Part shown: piece after piece, positions 1 to 64,000 of the stretch
Layout: each line of letters opens with the position of its first letter
How positions within the stretch are numbered: position 1 is the stretch's first letter
Origin: Sphingobacteriaceae bacterium
GTDB lineage: Bacteria; Bacteroidota; Bacteroidia; Sphingobacteriales; Sphingobacteriaceae
Length of the DNA: 64,000 bases
Assembly: GCA_947458875.1 (NCBI GenBank)
Contig: CANGZD010000001.1
Location: 1 to 64,000, forward strand
Reading direction: 5' to 3'
Program-made: the position numbers and the translations under genes
Notes under the pieces: model-generated
What the model was told of the DNA's origin: nothing
Database searches by the model: none
What the model saw: only the letters and a program-made list of their open reading frames with translations

Positions 1-211
1 AATCGGCATTTTTCCTGTTAAATCACAAACTCTCGACATGACTGTAATGTGTATCGTTTATAAATAAACCCTTGTTTTAGGGCTTGCAAATATCAGGATT
101 ATATATTTAATACACAATACTTGAATGGAATATTTCTTTAATTTTTTAAAGTGGAGATTCGGATATTGATTCTTAATGTTTTTCTGGGTAAACTCGATAA
201 AAATTCCTGAG

Positions 212-2119
212 ATGAGTTTAAGAATCCGCAATTTCGAAGAATATACCCAGGTTTACAAAAAAAGCGTAGATCAACCCGAAGAATTCTGGGCAGAAATTGC
301 CGAAAATTTCAAATGGCAGAAAAAATGGGATAAAGTATTGGATTGGGATTTCCGCAAAGCGGATACCAAATGGTTTTCCAATGCCAAATTGAACATTACC
401 GAAAATTGTATCGACCGGCACTTGGAAAAACTGGGCGATCAGCCTGCTATTATTTGGGAACCCAACGATCCGGAGGAACATTACCGTAGAATCACCTATA
501 AGGAATTGCATGCCAAGGTTAGTCAGGTGGGTACCATGCTCAAAAACAATGGCGTAAAAAAAGGCGATCGTGTTTGTATTTATATGCCGATGGTTCCTGA
601 ACTGGCTTTCGCAGTACTCGCTTGTGCCCGTATCGGCGCCATCCACTCTGTAGTATTCGGTGGTTTTTCGGCGCAATCAATTGCCGATCGTATTCAGGAT
701 GCCCAGTGTGAGGTAGTGATTACTGCCGATGGGGGATTCCGTGGTACCAAGGATGTTCCACTAAAAAATGTAATTGACGATGCCCTGGTGCAGTGCCCAT
801 CGGTAGGTCGGGTAATTGTACTCACTCGTAGCCGTACCCCGGTTTCCATGATCAAAGGCCGCGATTGCTGGTGGGAAGATGAAATTAAAAAGGTAGAAAC
901 AATGGGTAATCCGGAATGTGTGGCAGAGCCGATGGATGCCGAAGATGAATTATTCATTCTTTATACATCCGGTTCCACCGGAAAGCCTAAAGGTGTGGTC
1001 CATACCTGCGGCGGTTACATGGTCTGCACCGGTTATACTTTTGCCAATGTATTTCAGTATGAACCCGGCGAAGTGTTTTTCTGTACCGCCGATATCGGCT
1101 GGATCACCGGCCATTCTTACCTGATGTATGGTGCTTTGTTGCAGGGAGCTACAACCTTGATGTTTGAGGGTGTACCAACCTGGCCTGATGCCGGCCGCTT
1201 TTGGGAAATTGTAGACAAATACAAAGTCAATATTTTGTATACGGCGCCAACTGCCATCCGTTCGCTCATGGGCTTTGGTGATGAACCATTGAAAGGGAAA
1301 GACCTGAGCTCACTCACCAAGCTGGGTTCGGTAGGAGAGCCGATTAACGAAGAAGCCTGGAACTGGTTCAACGAAAAAATCGGTAAAGGCAAATGCCCAA
1401 TTGTAGATACCTGGTGGCAAACAGAAACCGGCGGTATCATGATCTCGCCTTTGGCGGGCATCACCCCAACCAAACCAGGCCATGCTACTTTACCGCTGCC
1501 GGGCATTCAGCCTTGTTTGGTAGACGAAAACGGACTTGAAATTGAAGGCAATGGCGTAAGTGGTAACCTCTGTATCAAATTTCCTTGGCCGGGCATTATC
1601 CGCACTACCTATGGCGATCATGAGCGCTGCCGTACCACTTATTTCTCTACCTACGACAATAAATATTTTACCGGAGATGGTTGCTCACGCGATGAGGATG
1701 GTTACTACCGGATTACCGGCCGTGTGGATGATGTGATCAACGTTTCCGGCCACCGTATCGGTACTGCCGAAGTTGAAAATGCCATCAATATGCACGCCGA
1801 TGTTATTGAAAGTGCCGTAGTGGGTTACCCGCATGATATCAAAGGGCAGGGTATTTATGCTTATGTGATTTTGGGCTCTTCGCTTCACGATCACGACCTC
1901 ACCAGACGTGATATTTTGCAAACCGTAACCCGCATTATCGGTGCCATTGCCAAACCGGATAAGATTCAGTTCGTTTCGGGCTTACCCAAAACCCGTTCAG
2001 GAAAAATTATGCGTCGTATTTTGAGAAAGGTGGCAGAAGGAGAGACCGAGAACCTCGGAGACACAACCACTTTGCTCGATCCGGCAGTGGTGGATGAAAT
2101 TAAAGCCGGAGCCTTGTGA
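212..2119 (+). CDS. acs: Acetyl-CoA synthetase (AMP-forming)
   Basis: Cytoplasmic enzyme that activates acetate with ATP and CoA to acetyl-CoA by way of acetyl-AMP. The ANL-superfamily P-loop YTSGSTGKPKG lies near the middle, the adenylate-binding motif DTWWQTETGG follows, and the C-terminal lid carries PKTRSGKIMRR with the Lys that is the acetylation-controlled catalytic residue in this family. From the ATG at 212 the protein has 635 residues, normal for Acs. An in-frame ATG at 176 would add 12 residues that do not resemble the family N-terminus (MSLRIRNFEEY), so I prefer 212. No terminator is visible before surE, but surE appears to have its own -7 box. Confidence 0.95.
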   Translation: MSLRIRNFEEYTQVYKKSVDQPEEFWAEIAENFKWQKKWDKVLDWDFRKADTKWFSNAKLNITENCIDRHLEKLGDQPAIIWEPNDPEEHYRRITYKELHAKVSQVGTMLKNNGVKKGDRVCIYMPMVPELAFAVLACARIGAIHSVVFGGFSAQSIADRIQDAQCEVVITADGGFRGTKDVPLKNVIDDALVQCPSVGRVIVLTRSRTPVSMIKGRDCWWEDEIKKVETMGNPECVAEPMDAEDELFILYTSGSTGKPKGVVHTCGGYMVCTGYTFANVFQYEPGEVFFCTADIGWITGHSYLMYGALLQGATTLMFEGVPTWPDAGRFWEIVDKYKVNILYTAPTAIRSLMGFGDEPLKGKDLSSLTKLGSVGEPINEEAWNWFNEKIGKGKCPIVDTWWQTETGGIMISPLAGITPTKPGHATLPLPGIQPCLVDENGLEIEGNGVSGNLCIKFPWPGIIRTTYGDHERCRTTYFSTYDNKYFTGDGCSRDEDGYYRITGRVDDVINVSGHRIGTAEVENAINMHADVIESAVVGYPHDIKGQGIYAYVILGSSLHDHDLTRRDILQTVTRIIGAIAKPDKIQFVSGLPKTRSGKIMRRILRKVAEGETENLGDTTTLLDPAVVDEIKAGAL

Positions 2120-2143
2120 TAAAAGGGTAAAGGCATTATTTCT

Positions 2144-2151
2144 TATTTTAG
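2144..2151 (+). promoter_or_regulatory. -7 promoter box of surE
   Basis: TATTTTAG matches the Bacteroidota -7 consensus TAnnTTTG except at one base and ends 4 nt before the surE ATG. No convincing -33 TTTG is seen at the usual spacing. If it is used, the transcript would begin at or within a few bases of the start codon. Confidence 0.4.
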
Positions 2152-2155
2152 CAGG

Positions 2156-2938
2156 ATGAAAAAAGAAAAACCTGTCATCCTGGTCGTAAACGATGATGGC
2201 ATTGACGCACCTGGCATCAAGGCCCTCATCGATATGATGAAACCTCTAGGAAAAGTGGTGGTGGTGGCTCCTGACAGTCCGCAATCGGGCATGGGCCATG
2301 CCATTACCATTGGCAAGCCGCTCCGATTAACGCAAGTGCATTTGTACGAAGGGGTGGAGATGTATAAAACTTCTGGTACACCAGTTGATTGTGTGAAGTT
2401 GGCTGTACATAAGGTTTTAAAAGGTAAGAAACCCGATTTATGCGTGTCCGGCATCAACCACGGGCTCAACAATTCGATCAATGTCATTTATTCCGGCACC
2501 ATGTCGGCAGCTATGGAAGGGGCTATTGAGAGCATACCTTCCATCGGTTTTTCTTTAGATGATTTTGGCTACGATGCCGATTTTAGTCCCCTTACCGAAT
2601 TTGTGCAGAATATTACTCGCCAGGTGATCGCCAACGGACTCCCGGTAGGCACCCTGCTAAATGTAAACTTCCCGAAAACAGATCAAATTAAAGGGATCAA
2701 AATTTGCCGACAGGCGAATGCCAAATGGGCGGAGGAATTTGACGAAAGACAAGATCCGTACAAGCGCAGTTATTACTGGCTAACCGGTGTTTTTCAAAAT
2801 AACGACCAGGGTCAGGATACTGATGTTTGGGCCTTGGAGCATGGTTATGCTTCGGTGGTGCCGGTACAATTCGACCTGACTGCTCACCATGCCATTCCTT
2901 TACTAAATACCTGGAATTTTGATGTTCATGAAGGATAA
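2156..2938 (+). CDS. surE: 5'/3'-nucleotidase SurE
   Basis: SurE-family nucleoside-monophosphate phosphatase of the stationary-phase survival family, a metal-dependent cytoplasmic enzyme. The N-terminal VNDDGIDAPGI contains the paired Asp metal ligands, and SGINHGLNN is the second conserved active-site loop. The 260 residues fit the family. It lies 36 nt after acs and 48 nt before lpxB on the same strand. A surE-lpxB pair is common in Bacteroidota, which supports both calls. Confidence 0.95.
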   Translation: MKKEKPVILVVNDDGIDAPGIKALIDMMKPLGKVVVVAPDSPQSGMGHAITIGKPLRLTQVHLYEGVEMYKTSGTPVDCVKLAVHKVLKGKKPDLCVSGINHGLNNSINVIYSGTMSAAMEGAIESIPSIGFSLDDFGYDADFSPLTEFVQNITRQVIANGLPVGTLLNVNFPKTDQIKGIKICRQANAKWAEEFDERQDPYKRSYYWLTGVFQNNDQGQDTDVWALEHGYASVVPVQFDLTAHHAIPLLNTWNFDVHEG

Positions 2939-2986
2939 TTTTGCTAGTCTCATGATCGACAGCTTATTTTCTATTAAATACCGCCC

Positions 2987-4102
2987 ATGAAATATTACCT
3001 GATAGCCGGCGAAGCCTCAGGCGATTTGCATGGTGCCAATTTGATGAAAGCCCTTAAAGCGCTCGACAAGGACGCAGAATTCCGCTTTTTTGGTGGTGAT
3101 TTGATGTTGGCCGAAGGTGGTGTTTGTGATAAGCATTATTCAGAAATGGCCTTTATGGGTTTTATCGAGGTGTTGGCCAATCTACGCAGCATCGCTAAAA
3201 ACCTGAAGCTGGCTAAAGCATCGGTAAAGGCTTACCGGCCCGATGCTTTGATATTAATTGATTTCCCTGGATTTAACCTGAAAATCGCTGATTTCACGAA
3301 GTCTGAGGGGATTCCGGTGCATTATTATATTTCGCCAAAGGTTTGGGCCTGGAATCAAAAGCGGGTGCTCAAAATCAAGCAAATAGTTGATCATTTATAC
3401 TGTATTTTGCCTTTTGAAGTTGATTTTTATAAGACTTGGGGTATGGAGGTAGATTATGTGGGCAATCCTTTGATGGATGCCATCAGTTCTTATCCGTTCA
3501 ATCTCAATTTCCGTAAAGATCATCAATTAGATAATCGCCCAATTTTGGCACTGCTCCCGGGTAGCCGAAAAATGGAATTGAAACATATTCTGCCGCAAAT
3601 GATCGCTGCCAGTGCTCGCTTCCCGGATCACCAGATCATTATTGCAGGAGCACCAAATTTCAAACCAGAAGATTATGCCACTTACCTGGTCGATAGGGTA
3701 ATTCCGATCGTTTTTAATGCTACATACGATCTGCTAAAAAATGCTCAGGCTGCTTTGGTAACTTCAGGTACAGCTACTTTAGAAACTGCCCTACTGAACT
3801 GCCCGCAGGTGGTGATATATCGCGGTAGCAAAATTTCGGTATTCATTGCCCGATTATTGGTTAAGATCAGATTTATCTCATTAGTGAACCTGATCATGGA
3901 TCGTGAGGTTGTAAAAGAACTGATTCAGGAAGCAGCCCATCCTGATCGGATAGCTGAGGAGTTAAATGCGCTATTAAATGATTCTCCGGCAAGAAAGATG
4001 ATGCTTGAAAATTATAAAGTTCTGGCTCAAAAGGTGGGTCCCGCAGGTGCTTCAGAACGGACTGCTGCACTTATTCAGAAATATTTGCGCAAATCAGATT
4101 AA
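2987..4102 (+). CDS. lpxB: Lipid-A-disaccharide synthase
   Basis: GT19 glycosyltransferase that joins UDP-2,3-diacylglucosamine and lipid X into the lipid A disaccharide at the inner face of the inner membrane. It starts with the family hallmark YYLIAGEASGDLHGANL. SPKVWAWNQKR, LPGSRKMELKHILPQM and the C-terminal TSGTATLETALL are the donor-binding and core motifs. The 371 residues are full length. It shows that the host is Gram-negative and makes lipid A. Confidence 0.97.
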   Translation: MKYYLIAGEASGDLHGANLMKALKALDKDAEFRFFGGDLMLAEGGVCDKHYSEMAFMGFIEVLANLRSIAKNLKLAKASVKAYRPDALILIDFPGFNLKIADFTKSEGIPVHYYISPKVWAWNQKRVLKIKQIVDHLYCILPFEVDFYKTWGMEVDYVGNPLMDAISSYPFNLNFRKDHQLDNRPILALLPGSRKMELKHILPQMIAASARFPDHQIIIAGAPNFKPEDYATYLVDRVIPIVFNATYDLLKNAQAALVTSGTATLETALLNCPQVVIYRGSKISVFIARLLVKIRFISLVNLIMDREVVKELIQEAAHPDRIAEELNALLNDSPARKMMLENYKVLAQKVGPAGASERTAALIQKYLRKSD

Positions 4103-4124
4103 TTCCCGAAAATTGCAGTCCCAA

Positions 4125-4202
<78 letters not shown>

Positions 4203-4211
4203 AAATTAAAG

Positions 4212-4236
4212 GCTCACCGAAAGGCGAGCTTTTTTA
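4212..4236 (+). terminator. Intrinsic terminator after tRNA-Ala
   Basis: The hairpin GCTCaCC-GAAA-GGcGAGC (one A/C mismatch, GNRA-type loop) is followed directly by a run of seven T. It lies 10 nt past the tRNA 3' end. Confidence 0.8.
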
Positions 4237-4301
4237 TTTTAATGACATTTTTTTTACATGAACTATTCCGCAGACAAAAATTCCACTTTTATGTTTGCGG
4301 T

Positions 4302-4613
4302 GTGAAAGGGGTTCTAAATCAAATTTTAGCTTGTTTAGTGATCTTCTCTTTTTCAGTTGTTATTTCAGCTGATTACTGGAGAAGTCCCAATTTTGCTTCG
4401 ATTGTGATTCTAGAGATTGAGCCAAAAAAGAGCAGCGAAAAACGTTCTGAATCATCTAAAGAATTAAAGCAAGAGTTCAAACAACCTCTAATTCCACATT
4501 CCCGCAATGCTTACTTCCCGGATTTATTTTCTTCTAAAATGTCTGACTGGTACCTGGAGATTTACTCTAAACCACATCTAAGCAAATCTGATCTCCCGCC
4601 GGAGTTTGCCTGA
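4302..4613 (+). CDS. Small secreted/membrane hypothetical protein
   Basis: I do not recognise a family. The frame is open back into the tRNA, so the start must be internal. A GTG at 4302 gives 103 residues beginning with a good signal peptide or membrane segment (roughly residues 4-23, LNQILACLVIFSFSVVISA). A highly charged Lys/Glu/Ser stretch and a tail rich in Pro and aromatics follow. An ATG at 4242 would add 20 residues in front of the hydrophobic stretch and looks less natural. TATGTTTG at 4290-4297 is a full match to the -7 consensus and lies 4 nt before the GTG, which favours that start. Confidence 0.55.
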   Translation: MKGVLNQILACLVIFSFSVVISADYWRSPNFASIVILEIEPKKSSEKRSESSKELKQEFKQPLIPHSRNAYFPDLFSSKMSDWYLEIYSKPHLSKSDLPPEFA

Positions 4614-4710
4614 TTTGATTTTTTGCATTTTGCGGGTCATGATGCAAAATTGCCTGCATATGGGTTGTAATTTGTAACTTGTCATTTTATTAACTATCCA
4701 ATAAGTATTT

Positions 4711-6366
4711 ATGAATCCAATAAAGCGCCTTTGGGAGCTTATATTACTAGATAAAAAAGAAATAGGTTCAGTCTATTTTTATGCAATATTTAGTGGCTTG
4801 CTTCAGTTAAGTGTTCCTGTGGGTATCCAGGCGATTATCAGCTTTGTACTTGGTGCCTCCATGGTTACTTCCATCTATATTTTGATCTTACTGGTTGTAA
4901 TTGGAGTCTTTTCTGTAGGCTTTATGCAGCTGAACCAAATGAAAATCATCGAAAAAATTCAACAGCGCATTTTTGCCCGTTACGCTTTTGATTTTGCAGA
5001 AAAAGTCCCCCGTTTCGACCTCATTAAAATGGATGGATATTATCTTCCGGAGAAGGTAAATTATTTTTTCGATACGCTGAATGTGCAGAAGGGCCTTTCT
5101 AAATTATTGCTTGATGTGCCTACGGCAAGTATCCAAATTTTATTCGGATTGTTATTGCTTTCACTCTACCATCCGGTTTTCATTGTTTTTGGATTGCTAC
5201 TTATTTTGATTTTATGGTTAATTCTGAAGACTACTGCCAATAGCGGTTTATCTACCAGCTTGAAAGAAAGTACTTACAAATATTCGGTGGTGGCATGGTT
5301 GGAAGAAATGGCAAGAGTGATCAAATCTTTTAAATTCAGTCAAGGATCACACCTCAACCTTGAAAAAACAGATGAGCGTGTGTCGGGTTATTTAAACGCC
5401 CGTACAGACCACTTTAAAGTTTTGCTCTTCCAATATCAGGCTCTTGTAGTTTTTAAAGTGGCCATAACTACGGTGATGTTAACCGCTGGCACTTACCTTT
5501 TACTGAACCAACAACTGAACATTGGGGAGTTTATTGCAGCAGAAATTGTGATCCTTACTGTTATCAGTGCTGTTGAAAAATTAATTGGAAGTTTAGAAAG
5601 TGTGTATGATGTGGTAACCGGCTTAGAAAAACTGGCCATAGTGACCGAAAGCCCGCTGGAAAAAGACGGTGATGTTGACTTAGTTCCACACGGAAAAGGT
5701 TTAGAAGTTCAGTTTAGGGATTTCAGTTTCAGTTATCCTGATGGTAAAAGGGTGCTCAATGATCTGAATTTTAACATTCCTGCCAATAGTATTGTTTGTG
5801 TGAGTACTCAAGCCGGCTCAGGTAAATCAACTTTTTTAAAAGTATTGAGCGGTAATTACTGTGATTTTGAGGGGGGGCTGCTTTTAAATAAACTACCTAT
5901 TAATTCTTACCAATTGGAAAGTTTGAGAACCCAGATTGGGGTGTTCCTTAATCAGCAAGACATATTTATGGGAACGGTTTGGGAAAATATTACCATGGGT
6001 AGGTCTGAAATCAAACAAGAAACGGTGATGGAAATTGCCAATGGCTTAGGGATATCTCGTTTCTTAGATCAACTCTCTAACGGCTTCAAAACCAAACTGG
6101 ATCCGAGTGGTAAAAAAATGTCAAGCACCTTGGCCAAATCTATCTTGTTGCTGAGGGCATTTGCCAATCAGCCCAAATTAATTTTGCTCGAAGACCCATG
6201 GGAAGGTTTAGACACAAGTGTTCAGGAAAGTATCAAGAACTATCTTTTTAACCAGCTGACCAACGCTACCGTAATTGTAACTACAAAAGATGATGATTTT
6301 GCTCGTAAATGTGATGGACAAATAATTTTAACAAATGGTAAAGCAAATTTTGTCACTAAGAAATAA
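4711..6366 (+). CDS. Type I-like ABC exporter with degenerate ATPase
   Basis: Half-transporter of the HlyB/LapB type without an N-terminal C39 peptidase. An exporter membrane domain with about five to six helices (residues 15-300) is followed by a nucleotide-binding domain (about 335-545). It is the first gene of a cassette with an HlyD adaptor (2 nt downstream) and a TolC-like channel. Residues normally needed for ATP hydrolysis are altered: the first Gly of Walker A is Thr366 (TQAGSGKST), the LSGGQ signature reads MSSTL (470-474), the Walker B Asp-Glu pair is reversed to Glu494-Asp495 (ILLEDP), and the H-loop His is Lys526. The frame is intact and the fold is recognisable, so this is not simple decay. 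Whether it hydrolyses ATP is uncertain. Confidence 0.88.
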   Translation: MNPIKRLWELILLDKKEIGSVYFYAIFSGLLQLSVPVGIQAIISFVLGASMVTSIYILILLVVIGVFSVGFMQLNQMKIIEKIQQRIFARYAFDFAEKVPRFDLIKMDGYYLPEKVNYFFDTLNVQKGLSKLLLDVPTASIQILFGLLLLSLYHPVFIVFGLLLILILWLILKTTANSGLSTSLKESTYKYSVVAWLEEMARVIKSFKFSQGSHLNLEKTDERVSGYLNARTDHFKVLLFQYQALVVFKVAITTVMLTAGTYLLLNQQLNIGEFIAAEIVILTVISAVEKLIGSLESVYDVVTGLEKLAIVTESPLEKDGDVDLVPHGKGLEVQFRDFSFSYPDGKRVLNDLNFNIPANSIVCVSTQAGSGKSTFLKVLSGNYCDFEGGLLLNKLPINSYQLESLRTQIGVFLNQQDIFMGTVWENITMGRSEIKQETVMEIANGLGISRFLDQLSNGFKTKLDPSGKKMSSTLAKSILLLRAFANQPKLILLEDPWEGLDTSVQESIKNYLFNQLTNATVIVTTKDDDFARKCDGQIILTNGKANFVTKK

Positions 6367-6368
6367 AT

Positions 6369-7712
6369 ATGAAAAATTCTAAAAAGCAATTTTCATTTAA
6401 ATCGTTTGAACAGATCTATCTGGTGGATCGAAATAGTAATGTAAAGTACTGGTTCTTCGGTATTATGGGGTTCCTACTGATGATTCTCTTATTGCCATGG
6501 ACACAGAATATCAAGGCCAAGGGAGTGCTCACTACTTTGTATCAGGATCAGCGTCCTCAGGATATTCATTCTCCTATTCCGGGTCGTATTGTAAAATGGT
6601 GGGTGAAAGAAGGTGATTATGTTAAAAAGGGAGATACCCTGTTACAGATTTCAGAGATTAAAGAAGATTACCTCGATCCCAGACTAGTAGGACGTACGCA
6701 GGAACAATTGCAGGCCAAGAAAGGATCTATTGATTTTTACGAAGGAAAAATCGTAGCAACTGGTTCTCAAATTGAGGCCTTGCAACAATCGAGAAAATTA
6801 AAACTGGAGCAGTTGAATAACAAACTGATTCAGTTAGATAATAAAATTACTGCAGAATCAGCTGAAATCACGGCTGCAAATAATGAGTTTAAACTAGCAA
6901 AAGATCAATATGAACGTCAGCAATTGATGTTCGAGAAGGATTTAGTTTCCCAAACCCAATTACAACAAAGAAATATTGCATATCAAAATGCACTGGCTAA
7001 GAAAATAATCGCTGAAAATAAATTAGCGCAAACTCAACAAGAAGTGCTCAACACCAAAATTGAAAAAAATAGTGTGGAGCAAGATTATGCGGAGAAAATC
7101 AGTAAAGCTGAAGGTGACCGTTATCAAACCATGAGTCAGGTGGCTACCGGCCAAGGAGAGGTAGCTAAGCTCGAAAATCAATTGAGCAACTATACCATTC
7201 GAAATGGTATGTATATCCTTTTGGCACCCCAAGATGGTCAGATTGTACAAGCCAATAAAGGCGGTATAGGTGAAGTGCTTAAAGAAGGAGAGCGAATTAC
7301 CATTATTGTGCCTCAGGTGAAGAATTACGCCGTTGAAATGTTTGTTCGTCCTGTTGACCTTCCATTGGTCAATGTAGGACAGTCGGTACGTTTCATGTTC
7401 GATGGTTTCCCGGCTATTGTGTTTAGTGGTTGGCCCAATGCCAGTTACGGAACTTTTGGTGCCAAGATTGTAGCCTACGAAAATACCATCAGCCCGAACG
7501 GCTTATTCAGGATTTTGGCAATTGAAGATCCTAAAGAAAAACCATGGCCGCCACAGTTGAAAATAGGCAGTGGTGCCCAAGGGATTGTACTCTTGAAAGA
7601 CGTGCCAATTTGGTACGAATTGTGGCGAAACGTAAATGGATTCCCGCCAGATTTTTATCAGATCAAGGCAGATGTAAACAAGGATGCTGCACCAAGCAAA
7701 ACGAAGAAATAA
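6369..7712 (+). CDS. HlyD-family periplasmic adaptor subunit
   Basis: Membrane-fusion protein bridging the inner-membrane ABC exporter and the outer-membrane channel. There is a single N-terminal helix (about residues 28-46), then a biotinyl-lipoyl-like half (GRIVKWWVKEGDYVKKGDTLLQI). A long coiled coil follows (about 105-270, many Gln/Lys/Glu), then the second lipoyl half (LLAPQDGQIVQANKGGIGEVLKEGERI) and a beta-barrel domain. It starts 2 nt after the ABC gene stop and its stop codon overlaps the TolC start, so the three genes are co-transcribed. Confidence 0.93.
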   Translation: MKNSKKQFSFKSFEQIYLVDRNSNVKYWFFGIMGFLLMILLLPWTQNIKAKGVLTTLYQDQRPQDIHSPIPGRIVKWWVKEGDYVKKGDTLLQISEIKEDYLDPRLVGRTQEQLQAKKGSIDFYEGKIVATGSQIEALQQSRKLKLEQLNNKLIQLDNKITAESAEITAANNEFKLAKDQYERQQLMFEKDLVSQTQLQQRNIAYQNALAKKIIAENKLAQTQQEVLNTKIEKNSVEQDYAEKISKAEGDRYQTMSQVATGQGEVAKLENQLSNYTIRNGMYILLAPQDGQIVQANKGGIGEVLKEGERITIIVPQVKNYAVEMFVRPVDLPLVNVGQSVRFMFDGFPAIVFSGWPNASYGTFGAKIVAYENTISPNGLFRILAIEDPKEKPWPPQLKIGSGAQGIVLLKDVPIWYELWRNVNGFPPDFYQIKADVNKDAAPSKTKK

Positions 7713-9121
7713 TGAAACTTAGGAATTTCCTGTTGATTTTTTTGATTGGTTTTTCTGGGAAGCTTCATGCTCAGGATTCACTTATTTCGCTCAATGCCGA
7801 GCAAGTTTTATCTATTGTTAAAGCATACCATCCGGTAGTCAAGCAAACAGATATCTCTATTGCCAAAAGTAAGGCTGAGATCACACAGGCTCGTGCAGCA
7901 TTCGATCCGATTATCAGTAATTATACTGCCCGAAAAACTTTTAACGGACTCAATTACTACGATTATAATTCACCGCAAGTAAGTATCCCAACTTGGTATG
8001 GAATAGAGATTTATAGCGGCGTAGAAAACTTGAGCGGTAACCGCTTAGACCCCACTGAAACTGTAGGGCAGTCCAGTTACTTGGGTATCAACATTCCATT
8101 AGCCAAAAACTTATTGATTGATAAGCGAAGAGCAGCCCTGAGGCAGTCTAAAATAATGAACACGCTGGCCAAGGTGGAGCAGCAATCAGTGGTCAATAAT
8201 TTATTGATGGAAGCCATGGAAGCCTACTGGCATTGGGTGAAGGCTCATCAAACGCTTACAGTTTTAGAAAATGTGGTGCAGGTAAATGAGAAGCGATTTA
8301 ATTTAGTTAAACAAGCTTATCTTTTAGGGGAGCGACCGGGTATTGATACCGTTGAGGCGCTGGCACAACTTAATAGTTTTAAATTTGAACGAAATCAACG
8401 CTTGCTTAACTTTCAAAATGCGGGATTAGAGCTCTCTGCTTATTTATGGAAGGCAAATGGGGAAGCCTATGTTTTGCCCGAGCAGGTGGTCCCTCAATCT
8501 GGTTGGGAAAGTGAACTCAATATTCAAAATTTTAGCTTGGTGCTAAATGATCTGATGGATGCCGCCGAAAAAAATCATCCCGATTTGAGGCAATATGATT
8601 ATAAAATTGAGTCGCTCATTATTGACAAAAGATTGAAATTTCAGGATTTATTGCCGAAGGTCGATTTGAGCTATAATCACCTGGCCAAAGGTTCGGAATG
8701 GTTCCCGAACAATGGTATCAATAACCTCTTCGAAAATAATTTCCAATATGGTTTAAAAATTGCTATTCCTTTACGTTTTTCGGAGGGTAGGGGAGCATAT
8801 AAGGTAGCTAATTTGAAGTTGCAGGAAACTAGACTCGACCTTAACCAAAGCCGTTTAAAAGTTCAATTAAAAGTACAATCGTACTACAATGAATTTTTAA
8901 ACTTAAAGAATCAAACCAGTTTGCAAAGTGGCAACTTCGCTAATTATCAGCAGTTAGTAGAGGCAGAGGAAACCCGATTTTTCAACGGTGAAAGCTCCAT
9001 GTTTTTGATCAATGCCCGAGAAACTAAAGCACTCGAAGCGCAGGAAAAGTTAATAGAACTAAAGGCCAAATACTTTAAGACCATTTATGCCTTGCAATGG
9101 AGTGCTGGTTTATTGAATTGA
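7712..9121 (+). CDS. TolC-family outer membrane efflux protein
   Basis: Outer-membrane channel of the type I-like secretion cassette. The ATG at 7712 overlaps the HlyD stop (TAATG) and begins a clear signal peptide (MKLRNFLLIFLIGFSGKLHAQ). The open frame extends further upstream only as a shadow inside hlyD. The 469-residue product shows the two alpha-helical hairpin repeats typical of TolC-type proteins, with conserved-looking stretches such as AYHPVVKQTDISIAKSKAEI and NHPDLRQYDYKIE. It closes the operon, and the next gene starts 17 nt later. Confidence 0.92.
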   Translation: MKLRNFLLIFLIGFSGKLHAQDSLISLNAEQVLSIVKAYHPVVKQTDISIAKSKAEITQARAAFDPIISNYTARKTFNGLNYYDYNSPQVSIPTWYGIEIYSGVENLSGNRLDPTETVGQSSYLGINIPLAKNLLIDKRRAALRQSKIMNTLAKVEQQSVVNNLLMEAMEAYWHWVKAHQTLTVLENVVQVNEKRFNLVKQAYLLGERPGIDTVEALAQLNSFKFERNQRLLNFQNAGLELSAYLWKANGEAYVLPEQVVPQSGWESELNIQNFSLVLNDLMDAAEKNHPDLRQYDYKIESLIIDKRLKFQDLLPKVDLSYNHLAKGSEWFPNNGINNLFENNFQYGLKIAIPLRFSEGRGAYKVANLKLQETRLDLNQSRLKVQLKVQSYYNEFLNLKNQTSLQSGNFANYQQLVEAEETRFFNGESSMFLINARETKALEAQEKLIELKAKYFKTIYALQWSAGLLN

Positions 9122-9138
9122 TTTTTTAACTTCTTGAA

Positions 9139-9987
9139 TTGAAAACGGACCTTTTTAGGGGCAGGACGGTTCTGATCGCTACCATGCATCAGAAGGAAAA
9201 GGTGATGGCACCCCCTTTAGAAAACGCACTTGGGCTCACATCAAAATTATGCCCAACGCTCAATACCGATTTATTCGGCACTTTTTGTGGAGAACAAATT
9301 CGTACAGAAAGTCCCATCGAAACTGCCAGGGCCAAGTGTTTAAAAGCTTTAGCCATCACTGGACTTGATTTGGCTATAGCAAGCGAAGGCTCGTTTGGTC
9401 CACACCCCTCCCTTTTTTTTACCAATGCCGATGTAGAAACATTGGTCATGATCGATCAACAAAATCAATTGGAATTTGTGGTCACCGAGATTAGTTTGAA
9501 TACTAATTTTAGCTCAAAATCCATTAACAATCTACAAGACTTAAAAGATTTTGCTCAACTTACAGGCTTTCCGGAACATGGATTGATTTTGCGTAGAGCT
9601 GTTGATGCGTTCGAAGATCAACTCAAGGGAATTACAGATGAACAGGTGTTGGAAAGCCACTTTGATCATTTGATGAATTTACATGGACAGGCCTATGTAG
9701 AGACCGATATGCGTGCCATGTTTAATCCCACCCGTATGCAGGTGATTGCTCAAGCGATGAACAAATTAATTGCTTTGCTTGGTAGTGAATGTCCGCAATG
9801 TCAAACCCCCGGCTTTGCGGTATCGGAAGCTATTCCCGGACTTCCTTGCGATTTATGCGGTTTACCTACCCGTTCAATTTTATATCATCGGTTTCTATGT
9901 CAGAAATGTAACTTTGCGGAAAATAAAATATATCCGCATCAGAAGGAGAAAGAAGATCCGATGTATTGTGATTTCTGTAATCCCTGA
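9139..9987 (+). CDS. DUF6671-family protein with C-terminal zinc ribbons
   Basis: The family is recognisable (RGRTVLIATMHQKEKVMAPPLE at the N-terminus) but has no established function that I know of. The C-terminal 60 residues contain four CxxC pairs (CPQC, CDLC, CQKC, CDFC), enough for two zinc-ribbon knuckles. The start is TTG at 9139, because the next in-frame ATG (9184) would remove the conserved LFRGRTVLIAT strand. It sits between the secretion cassette and tsaC, 11 nt before the tsaC ATG, so it may be translationally coupled to tsaC. Confidence 0.8.
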   Translation: MKTDLFRGRTVLIATMHQKEKVMAPPLENALGLTSKLCPTLNTDLFGTFCGEQIRTESPIETARAKCLKALAITGLDLAIASEGSFGPHPSLFFTNADVETLVMIDQQNQLEFVVTEISLNTNFSSKSINNLQDLKDFAQLTGFPEHGLILRRAVDAFEDQLKGITDEQVLESHFDHLMNLHGQAYVETDMRAMFNPTRMQVIAQAMNKLIALLGSECPQCQTPGFAVSEAIPGLPCDLCGLPTRSILYHRFLCQKCNFAENKIYPHQKEKEDPMYCDFCNP

Positions 9988-9998
9988 ATTTGAAGTTC

Positions 9999-10952
9999 AT
10001 GATCAGTAAAGACATCAAGCAGGCTGTCCAAATTTTAACTAGCGAAGGCATCATTGGTTTGCCTACTGAAACTGTTTATGGTTTGGCAGGAAATATTTAC
10101 AGTGAAAAAGCGATTGCGGATATTTATCGAATCAAACAGAGACCACGCTTTAATCCACTCATTGTGCATCTTAAAGCAGCCTCTGACTTGGATACGGTAG
10201 CTACCGATATCCCGCAAAAAGCTCGGGACCTTGCAGCGGCCTTTTGGCCTGGGCCTTTAACGTTGGTATTAAAAAAGCAAGCTCATATTCCCGATTGGAT
10301 TAGTTCCGGAAAATCAACAGTTGCAGTACGGGTCCCTAATCATCCCGTGGCTCTTTCTTTACTTCAGCAAATCGATTTTCCATTGGCAGCACCAAGCGCC
10401 AATCCTTTCGGTTCCATCAGCCCTACCACTTCAGTACATGTGGAGGATTACTTCGCTGATCAAATCCCCATGGTATTGGATGGCGGAGCCTGTCAAAAGG
10501 GAATTGAGTCGACCATTGTTGGTTTCGAAGGCAATGAGCCCATCGTTTATCGCTTGGGTTCTGTATCTCTTGAAGAAATGGAGGCCGTTTGTGGAACCAT
10601 TCAAGTTCGTAATCATAATGAAGAAGCACCGGAGGCACCGGGTATGCTTGCCAAGCATTATTCTCCCTCTACTAAGCTTATATTGAGCGATAATCTACCA
10701 TCATCATTAGAAGCCCATCATGGGACAAGGATAGGTGTATTGAGCTTTTCAAAGGTTTTTGATGCTCCATCGATCATCAGGCTTGAAGTTTTATCAGCTA
10801 AAGCAGATTTAGCAGAAGCTGCAAGTCATTTGTATGCAGCCATGCACCGATTGGATCATGCAGACATCGATTTAATCATTGCTGAAAAATTACCTGAGGT
10901 AGGCCTCGGGAAAAGTATAAACGATCGGCTGAAACGTGCGGCTACACAATAA
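9999..10952 (+). CDS. tsaC: L-threonylcarbamoyladenylate synthase (Sua5 type)
   Basis: It makes threonylcarbamoyl-AMP from Thr, bicarbonate and ATP for t6A37 tRNA modification. The YrdC domain spans about residues 1-190, with the substrate motif GLPTETVYGLAGN, the KxR motif KQRPRFNPLIVH and the AAPSANPFGSISPT loop. The C-terminal Sua5 domain (about 210-317) makes this the long Sua5 form rather than short TsaC. An in-frame TTG at 9990 is possible, but the ATG at 9999 fits the family start better. Confidence 0.93.
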   Translation: MISKDIKQAVQILTSEGIIGLPTETVYGLAGNIYSEKAIADIYRIKQRPRFNPLIVHLKAASDLDTVATDIPQKARDLAAAFWPGPLTLVLKKQAHIPDWISSGKSTVAVRVPNHPVALSLLQQIDFPLAAPSANPFGSISPTTSVHVEDYFADQIPMVLDGGACQKGIESTIVGFEGNEPIVYRLGSVSLEEMEAVCGTIQVRNHNEEAPEAPGMLAKHYSPSTKLILSDNLPSSLEAHHGTRIGVLSFSKVFDAPSIIRLEVLSAKADLAEAASHLYAAMHRLDHADIDLIIAEKLPEVGLGKSINDRLKRAATQ

Positions 10953-10998
10953 TTACTCAAACACCAAAATAATATCAACTATTTACTAAATTTCGAGT

Positions 10999-11970
10999 AT
11001 GAATTTTGACCTCCTCATTTCCAATTTAACCAATCCGGCATTTCTGTTTTTCATTTTAGGAATCGTTGCCGTAAAGCTGAAAAGCGATTTGGAAATTCCA
11101 CAAAGCACTTCCAAATTCATCTCACTCTACTTGCTTTTTTCAATTGGATTCAAGGGTGGGCAAGAACTCTCTCATGAAACCATGAGTATTGAAATTTTCT
11201 GGTCCATCTTATTCGGAATGGCGATCTCCATTATCATTCCGGTTTATTCCTTCTTCATTTTAAAAAGAAAGTTAAATGTTTATGATGCAGGGGCGATTGC
11301 AGCCGCATATGGTTCGGTAAGTGCCGTCACCTTTGTTACCGCTGTGGCTTATTTAGATGCTTTAAATATAACTTTCCACGGACACATGGTAGCCATTATG
11401 GCTTTGATGGAGTCTCCGGCCATAATTGCTGGTTTAATACTGATTTCAATTTACGTAAAAGGGGAAAAAAGCGAAGTGAACAACTGGACAGTGGTCAAAC
11501 ACTCTTTTACCAATGGTAGTGTTTTGTTGATTCTGGGTAGTCTAATTATTGGCTTTTTAGCCGATGCAAATCAGGCAGAAGGAATTAAACCATTTACCAA
11601 TGATATTTTTAAAGGCTTTCTGTCGATTTTCCTTTTAGATATGGGTATTTTAAGTGGGAGAAAGCTGAGCAGCTTTGTTAAGAATGGCTGGTTCCCGATT
11701 ATTTTCGCCATTTTGATTCCGCTTGTAAATGGTTGCGTTTTTGCATTACTCAGCTCTTTGGTTACTGATGATGTTTCCAACCGTTTTATGTTTGCGGTAT
11801 TAGCCTCCAGTGCCTCTTATATTGCTGTTCCGGCTGCAATGAAATTGGCGGCTCCTAAGTCAAATCCGGGACTTTATATCCCGATGGCATTGGCAATTAC
11901 ATTCCCGTTCAACATTACTTTAGGAATGCCCATTTACCTTTCCTTGATCAATCAATTTAGTTTGAATTGA
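10999..11970 (+). CDS. SbtA-like sodium-dependent bicarbonate permease
   Basis: Integral membrane protein of about ten helices in 323 residues. It matches the sodium-dependent bicarbonate transport family (SbtA-like) through LLFSIGFKGGQEL near the N-terminus, AAAYGSVSAVTFVTA in the middle and ASSASYIAVPAAMKLA near the end. Family assignment is good. The substrate in a heterotroph is an inference. TAAATTTC at 10987-10994 lies 4 nt before the ATG and could be its -7 box. Confidence 0.85.
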   Translation: MNFDLLISNLTNPAFLFFILGIVAVKLKSDLEIPQSTSKFISLYLLFSIGFKGGQELSHETMSIEIFWSILFGMAISIIIPVYSFFILKRKLNVYDAGAIAAAYGSVSAVTFVTAVAYLDALNITFHGHMVAIMALMESPAIIAGLILISIYVKGEKSEVNNWTVVKHSFTNGSVLLILGSLIIGFLADANQAEGIKPFTNDIFKGFLSIFLLDMGILSGRKLSSFVKNGWFPIIFAILIPLVNGCVFALLSSLVTDDVSNRFMFAVLASSASYIAVPAAMKLAAPKSNPGLYIPMALAITFPFNITLGMPIYLSLINQFSLN

Positions 11971-11977
11971 GGGTTTT

Positions 11978-12022
11978 GGTAACAAATATCACCCTCATTA
12001 ATTATTTTAAAGGGTAGGTTTG
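11978..12022 (+). promoter_or_regulatory. Crp/Fnr-type palindrome plus -7 box upstream of TauE/SafE gene
   Basis: GTAAC-AAAT-ATCAC (11979-11992) is a palindrome with one arm mismatch and is centred at 11985.5. TAGGTTTG (12015-12022) is a perfect -7 consensus. The last G of the box is 36.5 nt from the palindrome centre, which places the palindrome near -42, the class II activator position. The same distance recurs at 12864 and 14465. Confidence 0.6.
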
Positions 12023-12042
12023 GCAAAAATAGTACAATAATC

Positions 12043-12837
12043 ATGCAGCTAATCGCTTTCTTTCTCACTGCTCTGGTTGGTATTTCTTTAGGCCTTGTGG
12101 GCAGTGGGGGTTCTATTTTGATGGTTCCTATTTTAGTTTATGTAATGGGGATGGAACCCATGATGGCCACTTCTTATTCCCTTTTCATCGTAGGTGTCAC
12201 CTCTTCAATCGGAGCTTTCACCAATTACCAAAAGGGACAGATTAGTATTCAAACAGCTTTCTTGTTCGGATTGAGCTCCATTTTAACAGTTTTCTTGACC
12301 CGGAAATTGCTGATTCCACTCATACCCGATCCAGTCATGTCCATCAATGGATTTCAGCTCAGTAAATCCTTGAGCACCATGGTGCTTTTTGCCATGCTCA
12401 TGTTGTTTGCCGCAACTGCAATGATCGGGAATACAGGAACTCAAGGCAATGTCTCATCTGATCAAAAAAGCAGTTTTTTCAAACTATTTACATACGGTAT
12501 TTTAATCGGACTGGTAACCGGGTTTTTAGGTGCAGGCGGCGGTTTCCTCATCATCCCTGTATTGGTCTTGATCTTAAATATGCCCATGAAAAAGGCCGTA
12601 GGCACCTCCTTGCTGATCATCGCCTTGAATACACTAATTGGATTTACAGGCGACTTGGGACAATATGAAATTCAATGGACGGTATTATTGAGCCTCACTG
12701 CGATATCCGCATCTGGTATTTTTGTGGGAGGATGGTTGTCTAAAACCATCGATGGAACTCAATTGAAAAAGGCTTTTGGATGGTTTGTGCTGGTAATGGG
12801 TGCTTACATCATCCTCAAAGAGCTATTCCTAAAATAG
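12043..12837 (+). CDS. TauE/SafE-family sulfite/organosulfur exporter
   Basis: Inner-membrane permease of about eight helices (264 residues). It has the internal duplication typical of TauE/SafE proteins: GISLGLVGSGGSILMVPILVY near the N-terminus is echoed by GLVTGFLGAGGGFLIIPVLVL in the second half. The family exports sulfite, sulfoacetate or related anions, or thiosulfate in some members. Its place in a cluster of rhodaneses and a persulfide-dioxygenase-like enzyme suggests sulfite or thiosulfate disposal here. It has its own promoter with a putative Crp/Fnr site. Confidence 0.9.
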   Translation: MQLIAFFLTALVGISLGLVGSGGSILMVPILVYVMGMEPMMATSYSLFIVGVTSSIGAFTNYQKGQISIQTAFLFGLSSILTVFLTRKLLIPLIPDPVMSINGFQLSKSLSTMVLFAMLMLFAATAMIGNTGTQGNVSSDQKSSFFKLFTYGILIGLVTGFLGAGGGFLIIPVLVLILNMPMKKAVGTSLLIIALNTLIGFTGDLGQYEIQWTVLLSLTAISASGIFVGGWLSKTIDGTQLKKAFGWFVLVMGAYIILKELFLK

Positions 12838-12863
12838 TATTCCAATTCCTTCTCTAACAGATT

Positions 12864-12907
12864 GTAACCTTTGTTACCGTTTTAAGGTATTCATTTGCAT
12901 TAACTTG
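12864..12907 (+). promoter_or_regulatory. Crp/Fnr-type palindrome upstream of the HMA gene
   Basis: GTAAC-CTTT-GTTAC (12864-12877) is a perfect palindrome centred at 12870.5. TTAACTTG ends at 12907, again 36.5 nt from the centre. That box is a weaker match to TAnnTTTG; TTCATTTG at 12890-12897 is an alternative. Presumed operator for the Crp/Fnr protein encoded at 13811. Confidence 0.6.
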
Positions 12908-12925
12908 CAGTCTCAATTATTGGAT

Positions 12926-13192
12926 ATGAAAACAATCGAAATTTTAGTGGAGAATATCAAATGTGGAGGTTGCATGAACAGCATCCAATCTGCTTTGATG
13001 AAAATGGATGGAGTAGAGCAAGTTGCGATTTTCAAAGAGGAAGATAAAGTAAGTCTGATAGGCACAATGATGAACCGAGATCAAATCATCCTTAAACTGG
13101 CCGATTTAGGTTATCCTGAAAAGGGAAATAACAGTTTACTAAGCAAGGCCAAATCAATGATCAGCTGTGTGGTGGGCCGGATTTCAGCATAG
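12926..13192 (+). CDS. Heavy-metal-associated (HMA) domain protein
   Basis: Small cytoplasmic protein of 88 residues with a ferredoxin-like HMA fold. The CxxC motif is CGGC at about residues 13-16 (ENIKCGGCMNSIQSALMKM), and one more Cys lies near the C-terminus. Such proteins bind soft metals or carry reactive thiols. In this cluster it could be a copper chaperone or a sulfur carrier, and I cannot choose between them. The ATG at 12926 was preferred over an in-frame TTG at 12905, which lies inside the promoter region. Confidence 0.8.
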   Translation: MKTIEILVENIKCGGCMNSIQSALMKMDGVEQVAIFKEEDKVSLIGTMMNRDQIILKLADLGYPEKGNNSLLSKAKSMISCVVGRISA

Positions 13193-13201
13193 TAAAGTAG
13201 T

Positions 13202-13411
13202 ATGAAAGCCTGGATTAAAAACAATTATTTATATCTGCTGGGCGCATTTTTCGGCGCTATTGCAGGCTATTTATATTGGCAAGAGATTGGTTGCCTTAGT
13301 GGGACCTGCTCAATTACTTCAAAACCCCTGAACAGTACTTTGTACGGAACCTTGATGGGTGCTTCGCTTTTTGGTTTATTTAAAAAAGAACAAACAACAA
13401 AAACAACATGA
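13202..13411 (+). CDS. DUF6132-type small membrane protein
   Basis: A 69-residue protein with two predicted helices and a short Cys pair between them (GCLSGTCSITSKPLNSTLYG). The pattern of a helix, GC-x4-C and SxPxNSTLYG is that of DUF6132 proteins, which recur in Bacteroidota sulfur/rhodanese clusters. The function is unknown. It overlaps the next gene by 4 nt (ATGA), so the two are translationally coupled. Confidence 0.75.
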   Translation: MKAWIKNNYLYLLGAFFGAIAGYLYWQEIGCLSGTCSITSKPLNSTLYGTLMGASLFGLFKKEQTTKTT

Positions 13412-13716
13412 GTTTTTTAAATTTTTTATTTGGCGGCGGTGATACCGTCGATTTAAAACCTTTGATTGAAGAAGGTGCTTTCTTGGTAGATGTACGTACA
13501 ACTGGCGAATTTGCCGGCGGAAATGTGAAAGGTTCAGTTAATATCCCCTTAGATAGTGTTCAGGCACAAATCGGTAAGTTCAAGGGTAAAAAGCATATCA
13601 TCGTATTTTGCCGAAGTGGTAACCGAAGTGGTATGGCCAAAAATATCTTGGAGCAAAATGGCTTTAAAAATGTGGTGAACGGTGGTACCTGGGAACGAGT
13701 AAACCTGTTCGTCTGA
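13408..13716 (+). CDS. Single-domain rhodanese sulfurtransferase
   Basis: A 102-residue rhodanese-like domain. The active-site loop CRSGNRS with the persulfide-forming Cys is seen in IIVFCRSGNRSGMA, and the CDC25-like LVDVRTTGEFAGG strand is near the N-terminus. It should transfer sulfane sulfur between thiosulfate or persulfides and acceptors. It is the last gene of the small transcript starting at the HMA gene, and a strong terminator follows. Confidence 0.93.
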   Translation: MSFLNFLFGGGDTVDLKPLIEEGAFLVDVRTTGEFAGGNVKGSVNIPLDSVQAQIGKFKGKKHIIVFCRSGNRSGMAKNILEQNGFKNVVNGGTWERVNLFV

Positions 13717-13745
13717 TGATGATTTAATCAGCAATACCTCATGCA

Positions 13746-13792
13746 AATAACATGCGGAATATGATTAAATTCGTTTCCGCATGTTATTTTTT
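13746..13792 (+). terminator. Strong intrinsic terminator
   Basis: A 14-bp perfect stem AATAACATGCGGAA/TTCCGCATGTTATT (13746-13759 with 13775-13788) continues into a T run. It separates the rhodanese transcript from the Crp/Fnr gene. Confidence 0.9.
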
Positions 13793-13810
13793 ACGCTATT
13801 GCATTTGTAA

Positions 13811-14446
13811 ATGAACTTAGGAATCCTCTCCCAATTATTCGAACCAGCACTCTTGCGAGAAATTGAAGAATTTGGCCAATCTCAGCAATTTAAAGAGGGC
13901 GATTTAATCATGGATTACGGTAAATATGTCCGTATGATGCCAGTGGTAGTTTCGGGCACAATAAAGGTGTACCGCCGCGATGAAAATGCTAAGGAGATTT
14001 TGTTGTACTATTTGTCTAGCAGTGATAGTTGCTCTATGGCCTACAGCTGCTGTATGGAGGCTAAGAAAAGTGAAGTTAAAGCTGTAGCCGAAGATCAGGT
14101 GGAGCTGATTGCTATTCCGCATACCAAACTTGATGAGTGGCTGTGCAAATATCCCAGCTGGAAAAATTACATCATGCGTAGCTTCAACGAACGATTTATC
14201 GAACTGCTAAAATCTATTGAAAGCATTGCTTTTCATAAGCTCGATGAACGCTTGGTGGCCTACCTTAAAGAGAAAAAGCGACTGAGCGGTTCCACTGTGG
14301 TAAAAGTTTCGCATTATGCCATTGCCGATGAGTTGGCCACTTCAAGAGTGGTGATTTCTCGCTTGCTTAAACAATTGGAAAATGAGGGGAAAATCCTGCT
14401 GTACAGAAACGAAATCAAATTAATGCCCGCTTTTTTTGAAGACTAG
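13811..14446 (+). CDS. Crp/Fnr-family transcription regulator
   Basis: A 211-residue regulator with an N-terminal cyclic-nucleotide-binding-type beta roll (about 1-120), a dimer helix and a C-terminal winged helix (about 150-205, HYAIADELATSRVVISRLLKQLE). The effector domain lacks the cAMP-binding phosphate cassette and instead has Cys74, Cys80 and Cys81 (DSCSMAYSCCM), with a further Cys at 112. Thiols in this place could sense persulfide, redox state or a metal. It lies in the middle of the sulfur island, between two groups of genes whose promoters carry matching palindromes, so it is the obvious candidate regulator. Confidence 0.9.
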   Translation: MNLGILSQLFEPALLREIEEFGQSQQFKEGDLIMDYGKYVRMMPVVVSGTIKVYRRDENAKEILLYYLSSSDSCSMAYSCCMEAKKSEVKAVAEDQVELIAIPHTKLDEWLCKYPSWKNYIMRSFNERFIELLKSIESIAFHKLDERLVAYLKEKKRLSGSTVVKVSHYAIADELATSRVVISRLLKQLENEGKILLYRNEIKLMPAFFED

Positions 14447-14464
14447 AGCCTATTTGATGAGTTT

Positions 14465-14508
14465 GTGACTTTAGTTACCAATGTTTCCTACTGCTTTTCT
14501 GATATTTG
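14465..14508 (+). promoter_or_regulatory. Crp/Fnr-type palindrome plus -7 box upstream of MBL-rhodanese gene
   Basis: GTGAC-TTTA-GTTAC (14465-14478) is a near-perfect palindrome centred at 14471.5. GATATTTG (14501-14508) is a one-mismatch -7 box whose last G is 36.5 nt from the centre, the same geometry as the other two sites. Confidence 0.6.
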
Positions 14509-14541
14509 TTAAAGCTTAATTTATTGTAGCTAATTAGAGAT

Positions 14542-15960
14542 ATGAAAATCGAACAAATTTATACCGGATGTTTGGCCCAGGGTGCTTACTACATCCAATC
14601 TGAAAATGAAGTAGCCATCATCGATCCGCTTCGCGAAGTAAAACCTTATATCGAAAAAGCAGCGGCAAATGGCGCCAAAATCAAATATGTTTTTGAAACG
14701 CATTTTCATGCCGATTTTGTCTCTGGGCATCTGGATTTAGCCAAAGCAAGCGGTGCTCCAATTATCTACGGTCCAACGGCACAGCCCGGCTTTGAGGCCT
14801 ATATCGCTAAAGATGAAGAAGTATTCAATTTGGGTAAAGTAAAAATCAAGGTCTTGCATACTCCTGGTCATACCATGGAGTCGACCTGTTATTTATTGAT
14901 AGATGAAAACGGTAAAGAAACCGCTTTGTTCTCTGGCGACACCTTGTTTATTGGTGATGTGGGACGCCCTGATTTGGCACAGAAAGCTGCCCACTTGACG
15001 CAGGAGCAATTGGCGGGTACTTTGTTTGATTCATTGCGTACTAAAATAATGACACTGCCCGACGATGTGGTGGTTTACCCAGCTCATGGAGCCGGTTCTG
15101 CCTGTGGTAAAAACATGAGTAAGGAAACCAGCGATACTTTGGGCAATCAGAAGAAATTCAACTATGCCCTGCGTGCCAACATGACCCGAGAAGAGTTTGT
15201 AAAAGAAGTAACCGATGGCTTAATGCCACCTCCTGCTTATTTCCCCGAGAATGTGCGAATGAATAAAATGGGTTACGAAAGTATCGATCAGGTTTTGGCA
15301 AAAGGGACCCGTGCTTTAAGTCCGGCTGAGTTTGAGGCAGCAGCCAATGAAACCGGTGCCATTCTATTAGATACCCGCGATGCTCAGACTTTCGCTAAGG
15401 GATTCATCCCGAATTCCATTAACATTGGTCTCAACGGTAGCTTTGCCCCTTGGGTGGGTGCCTTAATCCCGGATATCAACCAGGAAATTTTAATTATTGA
15501 TGAAGAAGGTCGGGAGCAAGAAGTAGTTACCCGCTTGGCTCGTGTAGGTTACGATCACGCCATTGGTTTCCTCAAAGGTGGGGTAGAAGCCTGGGAAAAA
15601 GCAGGTTATGAATTAGATAGCATTGAATCCATTGATGCCGATGAATTGGCAAAGCGTCAGGAGGCCGATCCTTCCATCCACATCCTCGATGTACGTAAAC
15701 ACTCCGAACATTATTCAGAGCACATCATGGGTTCAGAAAATATACCTTTAGATTACGTGAATCAGAACATGTCGGCCATCGATAAAGACAAAACCTACCA
15801 TGTGCATTGCGCCGGCGGATACCGTTCAATGGTGTTTATCTCCATTTTAAAAGCTCGTGGTTTCGATAAACTGATTGATGTAAAGGGTGGATTTAAGGCC
15901 ATTAAAGACTCCGGTAAATTTAAGGTGAGTGATTACGTTTGTCCCAGCACCCTATTGTAA
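14542..15960 (+). CDS. MBL-fold/rhodanese protein, persulfide dioxygenase-like
   Basis: An N-terminal metallo-beta-lactamase domain (about 1-245) has the ETHFHADFVSGH, HTPGHT and FSGDTLFIGDVGRPDL metal-site motifs of the ETHE1/persulfide-dioxygenase group. Two rhodanese domains follow (about 265-365 and 370-470). The first has no Cys in its active-site loop and looks catalytically dead. The second has CAGGYRS with the active Cys. This is the CstB-like/BlhA-like architecture, which oxidises persulfides to sulfite or thiosulfate. It is the first gene of the second sulfur transcript. Confidence 0.9.
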   Translation: MKIEQIYTGCLAQGAYYIQSENEVAIIDPLREVKPYIEKAAANGAKIKYVFETHFHADFVSGHLDLAKASGAPIIYGPTAQPGFEAYIAKDEEVFNLGKVKIKVLHTPGHTMESTCYLLIDENGKETALFSGDTLFIGDVGRPDLAQKAAHLTQEQLAGTLFDSLRTKIMTLPDDVVVYPAHGAGSACGKNMSKETSDTLGNQKKFNYALRANMTREEFVKEVTDGLMPPPAYFPENVRMNKMGYESIDQVLAKGTRALSPAEFEAAANETGAILLDTRDAQTFAKGFIPNSINIGLNGSFAPWVGALIPDINQEILIIDEEGREQEVVTRLARVGYDHAIGFLKGGVEAWEKAGYELDSIESIDADELAKRQEADPSIHILDVRKHSEHYSEHIMGSENIPLDYVNQNMSAIDKDKTYHVHCAGGYRSMVFISILKARGFDKLIDVKGGFKAIKDSGKFKVSDYVCPSTLL

Positions 15961-15961
15961 T

Positions 15962-16519
15962 ATGTTAGAACTCATACAAGCACCATGGCCCTGGTATGTT
16001 TCCGGGGCCTTGATATCCCTCATCATGATCTTGATGTTTTTCTTCGGGAAGACTTTTGGATTCTCTTCAAATTTCAGAACCCTTTGTGCCGCTTGCGGTG
16101 CAGGTAAAAAGGCTAAATTTTTCGATTTCGATTGGAAATCTCAGCAGTGGAACCTTTTATTCCTGATCGGTTCAGTAATAGGAGGTTATCTCTCTGCTAA
16201 TTATTTAAACAATGGACAGCCCTTGCAATTAGCGGAAAGTACGGTTGCCGATTTAAAATCTTTGGGAATCACTTTCGATGGACAGATGAATCCTTTGCAG
16301 CTTTTTGGCATCGAAAACTTATTTAATCTTAAGGGATTTCTCACCCTTTTGGGCGGTGGTTTGCTGGTAGGTTTTGGTTCACGTTATGCCGGAGGGTGTA
16401 CTTCTGGGCATGCCATCACCGGTTTATCTAATCTACAATGGCCTTCGCTGATAGCGGTGATTGGTTTTTTCATTGGAGGTTTGGCGATGACTCATTTATT
16501 TTTCCCCCTAATTTTTTAA
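15962..16519 (+). CDS. YeeE/YedE-type thiosulfate/sulfur transporter, first half
   Basis: A 185-residue membrane protein with the TsuA/YeeE signature [14 protein letters not shown] near its end and further Cys residues at TLCAACGAG. The ATG at 15962 follows the upstream stop by 1 nt; earlier in-frame starts lie inside the MBL gene. In this family thiosulfate passes through the membrane along a chain of Cys residues. The protein is shorter than the single-chain form and is paired with the next gene. Confidence 0.88.
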
Positions 16520-16523
16520 GTTG

Positions 16524-16937
16524 ATGAAAGGATTGAAATTTATAATTGCAGGTATCTTTTTTGGCATCGTGATGAGCAAATCCGAAGCCATTTCATGGTA
16601 TCGTATTCAGGAGATGTTTCGTTTCCAGTCTTTTCATATGTATGGTATCATCGGTACAGCGGTAGCCATAGGTGTCATCAGTATATTTTTCATTAAAAAA
16701 TATCAATTAAAAGATATTGAGGGAAAGGTTATTGTGATTCCGGATAAAGAAAAAGGATGGAAGAAAGGGATTTTTGGCGGAACTATTTTTGGCATGGGCT
16801 GGGCTTTAACTGGTGCTTGTCCAGGTCCGATGTTTGTCAATTTGGGTCAGGGTTACTTGGCATTCCTTCTCATTATTGTCGGTGCAACAATAGGAACCTA
16901 CGCATACGGTGTATTCAAGGATAAACTTCCTCATTAA
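16524..16937 (+). CDS. YeeE/YedE-type transporter, second half
   Basis: A 137-residue membrane protein with the partner motif TGACPGPMFVNLGQGY, containing the conserved Cys-Pro-Gly. The split into two genes (this and the one ending 4 nt upstream) mirrors the two pseudo-symmetric halves of the single-chain YeeE/TsuA. Together they likely form one thiosulfate or sulfur channel. The ATG at 16524 was chosen over a TTG at 16521. Confidence 0.87.
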   Translation: MKGLKFIIAGIFFGIVMSKSEAISWYRIQEMFRFQSFHMYGIIGTAVAIGVISIFFIKKYQLKDIEGKVIVIPDKEKGWKKGIFGGTIFGMGWALTGACPGPMFVNLGQGYLAFLLIIVGATIGTYAYGVFKDKLPH

Positions 16938-16945
16938 TTTACAGT

Positions 16946-17149
16946 ATGATGAATAAAATCTTAACAGGTTGGAATTTGATGCGTCTACTTAGATTGCTGA
17001 TGGCCGGAGTAGCAGGCTACAATGCCCTTGTATTTAGAGATCCGTTTATGGGTTTGATAGCAGTATTTTTTCTTTATCAAGTTTGGGCCAACGTCTCCTG
17101 TGGTGGCTTAGTTGCATGCGAGCGACCAGTCAAATCGGATATCAAGTAA
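16946..17149 (+). CDS. DUF2892-type small membrane protein
   Basis: A 67-residue protein with two hydrophobic segments and a Cys-bearing tail (ANVSCGGLVACERP). DUF2892 domains occur fused to or beside rhodaneses (as in YgaP), where they anchor the sulfurtransferase at the membrane. It has the same orientation as the YeeE pair and starts 8 nt after it. The function is inferred only from context. Confidence 0.75.
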   Translation: MMNKILTGWNLMRLLRLLMAGVAGYNALVFRDPFMGLIAVFFLYQVWANVSCGGLVACERPVKSDIK

Positions 17150-17198
17150 TCACTTGGTGGCATAATAGGGTGATAGAAACTTAATTAGTCAATTTACT

Positions 17199-17513
17199 AT
17201 GGGAAAGCAATCGCAATCAAAAAATAGTTTTGCCGAACTTATCAAAGGTGAAAAGCCTGTTCTAGTCGATTTTTTCGCAGAATGGTGCGGCCCTTGTAAA
17301 ATGATGGCCCCCATGTTGGCCGATTTGAAAAACCGTATCGGCGATAAGGCAACCATCCTTAAAATTGATGTAGATAAAAATCCGGTTGCAGCAGCAGCAT
17401 ATCATGTTTCTGGAGTGCCTACACTTATTTTGTTTAAGAATGGGGAAATAAAATGGCGTCAATCTGGGGTAGTACCGATTCATACTTTAGAACAATTGAT
17501 CAATCAATATTAA
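17199..17513 (+). CDS. Thioredoxin
   Basis: A 104-residue classical thioredoxin with active site WCGPC (Cys30 and Cys33), the FxAEW strand before it and the cis-Pro in SGVPTLILF. No signal peptide is seen, so it is cytoplasmic. At the end of the sulfur island it probably reduces persulfide or disulfide intermediates formed by the rhodaneses. Confidence 0.93.
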
Positions 17514-17558
17514 TCTCCCTACTTTCTATCTATATTTAATACATCAACACATCCAAAA

Positions 17559-17933
17559 ATGACCCAATTTCAAGCCGTTGTTCAGTGTAAGTGTCCGCGT
17601 TGTCGTAAAGGCGATATGTACAAACACAGCCTTTTTAGTTTGAAGTATGACGAGATGTATGAATACTGTCCGAAATGTGGTTTACGCTACGAAATTGAGC
17701 CCGGATTCTTTTGGGCAGCCATGTATGTAAGTTATGCATTTAACGTTGCCGAGTTGGTAATAACCGGTGTGATTGCGGGTCAGTTTTTGGGCGAAAATGA
17801 GATTTGGTGGTTAATTGGTATTGTGCTTTCGCCGATATTGGTTTTGATGCCCTTTAATTTTCGATATGCAAGGGTATTGTTATTACACTTTTTATCCCCG
17901 ATTAAATACGATAGAAGTTACGAGAAAGAGTAG
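17559..17933 (+). CDS. DUF983 membrane protein
   Basis: A 124-residue protein. An N-terminal zinc-finger-like part with two CxxC pairs (CKCPRCRKGDMY and CPKCGLRYEIEPGFFWAAMYVSYAF) is followed by two transmembrane helices. This is the DUF983 pattern, with no established function. It ends 21 nt from the convergent response-regulator gene. Confidence 0.85.
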   Translation: MTQFQAVVQCKCPRCRKGDMYKHSLFSLKYDEMYEYCPKCGLRYEIEPGFFWAAMYVSYAFNVAELVITGVIAGQFLGENEIWWLIGIVLSPILVLMPFNFRYARVLLLHFLSPIKYDRSYEKE

Positions 17934-17954
17934 TGATTTACGAGTTCGTGGTGC

Positions 17955-18602
17955 CTATTCCATCATTTTGGCAGCCAATTGCGACCTAGATTTCACCCCT
18001 GTTTTTTGGTAAATATGTTTGAGGTGCTGGTTGACAGTACGCTCAGAAATGAATAAGGCCTGAGCAATTTCTCTGTAGGATTGTCCTTTTTGAATACATT
18101 TCGCAATTTCTTGTTCCCTGGGAGTGAGATTGAGCAAGACTGCGTTCATTTGCTGTTGTTTCTCAGAAAAACTGTTGATCAGGATCCGTGCTGCACTTGG
18201 TGATAAAGCTGCACCATTGTGCATGGCGTATAATACCGCCTCCCTCACTGCTTCCAACGACATGTTCTTTGTTAAGAAACCATTGGCGCCATTTTTAAAC
18301 GCATTGATCACATTTTCTTCACTGTCATGAGTAGTCATCATGATCAGTTGTGTTTGATAGAATTTATTTTTAAGCAGAGGCAGGGTTGCAATCCCACTGA
18401 TGCTGGGTAACTGAATCTCTAATAAAATGACATCTGGTCTTTCGGTAATTTTTTGCTGATCTAATTCGTCAAAAGATCTCACCGCAAATACACAGGCAAA
18501 AGCACTATCGCTTTCAAAATACTCCCGGTAGTTTTCCAGCAAGAGCTCATTGTCTTCAATAAATCCAATTTTTATTTGATTTAATGTCATGATAAATTTC
18601 AA
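17955..18602 (-). CDS. LuxR/NarL-type response regulator lacking the phospho-Asp
   Basis: A receiver domain (about residues 10-130) and a LuxR-type helix-turn-helix (about 155-212, LTPREQEIAKCIQKGQSYREIAQALFISERTV) in 215 residues. The acidic pocket (Glu16-Asp17), the switch Thr (MMTTHDS) and the Lys (LTKNMS) are kept. The phospho-acceptor position in DVILLEIQLPS is Glu62 instead of Asp (codon GAG). Glu at this site can mimic the phosphorylated state. No histidine kinase is next to it, so it is an orphan. A second in-frame ATG 12 nt in may be the true start. Confidence 0.9.
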   Translation of the reverse strand: MKFIMTLNQIKIGFIEDNELLLENYREYFESDSAFACVFAVRSFDELDQQKITERPDVILLEIQLPSISGIATLPLLKNKFYQTQLIMMTTHDSEENVINAFKNGANGFLTKNMSLEAVREAVLYAMHNGAALSPSAARILINSFSEKQQQMNAVLLNLTPREQEIAKCIQKGQSYREIAQALFISERTVNQHLKHIYQKTGVKSRSQLAAKMME

Positions 18603-18661
18603 GCTGGCTGGCTTAATTGGCCATGGTATTGCTTTAAGGTTGATTTTAATTTAAAACAATT

Positions 18662-18741
18662 GCTCAATGAGCGCACTATTTAAAATTAAAGATATTATAT
18701 TTTATAAAATAATCACTATTTAATGCTGCTTGAGCATTAAA
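18662..18741. promoter_or_regulatory. Two inverted repeats in the response-regulator upstream region
   Basis: GCTCA-A-TGAGC (18662-18672) is a perfect palindrome. TTTAATGCT-GCTTG-AGCATTAAA (18719-18741) has 9-bp perfect arms. Both contain a TGAGC or GAGC half and flank an AT-rich stretch. They lie 60-140 nt upstream of the regulator start and could be its autoregulatory operators. The second could instead act as part of the transcription end of the barrel gene. Confidence 0.4.
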
Positions 18742-18770
18742 GACAATGATTGATCATCATCAACTCAAAA

Positions 18771-18812
18771 AAAAAGCCCGCTTAATGGGCGGGCTTAAAT
18801 TTTTTTTTTTTA
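18771..18812 (-). terminator. Terminator of the barrel gene (bidirectional form)
   Basis: AGCCCGC-loop-GCGGGCT (18775-18795) is flanked by A9 on the left and a T-rich run on the right. On the minus strand it gives a GC-rich hairpin followed by U9, directly after the barrel gene stop at 18818. Confidence 0.9.
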
Positions 18813-18817
18813 GCGTC

Positions 18818-21610
18818 TTAATTCATCATATCTCTTCTGAACATCATTCCACCCTGCCCAGGCATTTGCATGTTCATATTGCTGGGAGCCTGGCCATTAA
18901 ATTTTTGTAGTTTCAGGCTAAAGGTAAGCAACGCATAACGAGCTAAGCGGTTGCTGCGGGTATCGGTAATGCTGTTGCCTGTGACTGAACGAGACACACT
19001 GGTATTTTCGTTGTACACATCAAATATTTGTAAACGGAGGGCGCCTGCTTTGTTTTTTAAGAATTGTTTCTCTAAGTAGGCATTCATGATGAATGGATTC
19101 ACTGCAAGTGAACCACTAAAACCTTGGTTAATGGTTTTAATAAAGTCTCCGCCCAACAACCAGGTCTTCCATAAATAAATTTTCCCATTAAAAGTGGCAT
19201 TCCAGTTAGATACCCGAGTATTAGGCTGGCTGGCCAAACTATAATTATTTCGATTGAGCGTGTAGTTCACTCCAGGACTCAATTCTAACCAATCTTTAGG
19301 ATTGATCTGAAAGTTTGCACCTTGGCTCAGAATGGTGTTTTTACCAATATTTTTTTGATTTTCAATAAAGTTGACGTTGTTGGTATAATTGGCACTACCG
19401 TTAAATGAAATGGTATATTTTTTCTCTGCCAATGGTTTAGACCAAGTATAGAAGAAATTCACGTTATAAAAACCATTCGTATTTAAATAGCGTGTTTCAA
19501 TTCTGTTTCCGGGAAGAAACAAGGTGTTTGATACAACACGGTTTTGGCTCAAATTGGCAGAAAGGACAGTAAATAAAACGTCTCCTTTTTCGAAGTTGTA
19601 ATTGTTATATCGAAGATTAACATTGTGTGTAAACTCCGCTTTCAAATTGGGGTTACCTACCACGGGGAACTGAGGATTTGATAAATCAGTTACAGGTTGC
19701 AGTTGGGAGAAGCTCGGTTCGTTGTTCCTGCCATTGTAAGAAGCATTGAATGCCCTGGTGCGTGAAAAATTATAAGAGTACCTCGCAACCGGAACAACAA
19801 ATAACGCCGATCTTCTTGAACTGGTTTGGTTGGTGAGAGAACTGCCCGACAACAATGTTGGTTGTAAACCCAATCCAAGCGCATAATTGAATTTTTTCTG
19901 AGTAACACGATAGTTGAATCCAACCCGATTGGTCATAAAATAATAACTAAAATCATTACTCTGATCAGGTTTTAAAGCCAAAGTGCCACCCTCAATTAAA
20001 GTTCCAAAGGTCTCTCTAGAATTGTGATACTTGGCATGAGAAAAATTCCAGTTCAACTCGATACTCGAAGTTCGGCTGAGTGGTTCAATGAAAGAGAAGC
20101 TGGAGCGGCTAGTGGTATTGTTGTTGTTAATCGCAATTTGCTGCTCCTGATAGAGGTTAATGCTTCCGCCTCCAATTGGATAATTGATACTTTCGTTTAT
20201 GGTATTGTCATCTTGATCGATCACATTCCTGTTCACAGAAAGACTGATGGAAGCGGTACGTCCTCTCTTGGCAAAACGGTGATTGAATAAAACATCTGCA
20301 CCAAAGTTGGGCGTCTCTGAGCGGCTTTTACCAACATTGGTACCTTCTGAATTGAGTTGAGAGCCATTTTGCAAGAATTGGAAATTAGCATTATTGTCGC
20401 CGCTGCTTTGCGCCAAGTTGAAAAATGGAGTGATCTTCAAATAATTTAAACTATCAATCCGGTACTCTATGTTCCAGTTCAAACGATGGTTGATATTATT
20501 CGTGTTGTTATCGGTATTTTGGTTGTTATTAATCACACCGCTGGCGTTTACGTTCTGCTGTAAGATGGTACGCAATACGTTGTTATCACGGTTGGCATAA
20601 CTGTAATTACCGTAAGAGCTGATTTTCTTTCCCCATTCATCTCGGTAGTTTAAGCCAATGGAGCCTACTTCGGTAATTCCATCCCCACTGGTTCCGCCAC
20701 CACGATTTCCACCAAAAAACAGACCGCCGCCGCCTCCGCCAATTTGAACTCGGGCACCACCGCCTCCGCCGCTAAAGTTGAATAGGGAGGTATTGGTATT
20801 ATTCAGGTTGGCTAATACTGAAATTTGTTGCTTGTCTCTAAAATAGTTGACACTGAGGTTCCCCTGGTAGCGATCTTCATTACCCTGACCGATGGTCCCT
20901 CTCGCAAAATAGCCAGTATTTTTGTCGGGTCTGATTTGAATATTCAGGATTTTCTCAGGATCACCTTCTTTAATACCCGTAAAATTAGCCTGATCCCCAA
21001 AGTCATCCACAATTTGAATTTTATCGATCAAATTGGCAGGGAGCTGCTGGGTTGCCGTCTTCACATCACCTCCAAAAAAATCTTTACCATTTACTCTTAC
21101 CCGGGTAATTTGCTTACCCTGAGCTTTAACGTTCCCGTTTTGATCAACCTCCACTCCGGGTAGCTTTCTGAGGAGGTCTTCTACCTGTGCATCTTCTTTT
21201 AATTTATAATCAGAAGCCCGGTATTCAACGGTATCTTCTTTCACTGTTACCGGAGGAGTACCTGAAATCACTACCTCATTCAACTCCTTGGTACTTGCTT
21301 TAAGTGTGATGGGGTCCAGTTGAAGTTTACCCTCGCCATCTTTGTAAAGATATTTACGGTTAGTGGTCTGAAAACCAATACTGCTGATCGTTAATAGAAA
21401 CTGTCCTGATTTTACATTGCTGAATTTGAAAAAACCATCAGCGTTACTTCTGGTAAATAAGGTATCTTTAGCCATGATCAGTTTGATGCTTGCAGCTATC
21501 ACACTTTGACCGGATGAGTCTCTCACGGTTCCGTTTACTTCGTAATTGCTTTGAGCAAACACAAGGACGTTCAACAAAAGAAATAAAGTAAACAGTAATA
21601 ATTTTTTCAT
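18818..21610 (-). CDS. TonB-receptor-like outer membrane beta-barrel protein
   Basis: A 930-residue outer-membrane protein. A signal peptide (MKKLLLFTLFLLLNVLVFAQ) precedes a carboxypeptidase-like regulatory domain (about 25-110). A plug-like domain follows (about 120-240, DLLRKLPGVEVDQNGNV and VRVNGKDFFGGD), then a long barrel rich in alternating aromatic strands. Compared with true SusC proteins it is short and belongs to the outer-membrane barrel group 3. Near residue 285 there is a Gly-rich stretch with runs of five and six Gly, and the C-terminus is Met-rich. The substrate is unknown. No SusD partner is adjacent, so a SusCD glycan role is unlikely. Confidence 0.88.
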   Translation of the reverse strand: MKKLLLFTLFLLLNVLVFAQSNYEVNGTVRDSSGQSVIAASIKLIMAKDTLFTRSNADGFFKFSNVKSGQFLLTISSIGFQTTNRKYLYKDGEGKLQLDPITLKASTKELNEVVISGTPPVTVKEDTVEYRASDYKLKEDAQVEDLLRKLPGVEVDQNGNVKAQGKQITRVRVNGKDFFGGDVKTATQQLPANLIDKIQIVDDFGDQANFTGIKEGDPEKILNIQIRPDKNTGYFARGTIGQGNEDRYQGNLSVNYFRDKQQISVLANLNNTNTSLFNFSGGGGGARVQIGGGGGGLFFGGNRGGGTSGDGITEVGSIGLNYRDEWGKKISSYGNYSYANRDNNVLRTILQQNVNASGVINNNQNTDNNTNNINHRLNWNIEYRIDSLNYLKITPFFNLAQSSGDNNANFQFLQNGSQLNSEGTNVGKSRSETPNFGADVLFNHRFAKRGRTASISLSVNRNVIDQDDNTINESINYPIGGGSINLYQEQQIAINNNNTTSRSSFSFIEPLSRTSSIELNWNFSHAKYHNSRETFGTLIEGGTLALKPDQSNDFSYYFMTNRVGFNYRVTQKKFNYALGLGLQPTLLSGSSLTNQTSSRRSALFVVPVARYSYNFSRTRAFNASYNGRNNEPSFSQLQPVTDLSNPQFPVVGNPNLKAEFTHNVNLRYNNYNFEKGDVLFTVLSANLSQNRVVSNTLFLPGNRIETRYLNTNGFYNVNFFYTWSKPLAEKKYTISFNGSANYTNNVNFIENQKNIGKNTILSQGANFQINPKDWLELSPGVNYTLNRNNYSLASQPNTRVSNWNATFNGKIYLWKTWLLGGDFIKTINQGFSGSLAVNPFIMNAYLEKQFLKNKAGALRLQIFDVYNENTSVSRSVTGNSITDTRSNRLARYALLTFSLKLQKFNGQAPSNMNMQMPGQGGMMFRRDMMN

Positions 21611-21652
21611 GGTGTGTGTTAAGGTGTTATTGTATTTTTGGAGCCTGGGCTA

Positions 21653-21726
21653 AACGGCTTAAAATCCAAAATTCACCGGGTTCTAATCCTTCCAAACCGG
21701 GAAGCCGTTGAGGGAAAACGCTTCCC
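21653..21726 (-). promoter_or_regulatory. Structured 5' leader of the barrel gene with competing hairpins
   Basis: AACGGCTT (21653-21660) pairs with AAGCCGTT (21702-21709), enclosing a smaller stem at 21676-21682/21694-21700. Part of the same right arm, GGGAAGC (21699-21705), can instead pair with GCTTCCC (21720-21726). The two long stems exclude each other. The region lies between the likely promoter (about 21812) and the start codon at 21610, so it would be in the leader RNA. Confidence 0.4.
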
Positions 21727-21980
21727 ATACTATTCATGCACATAGGCCTGTTAAAATTTCTATTTTAAAGATTAGCGTTTAAATCCAAACAGTTAATTCT
21801 AATCTGGATAGCAAAAATATCATTTTTAACAGCATCAATTTGTAACAATTTCATAGTTGGGCTTACAGCACTCCAGAATGCTCACTTTCCTGAATTTTAT
21901 TTTAGGAGTGACCAAAATTACTTAGACATTATTCCTGATTTTGTTAAGTGTTCGTTAAAAATTGTTAAAAGTTTAAATAC
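21727..21980. other. AT-rich intergenic stretch upstream of the barrel gene
   Basis: Together with the neighbouring leader and terminator this fills the 435-nt space between the barrel gene start and the next small gene. Besides the promoter at 21812-21838 I see no open frame or further repeat in it. Confidence 0.6.
21812..21838 (-). promoter_or_regulatory. Promoter of the barrel gene
   Basis: On the minus strand TATTTTTG (complement of 21812-21819) is a perfect -7 box, with TTG (complement of 21836-21838) about 16 nt upstream. It predicts a leader of about 195 nt in front of the barrel gene. Confidence 0.55.
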
Positions 21981-22010
21981 AAAAAAAATGAGCCTCTAGA
22001 GAGACTCATT
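21981..22010 (-). terminator. Terminator of the 54-codon gene
   Basis: The hairpin AATGAG-C-CTC / GAG-A-CTCATT (21987-22010, one mismatch) is followed on the minus strand by U8. It lies 35 nt after the stop of the small minus-strand ORF at 22046. Confidence 0.7.
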
Positions 22011-22045
22011 TAAATCATTTTATAATCATTGTAGATTATTTAAAT

Positions 22046-22210
22046 CTATTTGGGTCTAAAATAATGATAGGGGTTTGCTGAATGAAAATAAACTTTGAGT
22101 GGTTTTGGCTGTTGCTTTAATTGACGTAGGTCTTCGCTGATTAATCGGATGAGTAGTTTATCAAACTCTTCGGTAAGTTTTGATAATTCGGGTTCAGTTG
22201 GCTTTTTCAT
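22046..22210 (-). CDS. Small hypothetical protein (54 aa)
   Basis: A short ORF starting MKKPTEPELSKLTEEF and ending AYHYF-like with NPYHYFRPK. The first part should form an amphipathic helix rich in Glu/Lys/Leu. The tail is aromatic and basic. I recognise no family. It is supported by sensible codon composition and by a dedicated rho-independent terminator in the same direction. A 30-codon ORF (22228-22320, minus strand, MKKIQLTCLLNSLGTRLAMI) lies 17 nt upstream and may be a leader or a second micro-gene. Confidence 0.45.
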   Translation of the reverse strand: MKKPTEPELSKLTEEFDKLLIRLISEDLRQLKQQPKPLKVYFHSANPYHYFRPK

Positions 22211-22555
22211 AAATGATCGGTTAAGTATTAAACGTTCGGTTCTTTTTGTTCATGTTTAATAATCATTGCCAATCTTGTACCAAGGCTATTCAGAAGGCAG
22301 GTTAATTGGATTTTTTTCATCCTCTTTCTTAATATACTCTTCTATTTAGTGGATGATATGCTTCAAATCATAAAATATTAACCAAGTAGAAAATCTTATT
22401 CTCTATTTATAAATCAGCAAAAACTAAAACTGTATGCTTTACTATACATAATTGGAGCGCTCAAGGATTTAATTCTACAGTTGTGGAAATTTATCATCAA
22501 TAAGGGGATAGAAAAATTTTAGATTTGCTTATCAGGAATTTGATTCTCGTGAAAT
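22211..22555. other. Intergenic region upstream of parE
   Basis: 345 nt of AT-rich sequence. It holds the possible 30-codon minus-strand ORF (22228-22320) and, near its right end, TAGATTTG at 22520-22527, a perfect -7 consensus 28 nt before the parE start. No -33 TTG is seen at proper spacing. Nothing else is recognised. Confidence 0.5.
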
Positions 22556-24445
22556 ATGGAAGCATTGAATTACAGTGAAGACAGTATCCGCTCCCTCGAC
22601 TGGAAGGAACATATCCGTTTAAGACCGGGTATGTACATTGGTAAGCTGGGAGATGGATCGGCTTATGACGATGGTATTTACGTATTGCTTAAAGAAATTG
22701 TCGATAACTCTATCGATGAATTTGTGATGGGTGCCGGTAAGACCATTGAAATCAATATCACAGATCATAAGGTTGCCGTAAGAGACTATGGTCGTGGAAT
22801 ACCCCTGGGTAAAGTGATTGATTGCGTTTCAAAAATCAATACCGGCGGTAAATACGATTCTAAAGCATTTCAAAAGTCGGTAGGTTTAAACGGGGTGGGT
22901 ACCAAAGCAGTAAATGCACTTTCTTCTTCTTTCACGGTACAGTCTTACCGTGATGGTAAAACCAAGAAAGCAGAGTTTGAAAAGGGAGACTTGGTAAACG
23001 ACCTGCCCGAGACCGATACTACCCAGCGTAATGGTACGGCGGTTACTTTCTTGCCCGACGAGGGCATCTTCCGCAACTACCGTTTTATTCCGGAGTTTGT
23101 AGATAGCATGATCTGGAATTATGTTTTCCTGAATTCGGGTTTAACAGTTAATTACAATGGTCAAAAGTTTTTCTCGGAGCGTGGACTTTATGATTTATTA
23201 GACCGTAATACTGATGCAGAAAATATCCGTTATCCCATCATTCACCTCAAAGGAGAGGATATAGAAATAGCCATGACCCATGGCCAGCAATACGGCGAAG
23301 AATATTATTCTTTTGTAAACGGTCAGCATACCACACAGGGAGGTACACACCAGGCGGCTTTTCGCGAAGCTGTGGTGAAAACCATTCGTGAATTTTATAA
23401 AAAAGAATTTGATGCTTCCGATGTAAGAGCTTCCATCGTTGCGGCTATCGCGGTTAAAGTGCAAGAGCCTGTTTTCGAATCACAAACCAAAACCAAATTA
23501 GGTTCATTGAACGTTGGTCCGGAAGGCCCCAGTGTGCGAACTTTCATCAATGATTACGTTAAGAAAGAGTTGGATGATTACCTACACAAACATCCGGAAA
23601 CTGCCGATGCCTTACTTAAACGCATTTTGCAGTCGGAGCGGGAGCGAAAAGACATTGCGGGCATCAAGAAACTGGCCAATGAAAGAGCTAAAAAAGCATC
23701 TTTGCATAACCGTAAACTGAGAGATTGTAAAATACATTTCGACGACCAACACGAACGTAAACAAGAAACTACTTTGTTCATTACCGAGGGAGATTCGGCC
23801 AGTGGTTCCATCACTAAGTCAAGAGATGTGCAGACCCAGGCAGTATTCAGTTTGAAGGGAAAACCATTGAATTGTTACGGCTTAACCAAGAAGGTGGTAT
23901 ACGAGAACGAAGAATTTAACCTGCTACAGCATGCCCTTAACATTGAGGATGGCTTAGACGGATTGAGGTATAATAACATTGTAATTGCTACCGATGCCGA
24001 CGTGGATGGGATGCACATTCGCCTTTTGTTAATGACTTTTTTCCTGCAGTTTTTTCCTGATTTGGTGAAAGCACGGCATTTATCCATCTTGCAAACGCCA
24101 TTATTCCGCGTAAGAAATAAAAAGGAAACCATTTATTGCTATAGCGACGAAGAACGCCAGCGGGCAATCAATAAATTAGGTGGTAAGCCAGAAATTACCC
24201 GATTCAAAGGTTTGGGAGAGATATCCCCCGAAGAGTTCGGCTTGTTCATAGGCAAAGATATACGCCTCGATCCGGTTTTACTTAACAAGGAGCAAAGCAT
24301 CAAAAGTTTGCTGGAGTATTACATGGGAAAAAACACCCCCGAAAGGCAACAACACATCATTAAGAACCTAAGAATTGAGGTGGATTACCTGGAGCAAGAC
24401 CGCCTGGCGGAGGCTGCAGCCCAAGAACAAGCCTTAACTGCATAA
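22556..24445 (+). CDS. parE: DNA topoisomerase IV subunit B
   Basis: ATPase/TOPRIM subunit of a type IIA topoisomerase. The GHKL ATPase has [11 protein letters not shown], the DYGRGIPLG motif and [15 protein letters not shown]. The TOPRIM part has [10 protein letters not shown] and the metal-binding [10 protein letters not shown]. At 629 residues it is the size of ParE, not of the longer E. coli GyrB. It is followed 28 nt later by the A subunit on the same strand, the usual Bacteroidota topoisomerase IV pair. Confidence 0.93.
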
Positions 24446-24473
24446 TAAAATTTGAATTTGACTTTAGTATAGG

Positions 24474-27233
24474 ATGAGCGAAGAATTAGACCCAGCATCA
24501 GCATCAGAAAACGAAATTCACCATAATATAATTCCACTTTCCGGATTATACGAGAACTGGTTTCTTGACTACGCTTCTTATGTAATCCTCGACCGTGCTG
24601 TGCCGCATATTCACGATGGATTAAAACCCGTACAACGCCGTATCCTTCATTCATTAAAGGAAATGGATGACGGGCGGTTCAATAAGGCGGCAAACGTGAT
24701 TGGGAATACGATGAAGTACCATCCACATGGTGATGCTTCTATAGGCGATGCAATGGTTCAAATCGGTCAAAAGAACTTGCTGATTGATACGCAAGGTAAC
24801 TGGGGGGATCCCATTACCGGAGATTCGGCAGCAGCGCCCCGTTACATCGAAGCCCGCTTATCTAAATTTGCGCTGGAGGTGGTGTTTAATCCAGACACCA
24901 CTGAGTGGCAGTCCAGTTACGATGGTCGTAATCAGGAGCCAGTGACGCTACCGGTTAAATTTCCGCTACTGTTAGCTCAGGGTGCAGATGGTATTGCCGT
25001 AGGTTTGGCTACCAAAATTATGCCTCACAATTTTTTGGAGCTGATTGAGGGTTCAATAGAAGTTTTGAAGGGTAATCGCCCAAACCTGATGCCCGACTTT
25101 CCTACCGGCGGGATGGCTGATTGTTCGGCTTATAATGAAGGCCAGCGTGGCGGTAAGATCAGGGTGCGTGCTAAAATTGTAGAACGCGATAAAAAAACTC
25201 TGGCCATTACCGAAATTCCATTTACCACCACCACCGGTGGTTTGATCGATAGTGTGATATCAGCCAATGACAAGGGCAAGATTAAGATCAAGAAAATTGA
25301 AGACAACACCGCCAAGGATGTAGAAATCATCATTCATTTGGCACCGGGTATTTCGCCCGATGTGACCATTGATGCCCTCTATGCCTTTACTGACTGTGAG
25401 GTGTCTATCTCCCCCAATACCTGCATCATTAAGGGAGATAAGCCACATTTCATGAGTGTAAATGATATACTCACTGAATGCACCAAGCATACCAAGGCCT
25501 TACTAAAACAGGAATTGGAGATCAAATTATCGGAGCTGAAAGAAAAGATCTTCTTCAGTAATCTGTTAAAGATCTTTATACAGGAAGGGATGTACAAGCA
25601 CCCCGACTATGAAAATTCAAGTGATTTTGAAAACGTAGTTTCGGTATTAAACACGCTCTTTAAACCATTTATGGAGCAATTTTACCGCGATATTTTGCCG
25701 GAAGATTATAAGAAGCTCATTGAAAAACCCATGAGCAGCATTACCCGCTTTGATGTGAAAAAAGCCGATGAGCAGATGAAGGCTTTAGAAGAAGACATCA
25801 AGGCAGTCAACAAAAACTTAAAAAACCTGACGGAATATGCGATCGCCTGGTTTGAAAAACTTCGTAATAAATACGGCGAAGGAAGAGAACGCAAAACAGA
25901 GTTACGTTTGTTCGATAAGGTAGAAGCAGCTAAAGTGGCGCTGGCCAACGTGAAATTATACATGAACCGTGAAGACGGTTTTATTGGCACCTCGCTTCGT
26001 AAGGATGAATTTGTTTGCGATTGCTCGGACCTGGACGAGATTATTGCCTTCAGGGCCGATGGTAAATTTACCGTTACCAAAGTAGCCGAAAAAGTTTTCG
26101 TGGGTAAAGATATCATCCATGCACAAGTGTTCAAGAAGAACGATGAACGCACCGTTTATAACCTCATTTATAAAGATGGTCAAAGCGGTGTGGCCTATGT
26201 AAAAAGATTCTCGGTGCTGGGCGTAACCCGCGATAAAGAGTACGATTTGACTAAAGGAACCAAAGGTTCGCAAGTGCTCTACTTTACTGCCAACCCAAAT
26301 GGAGAAGCCGAGGTGGTCAACGTGGCCTTGAAGCCGCATTCGAAACTTCGCAAATTGCAATTTGACCTCGATTTTGCAGAACTGGCCGTAAAAGGCAGGG
26401 CTTCTATGGGGAATACGGTCACCAAATATCCGGTCAAAAAGATCTTATTAAAAAGTAAAGGCGTTTCTACTTTGTCGGGTCGTAAAATCTGGTTCGACGA
26501 ATTGTTAAAACGTTTGAATGTAGACGGACGTGGTAAATATTTGGGTGAATTTGATGGAGATGATCAAATACTGTGTGTAACCGCCGATGGCGTGTACGAG
26601 CTCTGCGGCTTTGATCTAAGTACTCATTTTGATGACAAGCTACTGCTCATCGAAAAATACCATCCTGAAAAGGTTTACTCGGTGGTGCATTATGATGGTA
26701 AATCGAAGAATTTTTATGTAAAGCGCTTCTTCTTTGAGAAAACTTCCGAAGGGAAAAAGACTGCCTTTATTTCTGAGGAAAATGGATCTAAATTGATTTT
26801 GATCAGCGGAGTCAAGCAGCCAAAAGTAAAACTGGAGGTGCTCAAAGGTAAAACTCAAACCCCCGATACCTTGGTGCAGGACTTATCTGAATTGATTGAT
26901 GTAAAAGGCATGAAAGCCATGGGCAATCGATTGAGTCCGCATGAAGTGAAACAGGTGGAACTAATTGCCGGTGAAGAGCCAGATGAGGAAATAACTCTAC
27001 CAACAAACCAAAAAGTGGACCCCATTGCCGAAGCCGAAAATACCGAAGCCGCGGAAGAGCCCACGGACATTAAGGAGGATTCAGAAAGTGCTAACCCTGA
27101 TCCTGTCCAAGCAGAGCCGGAAGAAGCAAAAGTAGCGGAGGAACCTGAAACACCTGCTAAATCAGTCAGTTTCGAAATTACCAATCCGGACGATGTAGAA
27201 ATTGACGATAAAGGCCAGTTGGGTTTATTTTAA
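24474..27233 (+). CDS. parC: DNA topoisomerase IV subunit A
   Basis: Breakage-reunion subunit. The catalytic Tyr lies in AAPRYIEARLSKFA, preceded by the conserved KYHPHGDASIGDAMV. A C-terminal beta-pinwheel DNA-wrapping domain follows (about 500-810). The last roughly 90 residues are a Glu/Pro/Ala-rich acidic tail ending in QLGLF, absent from short ParC proteins. The GyrA-box consensus is not evident, in keeping with topoisomerase IV rather than gyrase. Confidence 0.92.
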   Translation: MSEELDPASASENEIHHNIIPLSGLYENWFLDYASYVILDRAVPHIHDGLKPVQRRILHSLKEMDDGRFNKAANVIGNTMKYHPHGDASIGDAMVQIGQKNLLIDTQGNWGDPITGDSAAAPRYIEARLSKFALEVVFNPDTTEWQSSYDGRNQEPVTLPVKFPLLLAQGADGIAVGLATKIMPHNFLELIEGSIEVLKGNRPNLMPDFPTGGMADCSAYNEGQRGGKIRVRAKIVERDKKTLAITEIPFTTTTGGLIDSVISANDKGKIKIKKIEDNTAKDVEIIIHLAPGISPDVTIDALYAFTDCEVSISPNTCIIKGDKPHFMSVNDILTECTKHTKALLKQELEIKLSELKEKIFFSNLLKIFIQEGMYKHPDYENSSDFENVVSVLNTLFKPFMEQFYRDILPEDYKKLIEKPMSSITRFDVKKADEQMKALEEDIKAVNKNLKNLTEYAIAWFEKLRNKYGEGRERKTELRLFDKVEAAKVALANVKLYMNREDGFIGTSLRKDEFVCDCSDLDEIIAFRADGKFTVTKVAEKVFVGKDIIHAQVFKKNDERTVYNLIYKDGQSGVAYVKRFSVLGVTRDKEYDLTKGTKGSQVLYFTANPNGEAEVVNVALKPHSKLRKLQFDLDFAELAVKGRASMGNTVTKYPVKKILLKSKGVSTLSGRKIWFDELLKRLNVDGRGKYLGEFDGDDQILCVTADGVYELCGFDLSTHFDDKLLLIEKYHPEKVYSVVHYDGKSKNFYVKRFFFEKTSEGKKTAFISEENGSKLILISGVKQPKVKLEVLKGKTQTPDTLVQDLSELIDVKGMKAMGNRLSPHEVKQVELIAGEEPDEEITLPTNQKVDPIAEAENTEAAEEPTDIKEDSESANPDPVQAEPEEAKVAEEPETPAKSVSFEITNPDDVEIDDKGQLGLF

Positions 27234-27463
27234 CGTCAGGTATATATTCCCTTCTTGGATTTTAATTTTCATGGGGATGCATCCATTGCTCATGCAATCC
27301 GTTGGTTTGCAAAAGCTGGTGCTTGAATCCTACATCAACTTTTGTAAACGAATTTTTTGTAATTAAGAGTCAAATGTTTTTATTACTTTTAGTTATAAAA
27401 TATCTACCATTACCTAATTGAAAATCAATACTATACTGCCTGACTTGCGTATAAAATCACTCT

Positions 27464-27478
27464 ATACCTCGAAGGTAT
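27464..27478. promoter_or_regulatory. Palindrome upstream of the SUMF1-domain gene
   Basis: ATACCT-CGA-AGGTAT has perfect 6-bp arms and ends 30 nt before the ATG at 27509. TCAATTTG nearby is a one-mismatch -7 box. The repeat may be an operator or a short RNA hairpin. Confidence 0.35.
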
Positions 27479-27508
27479 CTCAATTTGAAAATCACTGAAA
27501 TAATTATC

Positions 27509-29065
27509 ATGAAATTTTTTCTCAAAACTTTAATCCCCATTTTGTTCTGCGTAAACTCAGTGTTTGCAAATAATATCAGATTGAAAAATGTATCTCTGGC
27601 CGATACAGTTAAAGCCTCGAAGGAAGTTAATATCAAGTTCGATCTTTCTTGGGAGAATTCATGGCGTGATGATATCAATTGGGATGCCGCCTGGGTGACC
27701 ATTAAGGTTAAACGGGCAAATGGTACATGGAAGCATATTAAACCCCAACTAACAGGGTTTAGTACAGGAACCAATGGGGCCAATGCTAAAATTGTGATAC
27801 CAACAGACCGCATGGGGGCATTCATTTACCGTTCCCAAAAAGGATCTGGTGTGATGGACCTGAAGGATATCAAGCTGCGCTGGAACTACGGTCTCGATTC
27901 GGTTGCTAATATCGATTCTGCCGAGATCAGGATTTTTGCTACCGAAATGGTGTATGTTCCAAAAGGGAATTTTGCTTTCGGAGATTCCTATACTAATAAT
28001 CCTAACTTATGGGATAAGATCATGCCTTCCATATTTAAAACCTTTACTCCTTCCGATACCACCAAGTACGGGTCCAATACGCCTATGTTTACCGTTATTT
28101 CTGACAGACTCAGCCCAATGCTGAGTAATTATGAGTCTGGAAACTCACCCTCCTCCAATTCTGATCAGGAAATCAGATCCGGGATTTATATACATGGATT
28201 AAATGGGATTGCGGTAAATAATAGCGGTACCTATAAATACCCCGATTTCCCGACTGGTTATAAGGCATTTTATTGCATGAAATATGAGGTAACACAGGGG
28301 CAGTATACCGATTTTCTAAATACCACTACAACCGCAAGTACGCAAAATACTTATATGTATGGCACAAACCTGCTCCCAACTACAAATAATTCAAGATTTA
28401 CAATAACTAAAAGCGGTAGCAATTATGTGGTAACCCGACCAGACCGAGCGCTGGATTTTGCAGAATCACAACACCTATTTGCCTTTGCCAATTGGAGTGC
28501 CCTGCGGCCAATGACAGAACTGGAGTTTGAGAAGGCTTGCCGCGGTCCGTTGGCACCCAGACCATACGACCGGGCGAATGGTCCACGATCTATGATGCGC
28601 ATGAATATGAACACGTCTATTTTTAACCTAAAGCTTGATGGTCCGGAAACAGGAACTGAAACTGCCTTAGGTGTTGATTCTACCAAATACCTATCGGTGA
28701 GTAGTAATAGCCAGATTGAAGGAGGTGACGGAGGTAGTGGTGCTTATAGGGTAGGCATATTTGCAACGTCAACATCCAGCAGAATAAGTTCTGGTGCCAG
28801 TTATTATGGAATTATGGGTTTAACAGATAATGTGGCAGAGTACGTGATTAGTCTTAATTCTGAAAGATCCAGGTCTTTCAAAGATGTAAATGGCTCGGGT
28901 GAAAATCCTACGGGATATCCGAATGTGTCGCATTGGTTTGGCCAATCGGGTGGTATATTATCAACTTATCAAGATATGATTTTCAAAAATGACAATGTAT
29001 CTTCTAGATATTTCGGTTCACCTGCAGGCTTCAGAATGGTACGCAGTGCCCCTGAAGACAACTAA
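27509..29065 (+). CDS. Secreted SUMF1/formylglycine-enzyme-like protein
   Basis: A 518-residue exported protein with a signal peptide (MKFFLKTLIPILFCVNSVFA, no lipobox). An N-terminal beta-rich domain (about 25-160) precedes a SUMF1/FGE-sulfatase fold. The fold is marked by YCMKYEVTQGQYTDFLN, RPMTELEFEKACRG, GLTDNVAEYV and the terminal GFRMVR. Members include GldJ/GldK-like T9SS parts and true formylglycine enzymes. The catalytic Cys pair of FGE is not evident, so a binding role is more likely. The next gene starts 20 nt downstream and encodes a T9SS substrate. Confidence 0.82.
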   Translation: MKFFLKTLIPILFCVNSVFANNIRLKNVSLADTVKASKEVNIKFDLSWENSWRDDINWDAAWVTIKVKRANGTWKHIKPQLTGFSTGTNGANAKIVIPTDRMGAFIYRSQKGSGVMDLKDIKLRWNYGLDSVANIDSAEIRIFATEMVYVPKGNFAFGDSYTNNPNLWDKIMPSIFKTFTPSDTTKYGSNTPMFTVISDRLSPMLSNYESGNSPSSNSDQEIRSGIYIHGLNGIAVNNSGTYKYPDFPTGYKAFYCMKYEVTQGQYTDFLNTTTTASTQNTYMYGTNLLPTTNNSRFTITKSGSNYVVTRPDRALDFAESQHLFAFANWSALRPMTELEFEKACRGPLAPRPYDRANGPRSMMRMNMNTSIFNLKLDGPETGTETALGVDSTKYLSVSSNSQIEGGDGGSGAYRVGIFATSTSSRISSGASYYGIMGLTDNVAEYVISLNSERSRSFKDVNGSGENPTGYPNVSHWFGQSGGILSTYQDMIFKNDNVSSRYFGSPAGFRMVRSAPEDN

Positions 29066-29085
29066 TTCAATACTGGTTTATTACG

Positions 29086-32000
29086 GTGAGAAAATTACTC
29101 CTCCTTCTGTACTTTATTATTCAATGGCAGTTTACACTTGCCCAGCAGGAGGCCTTGTTGCTAAAATCTCCTACTAATGGTCAAGTATTATCCGGGGGGG
29201 CTATATTTAACATCACCTGGGAATACAGTAATGTTGAAAATATTAAGATCGAGTATTCTTCCGATGCGGGGGCTACTTGGTCAACGGTAGTTGCCTCTTA
29301 TCCCGCATCAGCGGGTACCTACCCCTGGCTGGTGCCTGTTAAACCTACCAATAGCGGGAAAATTAAAATTTCGAATGTGTTCAATAGTGCTACGGCCAGT
29401 ATTAGTGCCGGGGTTTTTAGTATCGCCCAGCCAAAATTGGAATTAGATATTGATACTGCTGCTATTTTAAGCCCCGGGAATGTATTTCAATTAAAATGGA
29501 CTAGTTTATCGGTAGAAAAACTGAACATTTCGTATTCGAGAGATGGTGGAGCTACATATCAACTGATCAGCAAGGGCTTTCCTGCTCTGGCAAGTTCATT
29601 TACCTGGATCATACCGGAAATTAGCCAAAATCAGATTCAACTAAAAATGGAATCTGCAGACGATGTAAACGTGAAGGTAATTTGGCGAGCGAAAGTGAGT
29701 GCCAGACAGCAGTCTGCTAATATAAAATATCGTGGTGGAAGTTTTGACGGATTTACGGGCAGGTCGAATGCCAAAGCACAGCTTGAATTACTGTATCCAA
29801 AAGGAGGGGAGAACTTGGCCTCGTTTTCAAGCCAAAACATTCGTTGGAAATCCTTTAATATCGAATATCTTAAAATTGAATTTTCGGCAGATAGCGGCCA
29901 AACTTGGATAGTTGTAACTGATGCTTATCCGGCTGCAGCACAACAAATGGATTGGAAAATCCCTGCTACTATTACAGCGAAAGGGATTATCCGTTTGACT
30001 GCAATTGATGGCGGAGATATTTCAGCAAAGAATCCCCTGCCTTTTAAAATCCCATCCAAGAGTATCGCTATCGATAAAGCCTTTAAGCCTCAATATGTTT
30101 TACAGGAGCCCATTCCTTTGTTTTGGGTGAATAACGGGATTGAGACCGTAGATCTGTTCTATAAAAAAATGAGGGACCCGAAATGGACACTGATCAGAGC
30201 CTCCTTACCGGCCTCCATGCTTCAGTTTGTTTGGGTACCTCCTGTTAGCTTGCAGGCTGATTCCATCTCCATAAAAATTGTGGCTAAGAATTTCGACTTT
30301 CAGGATTCTACCTCCATCCCAATAGCAATCAAGAACAGTTCATTACAGCCGGTAAAATTCAGAGGCGGAGCATATGATGGGTTCTCTGAAGCAAGTAATT
30401 ATAAAGCTAAACTTAATTTGGTTGCCATTAAAGCCGGGACTGTTTTCGATGCATTTGCGAAGACGGATATTAGCTGGACTTCTTCTGATTTAGAATATAT
30501 CGATATCTTTTTTTCAAAAGACGGGAAGAAGACATGGACAAATGTAGTCAAGGATTATGCAGCTAAAGCTGCTCGCTACCAGTGGCAAGTTCCTTATCTC
30601 CCTACTAAATCAGGTTTTATTAAGATCGTTTCCTCTCAGGACAGCAGTTTATTTTCTATTTCTGAACGATTTGAGATTTCGGAAAGCTATCTCAAGCTTT
30701 CGGTTGATTCTGTGTTTGAAGGCAGCCCAAATGGGCTGGTGCCGATCAGATGGGTGCAATCTGGCCTCAATGATTTGGCCATCTCCTTCAAAAAAGCAGA
30801 TACTTCCAAAGTTTGGACCCGTATTACAACCAAATATCTTGCTTCGGCGGCTTCTTATCTTTGGGTGAATACAAAGACTTTAGATGGGTATTATTTTATT
30901 AAGGCTGCCGCAACGCTGGCTCCGTTCAATGCAGACTCCGTGCGTGTGCGGTTTATTCCCACACAGTTAAAAACAGATGTAAGTAAATATAGGGGTGGTA
31001 GCTATGATGGTTTTACTTCCCGCACCAATGTAGGTAAGATCTTGGTTACCAAACCGCAGGCAGGAGAGATTTTACTGGCCGGTACTACTTATCTCATCAG
31101 TTGGAAAACTGAAAAGGTTGCAGATTCTGTTAAAATAGAATATACCACCGATAATGGGAAAACATGGAAAGTGATCACCGCTGCCGTTGATGCAAAATCT
31201 GGAGTTTATTCTTGGAAAATTCCGGCTTCGGTGACCCCTAATAGTACGAATGCTGACAGTTGGAATACTTTGCTGAATACTAACGTTTCTCTTAATGAAT
31301 GCAGAATCAGAATTTCAGAGCTCAATGTGGCGGATGCCCTGGAGGGGATATCGAACAATACCTTTAAGATCAGTAGTACCATTATTCAACAGAGCCAGAC
31401 CATTAGTTTTGATGCAATTACTGCCAAACGGGTGGGCGATCAGCCTTTTGTGTTGAAAGCCAGGTCGAGCGCCAATTTGCCAATTTCATTTGCTGTTGAA
31501 TCGGGTCCGGCCAGTATCAAGGATAGTACCTTGACTATCACTGGTATGGGTTTAATAAAAGTGAAGGCCAGCCAAGCGGGGAATAATTTATTTATACCTG
31601 CGACTGATGTTTTCAGAGAATTTATGGTAGATGTTTTACCTGCAAGTACATTTAGAATAAAGACCGTATCTGCAATATGTAAAGGAGCAGCTAATGGGTT
31701 AATTACCATTAAAGCAAGTAAGAATTTGCCGTATAAGGCTACTTTAAAGTCTGCCAACTTGAATCAATCTTACGATTTTAGTGATACATTAAGCATTAAA
31801 GATCTGCGTGCGGGTAAATACAGTTTATGTATAAGCATCACGGGTGTTGGTAATTACGTACAATGTTATGACCTTAACATAGGCGAACCTGCTGATTTAT
31901 CAGTGTATACGCAGTTAAACCTTTCGGCCAATACCCTGACCCTGAGCATGGCAGGCAGCGACACTTATTTTATTTCCATTAATGGTGAGAATTATACCAG

Positions 32001-32337
32001 CAACTCGGCCAAACTGGACGTTCCTTTAAAGCCAGGGGTGAATAGAATAAAGGTGAATGGGACCCAAGCTTGCCAAGGAGTTTATGAAGAGGAAGTATAT
32101 GTAAATGAACAAACGGAAGTTTATCCTAATCCTTTTAGTTCTGACTTAAACATTAAGCTCGATGGGCAGGAGAATAAGGAACTGTACATTAAAGTATTAA
32201 GCAGTTCGGGCATCAAGGTATATGAAGGTACCCAGCGGGTTCAGAACAATTTGATCCGCTTGGATTTATCGAATCTGGAGAGCGGTTATTATTTCGTGCT
32301 GATTGGCAAAAATACTTATAAGGTAATTAAGCAATAG
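29086..32337 (+). CDS. T9SS-exported repeat protein
   Basis: A 1083-residue secreted protein starting with GTG and a signal peptide (MRKLLLLLYFIIQWQFTLAQ). It is built of Ig-like modules that repeat the pattern W-x-hydrophobic-x-I-x-YS-x-D-x-G-x-TW followed by Y-x-W-x-P (Kre9/KNH-like). Each long unit of exactly 210 residues ends in (Y/F)RGG(S/A)(F/Y)DGF, at residues 216, 426 and 636. Downstream are an MBG-like stretch (about 765-850) and a type A T9SS C-terminal sorting domain (VYPNPFSSDLNIKL... to the end). It should be secreted and surface-attached or released. The ligand is unknown. Confidence 0.85.
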   Translation: MRKLLLLLYFIIQWQFTLAQQEALLLKSPTNGQVLSGGAIFNITWEYSNVENIKIEYSSDAGATWSTVVASYPASAGTYPWLVPVKPTNSGKIKISNVFNSATASISAGVFSIAQPKLELDIDTAAILSPGNVFQLKWTSLSVEKLNISYSRDGGATYQLISKGFPALASSFTWIIPEISQNQIQLKMESADDVNVKVIWRAKVSARQQSANIKYRGGSFDGFTGRSNAKAQLELLYPKGGENLASFSSQNIRWKSFNIEYLKIEFSADSGQTWIVVTDAYPAAAQQMDWKIPATITAKGIIRLTAIDGGDISAKNPLPFKIPSKSIAIDKAFKPQYVLQEPIPLFWVNNGIETVDLFYKKMRDPKWTLIRASLPASMLQFVWVPPVSLQADSISIKIVAKNFDFQDSTSIPIAIKNSSLQPVKFRGGAYDGFSEASNYKAKLNLVAIKAGTVFDAFAKTDISWTSSDLEYIDIFFSKDGKKTWTNVVKDYAAKAARYQWQVPYLPTKSGFIKIVSSQDSSLFSISERFEISESYLKLSVDSVFEGSPNGLVPIRWVQSGLNDLAISFKKADTSKVWTRITTKYLASAASYLWVNTKTLDGYYFIKAAATLAPFNADSVRVRFIPTQLKTDVSKYRGGSYDGFTSRTNVGKILVTKPQAGEILLAGTTYLISWKTEKVADSVKIEYTTDNGKTWKVITAAVDAKSGVYSWKIPASVTPNSTNADSWNTLLNTNVSLNECRIRISELNVADALEGISNNTFKISSTIIQQSQTISFDAITAKRVGDQPFVLKARSSANLPISFAVESGPASIKDSTLTITGMGLIKVKASQAGNNLFIPATDVFREFMVDVLPASTFRIKTVSAICKGAANGLITIKASKNLPYKATLKSANLNQSYDFSDTLSIKDLRAGKYSLCISITGVGNYVQCYDLNIGEPADLSVYTQLNLSANTLTLSMAGSDTYFISINGENYTSNSAKLDVPLKPGVNRIKVNGTQACQGVYEEEVYVNEQTEVYPNPFSSDLNIKLDGQENKELYIKVLSSSGIKVYEGTQRVQNNLIRLDLSNLESGYYFVLIGKNTYKVIKQ
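29731..31020 (+). repeat. 630-nt (210-codon) repeat unit in the T9SS protein gene
   Basis: The Arg codon of the (Y/F)RGG(S/A)(F/Y)DGF motif lies at 29731, 30361 and 30991, exactly 630 nt apart both times. Nucleotide identity is low, so this is an old protein-level repeat whose length has been kept. Confidence 0.85.
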
Positions 32338-32874
32338 TTAGTTTTTAATGGCTAGTTTTTCGCCAAACTCTTTCATGAATTTTTCCAGCTTTGGCTGGAT
32401 CACAAAGCTACAGTAGGGCTGATAGCTGTTCTGGTTAAAATAATCCTGGTGGTAGTCTTCTGCCGGGTAAAACGCACTTTCAGGACTGAGTTCTGTTACA
32501 ATGGGGGCATCGAATACCTTGGCTTCTTCCAATTGCTTGATCAGTTGCATTGCCATATTTTTTTGCTGTTCATCCGCATAAAAAATAACCGATCGGTATT
32601 GGGTTCCTACGTCATTTCCCTGACGGTTCAAGGTGGTAGGGTCGTGGGTTTTAAAGAAAGCCAACAAGAGCTCTTCTAAACTGATTTCTTTCGGATCATA
32701 ACTGATCTGTACCACTTCTGCATGGCCGGTTTTTCCGGTACAAATTTCGCGATAACTTGGGTTTGGAAATAGACCACCCATATAACCCGAAACTACTTTC
32801 GTTACACCCTTCAGTCTTTGAAAAACAGCTTCGGTACACCAGAAACAACCACCACCTACAACCAGCCTGTCCAT
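32338..32874 (-). CDS. msrA: Peptide-methionine (S)-S-oxide reductase
   Basis: It repairs oxidised methionine (S epimer) in proteins using thioredoxin. GGGCFWCTEAVFQ carries the catalytic Cys, GYMGG and YHQDYF are the other family motifs, and the 178 residues are normal for cytoplasmic MsrA. No MsrB is fused or adjacent. Its stop codon directly abuts the stop of the convergent T9SS gene. It is the last gene of a minus-strand group that starts at mlaE. Confidence 0.96.
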   Translation of the reverse strand: MDRLVVGGGCFWCTEAVFQRLKGVTKVVSGYMGGLFPNPSYREICTGKTGHAEVVQISYDPKEISLEELLLAFFKTHDPTTLNRQGNDVGTQYRSVIFYADEQQKNMAMQLIKQLEEAKVFDAPIVTELSPESAFYPAEDYHQDYFNQNSYQPYCSFVIQPKLEKFMKEFGEKLAIKN

Positions 32875-32875
32875 T

Positions 32876-33892
32876 TTATTGGTATTGAATATAAGCGGGT
32901 TTAGGGGTCAGTTTTACCAATTCTTCAGGTGTCATCATCCGGTGTGGCGGGTTCTTGATGTCGTTCTTGTAGAACAACTTAAAGCCGGTAAACTGCACCG
33001 GTTCACTGTAAATCCAGTGGCGGTAAGTTCCTTTTTTCAGTTCTGGTGCACCCCAGCCATCCATGTGCATCACCAGCTGTACTTCCGGACGTAGTTTAAT
33101 TTGCTTGCTATTGGTCACCATACCCTTTGTAAAACGATGGATGGTAAATACCTTCGGTGGCAATCCGTGCTCTTGTACCAGTTTGGCCAGGTAATCGGAA
33201 CAATAGTTGATATCGGCAGCATCATAAGTGCCAATTTTAGTTCCTGGTTTAGCTCCTGTTTTCATAGAAAACTCAGGATCGATGCCCAAGTGTACATTAT
33301 GTAGTTTTAGATATTTTTCCAGTCGGGGTAGTTCGTCTCTAATGGTGCTCAGCGCTACTTGAATATCTAAAAATACAATTGCATTGCGCATTTTTGCAAT
33401 GCTCATTACGGAGTCTATTTGCTTATCGGGCATGCGGAAACGGTACTTGCCATCTTTGCCACCATCTCCCTGTGCCACTACTGCAATGTAGTGCAATGCT
33501 GGTTGAACGGGAGTTTGAGGATCGGCCTTTTCCCATCTTTTTACTTCCTGATCTAATTTGGCGAGCATTTGCTTTGGCGGCAACTCGCCTAAAATACCCA
33601 TGCGTACCGAATATAAATTACCGTAATAAGCTATAATGCGTTTAAACGGCAGAATGGCTCCGGGCAATGGATAGGGTTCTTTCTTTACCGGCCATTTCCC
33701 GGTAGTATCACCATTGGCAAGTGCCTTCATCTTTTGACGATAGGCTAAGGTATCGATAGCTGGATAGTTGGCTGCTCGTTTTGAGGTAATGCTATCGGCT
33801 TTAGTTGCTTTGGCCGAGCCATTTGAATTGCTGCAGCTGCTCAGTCCTACACAGGCAATAAGTAAGATAAGGATGAATTTTTCGAAGTACAT
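32876..33892 (-). CDS. Conserved lipoprotein of unknown function
   Basis: 338 residues with a lipoprotein signal (LIACVGLSSC, lipobox Cys at 20). A Ser/Lys-rich linker leads to a globular domain containing FKRIIAYYGNLYSVRMGILGE, ALHYIAVVAQGDGGKDGKYR and LGIDPEFSMK. The pattern of strands ending in acidic residues resembles a TIM barrel and recalls glycosidase-like lipoproteins, but I know of no proven activity. It lies 1 nt upstream of msrA on the same strand. Confidence 0.75.
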   Translation of the reverse strand: MYFEKFILILLIACVGLSSCSNSNGSAKATKADSITSKRAANYPAIDTLAYRQKMKALANGDTTGKWPVKKEPYPLPGAILPFKRIIAYYGNLYSVRMGILGELPPKQMLAKLDQEVKRWEKADPQTPVQPALHYIAVVAQGDGGKDGKYRFRMPDKQIDSVMSIAKMRNAIVFLDIQVALSTIRDELPRLEKYLKLHNVHLGIDPEFSMKTGAKPGTKIGTYDAADINYCSDYLAKLVQEHGLPPKVFTIHRFTKGMVTNSKQIKLRPEVQLVMHMDGWGAPELKKGTYRHWIYSEPVQFTGFKLFYKNDIKNPPHRMMTPEELVKLTPKPAYIQYQ

Positions 33893-33950
33893 GGGTCTAA
33901 TTCAATTTCGTGTAAGTGGATGAAGTTGAAGATAACAAAAATCCGCAGTC

Positions 33951-34829
33951 CTATTTAAAAAACCTTCCAAAAACACCTAAAGGCAATTTGCATCCGCTTT
34001 TTGCCTGTAAATACAATTCTCCGCAGCTGAGGTTGCTGACCGCAGGATGGGAACTGGTAATGAGATTTTCGATAATGACGGAAGAGAAGCCCATTGAATA
34101 GGCGTTTAGGATGAGGAAGTGTTCTTTTTCATCGAGTAATTGCACTACATCCTGCATCATCTCCTGAATATGGTCTTCTAATTTCCATTTTTCACCATTT
34201 GGGCCATGGCCATAGGCCGGCGGATCGAGGATGATGCCATTGTACTTTTTGCCTCTTTTAATTTCTCTTTTCACAAATTTTAAGGCGTCTTCTACTACCC
34301 AGCGGATGTCTTTTAATTTGGATAATTCCTGATTTTCGTTTGCCCAGGTGACCACTTGTTTGATGGAATCGACGTGAGTGGTATCGGCACCCGCTGCCCT
34401 GGCAGCCAATGAGGCGCCTCCAGTATAGGCAAACAAGTTCAACACCTTGGGCTCCGGGTTTTTGAATCTTTTAATTTGAGCTGCAATAAAATCCCAATTT
34501 ACGGCTTGTTCTGGGAAAATACCTACGTGTTTGAACGAGGTTAATCCTAAACGGAAATTGATGTTGATGTCTTTATTTTGATAATTGATTTGCCAGCGAT
34601 CGGCTGTTTTTGGATTTTTTTTGATCCAGTCGCCCGAAGTAGCCGAACGCCCTTTGAAACGTATGTGGTGTAATTTGGTCCACTCGCTTTCGCTCCATAG
34701 TTTTTTCCAAACCGCCTGTGGCTCGGGGCGGATGAGGATGAGCTCGCCAAAACGTTCTAATTTTTCAAAATCGCCACAATCGAGTAATTCATAATCTTTC
34801 CAATGGGCAGGGCTAAGTAGTTCTATCAT
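33951..34829 (-). CDS. RlmI-like class I SAM methyltransferase
   Basis: 292 residues. The Rossmann methyltransferase core has the SAM motif LNLFAYTGGASLAARAAGA and motif IV LDPPAYGHG, the m5C-like/RlmI catalytic-type DPP. The N-terminal part resembles the PUA-less RlmK/RlmI group. It probably methylates 23S rRNA, though the exact base cannot be told. It begins 12 nt after mlaF, in the same operon. Confidence 0.83.
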   Translation of the reverse strand: MIELLSPAHWKDYELLDCGDFEKLERFGELILIRPEPQAVWKKLWSESEWTKLHHIRFKGRSATSGDWIKKNPKTADRWQINYQNKDININFRLGLTSFKHVGIFPEQAVNWDFIAAQIKRFKNPEPKVLNLFAYTGGASLAARAAGADTTHVDSIKQVVTWANENQELSKLKDIRWVVEDALKFVKREIKRGKKYNGIILDPPAYGHGPNGEKWKLEDHIQEMMQDVVQLLDEKEHFLILNAYSMGFSSVIIENLITSSHPAVSNLSCGELYLQAKSGCKLPLGVFGRFFK

Positions 34830-34841
34830 GGCGGGTTGTTT

Positions 34842-35588
34842 TTATTTTTTGAGGGCTTTCATGAATTTGCTGGCGAAGATAAAATCATTCAATTCCTGAT
34901 TTTTAGTAGTGATGATTTCGTCGTTGGAGCCTTCCCACCATTTTTTGCCTTCGTACAGGTAGAGGATTTTTTCGCCGATGCCCATTACCGAATTCATATC
35001 GTGGGTTACCACGATGGTGGTGATCTGGTATTCGTCGGTGATCTCGGCAATGAGTTCGTCAATTACGATGGAAGTTCTTGGATCGAGGCCTGAGTTTGGC
35101 TCATCGCAAAACAGGTATTTAGGGTTCATCGCAATGGCTCGGGCAATACCCACCCGCTTTTTCATTCCTCCTGATAATTCGGAGGGATGTAAATGATTTT
35201 TTCCTGCCAGGTTTACACGTTCCAAACAAAAATTGGCTCTTTCCAATTTCTCTTGAGCAGTTTGGTTGGTAAACATGTTGAGCGGGAACAAGATGTTTTC
35301 TTCTACGGTCATGGAATCAAAGAGCGCCGATCCCTGAAAAAGCATGCCGATTTCTTTTCGTATGGCAATGCGTTCTTCAAAATTCATGCGAGTAAAATCT
35401 CTTCCATCGTATACTACATTTCCCTGGTCGGGCTCATGCAAACCTACCATGCATTTCAATAGAACGGTTTTACCGGATCCGGATCCCCCGATGATGAGGT
35501 TAGTGATTCCCGGATGAAAGGTTGCCGAAACGCCATTGATTACCTGATGATCGCCGAAGGCTTTATGAATATTTTTTATTTCTATCAT
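34842..35588 (-). CDS. mlaF: MlaF-type ABC ATPase
   Basis: Cytoplasmic ATPase of the MCE/Mla phospholipid transport system. Walker A is GGSGSGKT, the signature is LSGGMKKRVGIARAI (the GGMKKR form typical of MlaF), Walker B is YLFCDEPNSGLDP and the H-loop is VVTHDM. Its start overlaps the mlaE stop (ATGA). The C-terminal extension beyond the ATPase core contacts the partner subunit in other Mla systems. Confidence 0.92.
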   Translation of the reverse strand: MIEIKNIHKAFGDHQVINGVSATFHPGITNLIIGGSGSGKTVLLKCMVGLHEPDQGNVVYDGRDFTRMNFEERIAIRKEIGMLFQGSALFDSMTVEENILFPLNMFTNQTAQEKLERANFCLERVNLAGKNHLHPSELSGGMKKRVGIARAIAMNPKYLFCDEPNSGLDPRTSIVIDELIAEITDEYQITTIVVTHDMNSVMGIGEKILYLYEGKKWWEGSNDEIITTKNQELNDFIFASKFMKALKK

Positions 35589-36319
35589 AAGAGCAATTGG
35601 GCAATAACGTAATCGGCACAGAGAATCATGATGCAGCTGATCACTACCGCACGGGTACTGGAAATACCTACCTCGAGTGCACCGCCTGAGGTATAAAAAC
35701 CTTGGTACGCTGATATGCTGGTGATGATGAAAGCGAACATGACCGATTTGACCATACAGACCGTAAAGGTGAAGGGTATAAAATCTTTGGTGATGCCATA
35801 AATATAGTCTTGGCCAGTAACGGCACCTGACAAGGAGCCAGCAAAATAGCCACCAGTAATACTCAGTGCTATTGAAATGATCACCAAGAGTGGAATCATG
35901 GTAACCGCTCCTACAATTTTTGGGAGGATGAGGTAGCCTGGTGAATTGATACCCATGATTTCAAGGGCGTCTATTTGTTCGGTTACCCGCATGGTGCCTA
36001 TTTGTGAGGCTACACTCGAACCTACTTTACCGGCCAAAACAATGGCCGAAATAGTGGGGCTGAGTTCGAGGATAGATGAATCGCGGACGATGGTGCCGAT
36101 GACTGACCTTGGCACAAAATCACTCACCAGCTGGAAAGCGGTTTGTACCGTCGTTACAGCGCCTAAGAATACGGAGATGATGGTAACGATACCGATTGAG
36201 CCTATTCCGATGGCCACCATTTCTTTCAAAATTTCCTTACGGTAAATGCTCCATTTTTCCGGACGTCGGAATACGGCTTTGAGCAGCAGAATGTATTTAC
36301 CGAAGGGTTGAAAAAACAT
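35585..36319 (-). CDS. mlaE: MlaE-type ABC permease
   Basis: A 244-residue inner-membrane permease with about five helices. The MlaE/YrbE signature (ELSPTISAIVLAGKVGSSVASQIGTMRVTEQIDALEIMGI) lies in its middle. Together with mlaF it forms the core of a phospholipid or lipid transporter that maintains outer-membrane asymmetry. The MCE-domain subunit (MlaD) is not in this window, although it is usually within the same operon in many Bacteroidota. Confidence 0.92.
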   Translation of the reverse strand: MFFQPFGKYILLLKAVFRRPEKWSIYRKEILKEMVAIGIGSIGIVTIISVFLGAVTTVQTAFQLVSDFVPRSVIGTIVRDSSILELSPTISAIVLAGKVGSSVASQIGTMRVTEQIDALEIMGINSPGYLILPKIVGAVTMIPLLVIISIALSITGGYFAGSLSGAVTGQDYIYGITKDFIPFTFTVCMVKSVMFAFIITSISAYQGFYTSGGALEVGISSTRAVVISCIMILCADYVIAQLLL

Positions 36320-36390
36320 GATCCGTAAGGTGGCTTTTTTTGGTAAAAATAGGAAGCTGTTTTGGCTTTAACTAATGTGCAGGGATTTTT

Positions 36391-36759
36391 TCATTCTTCG
36401 GTGCTGTTCTTTTGATGGATTTGTTGGTTGATCTGGTTGATGAGCTGCTGTAGCTCGGGAAGGGGGATGCCTGCGGTTTTTTGTAGCCAGTTGAAATGAT
36501 CGCTTTGTCTTTTAAGCGCTTTAAGTGGATGGTTTTCCAATAAACCTTCTTCTTTGTCGGGGATGTATTCCAGCAAATCGTTTGGTGTGCATACAAGTGC
36601 CTTACAAAGGGTTTCGACGTGTGTGAAATGTAGGTGGGTGTGTTCTCCGCTGAGGATGCGCTGAGCGGTATGCCTGGGAATGTTGTGTTTGATGAGGTAG
36701 ATGCAGGGTTGTGAGATGCCGCGTTCATTGAACAGGCGGCTGAGGTTGAGTTTAAGCAT
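36391..36759 (-). CDS. Small HTH (XRE-type) regulator
   Basis: 122 residues with an N-terminal Cro/C1-type helix-turn-helix (LSRLFNERGISQPCIYLIKHNIPRHTAQRILSG, about 6-60) ending in the XRE-typical CTPNDLLEYIP. The C-terminal region is Gln/Ile-rich and helical (QQLINQINQQI), probably for dimerisation. The competing frame 36372-36728 is a shadow. A 21-bp-period repeat array starts 57 nt upstream of this gene. Confidence 0.85.
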   Translation of the reverse strand: MLKLNLSRLFNERGISQPCIYLIKHNIPRHTAQRILSGEHTHLHFTHVETLCKALVCTPNDLLEYIPDKEEGLLENHPLKALKRQSDHFNWLQKTAGIPLPELQQLINQINQQIHQKNSTEE

Positions 36760-36815
36760 GATTAAGTATTGTTTTTTGTACTTAACGTGCTATTATGCGT
36801 ATTTATTGTGCGAGT

Positions 36816-37046
36816 GTGTGTTTTGCAGTTAAAAATGTGCGTTTTGCAGTTGCGAATGTACGTTTTGCAGTTACAAGTAATTGACCCGCACATGCGAAGT
36901 TCTGTATTGAAAGTATGAGTATGTGAACATCGGGTGTGAGTTTCTGATTTGTACGTGCGAACATGCGAACTGCATATGCGAGTTGCTGTTTAGAGTATCC
37001 GAATGTACGAACAGTTTGTTCGAATTTCTGTACATGAGATGCTAGA
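36816..37046. repeat. Degenerate 21-bp tandem repeat array
   Basis: About eleven units of exactly 21 nt. The first three are clear (36816, 36837, 36858: GTGYGTTTTGCAGTT plus six variable bases; the third begins GTACG). Further units are more divergent, but the period holds: a recurring CTG within GAGTT(T/G)CTG-like motifs falls at 36902, 36944, 36986 and 37028, 42 nt apart each time. GTGCGAA- and ATGCGAA-type words recur within. The array fills most of the 372-nt space between the HTH gene start and the upstream membrane-protein gene. Confidence 0.75.
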
Positions 37047-37131
37047 TTTACGACATTTGGTGTCGTTTCAACCAGAAAATGAAATCCTATCTGCCGAAAA
37101 CAAAGACGCTGTTTTAAAAGCCTACTGTTAA

Positions 37132-37830
37132 CTATGGTGAGAGTTCAAACCATTCTACATATACGCCGAGCAGTATATGCCAAAACAGGTAGTGCCCTAA
37201 TCTGAGGGAAAGGGAGGCCAGCAATCCTGATTTTTTGTAGTGTATGGCTTGTATAAAGTTCATTAAAAAGCCGCTTATTAAGGAATAAGTAATTAGCCAA
37301 AGACCTTCGGAGGGCATTTGCTCCAAGGGTTCTCTGATGGCAGTTAACACCGCTCCGGCCCAGAAAAAGGCATCGAGGTATTTGCCGTTTTTGTGCCATT
37401 TGCCCAAAAGCAGGATCAGCGTAAGTGGGATGAGGCGGTAGAAGACCTCTATTTCGAGTGCGCCTGAGAAAAATAAAAATATGGAATAGGGGAAGGGTTG
37501 CAGAAACGGCGGCAGTTCGGTGTAGGGCTCCGGGTGGAGTAGGTATTTGATGACGAAGATATCGAGTATACCAAAAATCGCTCCTGTGAGTATTGGAATC
37601 AGCCATTTGGACTGTTTCGTTGTTTTTTGCTCGCAAAAATCTGGTAGCCCTGCTTTTGATTGATAAAATAAAAATGGTAGAGCGATGAATAGGAGTAAGA
37701 TATTTTGAAAGTCCCAAACCCGCAAAAATTGGTGTTGCGCTTGTATGGATTGTCCGTAAAGGGATCCGATTGCAGCAATGAGGATAAAACAGAGGTAGAT
37801 GAGGAGGTTTGTTTTAACGGCTTTGTTCAT
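37132..37830 (-). CDS. Multi-span membrane protein, CPBP-protease-like
   Basis: 232 residues with about seven hydrophobic segments. The segment SGALEIEVFYRLIPLTL resembles motif 1 of CPBP (CAAX/Abi) intramembrane proteases (EExxxR), but the first Glu is Ile. A downstream HYLFWH resembles the His motif. It may be an inactive or divergent member. This is an inference from local motif likeness only. On the minus strand it precedes the repeat array and the HTH gene. Confidence 0.6.
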   Translation of the reverse strand: MNKAVKTNLLIYLCFILIAAIGSLYGQSIQAQHQFLRVWDFQNILLLFIALPFLFYQSKAGLPDFCEQKTTKQSKWLIPILTGAIFGILDIFVIKYLLHPEPYTELPPFLQPFPYSIFLFFSGALEIEVFYRLIPLTLILLLGKWHKNGKYLDAFFWAGAVLTAIREPLEQMPSEGLWLITYSLISGFLMNFIQAIHYKKSGLLASLSLRLGHYLFWHILLGVYVEWFELSP

Positions 37831-37932
37831 GTAATGGACCCAACTATGGGATTGTTAAGTCGCAAAAATAGCTTAGGGAATGGTGCAATTCCAAGAAATT
37901 TCTTTGTGTACCGATGGTCGTTTCCGCTTGTT

Positions 37933-38340
37933 TCAATTTGATTTAAGCAAGGCTAATTTACCAGCCAGGTAAGCCATGGGCAGGTAAGCGAAAATTAAGT
38001 CGAGCGTATTGAACCATGCGGGTGAAGGGAGCATGAATACATTGGCGGTGCCGCCTGCGAAAAAGAAAATACCAATGCCAAGTGCGAATTTCAAACGATG
38101 GTTTGCTGCAATCTTAGCCGCAGCAAAGGCTCCTGCAAAAGTGCCCAGGGCATGTGCCAGAAACGGAAAAATGAAATGTTTGAGGTGCAGGGATGCTTTT
38201 AAGCCTTCGGTCGTGGTGACGTTTACGCCATCTGGTGGCGGTATGATACTGGGGCCGATCATGATGATGCTCATGTTTAGCAACATGCCGATGAGGATGC
38301 CCATCAGTATGGCCAAGAAATTTTTTACAATGGGATTCAT
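37933..38340 (-). CDS. Small four-helix membrane protein
   Basis: 135 residues with four hydrophobic segments (about 8-28, 58-75, 86-104, 112-128) and a short extracytoplasmic loop after the first (PPPDGVNVTTTEGLKAS). The Gly-rich HALGTFAGAFAAAKIAA suggests tight helix packing. Homologues are common and uncharacterised as far as I know. Confidence 0.7.
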   Translation of the reverse strand: MNPIVKNFLAILMGILIGMLLNMSIIMIGPSIIPPPDGVNVTTTEGLKASLHLKHFIFPFLAHALGTFAGAFAAAKIAANHRLKFALGIGIFFFAGGTANVFMLPSPAWFNTLDLIFAYLPMAYLAGKLALLKSN

Positions 38341-38447
38341 GTGCTTTAGGTTTTAAATATCAAACGAATGGCTATTAGATTTATTCTTCTAGTTTAAGAA
38401 TTAGGTGGAGGGGTAGCCTTTAGTTTTTGTTATACTAGATCTTTCCT

Positions 38448-39073
38448 TCAAGAATTATGTTTGTCATTAAGTCCTATTCCATTAAAAATTTGTGCTTTAT
38501 ATTTTTCTATTCGTCCAATTCTTGTCTGTGGTTGTTTAGGTTGCGAAAAATGAATGATATAGCCTCTTTGTCGTCCTGGTGTTAAAGCATAGAACGCTTT
38601 TTAAATGGAGGTTCTGCTTCAAAAACTTGTATTAGCTCGTCTGGAATTGGTTCAGGGTTTTTTATGAACTCCACTTTCCTTCCACTTTCTTCGATGGCTA
38701 TTGCTTCTGATATGTAAGACTTTAGCACATTTTTTTGCTTTTCAATTTCTTCTATCGTTTTAAACTTTACAATTCTGTCTGACTGTAGATTACCTTGTTG
38801 TTGTAGTATTTTGTGTTGGTCGCTTAATAATACTCCTTTGAAAAAACCAATATTCGCAGATTCTTTTAGTGCGTTGACTGTTAGCACATTTTTTCCCTTG
38901 TGTGTATAAACGGGCACTCCCCACTTGATTTCTTCTGTTAAACCCGAGTCCAAAACGATCTGTCGGAGGAGTTCTAATTCCTCCACCCAATTCAATACTT
39001 TGCATTTTGGCGTTCCTCCAAATTTGCACCGCATACAACCGTCTGCTAGATATTTGTCAACGTTTGGATTCAT
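38448..39073 (-). pseudogene. YdeI/DUF1801-family gene with a one-base frameshift
   Basis: The intact frame (38582-39073, 163 aa) begins MNPNVDKYLADGCMRC and carries the DUF1801 fold (EEIKWGVPVYTHKGKNVL, GFFKGVLLSD), but it ends abruptly in FKKRSML. The next frame, from 38597 down to a stop at 38448-38450, reads AFYALTPGRQRGYIIHF and continues for 49 residues to GIGLNDKHNS. That is exactly the conserved C-terminus of the family. One A missing from the A5 run near 38598-38602 explains it; restoring it gives a 208-residue protein of normal size. It could be a true pseudogene, a phase-variable homopolymer or a sequencing error. Confidence 0.9.
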
Positions 39074-39076
39074 GAA

Positions 39077-39496
39077 TTAAATGGTGTGTTCTTTCTCTTT
39101 GTTAATTTGTTCTACTAAAAAACTCTCACCAAAAGATAGTTTTTTTGCTAAAGGACTTTTTGGTTCTACCACTCTCCAGAACGGTGTAATTTGATCAATT
39201 GGTGCTCCTTTTTGGAATTTTTCATAGCTTGCTTCGGCTACTATTCTTAAAAATATTCCTGTAGTTACAGGGCAAGTATAGTCGGCATGATGATCTAAAG
39301 CAAGATCTTTTCTTAAAGTTTTGCTGTTGACTTGTTTTCCAAAACTAATTTCTTGAATATATTGATCAATTAATTTAGGGCTGGCAATCAACATTGTACT
39401 GCCGGCTGGAATATCAGCAAAGCCTGATTCGATACGTTTTATTTGTGGCTCCTTCTTTTCATGGAGTTTCTCCAGCCAAGTTTTCTTCTTTGTCAT
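39077..39496 (-). CDS. MGMT-family (alkyltransferase-like) protein
   Basis: 139 residues from the ATG at 39496; an ATG at 39514 would add six. The C-terminal half matches the MGMT-like group typified by CPVTTGIFLRIVAEA and TPFWRVV. The alkyl-acceptor PCHR motif of true O6-alkylguanine transferases is replaced by PFWR, so there is no acceptor Cys at that site. It may recognise damaged DNA without repairing it. That is inference. It sits 3 nt upstream of the frameshifted YdeI-like gene in the same orientation. Confidence 0.65.
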   Translation of the reverse strand: MTKKKTWLEKLHEKKEPQIKRIESGFADIPAGSTMLIASPKLIDQYIQEISFGKQVNSKTLRKDLALDHHADYTCPVTTGIFLRIVAEASYEKFQKGAPIDQITPFWRVVEPKSPLAKKLSFGESFLVEQINKEKEHTI

Positions 39497-39711
39497 CTTA
39501 TTTGCTTTGTTCATTTAGTAAAATCATACTAAACTAAAATTAAAAAAAGTAGATATCATCCATCCATACCGATTTTTGGATGTTTTTTTGAAAAAAATGA
39601 TCTATCAATTGATCTTCTTGTTAGCGGTGATGTTTTGTTTTAATGAGTTTTAGGATTTAATTTTTACTCCTTCAAACTTCTATTCCCAGAAATCTGTTTT
39701 AACTTCACTTT

Positions 39712-40413
39712 ATGAACGCATTGATAACAGGGGCGACTAAAGGCATTGGCCGGGCCATTAGTTTTAAATTGGCTGCAGCGGGCTACCATTTGGCCATTTG
39801 TGCCCGCAATCCAGTAGAGCTGACTGAATTGTGCAGCGAGTTGCAGGAAAAGCATCCGGATCTGGAGATCTATGCCCGTTCCACTGATTGTGGAGACCTG
39901 CAGGATTTACGAATTTTCGCGGAGGAAGCGCATCGACAATTGGGTCATATAGGTACGCTGATCAATAATGTGGGGCAATACTTGCCGGCTACTATGCTGG
40001 ATGAGCCAGACGGTATTTTGGCTCAACAAATGCAGGTGAATGTGTATGCTGCTCATGAGTTGAGTCGTTTTTTTGGTCGACAAATGCGGGCAGCCGGGGC
40101 TGGCCATATCATTAATATTTGTTCGGTGGCGGGCCTGGATCCGGTAGTGGCGGCCGGTTCGTATAGTGTAACAAAGTATGCCTTGATGGGTCTAACAAAA
40201 GTATTGCGGGAAGAATTAAAACCCGCAGGAGTGAAGGTAACAGCTATTATTCCCGGAGCTACTTTAACGCATTCCTGGGAAGGTACGGAGATTGCTCCTG
40301 AGCATTTTATTCAGCCTGAAGATGTTGCTTTCGGTGTGCTTACTTGCTTACAAATGAGTGCGGGGGCTAATATCGATGAACTGGTAATTAAGCCGCAATC
40401 AAGTTTGTTTTAA
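39712..40413 (+). CDS. Short-chain dehydrogenase/reductase
   Basis: A 233-residue classical SDR. The cofactor motif TGATKGIGRAI is at the N-terminus, NNVG lies after strand 4 (a variant of NNAG), and the catalytic Ser and Tyr-x3-Lys are in ICSVAGLDP and YSVTKYA. Arg after strand 2 (ICARNP) suggests NADPH. The substrate is unknown. It is the first gene of a plus-strand group running into pspC. Confidence 0.9.
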   Translation: MNALITGATKGIGRAISFKLAAAGYHLAICARNPVELTELCSELQEKHPDLEIYARSTDCGDLQDLRIFAEEAHRQLGHIGTLINNVGQYLPATMLDEPDGILAQQMQVNVYAAHELSRFFGRQMRAAGAGHIINICSVAGLDPVVAAGSYSVTKYALMGLTKVLREELKPAGVKVTAIIPGATLTHSWEGTEIAPEHFIQPEDVAFGVLTCLQMSAGANIDELVIKPQSSLF

Positions 40414-40424
40414 AAATTAACGTT

Positions 40425-40925
40425 ATGGAAAAGAAACTGTACAGAGAAACTAAAGATCGGGTATTGGGTGGTGTAGCTGCCGGCTTGGCTCGTTATTTAG
40501 AAATTGATGTGACCTGGGTGCGCATCTTGTTTATCTTGGTGACTATTTTCGGTGGTTCGGGCTTTTTGGTTTACCTGGTTTTATGGATTGCCATTCCCGA
40601 AAAACCTTTCAGTTGGACGGAGAATAATGGGAATACGGATTACCGAGTTAATCCTGAAGAGCCGGAGCGGGTAATGCCGGAGCCTGTGCGGGTGAAAAAG
40701 GGCAGTGGAATGCTTGTGGGTGGTTTGATCCTCATTTTCTTGGGTTTATTCTTTTTGCTCAATGAGTTTGATCTGATCCCTTATTGGTTCAACCTGGGTA
40801 AATTGTGGCCCTTGGCAATTATTATTCCGGGGTTTGTGATGCTGCTCAATGCCCGTGAAAAGACCACTACTTCTCCTAAAAAGGAGGAGCAGGAAAAAGG
40901 TACTGAAACAGATTCTATTATTTAA
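40425..40925 (+). CDS. PspC-domain membrane protein
   Basis: 166 residues with an N-terminal PspC domain (LYRETKDRVLGGVAAGLARYLEIDVTWVRILF, about 4-60). A linker and two further helices of the DUF5668/LiaI type follow (about 85-140). PspC proteins take part in envelope-stress responses. The next gene is a LiaF-like protein 11 nt downstream, so the two likely work together at the inner membrane. Confidence 0.88.
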   Translation: MEKKLYRETKDRVLGGVAAGLARYLEIDVTWVRILFILVTIFGGSGFLVYLVLWIAIPEKPFSWTENNGNTDYRVNPEEPERVMPEPVRVKKGSGMLVGGLILIFLGLFFLLNEFDLIPYWFNLGKLWPLAIIIPGFVMLLNAREKTTTSPKKEEQEKGTETDSII

Positions 40926-40936
40926 TATTCCGCCTG

Positions 40937-41869
40937 ATGAAATCTGAAAAAATTGTTTGGGGACTTACTTTGGTATTTGTGGGTTCTATTTTATTGCTCG
41001 ATAATTTTGGAGTAATTGATTTTTATTGGCGTTCACTTTGGCATTTTTGGCCGCTTATTTTGATTTTGGTGGGCTTAAACATGGTATTTGCCTACGTTAA
41101 AAATACTGCTGTGGGTAAGGCAGCCATCGTATTACTGACTTGTTTGATTTTGGCTTTTATAGGTTATATGGGTATTAATAGAGAGCAGTCGGGTGATATT
41201 TTTATAGGGGATGCCGAGCAGGAGGAACCCATTGGAGTAGGGGAAGTAAGTTATTTCTCAGAGGCCTATCGTGTAGGTATTGAGCGGGCCGAACTGAATA
41301 TTAAAGGCGGTGCCACTCAGTATCAATTAAATGAGACCAGCGAGCAATTATTTGAAGCGGAGGTGAAACGCAGTTTTGGTCAATATAGTTTGGAAAAAAT
41401 CAGTCGCGATTCGGTGGAGGTACTGAACTTTAGGATGAAAAGTAAAAACAAGGATCTTCAATTAGATGAATTGGATGCCAATAAGGTAGACCTGCGTTTG
41501 AATCCGAATCCGATTTGGGACATCCATGTTGAATTGGGGGCCGGTGAAACTGATTTTGATCTTTCGGCTTTTAAAGTGGCAAGCCTGCACATTAAAGGGG
41601 GCGCAGCGGCTTTTGATGTGAAACTGGGCATGCCGGTTAATCAGACCCAAGTAGAGGTGAAAGCCGGAATGGCCGAAGTGAAATTGTCGGTACCCGAAGA
41701 TGCGGGCTGCCAAATTGTGGTAAAGGGTGGCCTGACCGGAAAAGATTTTGAGGGTTTTACCAAGCAGGCCGATGGTTCTTATACTACCGCTAATTTTAAT
41801 TCTGCTGCCAAAAAAATCATCATACAAATGAAAGGCGGCTTGTCTGATTTTGAAGTGAGCCGTTATTAA
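40937..41869 (+). CDS. LiaF-like membrane protein
   Basis: 310 residues. The first roughly 90 form the LiaF/DUF5668 transmembrane part (four helices, with WHFWPLILILVGL). The rest is an adhesin-like parallel beta domain with repeated short strands (LNIKGGATQYQL, LHIKGGAAAFDV, IQMKGGLSDFEV). LiaF proteins inhibit or tune envelope-stress two-component systems. No such kinase is adjacent here, so the partner is unknown. Confidence 0.83.
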   Translation: MKSEKIVWGLTLVFVGSILLLDNFGVIDFYWRSLWHFWPLILILVGLNMVFAYVKNTAVGKAAIVLLTCLILAFIGYMGINREQSGDIFIGDAEQEEPIGVGEVSYFSEAYRVGIERAELNIKGGATQYQLNETSEQLFEAEVKRSFGQYSLEKISRDSVEVLNFRMKSKNKDLQLDELDANKVDLRLNPNPIWDIHVELGAGETDFDLSAFKVASLHIKGGAAAFDVKLGMPVNQTQVEVKAGMAEVKLSVPEDAGCQIVVKGGLTGKDFEGFTKQADGSYTTANFNSAAKKIIIQMKGGLSDFEVSRY

Positions 41870-41870
41870 T

Positions 41871-42479
41871 TTGAAAACGTATCTGGTGGTGATTGAGGGA
41901 AAACCTCAGGGCCCATTTTCTATTGAAGAGTTAAAACTGATGAACATTCAGCCCGGCACTTTTGTAAAAACGCCGGAGCTGGATGATTATAAAGAAGCGC
42001 ATGAACTTTCCGAATTGCGTGAATTATTGGGTTTTAAAAAAGAGCTGATTCAGCCTCAGTATTTTGCCACGCTAGATGTTCGTTTGGTGGCCTGGTTAAT
42101 TGATTACCTCCTAATTTGGGCAATTTATGTGGGGCTATCCTTGTTTATCATTTATTTTCTGATAGATGACCAGAAGCTAAAGATCATCATTCCATTTGCC
42201 AGCATTGTACTTATTCCTTTATTCCGTTCTGTCTATGTAACCGTGATGGAAGCCTCCAGCCAACAGGCCAGTCTGGGTAAACGTTTGCTAGGGCTCAAGG
42301 TGTGTGATGAATCGGGCCAGCGACTGAGTTTGTCAAAATCTATCTTGCGCAATTTGTGCAAGTGGATAAGTGCCCTAACGCTGGGTATTGGTTACATAAT
42401 GGGTTTTTTTGACCGCAAGCAGCAATGCCTGCATGATAAAATGGCCGGTACGTTGGTGGTAAAAGAAAGACTTTTATGA
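41871..42479 (+). CDS. GYF-like/RDD-family membrane protein
   Basis: 202 residues. The N-terminal roughly 50 residues (VVIEGKPQGPFSIEELKLMNIQPGTFV) match the GYF_2/DUF4339 domain, and an RDD domain with three helices follows (RLVAWLIDYLLIWA at about 68; LGKRLLGLKV; DRKQQCLHDKMAGT). The start must be the TTG at 41871, one base after the previous stop, because the first ATG would cut the GYF-like domain. Confidence 0.85.
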   Translation: MKTYLVVIEGKPQGPFSIEELKLMNIQPGTFVKTPELDDYKEAHELSELRELLGFKKELIQPQYFATLDVRLVAWLIDYLLIWAIYVGLSLFIIYFLIDDQKLKIIIPFASIVLIPLFRSVYVTVMEASSQQASLGKRLLGLKVCDESGQRLSLSKSILRNLCKWISALTLGIGYIMGFFDRKQQCLHDKMAGTLVVKERLL

Positions 42480-42581
42480 GTTAGAGGTTCTCGCTTGTAA
42501 GTGCTAAGTCAAAAATTCAAGCTCATCATCCTCATTCCTCAGCTACAACGTTCAACTCACACCCTACAAATGAAATTTTTC

Positions 42582-42589
42582 TATTTTTG
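42582..42589 (+). promoter_or_regulatory. -7 promoter box of ispG
   Basis: TATTTTTG is a perfect -7 consensus and ends 6 nt before the ispG ATG. A transcript from it would have essentially no leader. Confidence 0.55.
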
Positions 42590-42595
42590 TTCGAT

Positions 42596-44557
42596 ATGAA
42601 ATCCGACAGCCCTTCTGTGTTACCTGGTATTTACTGTGCATCTATGACCGGATATACACGTTACCTGAGTCGTGAAGTACGTATTGGTGATTTGGAAATG
42701 GGGGCTCATCATCCCATTCGTATTCAGAGTATGACCACTACCGACACTATGGATACGGCAGGTACGGTGGCACAGAGTATCCGGATGATCGAGGCGGGTT
42801 GTGAACTGGTGCGTATTACTGCTCCCAGTATGAAAGAGGCGCAAAATCTGGCTGAAATTAAAAAGGAATTGGCCAAACGTGGTTACCATACACCGCTGGT
42901 TGCCGATATACATTTCACCCCCAATGCTGCCGAGCTTGCGGCTCGTTTGGTAGAGAAGGTTCGCATCAATCCGGGTAATTACGCGGATAAAAAGAAGTTT
43001 GAGAATATTGATTATACGCCGGCCACCTATCAGGCTGAACTTGAACGCATTTACCAAAAATTCGCTCCTTTAGTTAAGATTTGTAAAGAATATGGTACCG
43101 CCATGCGGATTGGTACCAATCATGGTTCTTTGTCTGACCGGATCATGAGTCAGTTTGGCGATACGCCGTTGGGCATGGTAGAGTCGGCTATGGAATTTAT
43201 ACGCATTTGTGAAGATCTGAATTACCATAATTTGGTGATTTCGATGAAGGCGAGTAATCCGCAGGTGATGGTACAAGCCTACCGTTTATTGGTGGAGACC
43301 ATGGCCAAAGAGGGGATGAACTATCCTTTGCATTTGGGTGTAACCGAAGCGGGTGACGGGGAGGATGGCCGTATCAAATCGGCGGTGGGTATTGGGGCCT
43401 TGCTGGAGGATGGTTTGGGCGATACGGTTCGTGTGTCGCTAACTGAAGATCCTGAGTTTGAAATTCCGGTGGCCCGTGACCTGGTGGAGCGTTATTCCTC
43501 TAGAACTCCCATAGCTGCCAGTTCTGAAAAGATCATTTTACCCGCTTCTTTTTCTCCGTATACTTACCAAAAAAGAGCGAGTGCCGAACTGAATACCTTT
43601 ATTGGTGGACATCAGGTCCCGAGGGTGATCATTGATCTTTCGCATCAAAATCTGAAAGACCCGGCGGTACTCACTGAGGCCGGTTATCTGTATTCTCCCG
43701 TATTGGATAAGTACAGCATGGGGGAGCAATCGATCGATTTTGCCTATTTGGCCGACGAATTGCCTTCTTTCACCTTTCCAGGTAATTTGAAGCAGTTGTA
43801 TAATTATGCTACCTGGAAAAGCCTAAAAAACGCTACTAATTGTCATCCTTTATATCAACTTTCTGAATATTTGCAGGCAGATAAAAAATGCCCCTCGCTG
43901 AACCTGGTTAAGCTTCGTTTATCTGATTTAGCAACAGCAGATTTTGACCGTATTCCACTGGATAAAACCCTTGTTTTTGTATTGGAGACCGGAACGGAGT
44001 ATGGTATGCAGGAGCAACGTCAGTTTTTCTTCCAGTTAGAAAATATGGGTCTGGATGTTCCGGTAATCATAAAAAGAGATTACACTGGAATAACTGAAAA
44101 TCAATTCCAGTTGTATGCAGCCACCGATGCCGGTGCACTTTTATTGGATGGCTTTGGCGACGGTGTTTGGCTACAGGCTCCAGAAATTGGTACTAAACTG
44201 TTGTTGAGTACTTCATTTGGTATTTTACAGGCCACCCGTTCACGGATTTCTAAAACGGAATATATTTCTTGCCCGAGTTGTGGCAGAACTTTGTTCGATC
44301 TGCAGGAGACTACTCAAATGATCCGCAGCCGTACCGATCATTTAAAGGGGATTAAAATTGGAATCATGGGCTGTATTGTGAATGGTCCGGGTGAAATGGC
44401 CGATGCCGACTATGGCTATGTAGGAACCGGCCCAGGAAAAATTACGCTATATCGTGGTAAAGAGGTGGTCAAAAAGAACGTGAATACAGAAAGTGCCCTG
44501 AATGAGCTCATCGATATTATCCGCGAAGACGGGAATTGGATAGAGCCTTCGATTTAA
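42596..44557 (+). CDS. ispG: (E)-4-hydroxy-3-methylbut-2-enyl-diphosphate synthase
   Basis: Penultimate enzyme of the MEP isoprenoid pathway. It is the long three-domain form (653 residues), as in Bacteroidota, chlamydiae and plants. A TIM barrel (about 30-290, THHPIRIQSMTTTDT-like start) precedes an inserted domain (about 290-540). The C-terminal 4Fe-4S domain has the ligands SCPSCGRTLFDLQ and MGCIVNGPGE. The ATG at 42596 follows a perfect -7 box; an in-frame TTG at 42587 lies inside that box. Confidence 0.96.
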   Translation: MKSDSPSVLPGIYCASMTGYTRYLSREVRIGDLEMGAHHPIRIQSMTTTDTMDTAGTVAQSIRMIEAGCELVRITAPSMKEAQNLAEIKKELAKRGYHTPLVADIHFTPNAAELAARLVEKVRINPGNYADKKKFENIDYTPATYQAELERIYQKFAPLVKICKEYGTAMRIGTNHGSLSDRIMSQFGDTPLGMVESAMEFIRICEDLNYHNLVISMKASNPQVMVQAYRLLVETMAKEGMNYPLHLGVTEAGDGEDGRIKSAVGIGALLEDGLGDTVRVSLTEDPEFEIPVARDLVERYSSRTPIAASSEKIILPASFSPYTYQKRASAELNTFIGGHQVPRVIIDLSHQNLKDPAVLTEAGYLYSPVLDKYSMGEQSIDFAYLADELPSFTFPGNLKQLYNYATWKSLKNATNCHPLYQLSEYLQADKKCPSLNLVKLRLSDLATADFDRIPLDKTLVFVLETGTEYGMQEQRQFFFQLENMGLDVPVIIKRDYTGITENQFQLYAATDAGALLLDGFGDGVWLQAPEIGTKLLLSTSFGILQATRSRISKTEYISCPSCGRTLFDLQETTQMIRSRTDHLKGIKIGIMGCIVNGPGEMADADYGYVGTGPGKITLYRGKEVVKKNVNTESALNELIDIIREDGNWIEPSI

Positions 44558-44827
44558 TTGGATGTTCTTTTAAAAATCATTCGAATCTTAGCCGAGAATT
44601 ATTCAATTCCTTTACAAATTACTGCAACTGAGTGTATTAGTGCTATTATTGAATTTATCAGTTAGGTATTCAGGTCATCTGCGTCCGATTTTTGTCAAAA
44701 AACCAAGTTCTTGACCATTTAAACTCAATTTAAATCCATTCTAAATTGGCCCGTTTGACAAAGAGGTGACAGTGGCTCTTTGGCAGTTTTTTACATTTGC
44801 AGCTGTTATTTCGAACAGGATTTATCG
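44558..44827. promoter_or_regulatory. Intergenic region with the heme-operon promoter
   Basis: 270 nt without an ORF. TACATTTG at 44792-44799 is a perfect -7 box, which predicts a leader of about 20-25 nt before the hemA TTG start. No matching -33 TTTG is at the standard 19-nt spacing. I see no riboswitch or terminator in it. Confidence 0.5.
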
Positions 44828-46054
44828 TTGAAGAATTTAAAAGTAGTTGCATTTACTCACAAACAAGTTGATCTGAAGAATTTGGGCGGCTTGGTTATTG
44901 CCGATGAGGCACTTGACCAAGTTCTGCATCAATTGAAAGGACAGCTGGGCATCGGGGAGATCATTTACCTTGGTACCTGTAATCGTGTGGAGTTTATTTT
45001 TACGCATGCCGAACTCATCAATCCTGTATTTGTTCAGAACTTTGTTCAGTTGCTCAACCCTCATGCCAACGCTGCCGAGTTAAAAGACTTGCTGGGCATG
45101 TGTGCAGTTTATGAAGATATTGATGCGCTCAACCACTTGCTGAGGGTATCTTGTTCTTTGGAAAGCTTGGTGGTTGGTGAAAAAGAGATCCTGGCGCAGT
45201 TGCGTCAATCATACGAAAAGTGTAAAAAAAGAGGGTTCACAGGCGATTATCTTCGTTTGGTGATGGATCAGGTAGTGAAAACAGCAAAGGCGGTTTACAC
45301 TCATACTCAAATTGCTCATCATCCCATTTCGGTGGTTTCATTGGCATATCGCAAGCTGAGAGAAGCCAATGCGTTTACCAATGCACGCATCATCATTATC
45401 GGTGCCGGCGATACCAATACCAATTTCTCTAAATACCTGCAGAAGCATAAATATTCCAATTTTGTGGTGTTTAACCGCACTTTAGCCAAAGCACAAACGC
45501 TGGCTAATGAATTGAATGGCGAAGCATATGCTTTAGATGAACTGATGAATTATAAGAAGGGATTCGATATCCTGATCACTTGTACCAGTTCAACCGAACC
45601 GATTTTAACCCCGGAGCTCTATCAGTCTCTTTTGAATGGTGAAGAAGGTAAGAAAGTGATTGTTGATTTGGCTGTGCCTAATGATACCCATCCGGATGTG
45701 GTAAACAATTATCCTGTGCATTTCATTGAGGTTTTTGGCTTGCAAGATTTAGCAGAAAAAAACAAGCAGGGACGTTATGATGAATTGGTTCACGCAGAAA
45801 AGATCATTGAAGATCATTTGATAGAATTTCGTTCCATTCTGAAACAAAGACGCATTGAAGTAGCCATGCGCAAGGTGCCTGAGCAGATCAAAGAGATTAA
45901 AGAAACGGCACTGAGCTGTATTTTTTACGAAGAGCTACAGAGCTTAGATGAAAACTCCCGAGAAGTGCTGGAAAAGGTGATTGCCTATATGGAAAAGAAA
46001 TATATCAGCGTTCCTATGGTGATGGCTAAAGAAATTCTGGTCGACAATAGCTGA
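44828..46054 (+). CDS. hemA: Glutamyl-tRNA reductase
   Basis: First committed enzyme of C5-pathway heme synthesis; it reduces glutamyl-tRNA to glutamate-1-semialdehyde with NADPH. The catalytic Cys is in YLGTCNRVEF, with the conserved ESLVVGEKEILAQLR and the NADPH-binding IIIGAGDTN. The start is the TTG at 44828 (MKNLKVVAFTHKQ), since upstream frame codons fall in the promoter. The 408 residues fit the family. Confidence 0.95.
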   Translation: MKNLKVVAFTHKQVDLKNLGGLVIADEALDQVLHQLKGQLGIGEIIYLGTCNRVEFIFTHAELINPVFVQNFVQLLNPHANAAELKDLLGMCAVYEDIDALNHLLRVSCSLESLVVGEKEILAQLRQSYEKCKKRGFTGDYLRLVMDQVVKTAKAVYTHTQIAHHPISVVSLAYRKLREANAFTNARIIIIGAGDTNTNFSKYLQKHKYSNFVVFNRTLAKAQTLANELNGEAYALDELMNYKKGFDILITCTSSTEPILTPELYQSLLNGEEGKKVIVDLAVPNDTHPDVVNNYPVHFIEVFGLQDLAEKNKQGRYDELVHAEKIIEDHLIEFRSILKQRRIEVAMRKVPEQIKEIKETALSCIFYEELQSLDENSREVLEKVIAYMEKKYISVPMVMAKEILVDNS

Positions 46055-46107
46055 TATTCCTTTTGACAGAGGAATTTGTTTTTTAACTTCAACATATTTT
46101 ATTTTTC

Positions 46108-47721
46108 ATGTCTTCCTCCAGTTCAACCTTTTCACACAGATTACCCTTGATCATTGGAACCCGGGGTTCGGAGCTTGCTTTATGGCAGGCTAATTTTGTA
46201 AAAGGGGAATTAGAAAAACTGGGTATTGCGGCTGAGCTGAAAATTATCAAAACGCAGGGAGATACCATCCTTAACCTACGTTTAGACAAATTAGAAGGTA
46301 AGGGTTTTTTTACCAAAGAGTTGGAAGAAGAGTTGCTGAACGGCAGTATTGATTTGGCTGTTCATTCCCATAAAGATTTACCCACCACCCATCCGCCGGG
46401 TTTAAGCATCGCTGCGGTATCGGAGCGTGAGGATCCTTCAGAACTGTTATTGATATTGAAAGATTGTGTGGATGTGCAGCAGAAACTTTCTGTAAAGTTT
46501 GGCGGTATGGTGGGCACCTCATCTAACAGACGCAAGGCGCAATTACTGGCTGTTCGGCCCGATTTGGAGATTGAAGATCTGCGTGGCAATGTACCCACTC
46601 GTATTCAGAAATTACGTGATGAGGACTACGACGCGATCATGATTGCCAAAGCAGGTGTGGAACGTTTGGGTATCGATCTCTCGGAGTTTTATGTGGAGGA
46701 ACTGGAGCCGATGGAATTTATTCCGGCACCTGCACAGGGAGTATTAGCCATCCAGATTAGAGAGGATGATGAGCAATTGGCTGAGTTATTGAAAGCTTTA
46801 CATCATGCCGATGTAGCTAGAGAAATTGGAGTGGAACGTAAGGTGTTGCAGCTTTTTGAAGGCGGATGCCACATGCCATTGGGCTGCTATTGCCGAAAGG
46901 AAGATGGGAAATATGAGGTTTGGGTATCTAAAGCCGCCGATGGGGAAGATTTCCCTGATCGTTTGCACATGAGTACTTCGAGTACCAAAGGCCTGGCAGA
47001 AGAAATTGTTTCCAAATTCAATGCTGATAGAAAATTTCCTGCCAATGTTTTTATCAGCAGAGCATTGCCCGAGCAATCTTATTTCCGTAAGGCCATGCAA
47101 AAGCATGGTGTTCAAATAGAAGACCGTTCTTTGATCAAGATTTTTCCTGTGATCAACAAATTGGATCCTTTTATTTTAAAACGGCTTGATTGGATCTTTT
47201 TCAGCAGTAAAAATGGGATTGAATATTTTTTCCAGCTGGAACCGCAGTTGCCTAAACATGTTAAGTTTGGGGTCATCGGTCGAGCTTCTGAAGAAATGTT
47301 GAGGCGTTTTGGTCACGTGCCCGATTTTAACGGAGAGGAAGATGGGATTGATACGACAGATATTGCCAAGGCATTTGCCAAGCTTGCCAATGGCCGCACA
47401 ATCTTGTTCCCAGGTGCAAAAGATTCGTTGCGAACAATTCAGCAAGCACTTAATAAAGAAACCAAAGTGATCGATCTGCCGGTTTATGAAACGGAAATGG
47501 AGGAAAATGTAGCTCCATCCTTGGCAGAGGTGTTGATTTTTACCAGTCCTTCGAACGTGGATGCCTATTTTGCCAACAACCTGCTCGAACCCGGACAGCA
47601 AGTAATCTGTATCGGAAAATCTACCGGCAAAAAGTTCGATGAAATGAATGTAAATTATACCTTACCCTATTCGCCAGATGAAATTGGTTTGGCTGAAGCA
47701 GTGTTCGGATTAAGCTTTTAA
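46108..47721 (+). CDS. hemC: Fused hydroxymethylbilane synthase-uroporphyrinogen-III synthase
   Basis: 537 residues, against about 310 for HemC alone. The N-terminal part (1-305) is HemC: IGTRGSELALWQA, the catalytic Asp/Arg region VHSHKDLPTT and the dipyrromethane-cofactor Cys in GGCHMPLGCYC. The remaining roughly 230 residues have the two-lobed HemD pattern (DWIFFSSKNGIEYFF and VLIFTSPSNVDAYF). No separate hemD is in the operon, so one chain probably makes uroporphyrinogen III from porphobilinogen. Confidence 0.92.
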   Translation: MSSSSSTFSHRLPLIIGTRGSELALWQANFVKGELEKLGIAAELKIIKTQGDTILNLRLDKLEGKGFFTKELEEELLNGSIDLAVHSHKDLPTTHPPGLSIAAVSEREDPSELLLILKDCVDVQQKLSVKFGGMVGTSSNRRKAQLLAVRPDLEIEDLRGNVPTRIQKLRDEDYDAIMIAKAGVERLGIDLSEFYVEELEPMEFIPAPAQGVLAIQIREDDEQLAELLKALHHADVAREIGVERKVLQLFEGGCHMPLGCYCRKEDGKYEVWVSKAADGEDFPDRLHMSTSSTKGLAEEIVSKFNADRKFPANVFISRALPEQSYFRKAMQKHGVQIEDRSLIKIFPVINKLDPFILKRLDWIFFSSKNGIEYFFQLEPQLPKHVKFGVIGRASEEMLRRFGHVPDFNGEEDGIDTTDIAKAFAKLANGRTILFPGAKDSLRTIQQALNKETKVIDLPVYETEMEENVAPSLAEVLIFTSPSNVDAYFANNLLEPGQQVICIGKSTGKKFDEMNVNYTLPYSPDEIGLAEAVFGLSF

Positions 47722-47724
47722 TAG

Positions 47725-48693
47725 ATGATCAATCGCCCCAGAAGATTAAGAAAAAACCCTATTGTAAGGGAAATGGTAGCCGAAACACGCTTATCGAAAG
47801 ATATGTTTGTTTATCCTTATTTCGTTGTTCCGGGTAAAGGCGTTCAAAACAACATTGATGCCATGCCGGGTATCTCTCATTTTTCGGGCGATACCTTGGT
47901 AAAAGACGTAGAGGCTGGTTTGAAACTGGGCCTGAACAAGGTGCTTTTATTTGGCGTTGGTGAGCAAAAGACCGAAGATGCCAGTTCTTGTTATCACGAT
48001 GGTTCGTTGGTGGCCAATGCGGTGAGGGAATTGAAAAAAGCGTTTGGAAACGATATTTATGTAATTACAGATGTTTGTGCCTGTGCCTATACCACTCACG
48101 GACATTGTGGTATTTTGAAGGATGAGCTGGTACAGAATGACGAAACGGTTTCTGTATTGGCTAAAATGGCCCTCAGTCATGCTCAGGCAGGTGCCGATAT
48201 GGTAGCGCCTTCAGATATGATGGACGGCCGTGTAGGTGCCATTCGCGAAAAATTGGATGCCAATCAGTTCATCCACACTGCCATCATGAGTTATAGCATT
48301 AAGTTCGCATCGGCTTATTATGGTCCTTTCCGTGAGGCTGCCGACTCTGCTCCTAACAAGGGCGATCGTAAAGCTTACCAGATGGACTTTCGCAATCCGA
48401 ATGAAATGATGCGTGAAGCATTTTTGGATGAAGAAGAGGGTGCCGATATTTTGATGGTGAAGCCAGCATTGGCCTACCTGGATGTGATTCAACAATTAAA
48501 GCAACAAAGTAATTTGCCGGTGGCTTGTTACAATGTTTCAGGTGAGTATTCGATGGTGAAGGCCGCCGCCCAGGCAGGATGGATTGATGAGCAAAAGGTG
48601 ACCATGGAGAATATGTATGCCTTCACCCGTGCAGGAGCTAATATCATCATTAGTTACCATGCCCGGGAAATTCTGGAGAACAAGTGGATGTAA
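47725..48693 (+). CDS. hemB: Delta-aminolevulinic acid dehydratase (porphobilinogen synthase)
   Basis: It condenses two 5-aminolevulinate molecules to porphobilinogen. The zinc-type Cys cluster DVCACAYTTHGHCG is present. The two Schiff-base Lys lie near SYSIKFASAYYGPFRE and ILMVKPALAYLD. The 322 residues fit the family. It starts 3 nt after the hemC stop. Confidence 0.96.
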   Translation: MINRPRRLRKNPIVREMVAETRLSKDMFVYPYFVVPGKGVQNNIDAMPGISHFSGDTLVKDVEAGLKLGLNKVLLFGVGEQKTEDASSCYHDGSLVANAVRELKKAFGNDIYVITDVCACAYTTHGHCGILKDELVQNDETVSVLAKMALSHAQAGADMVAPSDMMDGRVGAIREKLDANQFIHTAIMSYSIKFASAYYGPFREAADSAPNKGDRKAYQMDFRNPNEMMREAFLDEEEGADILMVKPALAYLDVIQQLKQQSNLPVACYNVSGEYSMVKAAAQAGWIDEQKVTMENMYAFTRAGANIIISYHAREILENKWM

Positions 48694-48712
48694 GGAATTT
48701 TGAAAGAAAATC

Positions 48713-50086
48713 ATGACTAATTTTATCAAAAAGCTTTTTTCGAGTAAATCTGATGCTACTGAGGCTCCTGTTTTTCATGTAGAGAAGCAAGATATTAGCC
48801 GGGTACGCTCTGCCGAATTGTATGAAAAAGCGAAACAATATTTCCCCGGTGGAGTGAATAGTCCGGTAAGGGCATTTAAATCCGTTTACGGTACACCGCT
48901 TTTTATTGAGAAAGGCGATGGCTGTCATTTATGGGATGCAGATGGTAATCAATTCATAGATTTTTGTTGTTCGTGGGGACCCTTGATTCTGGGACATAAT
49001 CATCCTACAATTCGTGAGAAAGTGGTGGAGGTGATGCAAAACGGGATGAGTTTCGGGGCTCCTACTGCCCTTGAAAACGAATTGGCCGAGCTGATCATCA
49101 AGCACAATCGTTACCTCGAAAAGATCCGCTTTGTGAGTTCGGGTACCGAGGCCGTAATGTCTGCCATCCGTTTGGCCCGTGGTTATACCAAGCGTGATAA
49201 AATCCTGAAGTTTGAAGGTTGTTACCATGGTCACGTAGATGCCCTGTTGGTAAAAGCAGGTTCGGGCCTGGTCACCTTTGGCGAAACTTCATCAGCCGGA
49301 ATTCCTAAATCTTTTGCTGAAGAAACCATCGTGGTTCCTTTAAATGATGAGAAAGCTGTAAAAGAAGCCTTTAAGCAATTCAAAAATCAAATAGCGGCTG
49401 TGATCATTGAGGGGGTACCTGCAAACAATGGTTTATTGATTCAGGACAAAAAGTTTGTTGAATTCTTACGTGAAATTTGCACGAAAAATAAGTCTTTGCT
49501 CATTTTTGACGAGGTGATCACCGGTTTCCGGATTGGTTTTGAGGGGGCAGCCGGATACTACCAAGTGCAGCCAGATATCCTCACCTATGGAAAAATTATT
49601 GGTGGCGGTTTGCCGGTTGGTGCTTATGGGGCCTCTGCCGAAATCATGAGTCAGATCTCTCCAGATGGAGCGATTTATCAGGCAGGAACTTTATCGGGTA
49701 ATCCGGTAGCCATGGCGGCCGGTATTGCACAGCTCACTGAATTGGCTAAACCTGGTTTTTATAAAGAACTGAACGCGAAGACTGCTGAGTTTGTTGCAGC
49801 TATACAGCGCTATGCCGATACCCATAATTACCCGTTCATGGTATTTAGCGTGGGTTCTATTTTTTGGTTCGCATTTACCGAACAGTGCATTCAAACTGCC
49901 GAGGCAATTGATCCGAAAAGTATGGATAAGTTCAGGGTCATGCACCGTGAGCTCTTAAATCGTGGTATTTATTTGGGTCCATCTGGTTACGAAGTTGGTT
50001 TCGTATCTGCCGCTCATTCTAAAACTGACTTGGAGAAGGCGAAAAGAGCTATCTTTGAGTGTTTAGACATTGTGTTTAAAAAATAA
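48713..50086 (+). CDS. hemL: Glutamate-1-semialdehyde 2,1-aminomutase
   Basis: PLP enzyme converting glutamate-1-semialdehyde to 5-aminolevulinate. The PLP-binding Lys is in TYGKIIGGGLPVGAYG, with FVSSGTEAVMSAIRLARG and FDEVITGFR as fold-type I motifs. It has an N-terminal extension of about 25 residues (MTNFIKKLFSSKSDA) before the usual family start, and 457 residues in total. Confidence 0.96.
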   Translation: MTNFIKKLFSSKSDATEAPVFHVEKQDISRVRSAELYEKAKQYFPGGVNSPVRAFKSVYGTPLFIEKGDGCHLWDADGNQFIDFCCSWGPLILGHNHPTIREKVVEVMQNGMSFGAPTALENELAELIIKHNRYLEKIRFVSSGTEAVMSAIRLARGYTKRDKILKFEGCYHGHVDALLVKAGSGLVTFGETSSAGIPKSFAEETIVVPLNDEKAVKEAFKQFKNQIAAVIIEGVPANNGLLIQDKKFVEFLREICTKNKSLLIFDEVITGFRIGFEGAAGYYQVQPDILTYGKIIGGGLPVGAYGASAEIMSQISPDGAIYQAGTLSGNPVAMAAGIAQLTELAKPGFYKELNAKTAEFVAAIQRYADTHNYPFMVFSVGSIFWFAFTEQCIQTAEAIDPKSMDKFRVMHRELLNRGIYLGPSGYEVGFVSAAHSKTDLEKAKRAIFECLDIVFKK

Positions 50087-50089
50087 AGC

Positions 50090-50968
50090 ATGCGCAAGGC
50101 CTTCATCCTTTTTTATATCATAACGCTCTACGTCTTTGCAGAGATGGCCTGGTGGGGTTTTCTGTTGATCAAGGCAGAACCAGACCGGAGAGCGATGGTA
50201 TTGGGCGAAGGAGCCGTTTTTTTATTTCTCGTGATTTTGGGAATTTTTCAGATGCACAAAACGCTGAGCAGAAAAGAAAAATTGCACCACCAACAAAAGA
50301 ACTTTCTTTTATCGGTTACACACGAGCTGAAATCCCCGTTAGCCTCTATCAAGCTTTATTTGCAAACCATCTTAAAGCGTGAATTGGATGAGGAGCAAAG
50401 AAAATCTTTCATTAACAATTCTTTAAAAGATATTGAGCGTTTAGATGATTTGGTAGAGAACATGTTGTTGGCTTCGAAAATCGAGAACCGTTCTTATACT
50501 TTTCCTCAAACTGAATTTAACTTTTCTGAACTACTCACTAAAGTGGTTGACCGATTGCAGATCCATTCCTGTAGTTCGCAAACCATCAAAGCCTGTGTTA
50601 CGCCGAATCTTTTTGTTAAAGGCGATCAAATTGCCATCACTTCTGTTATTTCCAATTTAATTGAGAATGCCATCAAATATTCGCCAGCTTGTGCAGAAGT
50701 ATTGGTAAGTCTGGTGCCCAAGGGTGATCAGATCTTGCTGGAAGTGGCCGATCATGGACCGGGGATACCAGATGGAGAGAAAACCCGTATTTTTGAAAAA
50801 TTTTACCGCATAGGTAATGAAGATACTCGCCAAACCAAGGGTACCGGATTGGGATTGTATATTGTTAAAAAGGTGCTAGAAATGCACCAGGCACAGGTGG
50901 AAGTTAGCGATAACCTGCCTGTAGGAACCAAATTTGAAATCACATTTAAACAGACCCATGGGAACTAA
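50090..50968 (+). CDS. Sensor histidine kinase
   Basis: 292 residues. Two N-terminal helices with only a short loop between them (about 5-25 and 40-58) are followed by the phospho-acceptor His in FLLSVTHELKSPLASIKL. The HATPase motifs are NLIENAIKYS, DHGPGIP and GTGLGLYIVKK. There is no sizeable periplasmic sensor, so it may sense within the membrane or with a partner. It lies 3 nt after hemL and overlaps the regulator by 11 nt. Confidence 0.94.
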   Translation: MRKAFILFYIITLYVFAEMAWWGFLLIKAEPDRRAMVLGEGAVFLFLVILGIFQMHKTLSRKEKLHHQQKNFLLSVTHELKSPLASIKLYLQTILKRELDEEQRKSFINNSLKDIERLDDLVENMLLASKIENRSYTFPQTEFNFSELLTKVVDRLQIHSCSSQTIKACVTPNLFVKGDQIAITSVISNLIENAIKYSPACAEVLVSLVPKGDQILLEVADHGPGIPDGEKTRIFEKFYRIGNEDTRQTKGTGLGLYIVKKVLEMHQAQVEVSDNLPVGTKFEITFKQTHGN

Positions 50969-51659
50969 ACAACGCATTTTACTTGTAGAAGACGAGGAAC
51001 ATTTACTCGAAGCCATTAAACTAAACCTCGAATTGGAGGGATACAAGGTATCTACCGCCACTAATGGTAAAAAGGCACTTAAAATTTTTAAGGAGGAACG
51101 CTTTAATTTGGTGATCCTTGATGTGATGTTGCCAGAAATTGATGGTTTTCAGGTGGCTGAAACCATTCGTTTGGAAAATACGGAAACCCCTATTATGTTC
51201 CTTACTGCCAAAAATACCAGCGAAGACCGGATTACTGGTTTGAAAAAGGGTGCAGATGATTACCTGGTGAAACCTTTTAATTTGGAGGAATTGATTTTAC
51301 GTGTGGGTATTTTGGTGAAACGCAGTCTAAAAGGAGAAGATTTAAAGGAGCTCAATTCCTACCGAATTGGTGATAAAACCATTTATTTCAACTCTTTCGA
51401 GCTGAAACAGGACGATGGTCAGATTACTCCTTTAACTAAAAAGGAGACCATGCTCTTGAAGTTACTCATAGAGCGTAAAAATGAGGCCGTATCGCGTGAG
51501 CAGATTTTAGAAACCGTATGGAATTATGATGTTTATCCATCGACCAGAACCATCGACAACTTTATACTGACTTTCAGAAAATATTTTGAACCAGATCAAA
51601 AAAATCCAACCTATTTCCATTCTATACGTGGAGTAGGATATAAATTCATCGATAAATAA
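50958..51659 (+). CDS. OmpR-family response regulator
   Basis: 233 residues from the ATG at 50958. The receiver has the phospho-Asp in LVILDVMLPEIDGF and the Lys in DDYLVKPFN. The winged-helix DNA-binding domain is at about 135-230 (TRTIDNFILTFRKYFE, RGVGYKF). It is the cognate regulator of the overlapping kinase gene. Its position inside the heme operon suggests that it controls this operon or responds to heme or tetrapyrrole status. Confidence 0.94.
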   Translation: MGTKQRILLVEDEEHLLEAIKLNLELEGYKVSTATNGKKALKIFKEERFNLVILDVMLPEIDGFQVAETIRLENTETPIMFLTAKNTSEDRITGLKKGADDYLVKPFNLEELILRVGILVKRSLKGEDLKELNSYRIGDKTIYFNSFELKQDDGQITPLTKKETMLLKLLIERKNEAVSREQILETVWNYDVYPSTRTIDNFILTFRKYFEPDQKNPTYFHSIRGVGYKFIDK

Positions 51660-52177
51660 TGTTTACCAGACGAGCTCGCTTTATTGTAATTGCTGTAGCC
51701 GCCGTGTTACTTGCCTGGACCGTATATGAAGAAGTATATGAGGTTTCGGCGGTCATTGCTTTTGGTATCATCTTTCTGATTTGGGGTTATTTTTCTGAAG
51801 GTACCGTGGTGATGGCAGCCAAGGAGTTCCACCATAAAAATTACGATAAGGCCGAGGAGCTTTTGTTGGAAATTGAAGATCCGGAAAGACTTAACCGCCA
51901 CCGTCGGGGTTTTTATGAATTTATTTACGGCAATATTGAATTGCACCGTCAGAATTTTGATAAGGCGGAGCGTCATTTTCAAATGGCTACTCAATTCCCT
52001 CTGCGTAATCAAAATGACAAAGCCCTGGTTTGGGTACACCTAGCTAATATTTGTCTTCGTAAAAAAGAATTTGAACGCTCGGTAGCTTACATCGAAAAAG
52101 CCAAGGCACTCAATATTTCCTCCAGGGTAAAAAGTATCATCCAAAAAATAGAACAAGAAATACCAAAACAATCGTGA
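51659..52177 (+). CDS. Membrane-anchored TPR-like protein
   Basis: 172 residues. Two helices at the N-terminus (about 6-45) precede a cytoplasmic region of about three TPR-like helix pairs (NYDKAEELLLEIED, NFDKAERHFQMAT, EFERSVAYIEKAKAL). The start overlaps the regulator stop by 1 nt (TAATG) and the end overlaps the hemE GTG by 4 nt, so it is firmly part of the operon. It may be an assembly factor or accessory to the kinase. No function is established. Confidence 0.8.
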   Translation: MFTRRARFIVIAVAAVLLAWTVYEEVYEVSAVIAFGIIFLIWGYFSEGTVVMAAKEFHHKNYDKAEELLLEIEDPERLNRHRRGFYEFIYGNIELHRQNFDKAERHFQMATQFPLRNQNDKALVWVHLANICLRKKEFERSVAYIEKAKALNISSRVKSIIQKIEQEIPKQS

Positions 52178-53214
52178 GTCAGCAAGCTATCGCAACATCT
52201 TTATTCATTAAATCTGCATTTTCACAAAAAACAGAACGTCCACCTGTTTGGATGATGCGTCAGGCTGGGCGCTTTATGCCACAATACTGGGAGATCAAGA
52301 ACAAGTATTCGTTTCTGGAAATGTGTAAAACGCCGGAGATTGCTGCAGATGTTACCATGCTTCCGGTTGATTTGCTGGATATCGATGCAGCCATTTTGTT
52401 TTCTGATATTTTAGTAACGGGTGAGGCCATGGGAGGCGATTTGAGCTTCAATCAGGGAGTCGGTCCGAAGTTTGCCAATCCGGTACGCACAGCTGCAGAT
52501 GTGGGTGCTTTGGAAATCGATGTGCAGGATCGTTTACAATACGTGGCTGACGCGATAAAGGTAATTCAGCAGCGTTTAAACGGAAAAATTCCATTGATCG
52601 GCTTTGCCGGTGCTCCTTTCACCGTAATGAGTTACCTCGTAGAAGGAGGCTCTTCTAAAGATTTTAAGCTGACCAAACTCATGTTGCACAACCAGCCGGA
52701 ACTGGCGCATCAGTTATTGGCTAAAATTGCCAAAGTGACCACCGACTATCTGAACTTACAAATTGCGGCCGGTGTGAACGCTGTGCAAATTTTTGACAGC
52801 TGGGCTCAGGCTTTGGCTTGGGATGACTATCGTGAATTTTCACATCAGTACATTCAACAAATTATTGCCGGTTTGAATCGAAAAGACATTCCTGTTATTT
52901 CTTTTTGTAAAGGAAGCTCGGTTTTTGCGCCATTAATGGCCGAAGCCAAGCCAGATGTGATCTCTATCGACTGGAACGTTGACCTGAAAGATATGAAGCA
53001 TCGCCTACCCAAAGGCATTGCAGTGCAGGGTAACCTTGATCCACATATTTTGTATGCCGATAAAACTGTGATCAAAGAACGCATCCATCGTTTATTTGAA
53101 CGCATGCGTGGTGAAGATGGATTTATCTTTAACTTAGGTCATGGGATTATGCCCGATATACCTTTTGACAATGTAAAATACGCGGTCGAAGTGATCAAAG
53201 AATTCCGGTATTAA
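52174..53214 (+). CDS. hemE: Uroporphyrinogen decarboxylase
   Basis: It converts uroporphyrinogen III to coproporphyrinogen III. The N-terminal signature RPPVWMMRQAGRFMPQYWEIK contains the substrate-binding Arg residues, and FAGAPFTVMSYLVEG and NLGHGIMPD are further hallmarks. The 346 residues are full length. The start is GTG at 52174, overlapping the TPR gene stop. Confidence 0.96.
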   Translation: MSQQAIATSLFIKSAFSQKTERPPVWMMRQAGRFMPQYWEIKNKYSFLEMCKTPEIAADVTMLPVDLLDIDAAILFSDILVTGEAMGGDLSFNQGVGPKFANPVRTAADVGALEIDVQDRLQYVADAIKVIQQRLNGKIPLIGFAGAPFTVMSYLVEGGSSKDFKLTKLMLHNQPELAHQLLAKIAKVTTDYLNLQIAAGVNAVQIFDSWAQALAWDDYREFSHQYIQQIIAGLNRKDIPVISFCKGSSVFAPLMAEAKPDVISIDWNVDLKDMKHRLPKGIAVQGNLDPHILYADKTVIKERIHRLFERMRGEDGFIFNLGHGIMPDIPFDNVKYAVEVIKEFRY

Positions 53215-53753
53215 TGACTTACCTCTATTTCAAATCCTTACACCTAATTTTTGTGGTCAGCTGGATGGCCGGACTTTTTTATATCGTCCGTTTGTTCATT
53301 TACCACACCGAAGCGAATGAGCGTCCGGAAGCAGAGCGCCAAATTTTACAGCGCCAGTTTGAGCTAATGGAATCGAAGCTATGGAATATCATCACTACAC
53401 CTGCTATGGTCTTGGCTGTTTTAGCAGGCTTGGGTATGATCTACCTTAATCCGGCTTTATTAGAGATGGACTGGATGTTGGTGAAATTGGGTTTTGTGCT
53501 GGGTTTGCTTGTTTATCATTTTTTATGCCAGCGAATAATGCATCAATTAAGAAGAGGTGATTTTTCTTTGAGTTCCACCCAGCTTCGTATATGGAACGAG
53601 GTGGCCACCATCTTTTTGGTTGCCATTGTATTTACGGTGGTCCTAAAAAGTGCCATCGACTGGATTTATGGCTTAATCGGCCTCATCTTATTTAGTATCC
53701 TCATCATGTCTGTGGTAAAAATCTACAAATACTACCGCCAGCGTTCTCAATAA
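53214..53753 (+). CDS. hemJ: HemJ-type protoporphyrinogen IX oxidase
   Basis: A 179-residue, four-to-five-helix membrane protein of the HemJ/CopD-like family. The conserved His lies in LKSLHLIFVVSWMAGLFYIVRLFIYH, and TTPAMVLAVLAGLGMIY and the Arg-rich FLCQRIMHQLRRG loop follow. It oxidises protoporphyrinogen IX in organisms without HemG/HemY. The ATG overlaps the hemE stop by one base. It is the last gene of the heme operon. Confidence 0.93.
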   Translation: MTYLYFKSLHLIFVVSWMAGLFYIVRLFIYHTEANERPEAERQILQRQFELMESKLWNIITTPAMVLAVLAGLGMIYLNPALLEMDWMLVKLGFVLGLLVYHFLCQRIMHQLRRGDFSLSSTQLRIWNEVATIFLVAIVFTVVLKSAIDWIYGLIGLILFSILIMSVVKIYKYYRQRSQ

Positions 53754-53776
53754 TTTTCTTTTTTTTCTTCCATGAT

Positions 53777-53808
53777 GCAACCATTGTCCTAAATATTGCA
53801 TCTTTCCT
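53777..53808 (+). promoter_or_regulatory. Candidate ECF-type autoregulated promoter
   Basis: GCAACC (53777-53782) followed about 16 nt later by GCATCTTT is unlike the TAnnTTTG promoters elsewhere. It resembles GCAACC-led sequences in front of Bacteroidota ECF sigma genes. This is weak evidence from one site. Confidence 0.3.
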
Positions 53809-53822
53809 AAAACGAGTACGAA

Positions 53823-54383
53823 TTGAAACAAACTTTTACGATTGAATACTTACTGGAGGGATGTAAAAAAGGGGACAGACATGCGCAGGAGAGTTTATAT
53901 CGGGCTTTAGCACCCAAAATGATGGGGATTTGCCTGCGTTATGCTGCCGATCGGGCAGATGCAGAGGACATCCTCCAAACAGGCTTCATCAGGATGTTTC
54001 AAAGGTTGGCTGATTTTAGGATGGAGGGTTCTTTCGAAGGTTGGGTGAGAAGAATTATGGTAAATACCGCCATTGAGGCTTACCGGAAAAATTTGAGAAC
54101 CCTAACCGCGATTTCGTTGGATGATGTGAACGAGGAGCTAAGTCAAACTGATTGGAATGGTTTGGAACTGCAAGACTTACTTAAAATGATACAAGAATTA
54201 CCTAATGGCTATCGGATGGTTTTTAACCTGTATGCCATAGAAGGTTATTCTCACAGGGAGATTGCCGATGAATTGGGAATTAGTGAAAGTGGTTCTAAAT
54301 CGCAGTTATCAAGGGCCAGAGCCTTACTAAAAGAAAAAATTAAAGAATTGGAGGAAAAAGATCATGCAAGAAAAGTTAGATAA
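53823..54383 (+). CDS. ECF-type RNA polymerase sigma factor
   Basis: A 186-residue sigma-70 family protein. Region 2 (DAEDILQTGFIRMFQRLADFR) and region 4 (LPNGYRMVFNLYAIEGYSHREIADELGISESGSKSQLSRAR) are clear. There is no region 1.1 or 3, so it is an ECF factor. The start is TTG at 53823 (MKQTFTIEYLLEGC). It overlaps the next gene by 20 nt, as sigma/anti-sigma pairs do. Confidence 0.94.
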   Translation: MKQTFTIEYLLEGCKKGDRHAQESLYRALAPKMMGICLRYAADRADAEDILQTGFIRMFQRLADFRMEGSFEGWVRRIMVNTAIEAYRKNLRTLTAISLDDVNEELSQTDWNGLELQDLLKMIQELPNGYRMVFNLYAIEGYSHREIADELGISESGSKSQLSRARALLKEKIKELEEKDHARKVR

Positions 54384-55083
54384 AGCATTCGATCGCTCTT
54401 TACGTGACAAGTTCAGGGAGTTCAGCGAGGAACCTTCACCAGCCGTTTGGGAGCAAATTGCTGTCGGTTTAGATCGTCCTGATAGGAAACGTTTACCCTA
54501 CGCTTGGCTGGCAGCAGCTTGTGTAGTTATTTTTGCATCGGTACTACTTTGGCCGAAGCAGGAGCCAGAGGAAATGATTCTTGCGAAAGCTCCAATAATC
54601 AATTTACCTGCTGCCGAAACTGCATCGGCTAAACAGGAGAATTTTAAAAATCCAGCAATTGTACAAATTGATAAAAAGGTAGTTCCTAATTCTGTTCGTT
54701 ATGAAGATCGGCTCGATTCAAGTAATGAGTTAATGGTAGTAGTTTCTTCTTCAGCTGATGTGCCAGCTGCTCAAAAAGAGCTCAATTTACAGCCTGCCGC
54801 TTCTACTCCTGTAGTCGCTGAAGCCGTGGTTGCATCGCCCATGCCGGATATGGACATTGCTGCAAACACTAGCGCTGTAATGAATGATCCTGAAGATTCA
54901 GCTGATAGCTTTGCACCTAAACAAAAGAAAGGTTTAGGAAAGCTGGTCAACTTTGTACTCAGTCAAGTTGACCCAAGAGCAGATAAACTGATCGAAGTTT
55001 CTGAGGATGCAGGTGAAGGATTACACATTACCGGATTGAATCTGGGACTCATTAAACTGAAAAATAAAACATCAAATAAATAA
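54364..55083 (+). CDS. Putative anti-sigma factor, single-span membrane protein
   Basis: 239 residues. A cytoplasmic N-terminal segment (about 1-44, with SPAVWEQIAVGL) leads to one helix (about 45-65, YAWLAAACVVIFASVLLW). A low-complexity Ala/Pro/Glu-rich periplasmic region follows. Topology and overlap with the ECF sigma gene suggest an anti-sigma factor. No zinc-type (ZAS) His-Cys motif is seen. It is followed 9 nt later by a barrel protein that may be its target or input. Confidence 0.7.
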   Translation: MQEKLDKAFDRSLRDKFREFSEEPSPAVWEQIAVGLDRPDRKRLPYAWLAAACVVIFASVLLWPKQEPEEMILAKAPIINLPAAETASAKQENFKNPAIVQIDKKVVPNSVRYEDRLDSSNELMVVVSSSADVPAAQKELNLQPAASTPVVAEAVVASPMPDMDIAANTSAVMNDPEDSADSFAPKQKKGLGKLVNFVLSQVDPRADKLIEVSEDAGEGLHITGLNLGLIKLKNKTSNK

Positions 55084-55092
55084 ACCAAAAAC

Positions 55093-55929
55093 ATGAAACA
55101 ATTCTTTACGTTCGCACTCTGTACTTTATTAATCATTAATGCATCGGCACAAGATAAAAAAGTGATCGATACGTTGGTGATCGTAAGCACCGATACCATC
55201 AAAACAAAATCGAGTAAAAAAGCCACCACGTTTATTAAGATCGGTAATTTAAAGATCAATACAAATGATAACAAAACTACTGTGGTTAAAGAAACTCCCA
55301 AAAACAAACACACGGTAAGTTTAAGCTTTGTGTTCGATCATTTTGATCTGGGCTTTAGCCGCTATGTAGATAATGGTAGTTTTACTTTGTCGCCGGCAAA
55401 CAGCTTCCTTGAATTTGAGCCAGCTAAAACCACTAATGTTGGGTTTGATTTTTTTGAAATGAAATACAAGTCGGGCAATAGATTTGCATTCTTTATTTCG
55501 GCAGGTTTAGACTGGAACCACATCCGCTTGAAACAAAATATTACCATACAAAAAGATCAGCCACAGCTAACGGCTACTCCCGATAATGTAGAATTTAGCA
55601 AGAACCGTTTCAGCAGCCGCTACCTACGTATCCCTATCGGTTTCGAATTTAATACCCCGGTTCAAAAAGGAAAATATTTTCGGGTGGTGGCCGGTCCGGA
55701 GCTGGGTTTCTTGCTGAATGGTAAAGTGAAGCAAATTAGTGAGGAAAGAGGAAAAGAGAAATCTAAAGACGATTACAATTTCAATCCTTTCCGTTATGGT
55801 GCTCACCTACGTTTAGCTTATCAGAATACCGGTATTTTTGCCAAATATTATTTTAATGATGTTTTTGCAAAAGACCAAGGTCCTACAGACTTTAGAAATA
55901 TCTCTTTTGGTTTAACCTGGGGATTTTAA
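55093..55929 (+). CDS. PorT-like outer membrane beta-barrel protein
   Basis: 278 residues with a signal peptide (MKQFFTFALCTLLIINASAQ). A Lys/Thr-rich segment precedes about eight antiparallel strands ending in an aromatic residue (FRNISFGLTWGF, terminal Phe). Such barrels are typical products of sigma/anti-sigma/OMP triplets in Bacteroidota. The function is unknown. Confidence 0.78.
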   Translation: MKQFFTFALCTLLIINASAQDKKVIDTLVIVSTDTIKTKSSKKATTFIKIGNLKINTNDNKTTVVKETPKNKHTVSLSFVFDHFDLGFSRYVDNGSFTLSPANSFLEFEPAKTTNVGFDFFEMKYKSGNRFAFFISAGLDWNHIRLKQNITIQKDQPQLTATPDNVEFSKNRFSSRYLRIPIGFEFNTPVQKGKYFRVVAGPELGFLLNGKVKQISEERGKEKSKDDYNFNPFRYGAHLRLAYQNTGIFAKYYFNDVFAKDQGPTDFRNISFGLTWGF

Positions 55930-55955
55930 TTGGTGATAACGTTTACCTCTGTACA

Positions 55956-55987
55956 AACCCTGTCTGCATCTGCGGGCAGGGTTTTTG
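55956..55987 (+). terminator. Intrinsic terminator of the sigma operon
   Basis: AACCCTG (55956-55962) pairs with CAGGGTT (55977-55983), with partial pairing inside, followed by TTTTGTTT. The T tract runs straight into the -7 box of the next gene. Confidence 0.75.
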
Positions 55988-55989
55988 TT

Positions 55990-55997
55990 TATATTTG
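55990..55997 (+). promoter_or_regulatory. -7 promoter box of the solitary ABC gene
   Basis: TATATTTG is a perfect -7 consensus and lies 5 nt before the ATG at 56003, immediately after the upstream terminator. It is another probable leaderless start. Confidence 0.5.
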
Positions 55998-56002
55998 GCC
56001 AA

Positions 56003-56998
56003 ATGTCTGAGGCTTTTTTATCCATTCAACAACTTAGCAAATCATATCCCGGCTCCACATCGGCAGGGGTTTTTGAAATCGATCTCCAAATTAACAAAGG
56101 TGCTTTCGTGGCTATTGTAGGAGAGAGTGGTTCGGGGAAAAGCACCTTGCTCAAATTGATATACGGTTTATTGAGCCCAGATATCGGCAAGGTGGATTTT
56201 AAGGGAAGCCGGGTATTTGGTCCGCAAGAGAAGTTGATTCCGGGCCATGAATGTATGAAGCTGATCGCTCAGGATTTTAACCTGAACACCTATGCCAAGG
56301 TGTACGATAACATCGCGGCCATGCTCTCTAATACCGATCTGGATGCCAAGAAGCAAAAGACCTTAGAAACCATGGAGTTTTTGCGAATCGATCATTTAGC
56401 CGATCGTCGTGCCGCCGATCTGAGTGGCGGGGAACAGCAGCGGGTGGCCATTGCCCGAGCTTTGGTAACCGAACCGGAGGTTTTATTGCTGGATGAGCCA
56501 TTTAGTCAGGTGGATGTGATGATGCGCAAGCAATTGCGTGCCGACTTGAAACGCTTGTGCACTCATCTAGGTATCACCATGATTTTGGTTTCACACGATC
56601 CTTTTGATGGCTTATCTCTAGCCGATCAATTGATACTCATCCGTCAGGGGCGAATATTGCAGCAAGGGCACCCGAAGGAAATTATTAAACAACCGGTCAA
56701 CGCTTATGTCGCTTCGCTCTTGGGCGAAGCCAATATCATTCCTCCGGCGCAAGCTGAATCTTGGCTGGGGTTAAATTTGAAACCGGATGAATGCCTGGCG
56801 GTCTACCCCTATGAAATCGCTATCACTGATGCAGGTATTCCGGCGGTGGTACGCCGGGTGCGGTATCAGTTAAATATTGATGAATTGGATGTAAAAGTAG
56901 GAGATCATAGCCTTACGCTCAATACCCCTACTGGCCAATTTAAGACTGGAGATGAGATATGGCTACAATTTAACAATTACAGAGTAGTAACAAAATGA
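56003..56998 (+). CDS. Solitary ABC transporter ATPase (TOBE-type)
   Basis: 331 residues from the ATG at 56003. The ATPase motifs are all intact: GESGSGKST, LSGGEQQRVAIARAL, VLLLDEPFSQVD and SHDPFD. The C-terminal roughly 90 residues look like a TOBE-type regulatory domain, as in PotA, FbpC and ModC importers. No permease or binding-protein gene is near, so its substrate cannot be told. An upstream TTG at 55985 falls before the -7 box and is unlikely. Confidence 0.88.
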   Translation: MSEAFLSIQQLSKSYPGSTSAGVFEIDLQINKGAFVAIVGESGSGKSTLLKLIYGLLSPDIGKVDFKGSRVFGPQEKLIPGHECMKLIAQDFNLNTYAKVYDNIAAMLSNTDLDAKKQKTLETMEFLRIDHLADRRAADLSGGEQQRVAIARALVTEPEVLLLDEPFSQVDVMMRKQLRADLKRLCTHLGITMILVSHDPFDGLSLADQLILIRQGRILQQGHPKEIIKQPVNAYVASLLGEANIIPPAQAESWLGLNLKPDECLAVYPYEIAITDAGIPAVVRRVRYQLNIDELDVKVGDHSLTLNTPTGQFKTGDEIWLQFNNYRVVTK

Positions 56999-57011
56999 AT
57001 TTGTTATCCTT

Positions 57012-57067
57012 AGCACAGCAAAGAATCTTCATATTAAGTTTTTCGCTTCGCTCAAAATGACAATAAC
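57012..57067. repeat. Degraded copy of a dispersed Bacteroidota intergenic repeat
   Basis: The stretch contains AAAGAATCTTC, then TTTTTCGCTTCGCTCAAAATGACAA-type sequence. It resembles the repeat family with TTCGCTTCGCTCAGAATGACA that is scattered in intergenic DNA of many Bacteroidota. This is recognised from memory, and only one copy is in the window. Confidence 0.45.
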
Positions 57068-57069
57068 CA

Positions 57070-57102
57070 AAAAAGCCTCTTCGAAAATCGATGAGGCTTT
57101 TT
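57070..57102. terminator. Bidirectional terminator between ABC gene and atpC
   Basis: AAAAAGCCTC (57070-57079) pairs with GAGGCTTTTT (57093-57102). A/T runs at both ends allow it to act on both strands, serving the two convergent genes. Confidence 0.88.
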
Positions 57103-57121
57103 AATGAGTTAACAATTCTGA

Positions 57122-57370
57122 TTATTGAACGAGGCCGTCGGCCAATACAATTACTTTATTCTGCATTACCTCTACTACACCACCTTTAATTTGGTAGGTA
57201 TTGGCTTGCTTATCTGCTGTGCGTACAATTAATTTCCCGCTTTCCAATGTAGAAATGATGGGAGCGTGGTCTTTCAGTACTTCGAAAGCACCCGAGGTGC
57301 CTGGTACAGTTACTGAGTTAATTTCTCCTTCAAATACCGTCTGGTCGGGGGTGTAGATTTCTAATTTCAT
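57122..57370 (-). CDS. atpC: F-type ATP synthase epsilon subunit
   Basis: An 82-residue short epsilon consisting of the N-terminal beta-sandwich only (LEIYTPDQTVFEGEINSVTVPGTSGAFEVLKDHAP). The C-terminal helical pair that inhibits ATPase activity in E. coli is absent, as is usual in Bacteroidota. It is downstream of atpD on the minus strand. The remaining atp genes are not in this window. Confidence 0.95.
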   Translation of the reverse strand: MKLEIYTPDQTVFEGEINSVTVPGTSGAFEVLKDHAPIISTLESGKLIVRTADKQANTYQIKGGVVEVMQNKVIVLADGLVQ

Positions 57371-57392
57371 CTTTAGATAGTCTTTAGCATTA

Positions 57393-57445
57393 AGTATTGA
57401 GTATTGAAAAATTTAAAGTGAGTGCACTACTCAATACTCATTACT
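57393..57445 (-). repeat. Inverted repeat of TTGAGTA-type heptamers between atpD and atpC
   Basis: AGTATTGAGTATTG (57393-57406) and CAATACTCATTACT (57432-57445) are inverted with one mismatch. The arms consist of short GAGTATT/GAGTAAT heptamers. It would form a long hairpin in the atpD-atpC transcript and could set the ratio of the two messages. Confidence 0.55.
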
Positions 57446-57454
57446 CGGTACTAT

Positions 57455-58990
<1,536 letters not shown>

Positions 58991-59160
58991 TCAAAAAACG
59001 CAGCTCTTTAATGCTGTCTTTTTTCGGTCTGCAAAAATACACTTTATCGCTGAAAAATAATAGAAGATCATTAATTTTTTCAATAAAAATCCGTGTAAAA
59101 AAATCGTAGAACTTAATTCTTTCTGAGGTGTTTAATGATGGATAGAAAACAATAAATGGA

Positions 59161-59430
59161 ATGAAACTATTACATCAGTTAAAAAAAGCATGGCCAAGGG
59201 TTATTGCTTTAGTCTTTACATTGTTCTGTTCGTTAGCGGTTTGGTCGCAGGATACCACCACTACGGGCGAGCGTTCTACAACGCAGAATGAAACAGGTGC
59301 CTGGTACGATCAGGGCTGGATTTGGTTTGTCATCATCATCATCGCGGTTGTTTTAGTTTTGGCACTCACCCGCAAATCTGGAAAAGGTCCGATGGACAAG
59401 GATACCAATCGTTTCAAAGACCGCAGATAG
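59161..59430 (+). CDS. Small exported/membrane protein
   Basis: 89 residues. A signal peptide or first helix (about 14-29, ending in VWSQ) leads to a short polar Thr-rich loop. A second helix (about 54-69, WFVIIIIAVVLVLALTR) and a charged tail (KGPMDKDTNRFKDRR) follow. No family is recognised. The composition is typical of a real bitopic protein. It starts 200 nt upstream-divergent from atpD. Confidence 0.6.
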   Translation: MKLLHQLKKAWPRVIALVFTLFCSLAVWSQDTTTTGERSTTQNETGAWYDQGWIWFVIIIIAVVLVLALTRKSGKGPMDKDTNRFKDRR

Positions 59431-59484
59431 CTCAAAAAGGCTTCCGGCCTTGTATGATCCGACAAATTTCTGCTCTTTTGAAGC

Positions 59485-60396
59485 ATGAAAAGGATCATGG
59501 TTACCGGAAGTAATGGCCTATTGGGACAAAAAATTACCGATTTGGCTCTTTTGAATTCCGACATAGAATTACTGGCGACTTCAAAAGGGCCCGATCGGCA
59601 TCCTGCGAAATCGGGCTATCAATACTTTGATTTAGATATTTGTGAGCCAGGTCAGACGGCAGCATTAATTGAAAAGCTGAGACCTGATGTTATGATCCAT
59701 ACCGCTGCCATGACCAATGTAGATGCTTGCGAAAATGATCAGGCGGCTTGCACCCAGCTCAATGTGGATGCAGTTGAAAATATTTCTTCTCTCTGTAAAC
59801 AATACGATATTCACCTCATTCATTTGTCGACGGATTTTATTTTCGATGGAGAAAATGGTCCCTATGCGGAAGATGCCAAACCTAATCCTTTGAGTTTTTA
59901 CGGGCAATCGAAGCTTAAGGCAGAGCAAGTGATACAAGCTTCAGGATGCAGAGCGGCCATACTCAGAACCATCATTGTTTATGGAATTGTGAATGATATG
60001 AGCCGAAGTAATATTGTACTTTGGGCGAAAGGCGCCCTTGAAAAGGGAGAAAGTATTTCGGTGGTGAATGACCAGTGGCGCATGCCTACCCTTGCCGAAG
60101 ATCTGGCAGCCTGCTGTCTGTTGGCTGCTCAAAAAGAAGCGCAAGGTATCTATAACGCATCTGGTAAGGACATGATGAACATGGTGGAATTGGTTGAACA
60201 AGTGGCCGATTTTTGGAAGCTGGATAAAAGTTTGATCAAGCCAATCACATCAGCAAGTTTAAATCAAAGTGCGAAAAGGCCATCCAAAACCGGATTTATC
60301 CTCGACAAAAGTATTCGGGAGCTAGGTTATCAACCACATTCATTTATAGAGGGATTGTCAATTTTAGATAAACAACTCAAGTCAACTACACATTAA
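59485..60396 (+). CDS. RmlD-like sugar-nucleotide reductase
   Basis: A 303-residue extended SDR. GSNGLLGQKI is the cofactor motif, STDFIFDGENGPYAED is the RmlD-type STDYVFDG region, and the Tyr-x3-Lys is YGQSKLKAE. Homologues include dTDP-4-dehydrorhamnose reductase and the MAT2B-like group. No other rml gene is nearby, so the exact substrate is open. Confidence 0.85.
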   Translation: MKRIMVTGSNGLLGQKITDLALLNSDIELLATSKGPDRHPAKSGYQYFDLDICEPGQTAALIEKLRPDVMIHTAAMTNVDACENDQAACTQLNVDAVENISSLCKQYDIHLIHLSTDFIFDGENGPYAEDAKPNPLSFYGQSKLKAEQVIQASGCRAAILRTIIVYGIVNDMSRSNIVLWAKGALEKGESISVVNDQWRMPTLAEDLAACCLLAAQKEAQGIYNASGKDMMNMVELVEQVADFWKLDKSLIKPITSASLNQSAKRPSKTGFILDKSIRELGYQPHSFIEGLSILDKQLKSTTH

Positions 60397-60421
60397 TTTA
60401 TATTTGATCAAATTTTAGAAA

Positions 60422-60889
60422 ATGGCGAACATTAATAAAGGCCAAAAGGCCCCTGATTTTAAATTATTTAGTACAGAACTGAAAGAAGTTAGTTTGAGCG
60501 ATTATGCCGGAAAGAAATTGGTGATCCATTTCTTCCCCATGGCTTTTACCGGTGTATGTACTACTCAATTATGCACCATGAGAGATACTTTTGGTTATTA
60601 TGAAGGTTTGGGTGCAGAGGTAATCGCTATTTCGGTCGATTCACCCTTCACACTTGCTAAGTTTAAGGAAGATCAAAATTATCAGTTCCCGCTGCTTTCG
60701 GATTTCAACAAGGAAGTTTCAAAGGCTTATGGTGCCTGCTACGATGAATTTGTATTTAATTTGAAAGGGGTTTCTAAAAGAGCTGCTTTTGTTTTAGACC
60801 AAAATCACGAAGTGGTTTATGCCGAAGTATTGGAGTCGGCCGGCGATCTGCCCGATTTTAATGCGATTCGTGAAGCTGTAAATCAATAA
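60422..60889 (+). CDS. Peroxiredoxin (AhpE/BCP-like)
   Basis: 155 residues. The peroxidatic Cys46 is in FPMAFTGVCTTQLC with the conserved Thr and Pro. A second Cys51 could serve as resolving Cys, as in atypical 2-Cys Prx, and another is at about 101. It is cytoplasmic and reduces hydrogen peroxide and alkyl hydroperoxides. It is probably co-transcribed with the reductase 25 nt upstream. Confidence 0.92.
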   Translation: MANINKGQKAPDFKLFSTELKEVSLSDYAGKKLVIHFFPMAFTGVCTTQLCTMRDTFGYYEGLGAEVIAISVDSPFTLAKFKEDQNYQFPLLSDFNKEVSKAYGACYDEFVFNLKGVSKRAAFVLDQNHEVVYAEVLESAGDLPDFNAIREAVNQ

Positions 60890-60901
60890 AAACCAAAATT
60901 C

Positions 60902-60932
60902 TTTGCTTTTTTGAGTGGAACTCCTATTTTTG
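60902..60932 (+). promoter_or_regulatory. Full-consensus promoter of tRNA-Arg
   Basis: TTTG (60902-60905), exactly 19 nt, then TATTTTTG (60925-60932). Both elements and the spacing match the Bacteroidota vegetative consensus perfectly. The predicted start lies about 10 nt before the tRNA. Confidence 0.85.
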
Positions 60933-60949
60933 CAGTCCGTAAATCAATA

Positions 60950-61023
60950 GGACCTGTAGCTTAACTGGATAGAGCACCTGACTACGGATCAGGAGGTTAG
61001 GGGTTCGACTCCCTTCAGGTCCA
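60950..61023 (+). tRNA. tRNA-Arg (anticodon ACG)
   Basis: A perfect 7-bp acceptor stem GGACCTG/CAGGTCC. The D-arm is GCTTAACTGGATAGAGC. The anticodon stem-loop CCTGA-CTACGGA-TCAGG has ACG at 34-36 (A34 would be deaminated to inosine by TadA). The T-loop is TTCGACT. The 3' CCA is not encoded. Confidence 0.96.
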
Positions 61024-61033
61024 CAATACATGC

Positions 61034-61072
61034 AAGCCTTTTCGATCACCAACCGAAAAGGCTTCAAATTTT
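61034..61072 (+). terminator. Terminator after tRNA-Arg
   Basis: A perfect 11-bp stem AAGCCTTTTCG/CGAAAAGGCTT (61034-61044 with 61054-61064) is followed by CAAATTTT. The T tract is weak. Confidence 0.75.
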
Positions 61073-61091
61073 AAACACGATTCAGAAAGAA

Positions 61092-61664
61092 ATGCTTAAT
61101 CTGGTGTTATTTGGCCCCCCAGGTGCTGGAAAAGGGACTCAATCTCAAAAATTAATTGATCAATATCAATTGATTCATCTTTCTACTGGTGATTTATTGA
61201 GAAGTGAAATTGCTCAGGGGACCTCTCTGGGAATGGAAGCTAAAAAATTGATGGATCAGGGTGTTTTGGTACCTGATGAAGTCGTGATCGGGATGATCAG
61301 CAATAAACTCGATGCCAATAAGGATGCCAAAGGATTCATATTTGACGGTTTTCCTCGTACCGTGGCGCAGGCCGAAGCTTTAGATCACTTACTCGACACC
61401 AAGAAATCAGCCATTTCGGCCATGATCGCCCTCGAAGTGAATGATGACGAGTTGGAACGTCGTTTATTGTTAAGAGGCAAAGATTCGGGCCGTCCGGATG
61501 ATGCCAATCCGGAAGTAATCCGCAAGCGTATTATGGAGTACAACAATAAAACAGCTCCCGTAGCTAATTTTTATAAAACGCAAAACAAATTTTACAGCAT
61601 AGCGGGTATTGGGGCCATTGATGAAATCTTTGCCTCCCTGTGCTCCGTGATCAATCAACTGTAA
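61092..61664 (+). CDS. adk: Adenylate kinase
   Basis: It interconverts ATP + AMP and 2 ADP. The P-loop is FGPPGAGKGTQ, the AMP-binding parts are STGDLLRSEI and FDGFPRTVAQAE, and the lid begins RGKDSGRPDD. At 190 residues it is the short-lid form without a zinc finger. It lies 20 nt after the tRNA-Arg terminator and ends just before the obgE promoter. Confidence 0.97.
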   Translation: MLNLVLFGPPGAGKGTQSQKLIDQYQLIHLSTGDLLRSEIAQGTSLGMEAKKLMDQGVLVPDEVVIGMISNKLDANKDAKGFIFDGFPRTVAQAEALDHLLDTKKSAISAMIALEVNDDELERRLLLRGKDSGRPDDANPEVIRKRIMEYNNKTAPVANFYKTQNKFYSIAGIGAIDEIFASLCSVINQL

Positions 61665-61681
61665 AACCCAAAAAATAAAGC

Positions 61682-61720
61682 ATAGCGGATGCGACATCAG
61701 CTGTCCATCCGCTATTTTTG
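61682..61720 (+). terminator. adk terminator overlapping the obgE -7 box
   Basis: ATAGCGGATG pairs with CATCCGCTAT (10 bp) and continues into TTTTTG. The final TATTTTTG (61713-61720) is at the same time a perfect -7 consensus, located 18 nt before the obgE ATG. Confidence 0.8.
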
Positions 61721-61738
61721 TATCCAATCAAAAATCAA

Positions 61739-62746
61739 ATGTCGCAAGGATCCAATTTTGTTGATTACGTAAAAATTTGTTGCCGCTCAGGTCACGGAGG
61801 GGCAGGTTCTGCGCATTTGCACCGCGATAAGCACACCGCCAAAGGTGGCCCAGATGGGGGCGATGGCGGCCGTGGTGGTCACATTATTTTAAGGGGAAAT
61901 GCACAACTGTGGACGTTACTTCATTTAAAATACCGTAAACACGTAATTGCAGAGAACGGTGAAAACGGTGGAAGTGCATTAAAAACCGGCCGCACTGGTA
62001 AAGATGAGATCCTAGAGGTGCCATTGGGGACTATTGCTAAAGATGCCGAGACCGGAGAGACCTTATTTGAGATTACACAGGATGGCGAAACCCGCATTTT
62101 AACACCCGGAGGTCGCGGAGGTTTGGGGAATTGGCATTTTAAGTCGTCTACACAGCAAACACCACGATTTGCTCAGCCTGGAGAACCCGGTTTAGAAGAG
62201 TGGATGATTTTAGAATTGAAAGTTTTGGCAGATGTGGGTTTGGTGGGCTTCCCAAATGCAGGTAAATCGACTTTATTGTCTGTAGTTTCTGCTGCAAAAC
62301 CCGAAATAGCCGATTATGCTTTCACTACCTTGGTGCCCAACCTGGGTATTGTTTCCTACCGTGATAATAAATCATTTATCATGGCAGATATTCCCGGAAT
62401 CATCGAAGGCGCATCCAAAGGGAAAGGCCTGGGTTTCCGTTTCTTACGACATATTGAACGAAATTCTGTACTGCTATTTATGGTGCCAGCTGATACCAGT
62501 CGCACCATCCAGGAAGAATATCAAATATTACTAAAAGAGTTAAAAGCCTATAACCCAGAGTTAATGCACAAACCTCGGGTTTTGGCCATCACCAAATCAG
62601 ATATGCTGGATGAAGAGTTGATGGAAGAAATGAGGAAAGATCTCCCTAAAATCCCATGTGTTTTTATTTCTTCGGTGGCACAAAAGGGTTTGTTGGAACT
62701 TAAAGATCTAATTTGGACTGCAATCAATACTGATTCCGAACAATAA
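61739..62746 (+). CDS. obgE: GTPase Obg (CgtA)
   Basis: 335 residues from the ATG at 61739. The glycine-rich Obg domain (about 1-160, [28 protein letters not shown]-type Gly repeats) is followed by a GTPase domain with [18 protein letters not shown] and TKSD. It takes part in late 50S ribosome assembly and stress control. There is no C-terminal OCT domain. In-frame codons before 61739 lie in the terminator/promoter. Confidence 0.95.
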
Positions 62747-62764
62747 TTGCACTAAATTTACATC

Positions 62765-63760
62765 GTGAGAATTGCTATCAACGGTTTCGGACGAATTGGG
62801 CGTATCAGTCTACGTGCCTTGCTTCAAAAAGCAGGCTTAGAAGTGGTTGCTATTAACGATTTAAGCGATACGGCCACCCTGGCCCATCTTTTTAAATACG
62901 ACTCTGTTCATCGTGGCTATCCGGGCCAGGTAAGCGCCACCTCCCATACTTTAACTGTTGATGGAAAAAGCATCCAGGTTTTTGCTGAAAAAGAGCCTAA
63001 AAATTTACCCTGGAAAGAGCTGGGTATTGATTTAGTGATTGAATCTACCGGACGTTTCACCTCAAAAGAAGGAGCCAGTCAACACCTGATTGCAGGAGCA
63101 AAACAGGTAATCATTTCTGCTCCTTCTCCAGATAAAGAAGTGCCAACCGTTGTATTGGGGGTAAACGATCAGCACATTGATCTCACTTCGCCGATTTTGT
63201 CAAATGCCTCCTGTACCACCAATAATGTGGCTCCAATGGTGAAAGTACTGGACGAATTATGGGGGATTGTTGATGGATCGATTACTACCGTCCACTCCAT
63301 GACCGGCGACCAGAACCTGCATGATGCGCCACATAAAGATTTACGCAGGGCTCGTGCTGCCTCCGCATCCATTATTCCTACCAGTACCGGTGCTGCTAAG
63401 GCCATTACCGCCATTTTTTCTCATTTGGAAGGTAAACTTGGAGGAGCCGGAATCCGGGTGCCGGTGCTCAACGGTTCGCTGACTGATTTTACTTGTACTT
63501 TAAGTAAATCTGTCAGTGCGACAGAAATCAATACAGCATTTAAAAAGGCGGCTGAAAATGAGCTCAAGGGTATTTTATCTTATACTGATGAACCCATTGT
63601 ATCTGTCGACATTCTTGATAATCCCCATTCCTGTATTTTCGATTCACAGCTCACCTCGGTAGTTGGTGGCTTGGTGAAAGTGGTGGGTTGGTACGATAAT
63701 GAATCGGGTTATTCAAACCGACTGGCCGAGCTGGCTCAACGTATTTCGAAATTAAAATAA
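62765..63760 (+). CDS. gap: Glyceraldehyde-3-phosphate dehydrogenase (type I)
   Basis: A 331-residue glycolytic enzyme. NAD-binding INGFGRIGRISLRALL is at the N-terminus, the catalytic Cys is in SNASCTTNNVAPM, and the substrate Thr region is TGAAKAITAIF. The usual second Cys/Leu of CTTNCLAP is Asn-Val here (CTTNNVAP). The start is GTG at 62765. TAAATTTA, 4 nt before it, resembles the -7 box. The next gene overlaps its stop by 1 nt. Confidence 0.96.
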   Translation: MRIAINGFGRIGRISLRALLQKAGLEVVAINDLSDTATLAHLFKYDSVHRGYPGQVSATSHTLTVDGKSIQVFAEKEPKNLPWKELGIDLVIESTGRFTSKEGASQHLIAGAKQVIISAPSPDKEVPTVVLGVNDQHIDLTSPILSNASCTTNNVAPMVKVLDELWGIVDGSITTVHSMTGDQNLHDAPHKDLRRARAASASIIPTSTGAAKAITAIFSHLEGKLGGAGIRVPVLNGSLTDFTCTLSKSVSATEINTAFKKAAENELKGILSYTDEPIVSVDILDNPHSCIFDSQLTSVVGGLVKVVGWYDNESGYSNRLAELAQRISKLK

Positions 63761-64000
63761 TGACTCAATTTATTACTCCTGCCCAAGTATTGCCACTTCG
63801 TTCCCTTGTTTTGAGGAATGGTAAACCCGAGATCGAATGTGTTTTTCCAGGCGATGAGGTCCCTGACTCCTTTCATCTTGGTTATGAAAGAAATGGGGAA
63901 ATCATTTGTGTGGCAAGTTTTTATCTCAAAGGAAAAGAAGGGTTTTCTGGAAAAGCTTATAAACTCAGAGGCATGGCCACCCATCCCGAATGGCAGGGCA
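63760..64000 (+). CDS. GNAT-family acetyltransferase (partial, cut by window end)
   Basis: Eighty codons are visible and the frame is still open at the window edge. The segment KLRGMATHPEWQG is the start of the acetyl-CoA-binding motif A (next expected residues Q/R-x-x-G-x-G/A). The ATG overlaps the gap stop (TAATG), so it is translationally coupled to gap. The substrate is unknown. Confidence 0.8.
   Translation, partial: MTQFITPAQVLPLRSLVLRNGKPEIECVFPGDEVPDSFHLGYERNGEIICVASFYLKGKEGFSGKAYKLRGMATHPEWQG

Follow-up and report, generated by a model that had tools for sequence, protein, structure and literature searches.

The locus and its motifs

The window, the whole stretch of 64,000 nucleotides analysed here, carries on its forward strand an open reading frame (4711..6366) that runs unbroken from ATG to TAA and encodes 551 residues, in line with the full-length gene without frameshift reported in the earlier note. 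The product is a pseudo-ABC exporter half-transporter, in which an elbow helix and a TMD with six TM helices (residues 1 to ~322) are followed by a degenerate NBD (residues ~333-545). Pfam recognizes ABC_tran (1.3e-15), and the match to ABC_membrane is below threshold. Its six-TM exporter TMD, joined to an NBD of the ABC fold, places the protein among the type IV ABC exporters.

The NBD has neither the LSGGQ signature nor the Walker B DE pair, the H-loop His or the Q-loop Gln that are associated with hydrolysis. All features lie on the forward strand: the signature position reads M470-S-S-T-L474 (6118..6132), the Walker B catalytic pair is reversed to Glu494-Asp495 (L-L-E494-D495-P; 6190..6195), and the H-loop (switch) position holds Lys526 in T-T-K526 (6286..6288). 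A scripted check of the positions bore out these residues and Thr366, all of which had been named in the earlier note. Its statement that nearly all catalytic motifs are altered can even be extended, since the alignment places Asn414 (5950..5952) at the position of the Q-loop Gln. Only for the Walker A region (T366-Q-A-G-S-G-K372-S-T; 5806..5832) is a refinement needed: the first Gly is indeed replaced by Thr366, but the rest, including Lys372 and Ser373, is unaltered, and the motif reads TxxxxGKS. The P-loop Lys372 and Ser373 are conserved family-wide and the change of the first Gly is lineage-specific, with Gly found at that position in 67 of the 69 core relatives. With these motifs, neither ATP site of a homodimer is complete. 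The other ABC exporters that were checked in the same genome (L002 and L003) are canonical or nearly so.

The gene is followed, on the same strand, by genes for a HlyD-family periplasmic adaptor (6369..7712; HlyD_3 4.2e-15, TIGR01843 2.6e-24) and a TolC-family outer-membrane channel (7712..9121; OEP 6.9e-40). The tight coupling that had been claimed is evident: two bases separate the ABC stop from the HlyD start, and TolC begins at 7712 with an ATG that shares bases with the stop codon of HlyD (TAATG). A single operon thus contains the gene set of type I secretion, an ABC protein with a HlyD-type adaptor and TolC. The three genes are adjacent, in this order and on one strand, in 117 of the 125 loci that were fetched; of the eight exceptions, several run into a contig end, and two or three are outgroup loci that have no partners. 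In 37 loci a gene for a TetR-type regulator lies next to the operon, as judged from neighbour clusters and TetR_N matches. It is the sole recurrent neighbour, and no recurrent substrate-like or secreted-protein neighbour was found among the operon loci. The cargo is probably a small molecule, a lipid or a peptide; the frequent TetR-type neighbour favours a small molecule or lipid over a dedicated protein substrate.

Some further observations concern the surroundings of the operon. Directly after it in the window lies a gene for a DUF6671 protein (9139-9987; 1.5e-90), which several further loci also encode close to the operon (cluster 6). Upstream, an ORF of 151 residues (4158-4613) has its start within a gene for tRNA-Ala (anticodon ggc; 4126-4202), so that its first residues are tRNA read-through. 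A homologue occupies the same place in two loci of the same genus (L148 and L149), and the product may be a small membrane protein. In a 102-kb Riemerella record labelled as a plasmid (NZ_CP081938.1; L197) the operon lies among murB, fabG, thymidine kinase and rsmI, and the record looks like a chromosome fragment.

The AF2 models (pLDDT 72 for the full-length protein and 69 for a relative that lacks the NBD) are monomeric, of moderate confidence and built from 7-8 sequences. They show a type IV exporter fold in which the TM helices and, where present, the NBD are preserved, and Foldseek matched them to TM287/288, PCAT1, ComA, HlyB and MsbA. Searched against the PDB, a profile of the TMD gave no matches other than ComA and PCAT1. 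The best NCBIfam match was LssB (7e-47), although its 160 bits do not reach the subfamily cut-off of 693; PrtD and HlyB also remained far below theirs. In profile, fold and the operon with HlyD and TolC the family therefore resembles the type I secretion and PCAT exporters LssB/LapB, HlyB, ComA and PCAT1. Those systems are ATP-driven and have canonical NBDs, whereas here only the P-loop is left or the NBD is gone altogether. The pseudo-ABC protein would be the inner-membrane subunit of a TolC-dependent exporter that derives from an ABC exporter of the type I secretion or PCAT-like kind.

Graded motif loss and selection across the family

Of 395 genomes that sample the Bacteroidota, 97 have an orthologue, 96 of them in a single copy. 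Within the genus of the window the orthologue occurs in two of the five other genomes and is absent from three, and the operon is therefore accessory in that genus. Named members are WP_004920602.1 of Riemerella anatipestifer and WP_309940528.1 of Aureibacter tunicatorum, both annotated as 'ABC transporter ATP-binding protein', although in the latter even Walker A is gone.

A census of the motifs covered 69 full-length core relatives, 21 outgroup proteins from other classes of the phylum and seven canonical proteins. An LSGGQ-type signature is found in none of the core relatives, the Walker B D-E pair in a single one (against a reversed E-D in 32/69) and the H-loop His likewise in one. The Walker A motif GxxxxGK[S/T] is kept in 63 and the P-loop Lys in 67 of the 69, and the motif is absent from some members (L110 and the Aureibacter protein). 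The outgroup is intermediate, in that Walker A (21/21), Walker B DE (20/21) and often the H-loop His (17/21) are retained and the signature is degenerate in all (LSGGQ 0/21). As the canonical paralogues score six or seven out of seven on every motif in the same alignment, the losses are not an alignment artefact. Judged from these sequences, the shared losses are far beyond chance, since they recur in 69 core relatives with a mean pairwise NBD identity of only ~32%; the substitutions themselves vary freely between relatives. Close homologues with canonical motifs, which for the earlier note would have marked this copy as merely decaying, were sought and not found. Rather, the motif losses are common to the core relatives, and they stand beside the same tightly packed HlyD and TolC genes.

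The outgroup proteins (L111-L132) have an N-terminal extension of ~150-240 residues, in many cases with a His-rich linker that leads into the TMD. A Pfam search of this extension gave no match; it is possibly a degenerate C39-like domain. Some members from the Bacteroidia (L100 and L102-L106, L104 included; 719-748 residues) retain such an extension as well.

Compared with its nearest relative (97% identity), the gene as a whole has a dN/dS of 0.035, and its NBD one of 0.046. Among the core proteins, the TMD surpasses the NBD in conservation in each of the 2346 pairs (mean identities 49% and 32%), whereas the opposite holds for 97.4% of the pairs among 13 canonical paralogues (NBD 62%, TMD 38%). 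On these identities, selection is shifted to the membrane domain. Moreover, a number of charged residues in or at the membrane are near-invariant: E81 (TM2), K/R249 (TM5) and E278, E289 and K290 (TM6), together with H154 and H234, where the helix limits were taken from the AF2 models of moderate confidence. They are common to the core, the NBD-less proteins and the outgroup, and absent or different in the canonical paralogues. In the window these include Lys249 (5455..5457, forward strand), a position that is basic in all three groups and not in the canonical paralogues, and Glu278, Glu289 and Lys290 (5542..5580, forward strand), which are near-invariant across the whole family.

A clade without NBD

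A search of 301 genomes of Sphingobacteriaceae with an NBD-less member as the query returned ~70 matches, as counted from the match table, that end after the TMD (334-373 residues), alongside ~60 full-length proteins. In all 30 tabulated NBD-less loci the HlyD and TolC genes follow, with HlyD overlapping or directly following the stop codon of the TMD. In the tree, the NBD-less proteins fall into one clade (support 0.999), nested in the family and sister to the full-length L104. The number of matches, the retained operon and the single supported clade all indicate that the NBD-less form is old and stable, and it is presumably functional. Its occurrence in both the family of the window and Spirosoma-type genomes suggests that it may have spread over families by transfer.

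Multiple independent losses of the NBD are rejected, given the single clade. Sequencing errors and frameshifts are likewise rejected as the origin of the short form, since ~70 matches end at the same place and, in the fetched loci, the HlyD gene either overlaps the stop codon of the TMD or lies right behind it. An NBD that had been split off and encoded elsewhere was not found in the flanks of the 30 loci, nor in the NBD-less genomes when these were searched with the NBD of L104. The matches in that search, at no more than 104 bits, were for the most part canonical exporters of full length and generic NBDs, and the search discriminates weakly, since the NBD of the window protein itself reaches 108 bits. 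The cytosolic side of the TMD is retained: 22 of 26 conserved cytosolic-loop residues are kept, P100, E114, N117, R118, F119, Q126 and K127 being invariant even in this clade, and the AF2 model preserves the predicted coupling-helix loop segments.

Source of energy and significance

On the basis of its motifs, a homodimer of the window protein is very probably unable to hydrolyse ATP at a normal rate. The earlier reading of an export device that has given up ATP hydrolysis thus receives strong support, as far as sequences can provide it: the losses are common to the core, the gene is under purifying selection, and the NBD has been dropped in a clade that keeps the TMD, HlyD and TolC. The other reading offered at the time, a pairing with another ATPase, found no support. 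Neither a coupled ATPase gene nor a complementary canonical half-transporter gene is present in the operon, and the family copy is almost always the only one in the genome. Moreover, a heterodimer would also lack a complete site, because the sites of the partner would face a dead signature and the own sites have no catalytic residues in Walker B and the H-loop, so that a mixed site is never fully canonical. The heterodimeric exporters TM287/288, TmrAB and BmrCD likewise have a non-canonical Walker B, H-loop or signature in one site, but they keep one consensus site per dimer, whereas this subunit would provide none in any dimer.

The existence of the NBD-less clade implies that the energy comes from elsewhere or is not needed. 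The explanation that we favour, and to which we give an even chance, is a tripartite exporter with TolC in which the ABC subunit binds ATP without hydrolysing it and draws its power from another source, likeliest an ion gradient. The substrate would pass from the TMD cavity via HlyD to TolC. The chances are balanced that the remaining NBD still binds ATP and serves as a structural or regulatory lid. That passage is driven by an ion or proton gradient via K/R249, E278 and E289/K290, which would make the protein a secondary-active transporter derived from an ABC exporter, is somewhat less than probable. The case for it is made by the conserved membrane charges together with the precedents of LmrA-MD, MsbA-MD and SbmA. 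LmrA-MD and MsbA-MD transport on ion gradients without NBDs, for which LmrA needs E314 in TM6 (PMC4979069, PMC6155054), but these were engineered in the laboratory, whereas the loss described here is natural, clade-wide and set in a tripartite system. SbmA is a proton-driven transporter for which descent from an ABC TMD has been proposed (PMC13316013). The SbmA/BacA group (SLiPTs) shares an ABC-type TMD without NBD and membrane carboxylates (PMC13316013), although the window protein itself has an NBD and only the NBD-less clade matches in that respect. The near-invariant E278 and E289 in TM6 are candidates for a counterpart of the glutamate ladder that goes with proton drive. The SLiPTs, however, import peptides, have two extra TM helices, have lost the coupling helices and lack a HlyD/TolC operon. 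The present family presumably exports, has six TM helices, keeps the elbow helix and the cytosolic loops, and mostly retains a dead NBD; neither the window protein nor the NBD-less members gave a Pfam match to SbmA/BacA. Against coupling to a gradient it counts that the same charges occur in the outgroup with its better NBDs; the charges may instead bind the substrate or form a gate.

According to the main rival, the TMD is driven in trans by a separate ABC ATPase, either a canonical half-exporter or a free NBD, that would bind to the conserved cytosolic loops. Shared, promiscuous ATPases exist elsewhere, and the loop residues stay invariant in the NBD-less clade, which, unlike SbmA, therefore has room for a cytosolic partner. 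Yet a canonical ABC ORF (547-590 residues) was present in the fetched flanks of only three of the 30 NBD-less loci, each time outside the operon, and the weakly discriminating search with the L104 NBD brought up no dedicated candidate. Taken together with the incomplete mixed dimer of the full-length members described above, this makes drive in trans unlikely. Equally improbable, in our estimate, is a non-transporting scaffold or gated passive conduit, in which the TMD dimer anchors HlyD and TolC and the substrate exits downhill or is periplasmic, like the substrates handled by the tripartite MacAB-TolC (PMC7943197). It would account for the dispensable NBD and for the conservation being strongest in the TMD and in the linkage to HlyD and TolC, but the dense pattern of near-invariant charges in and near the membrane exceeds the needs of a passive anchor, and the full exporter fold appears from the models to be retained. 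A low-rate exporter that hydrolyses ATP slowly with non-canonical residues, for instance with E494 as the base, would explain the retained P-loop Lys and the purifying selection on the NBD; it is nevertheless very unlikely, considering that signature, Q-loop, H-loop and Walker B order are lost together, that the substitutions vary freely, and that some members lack Walker A and a whole clade the NBD. Finally, the small genome (1.74 Mb in 43 contigs) and the patchy occurrence in the genus might suggest a decaying pseudogene in a shrinking genome, but the low dN/dS and the family-wide motif loss refute this, and the frame and operon are intact.

A literature search retrieved no description of the family; subscription papers fell mostly outside its coverage, so an earlier report is possible. 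The sequences support a non-hydrolysing device well; we take it for a type I or PCAT-type exporter that turned into a pseudo-ATPase and ended in the loss of its NBD. ATP hydrolysis is what defines ABC exporters. Many proteins of the Bacteroidota that RefSeq labels 'ABC transporter ATP-binding protein' probably hydrolyse no ATP. We tentatively propose a stepwise conversion to a secondary-active TolC-dependent transporter, in which the signature was lost first, then Walker B and the switch His and finally the NBD, and in which the membrane charges that were already present would have taken over the energy coupling. If true, SbmA/BacA would have a counterpart on the export side that arose independently and of which the intermediates are still alive. 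The case for stand-alone ion-coupled exporter TMDs rests largely on the engineered truncations of LmrA and MsbA and on the importer SbmA; a widespread natural series of partial, dead and absent NBDs, accompanied by HlyD and TolC, makes the question directly testable.
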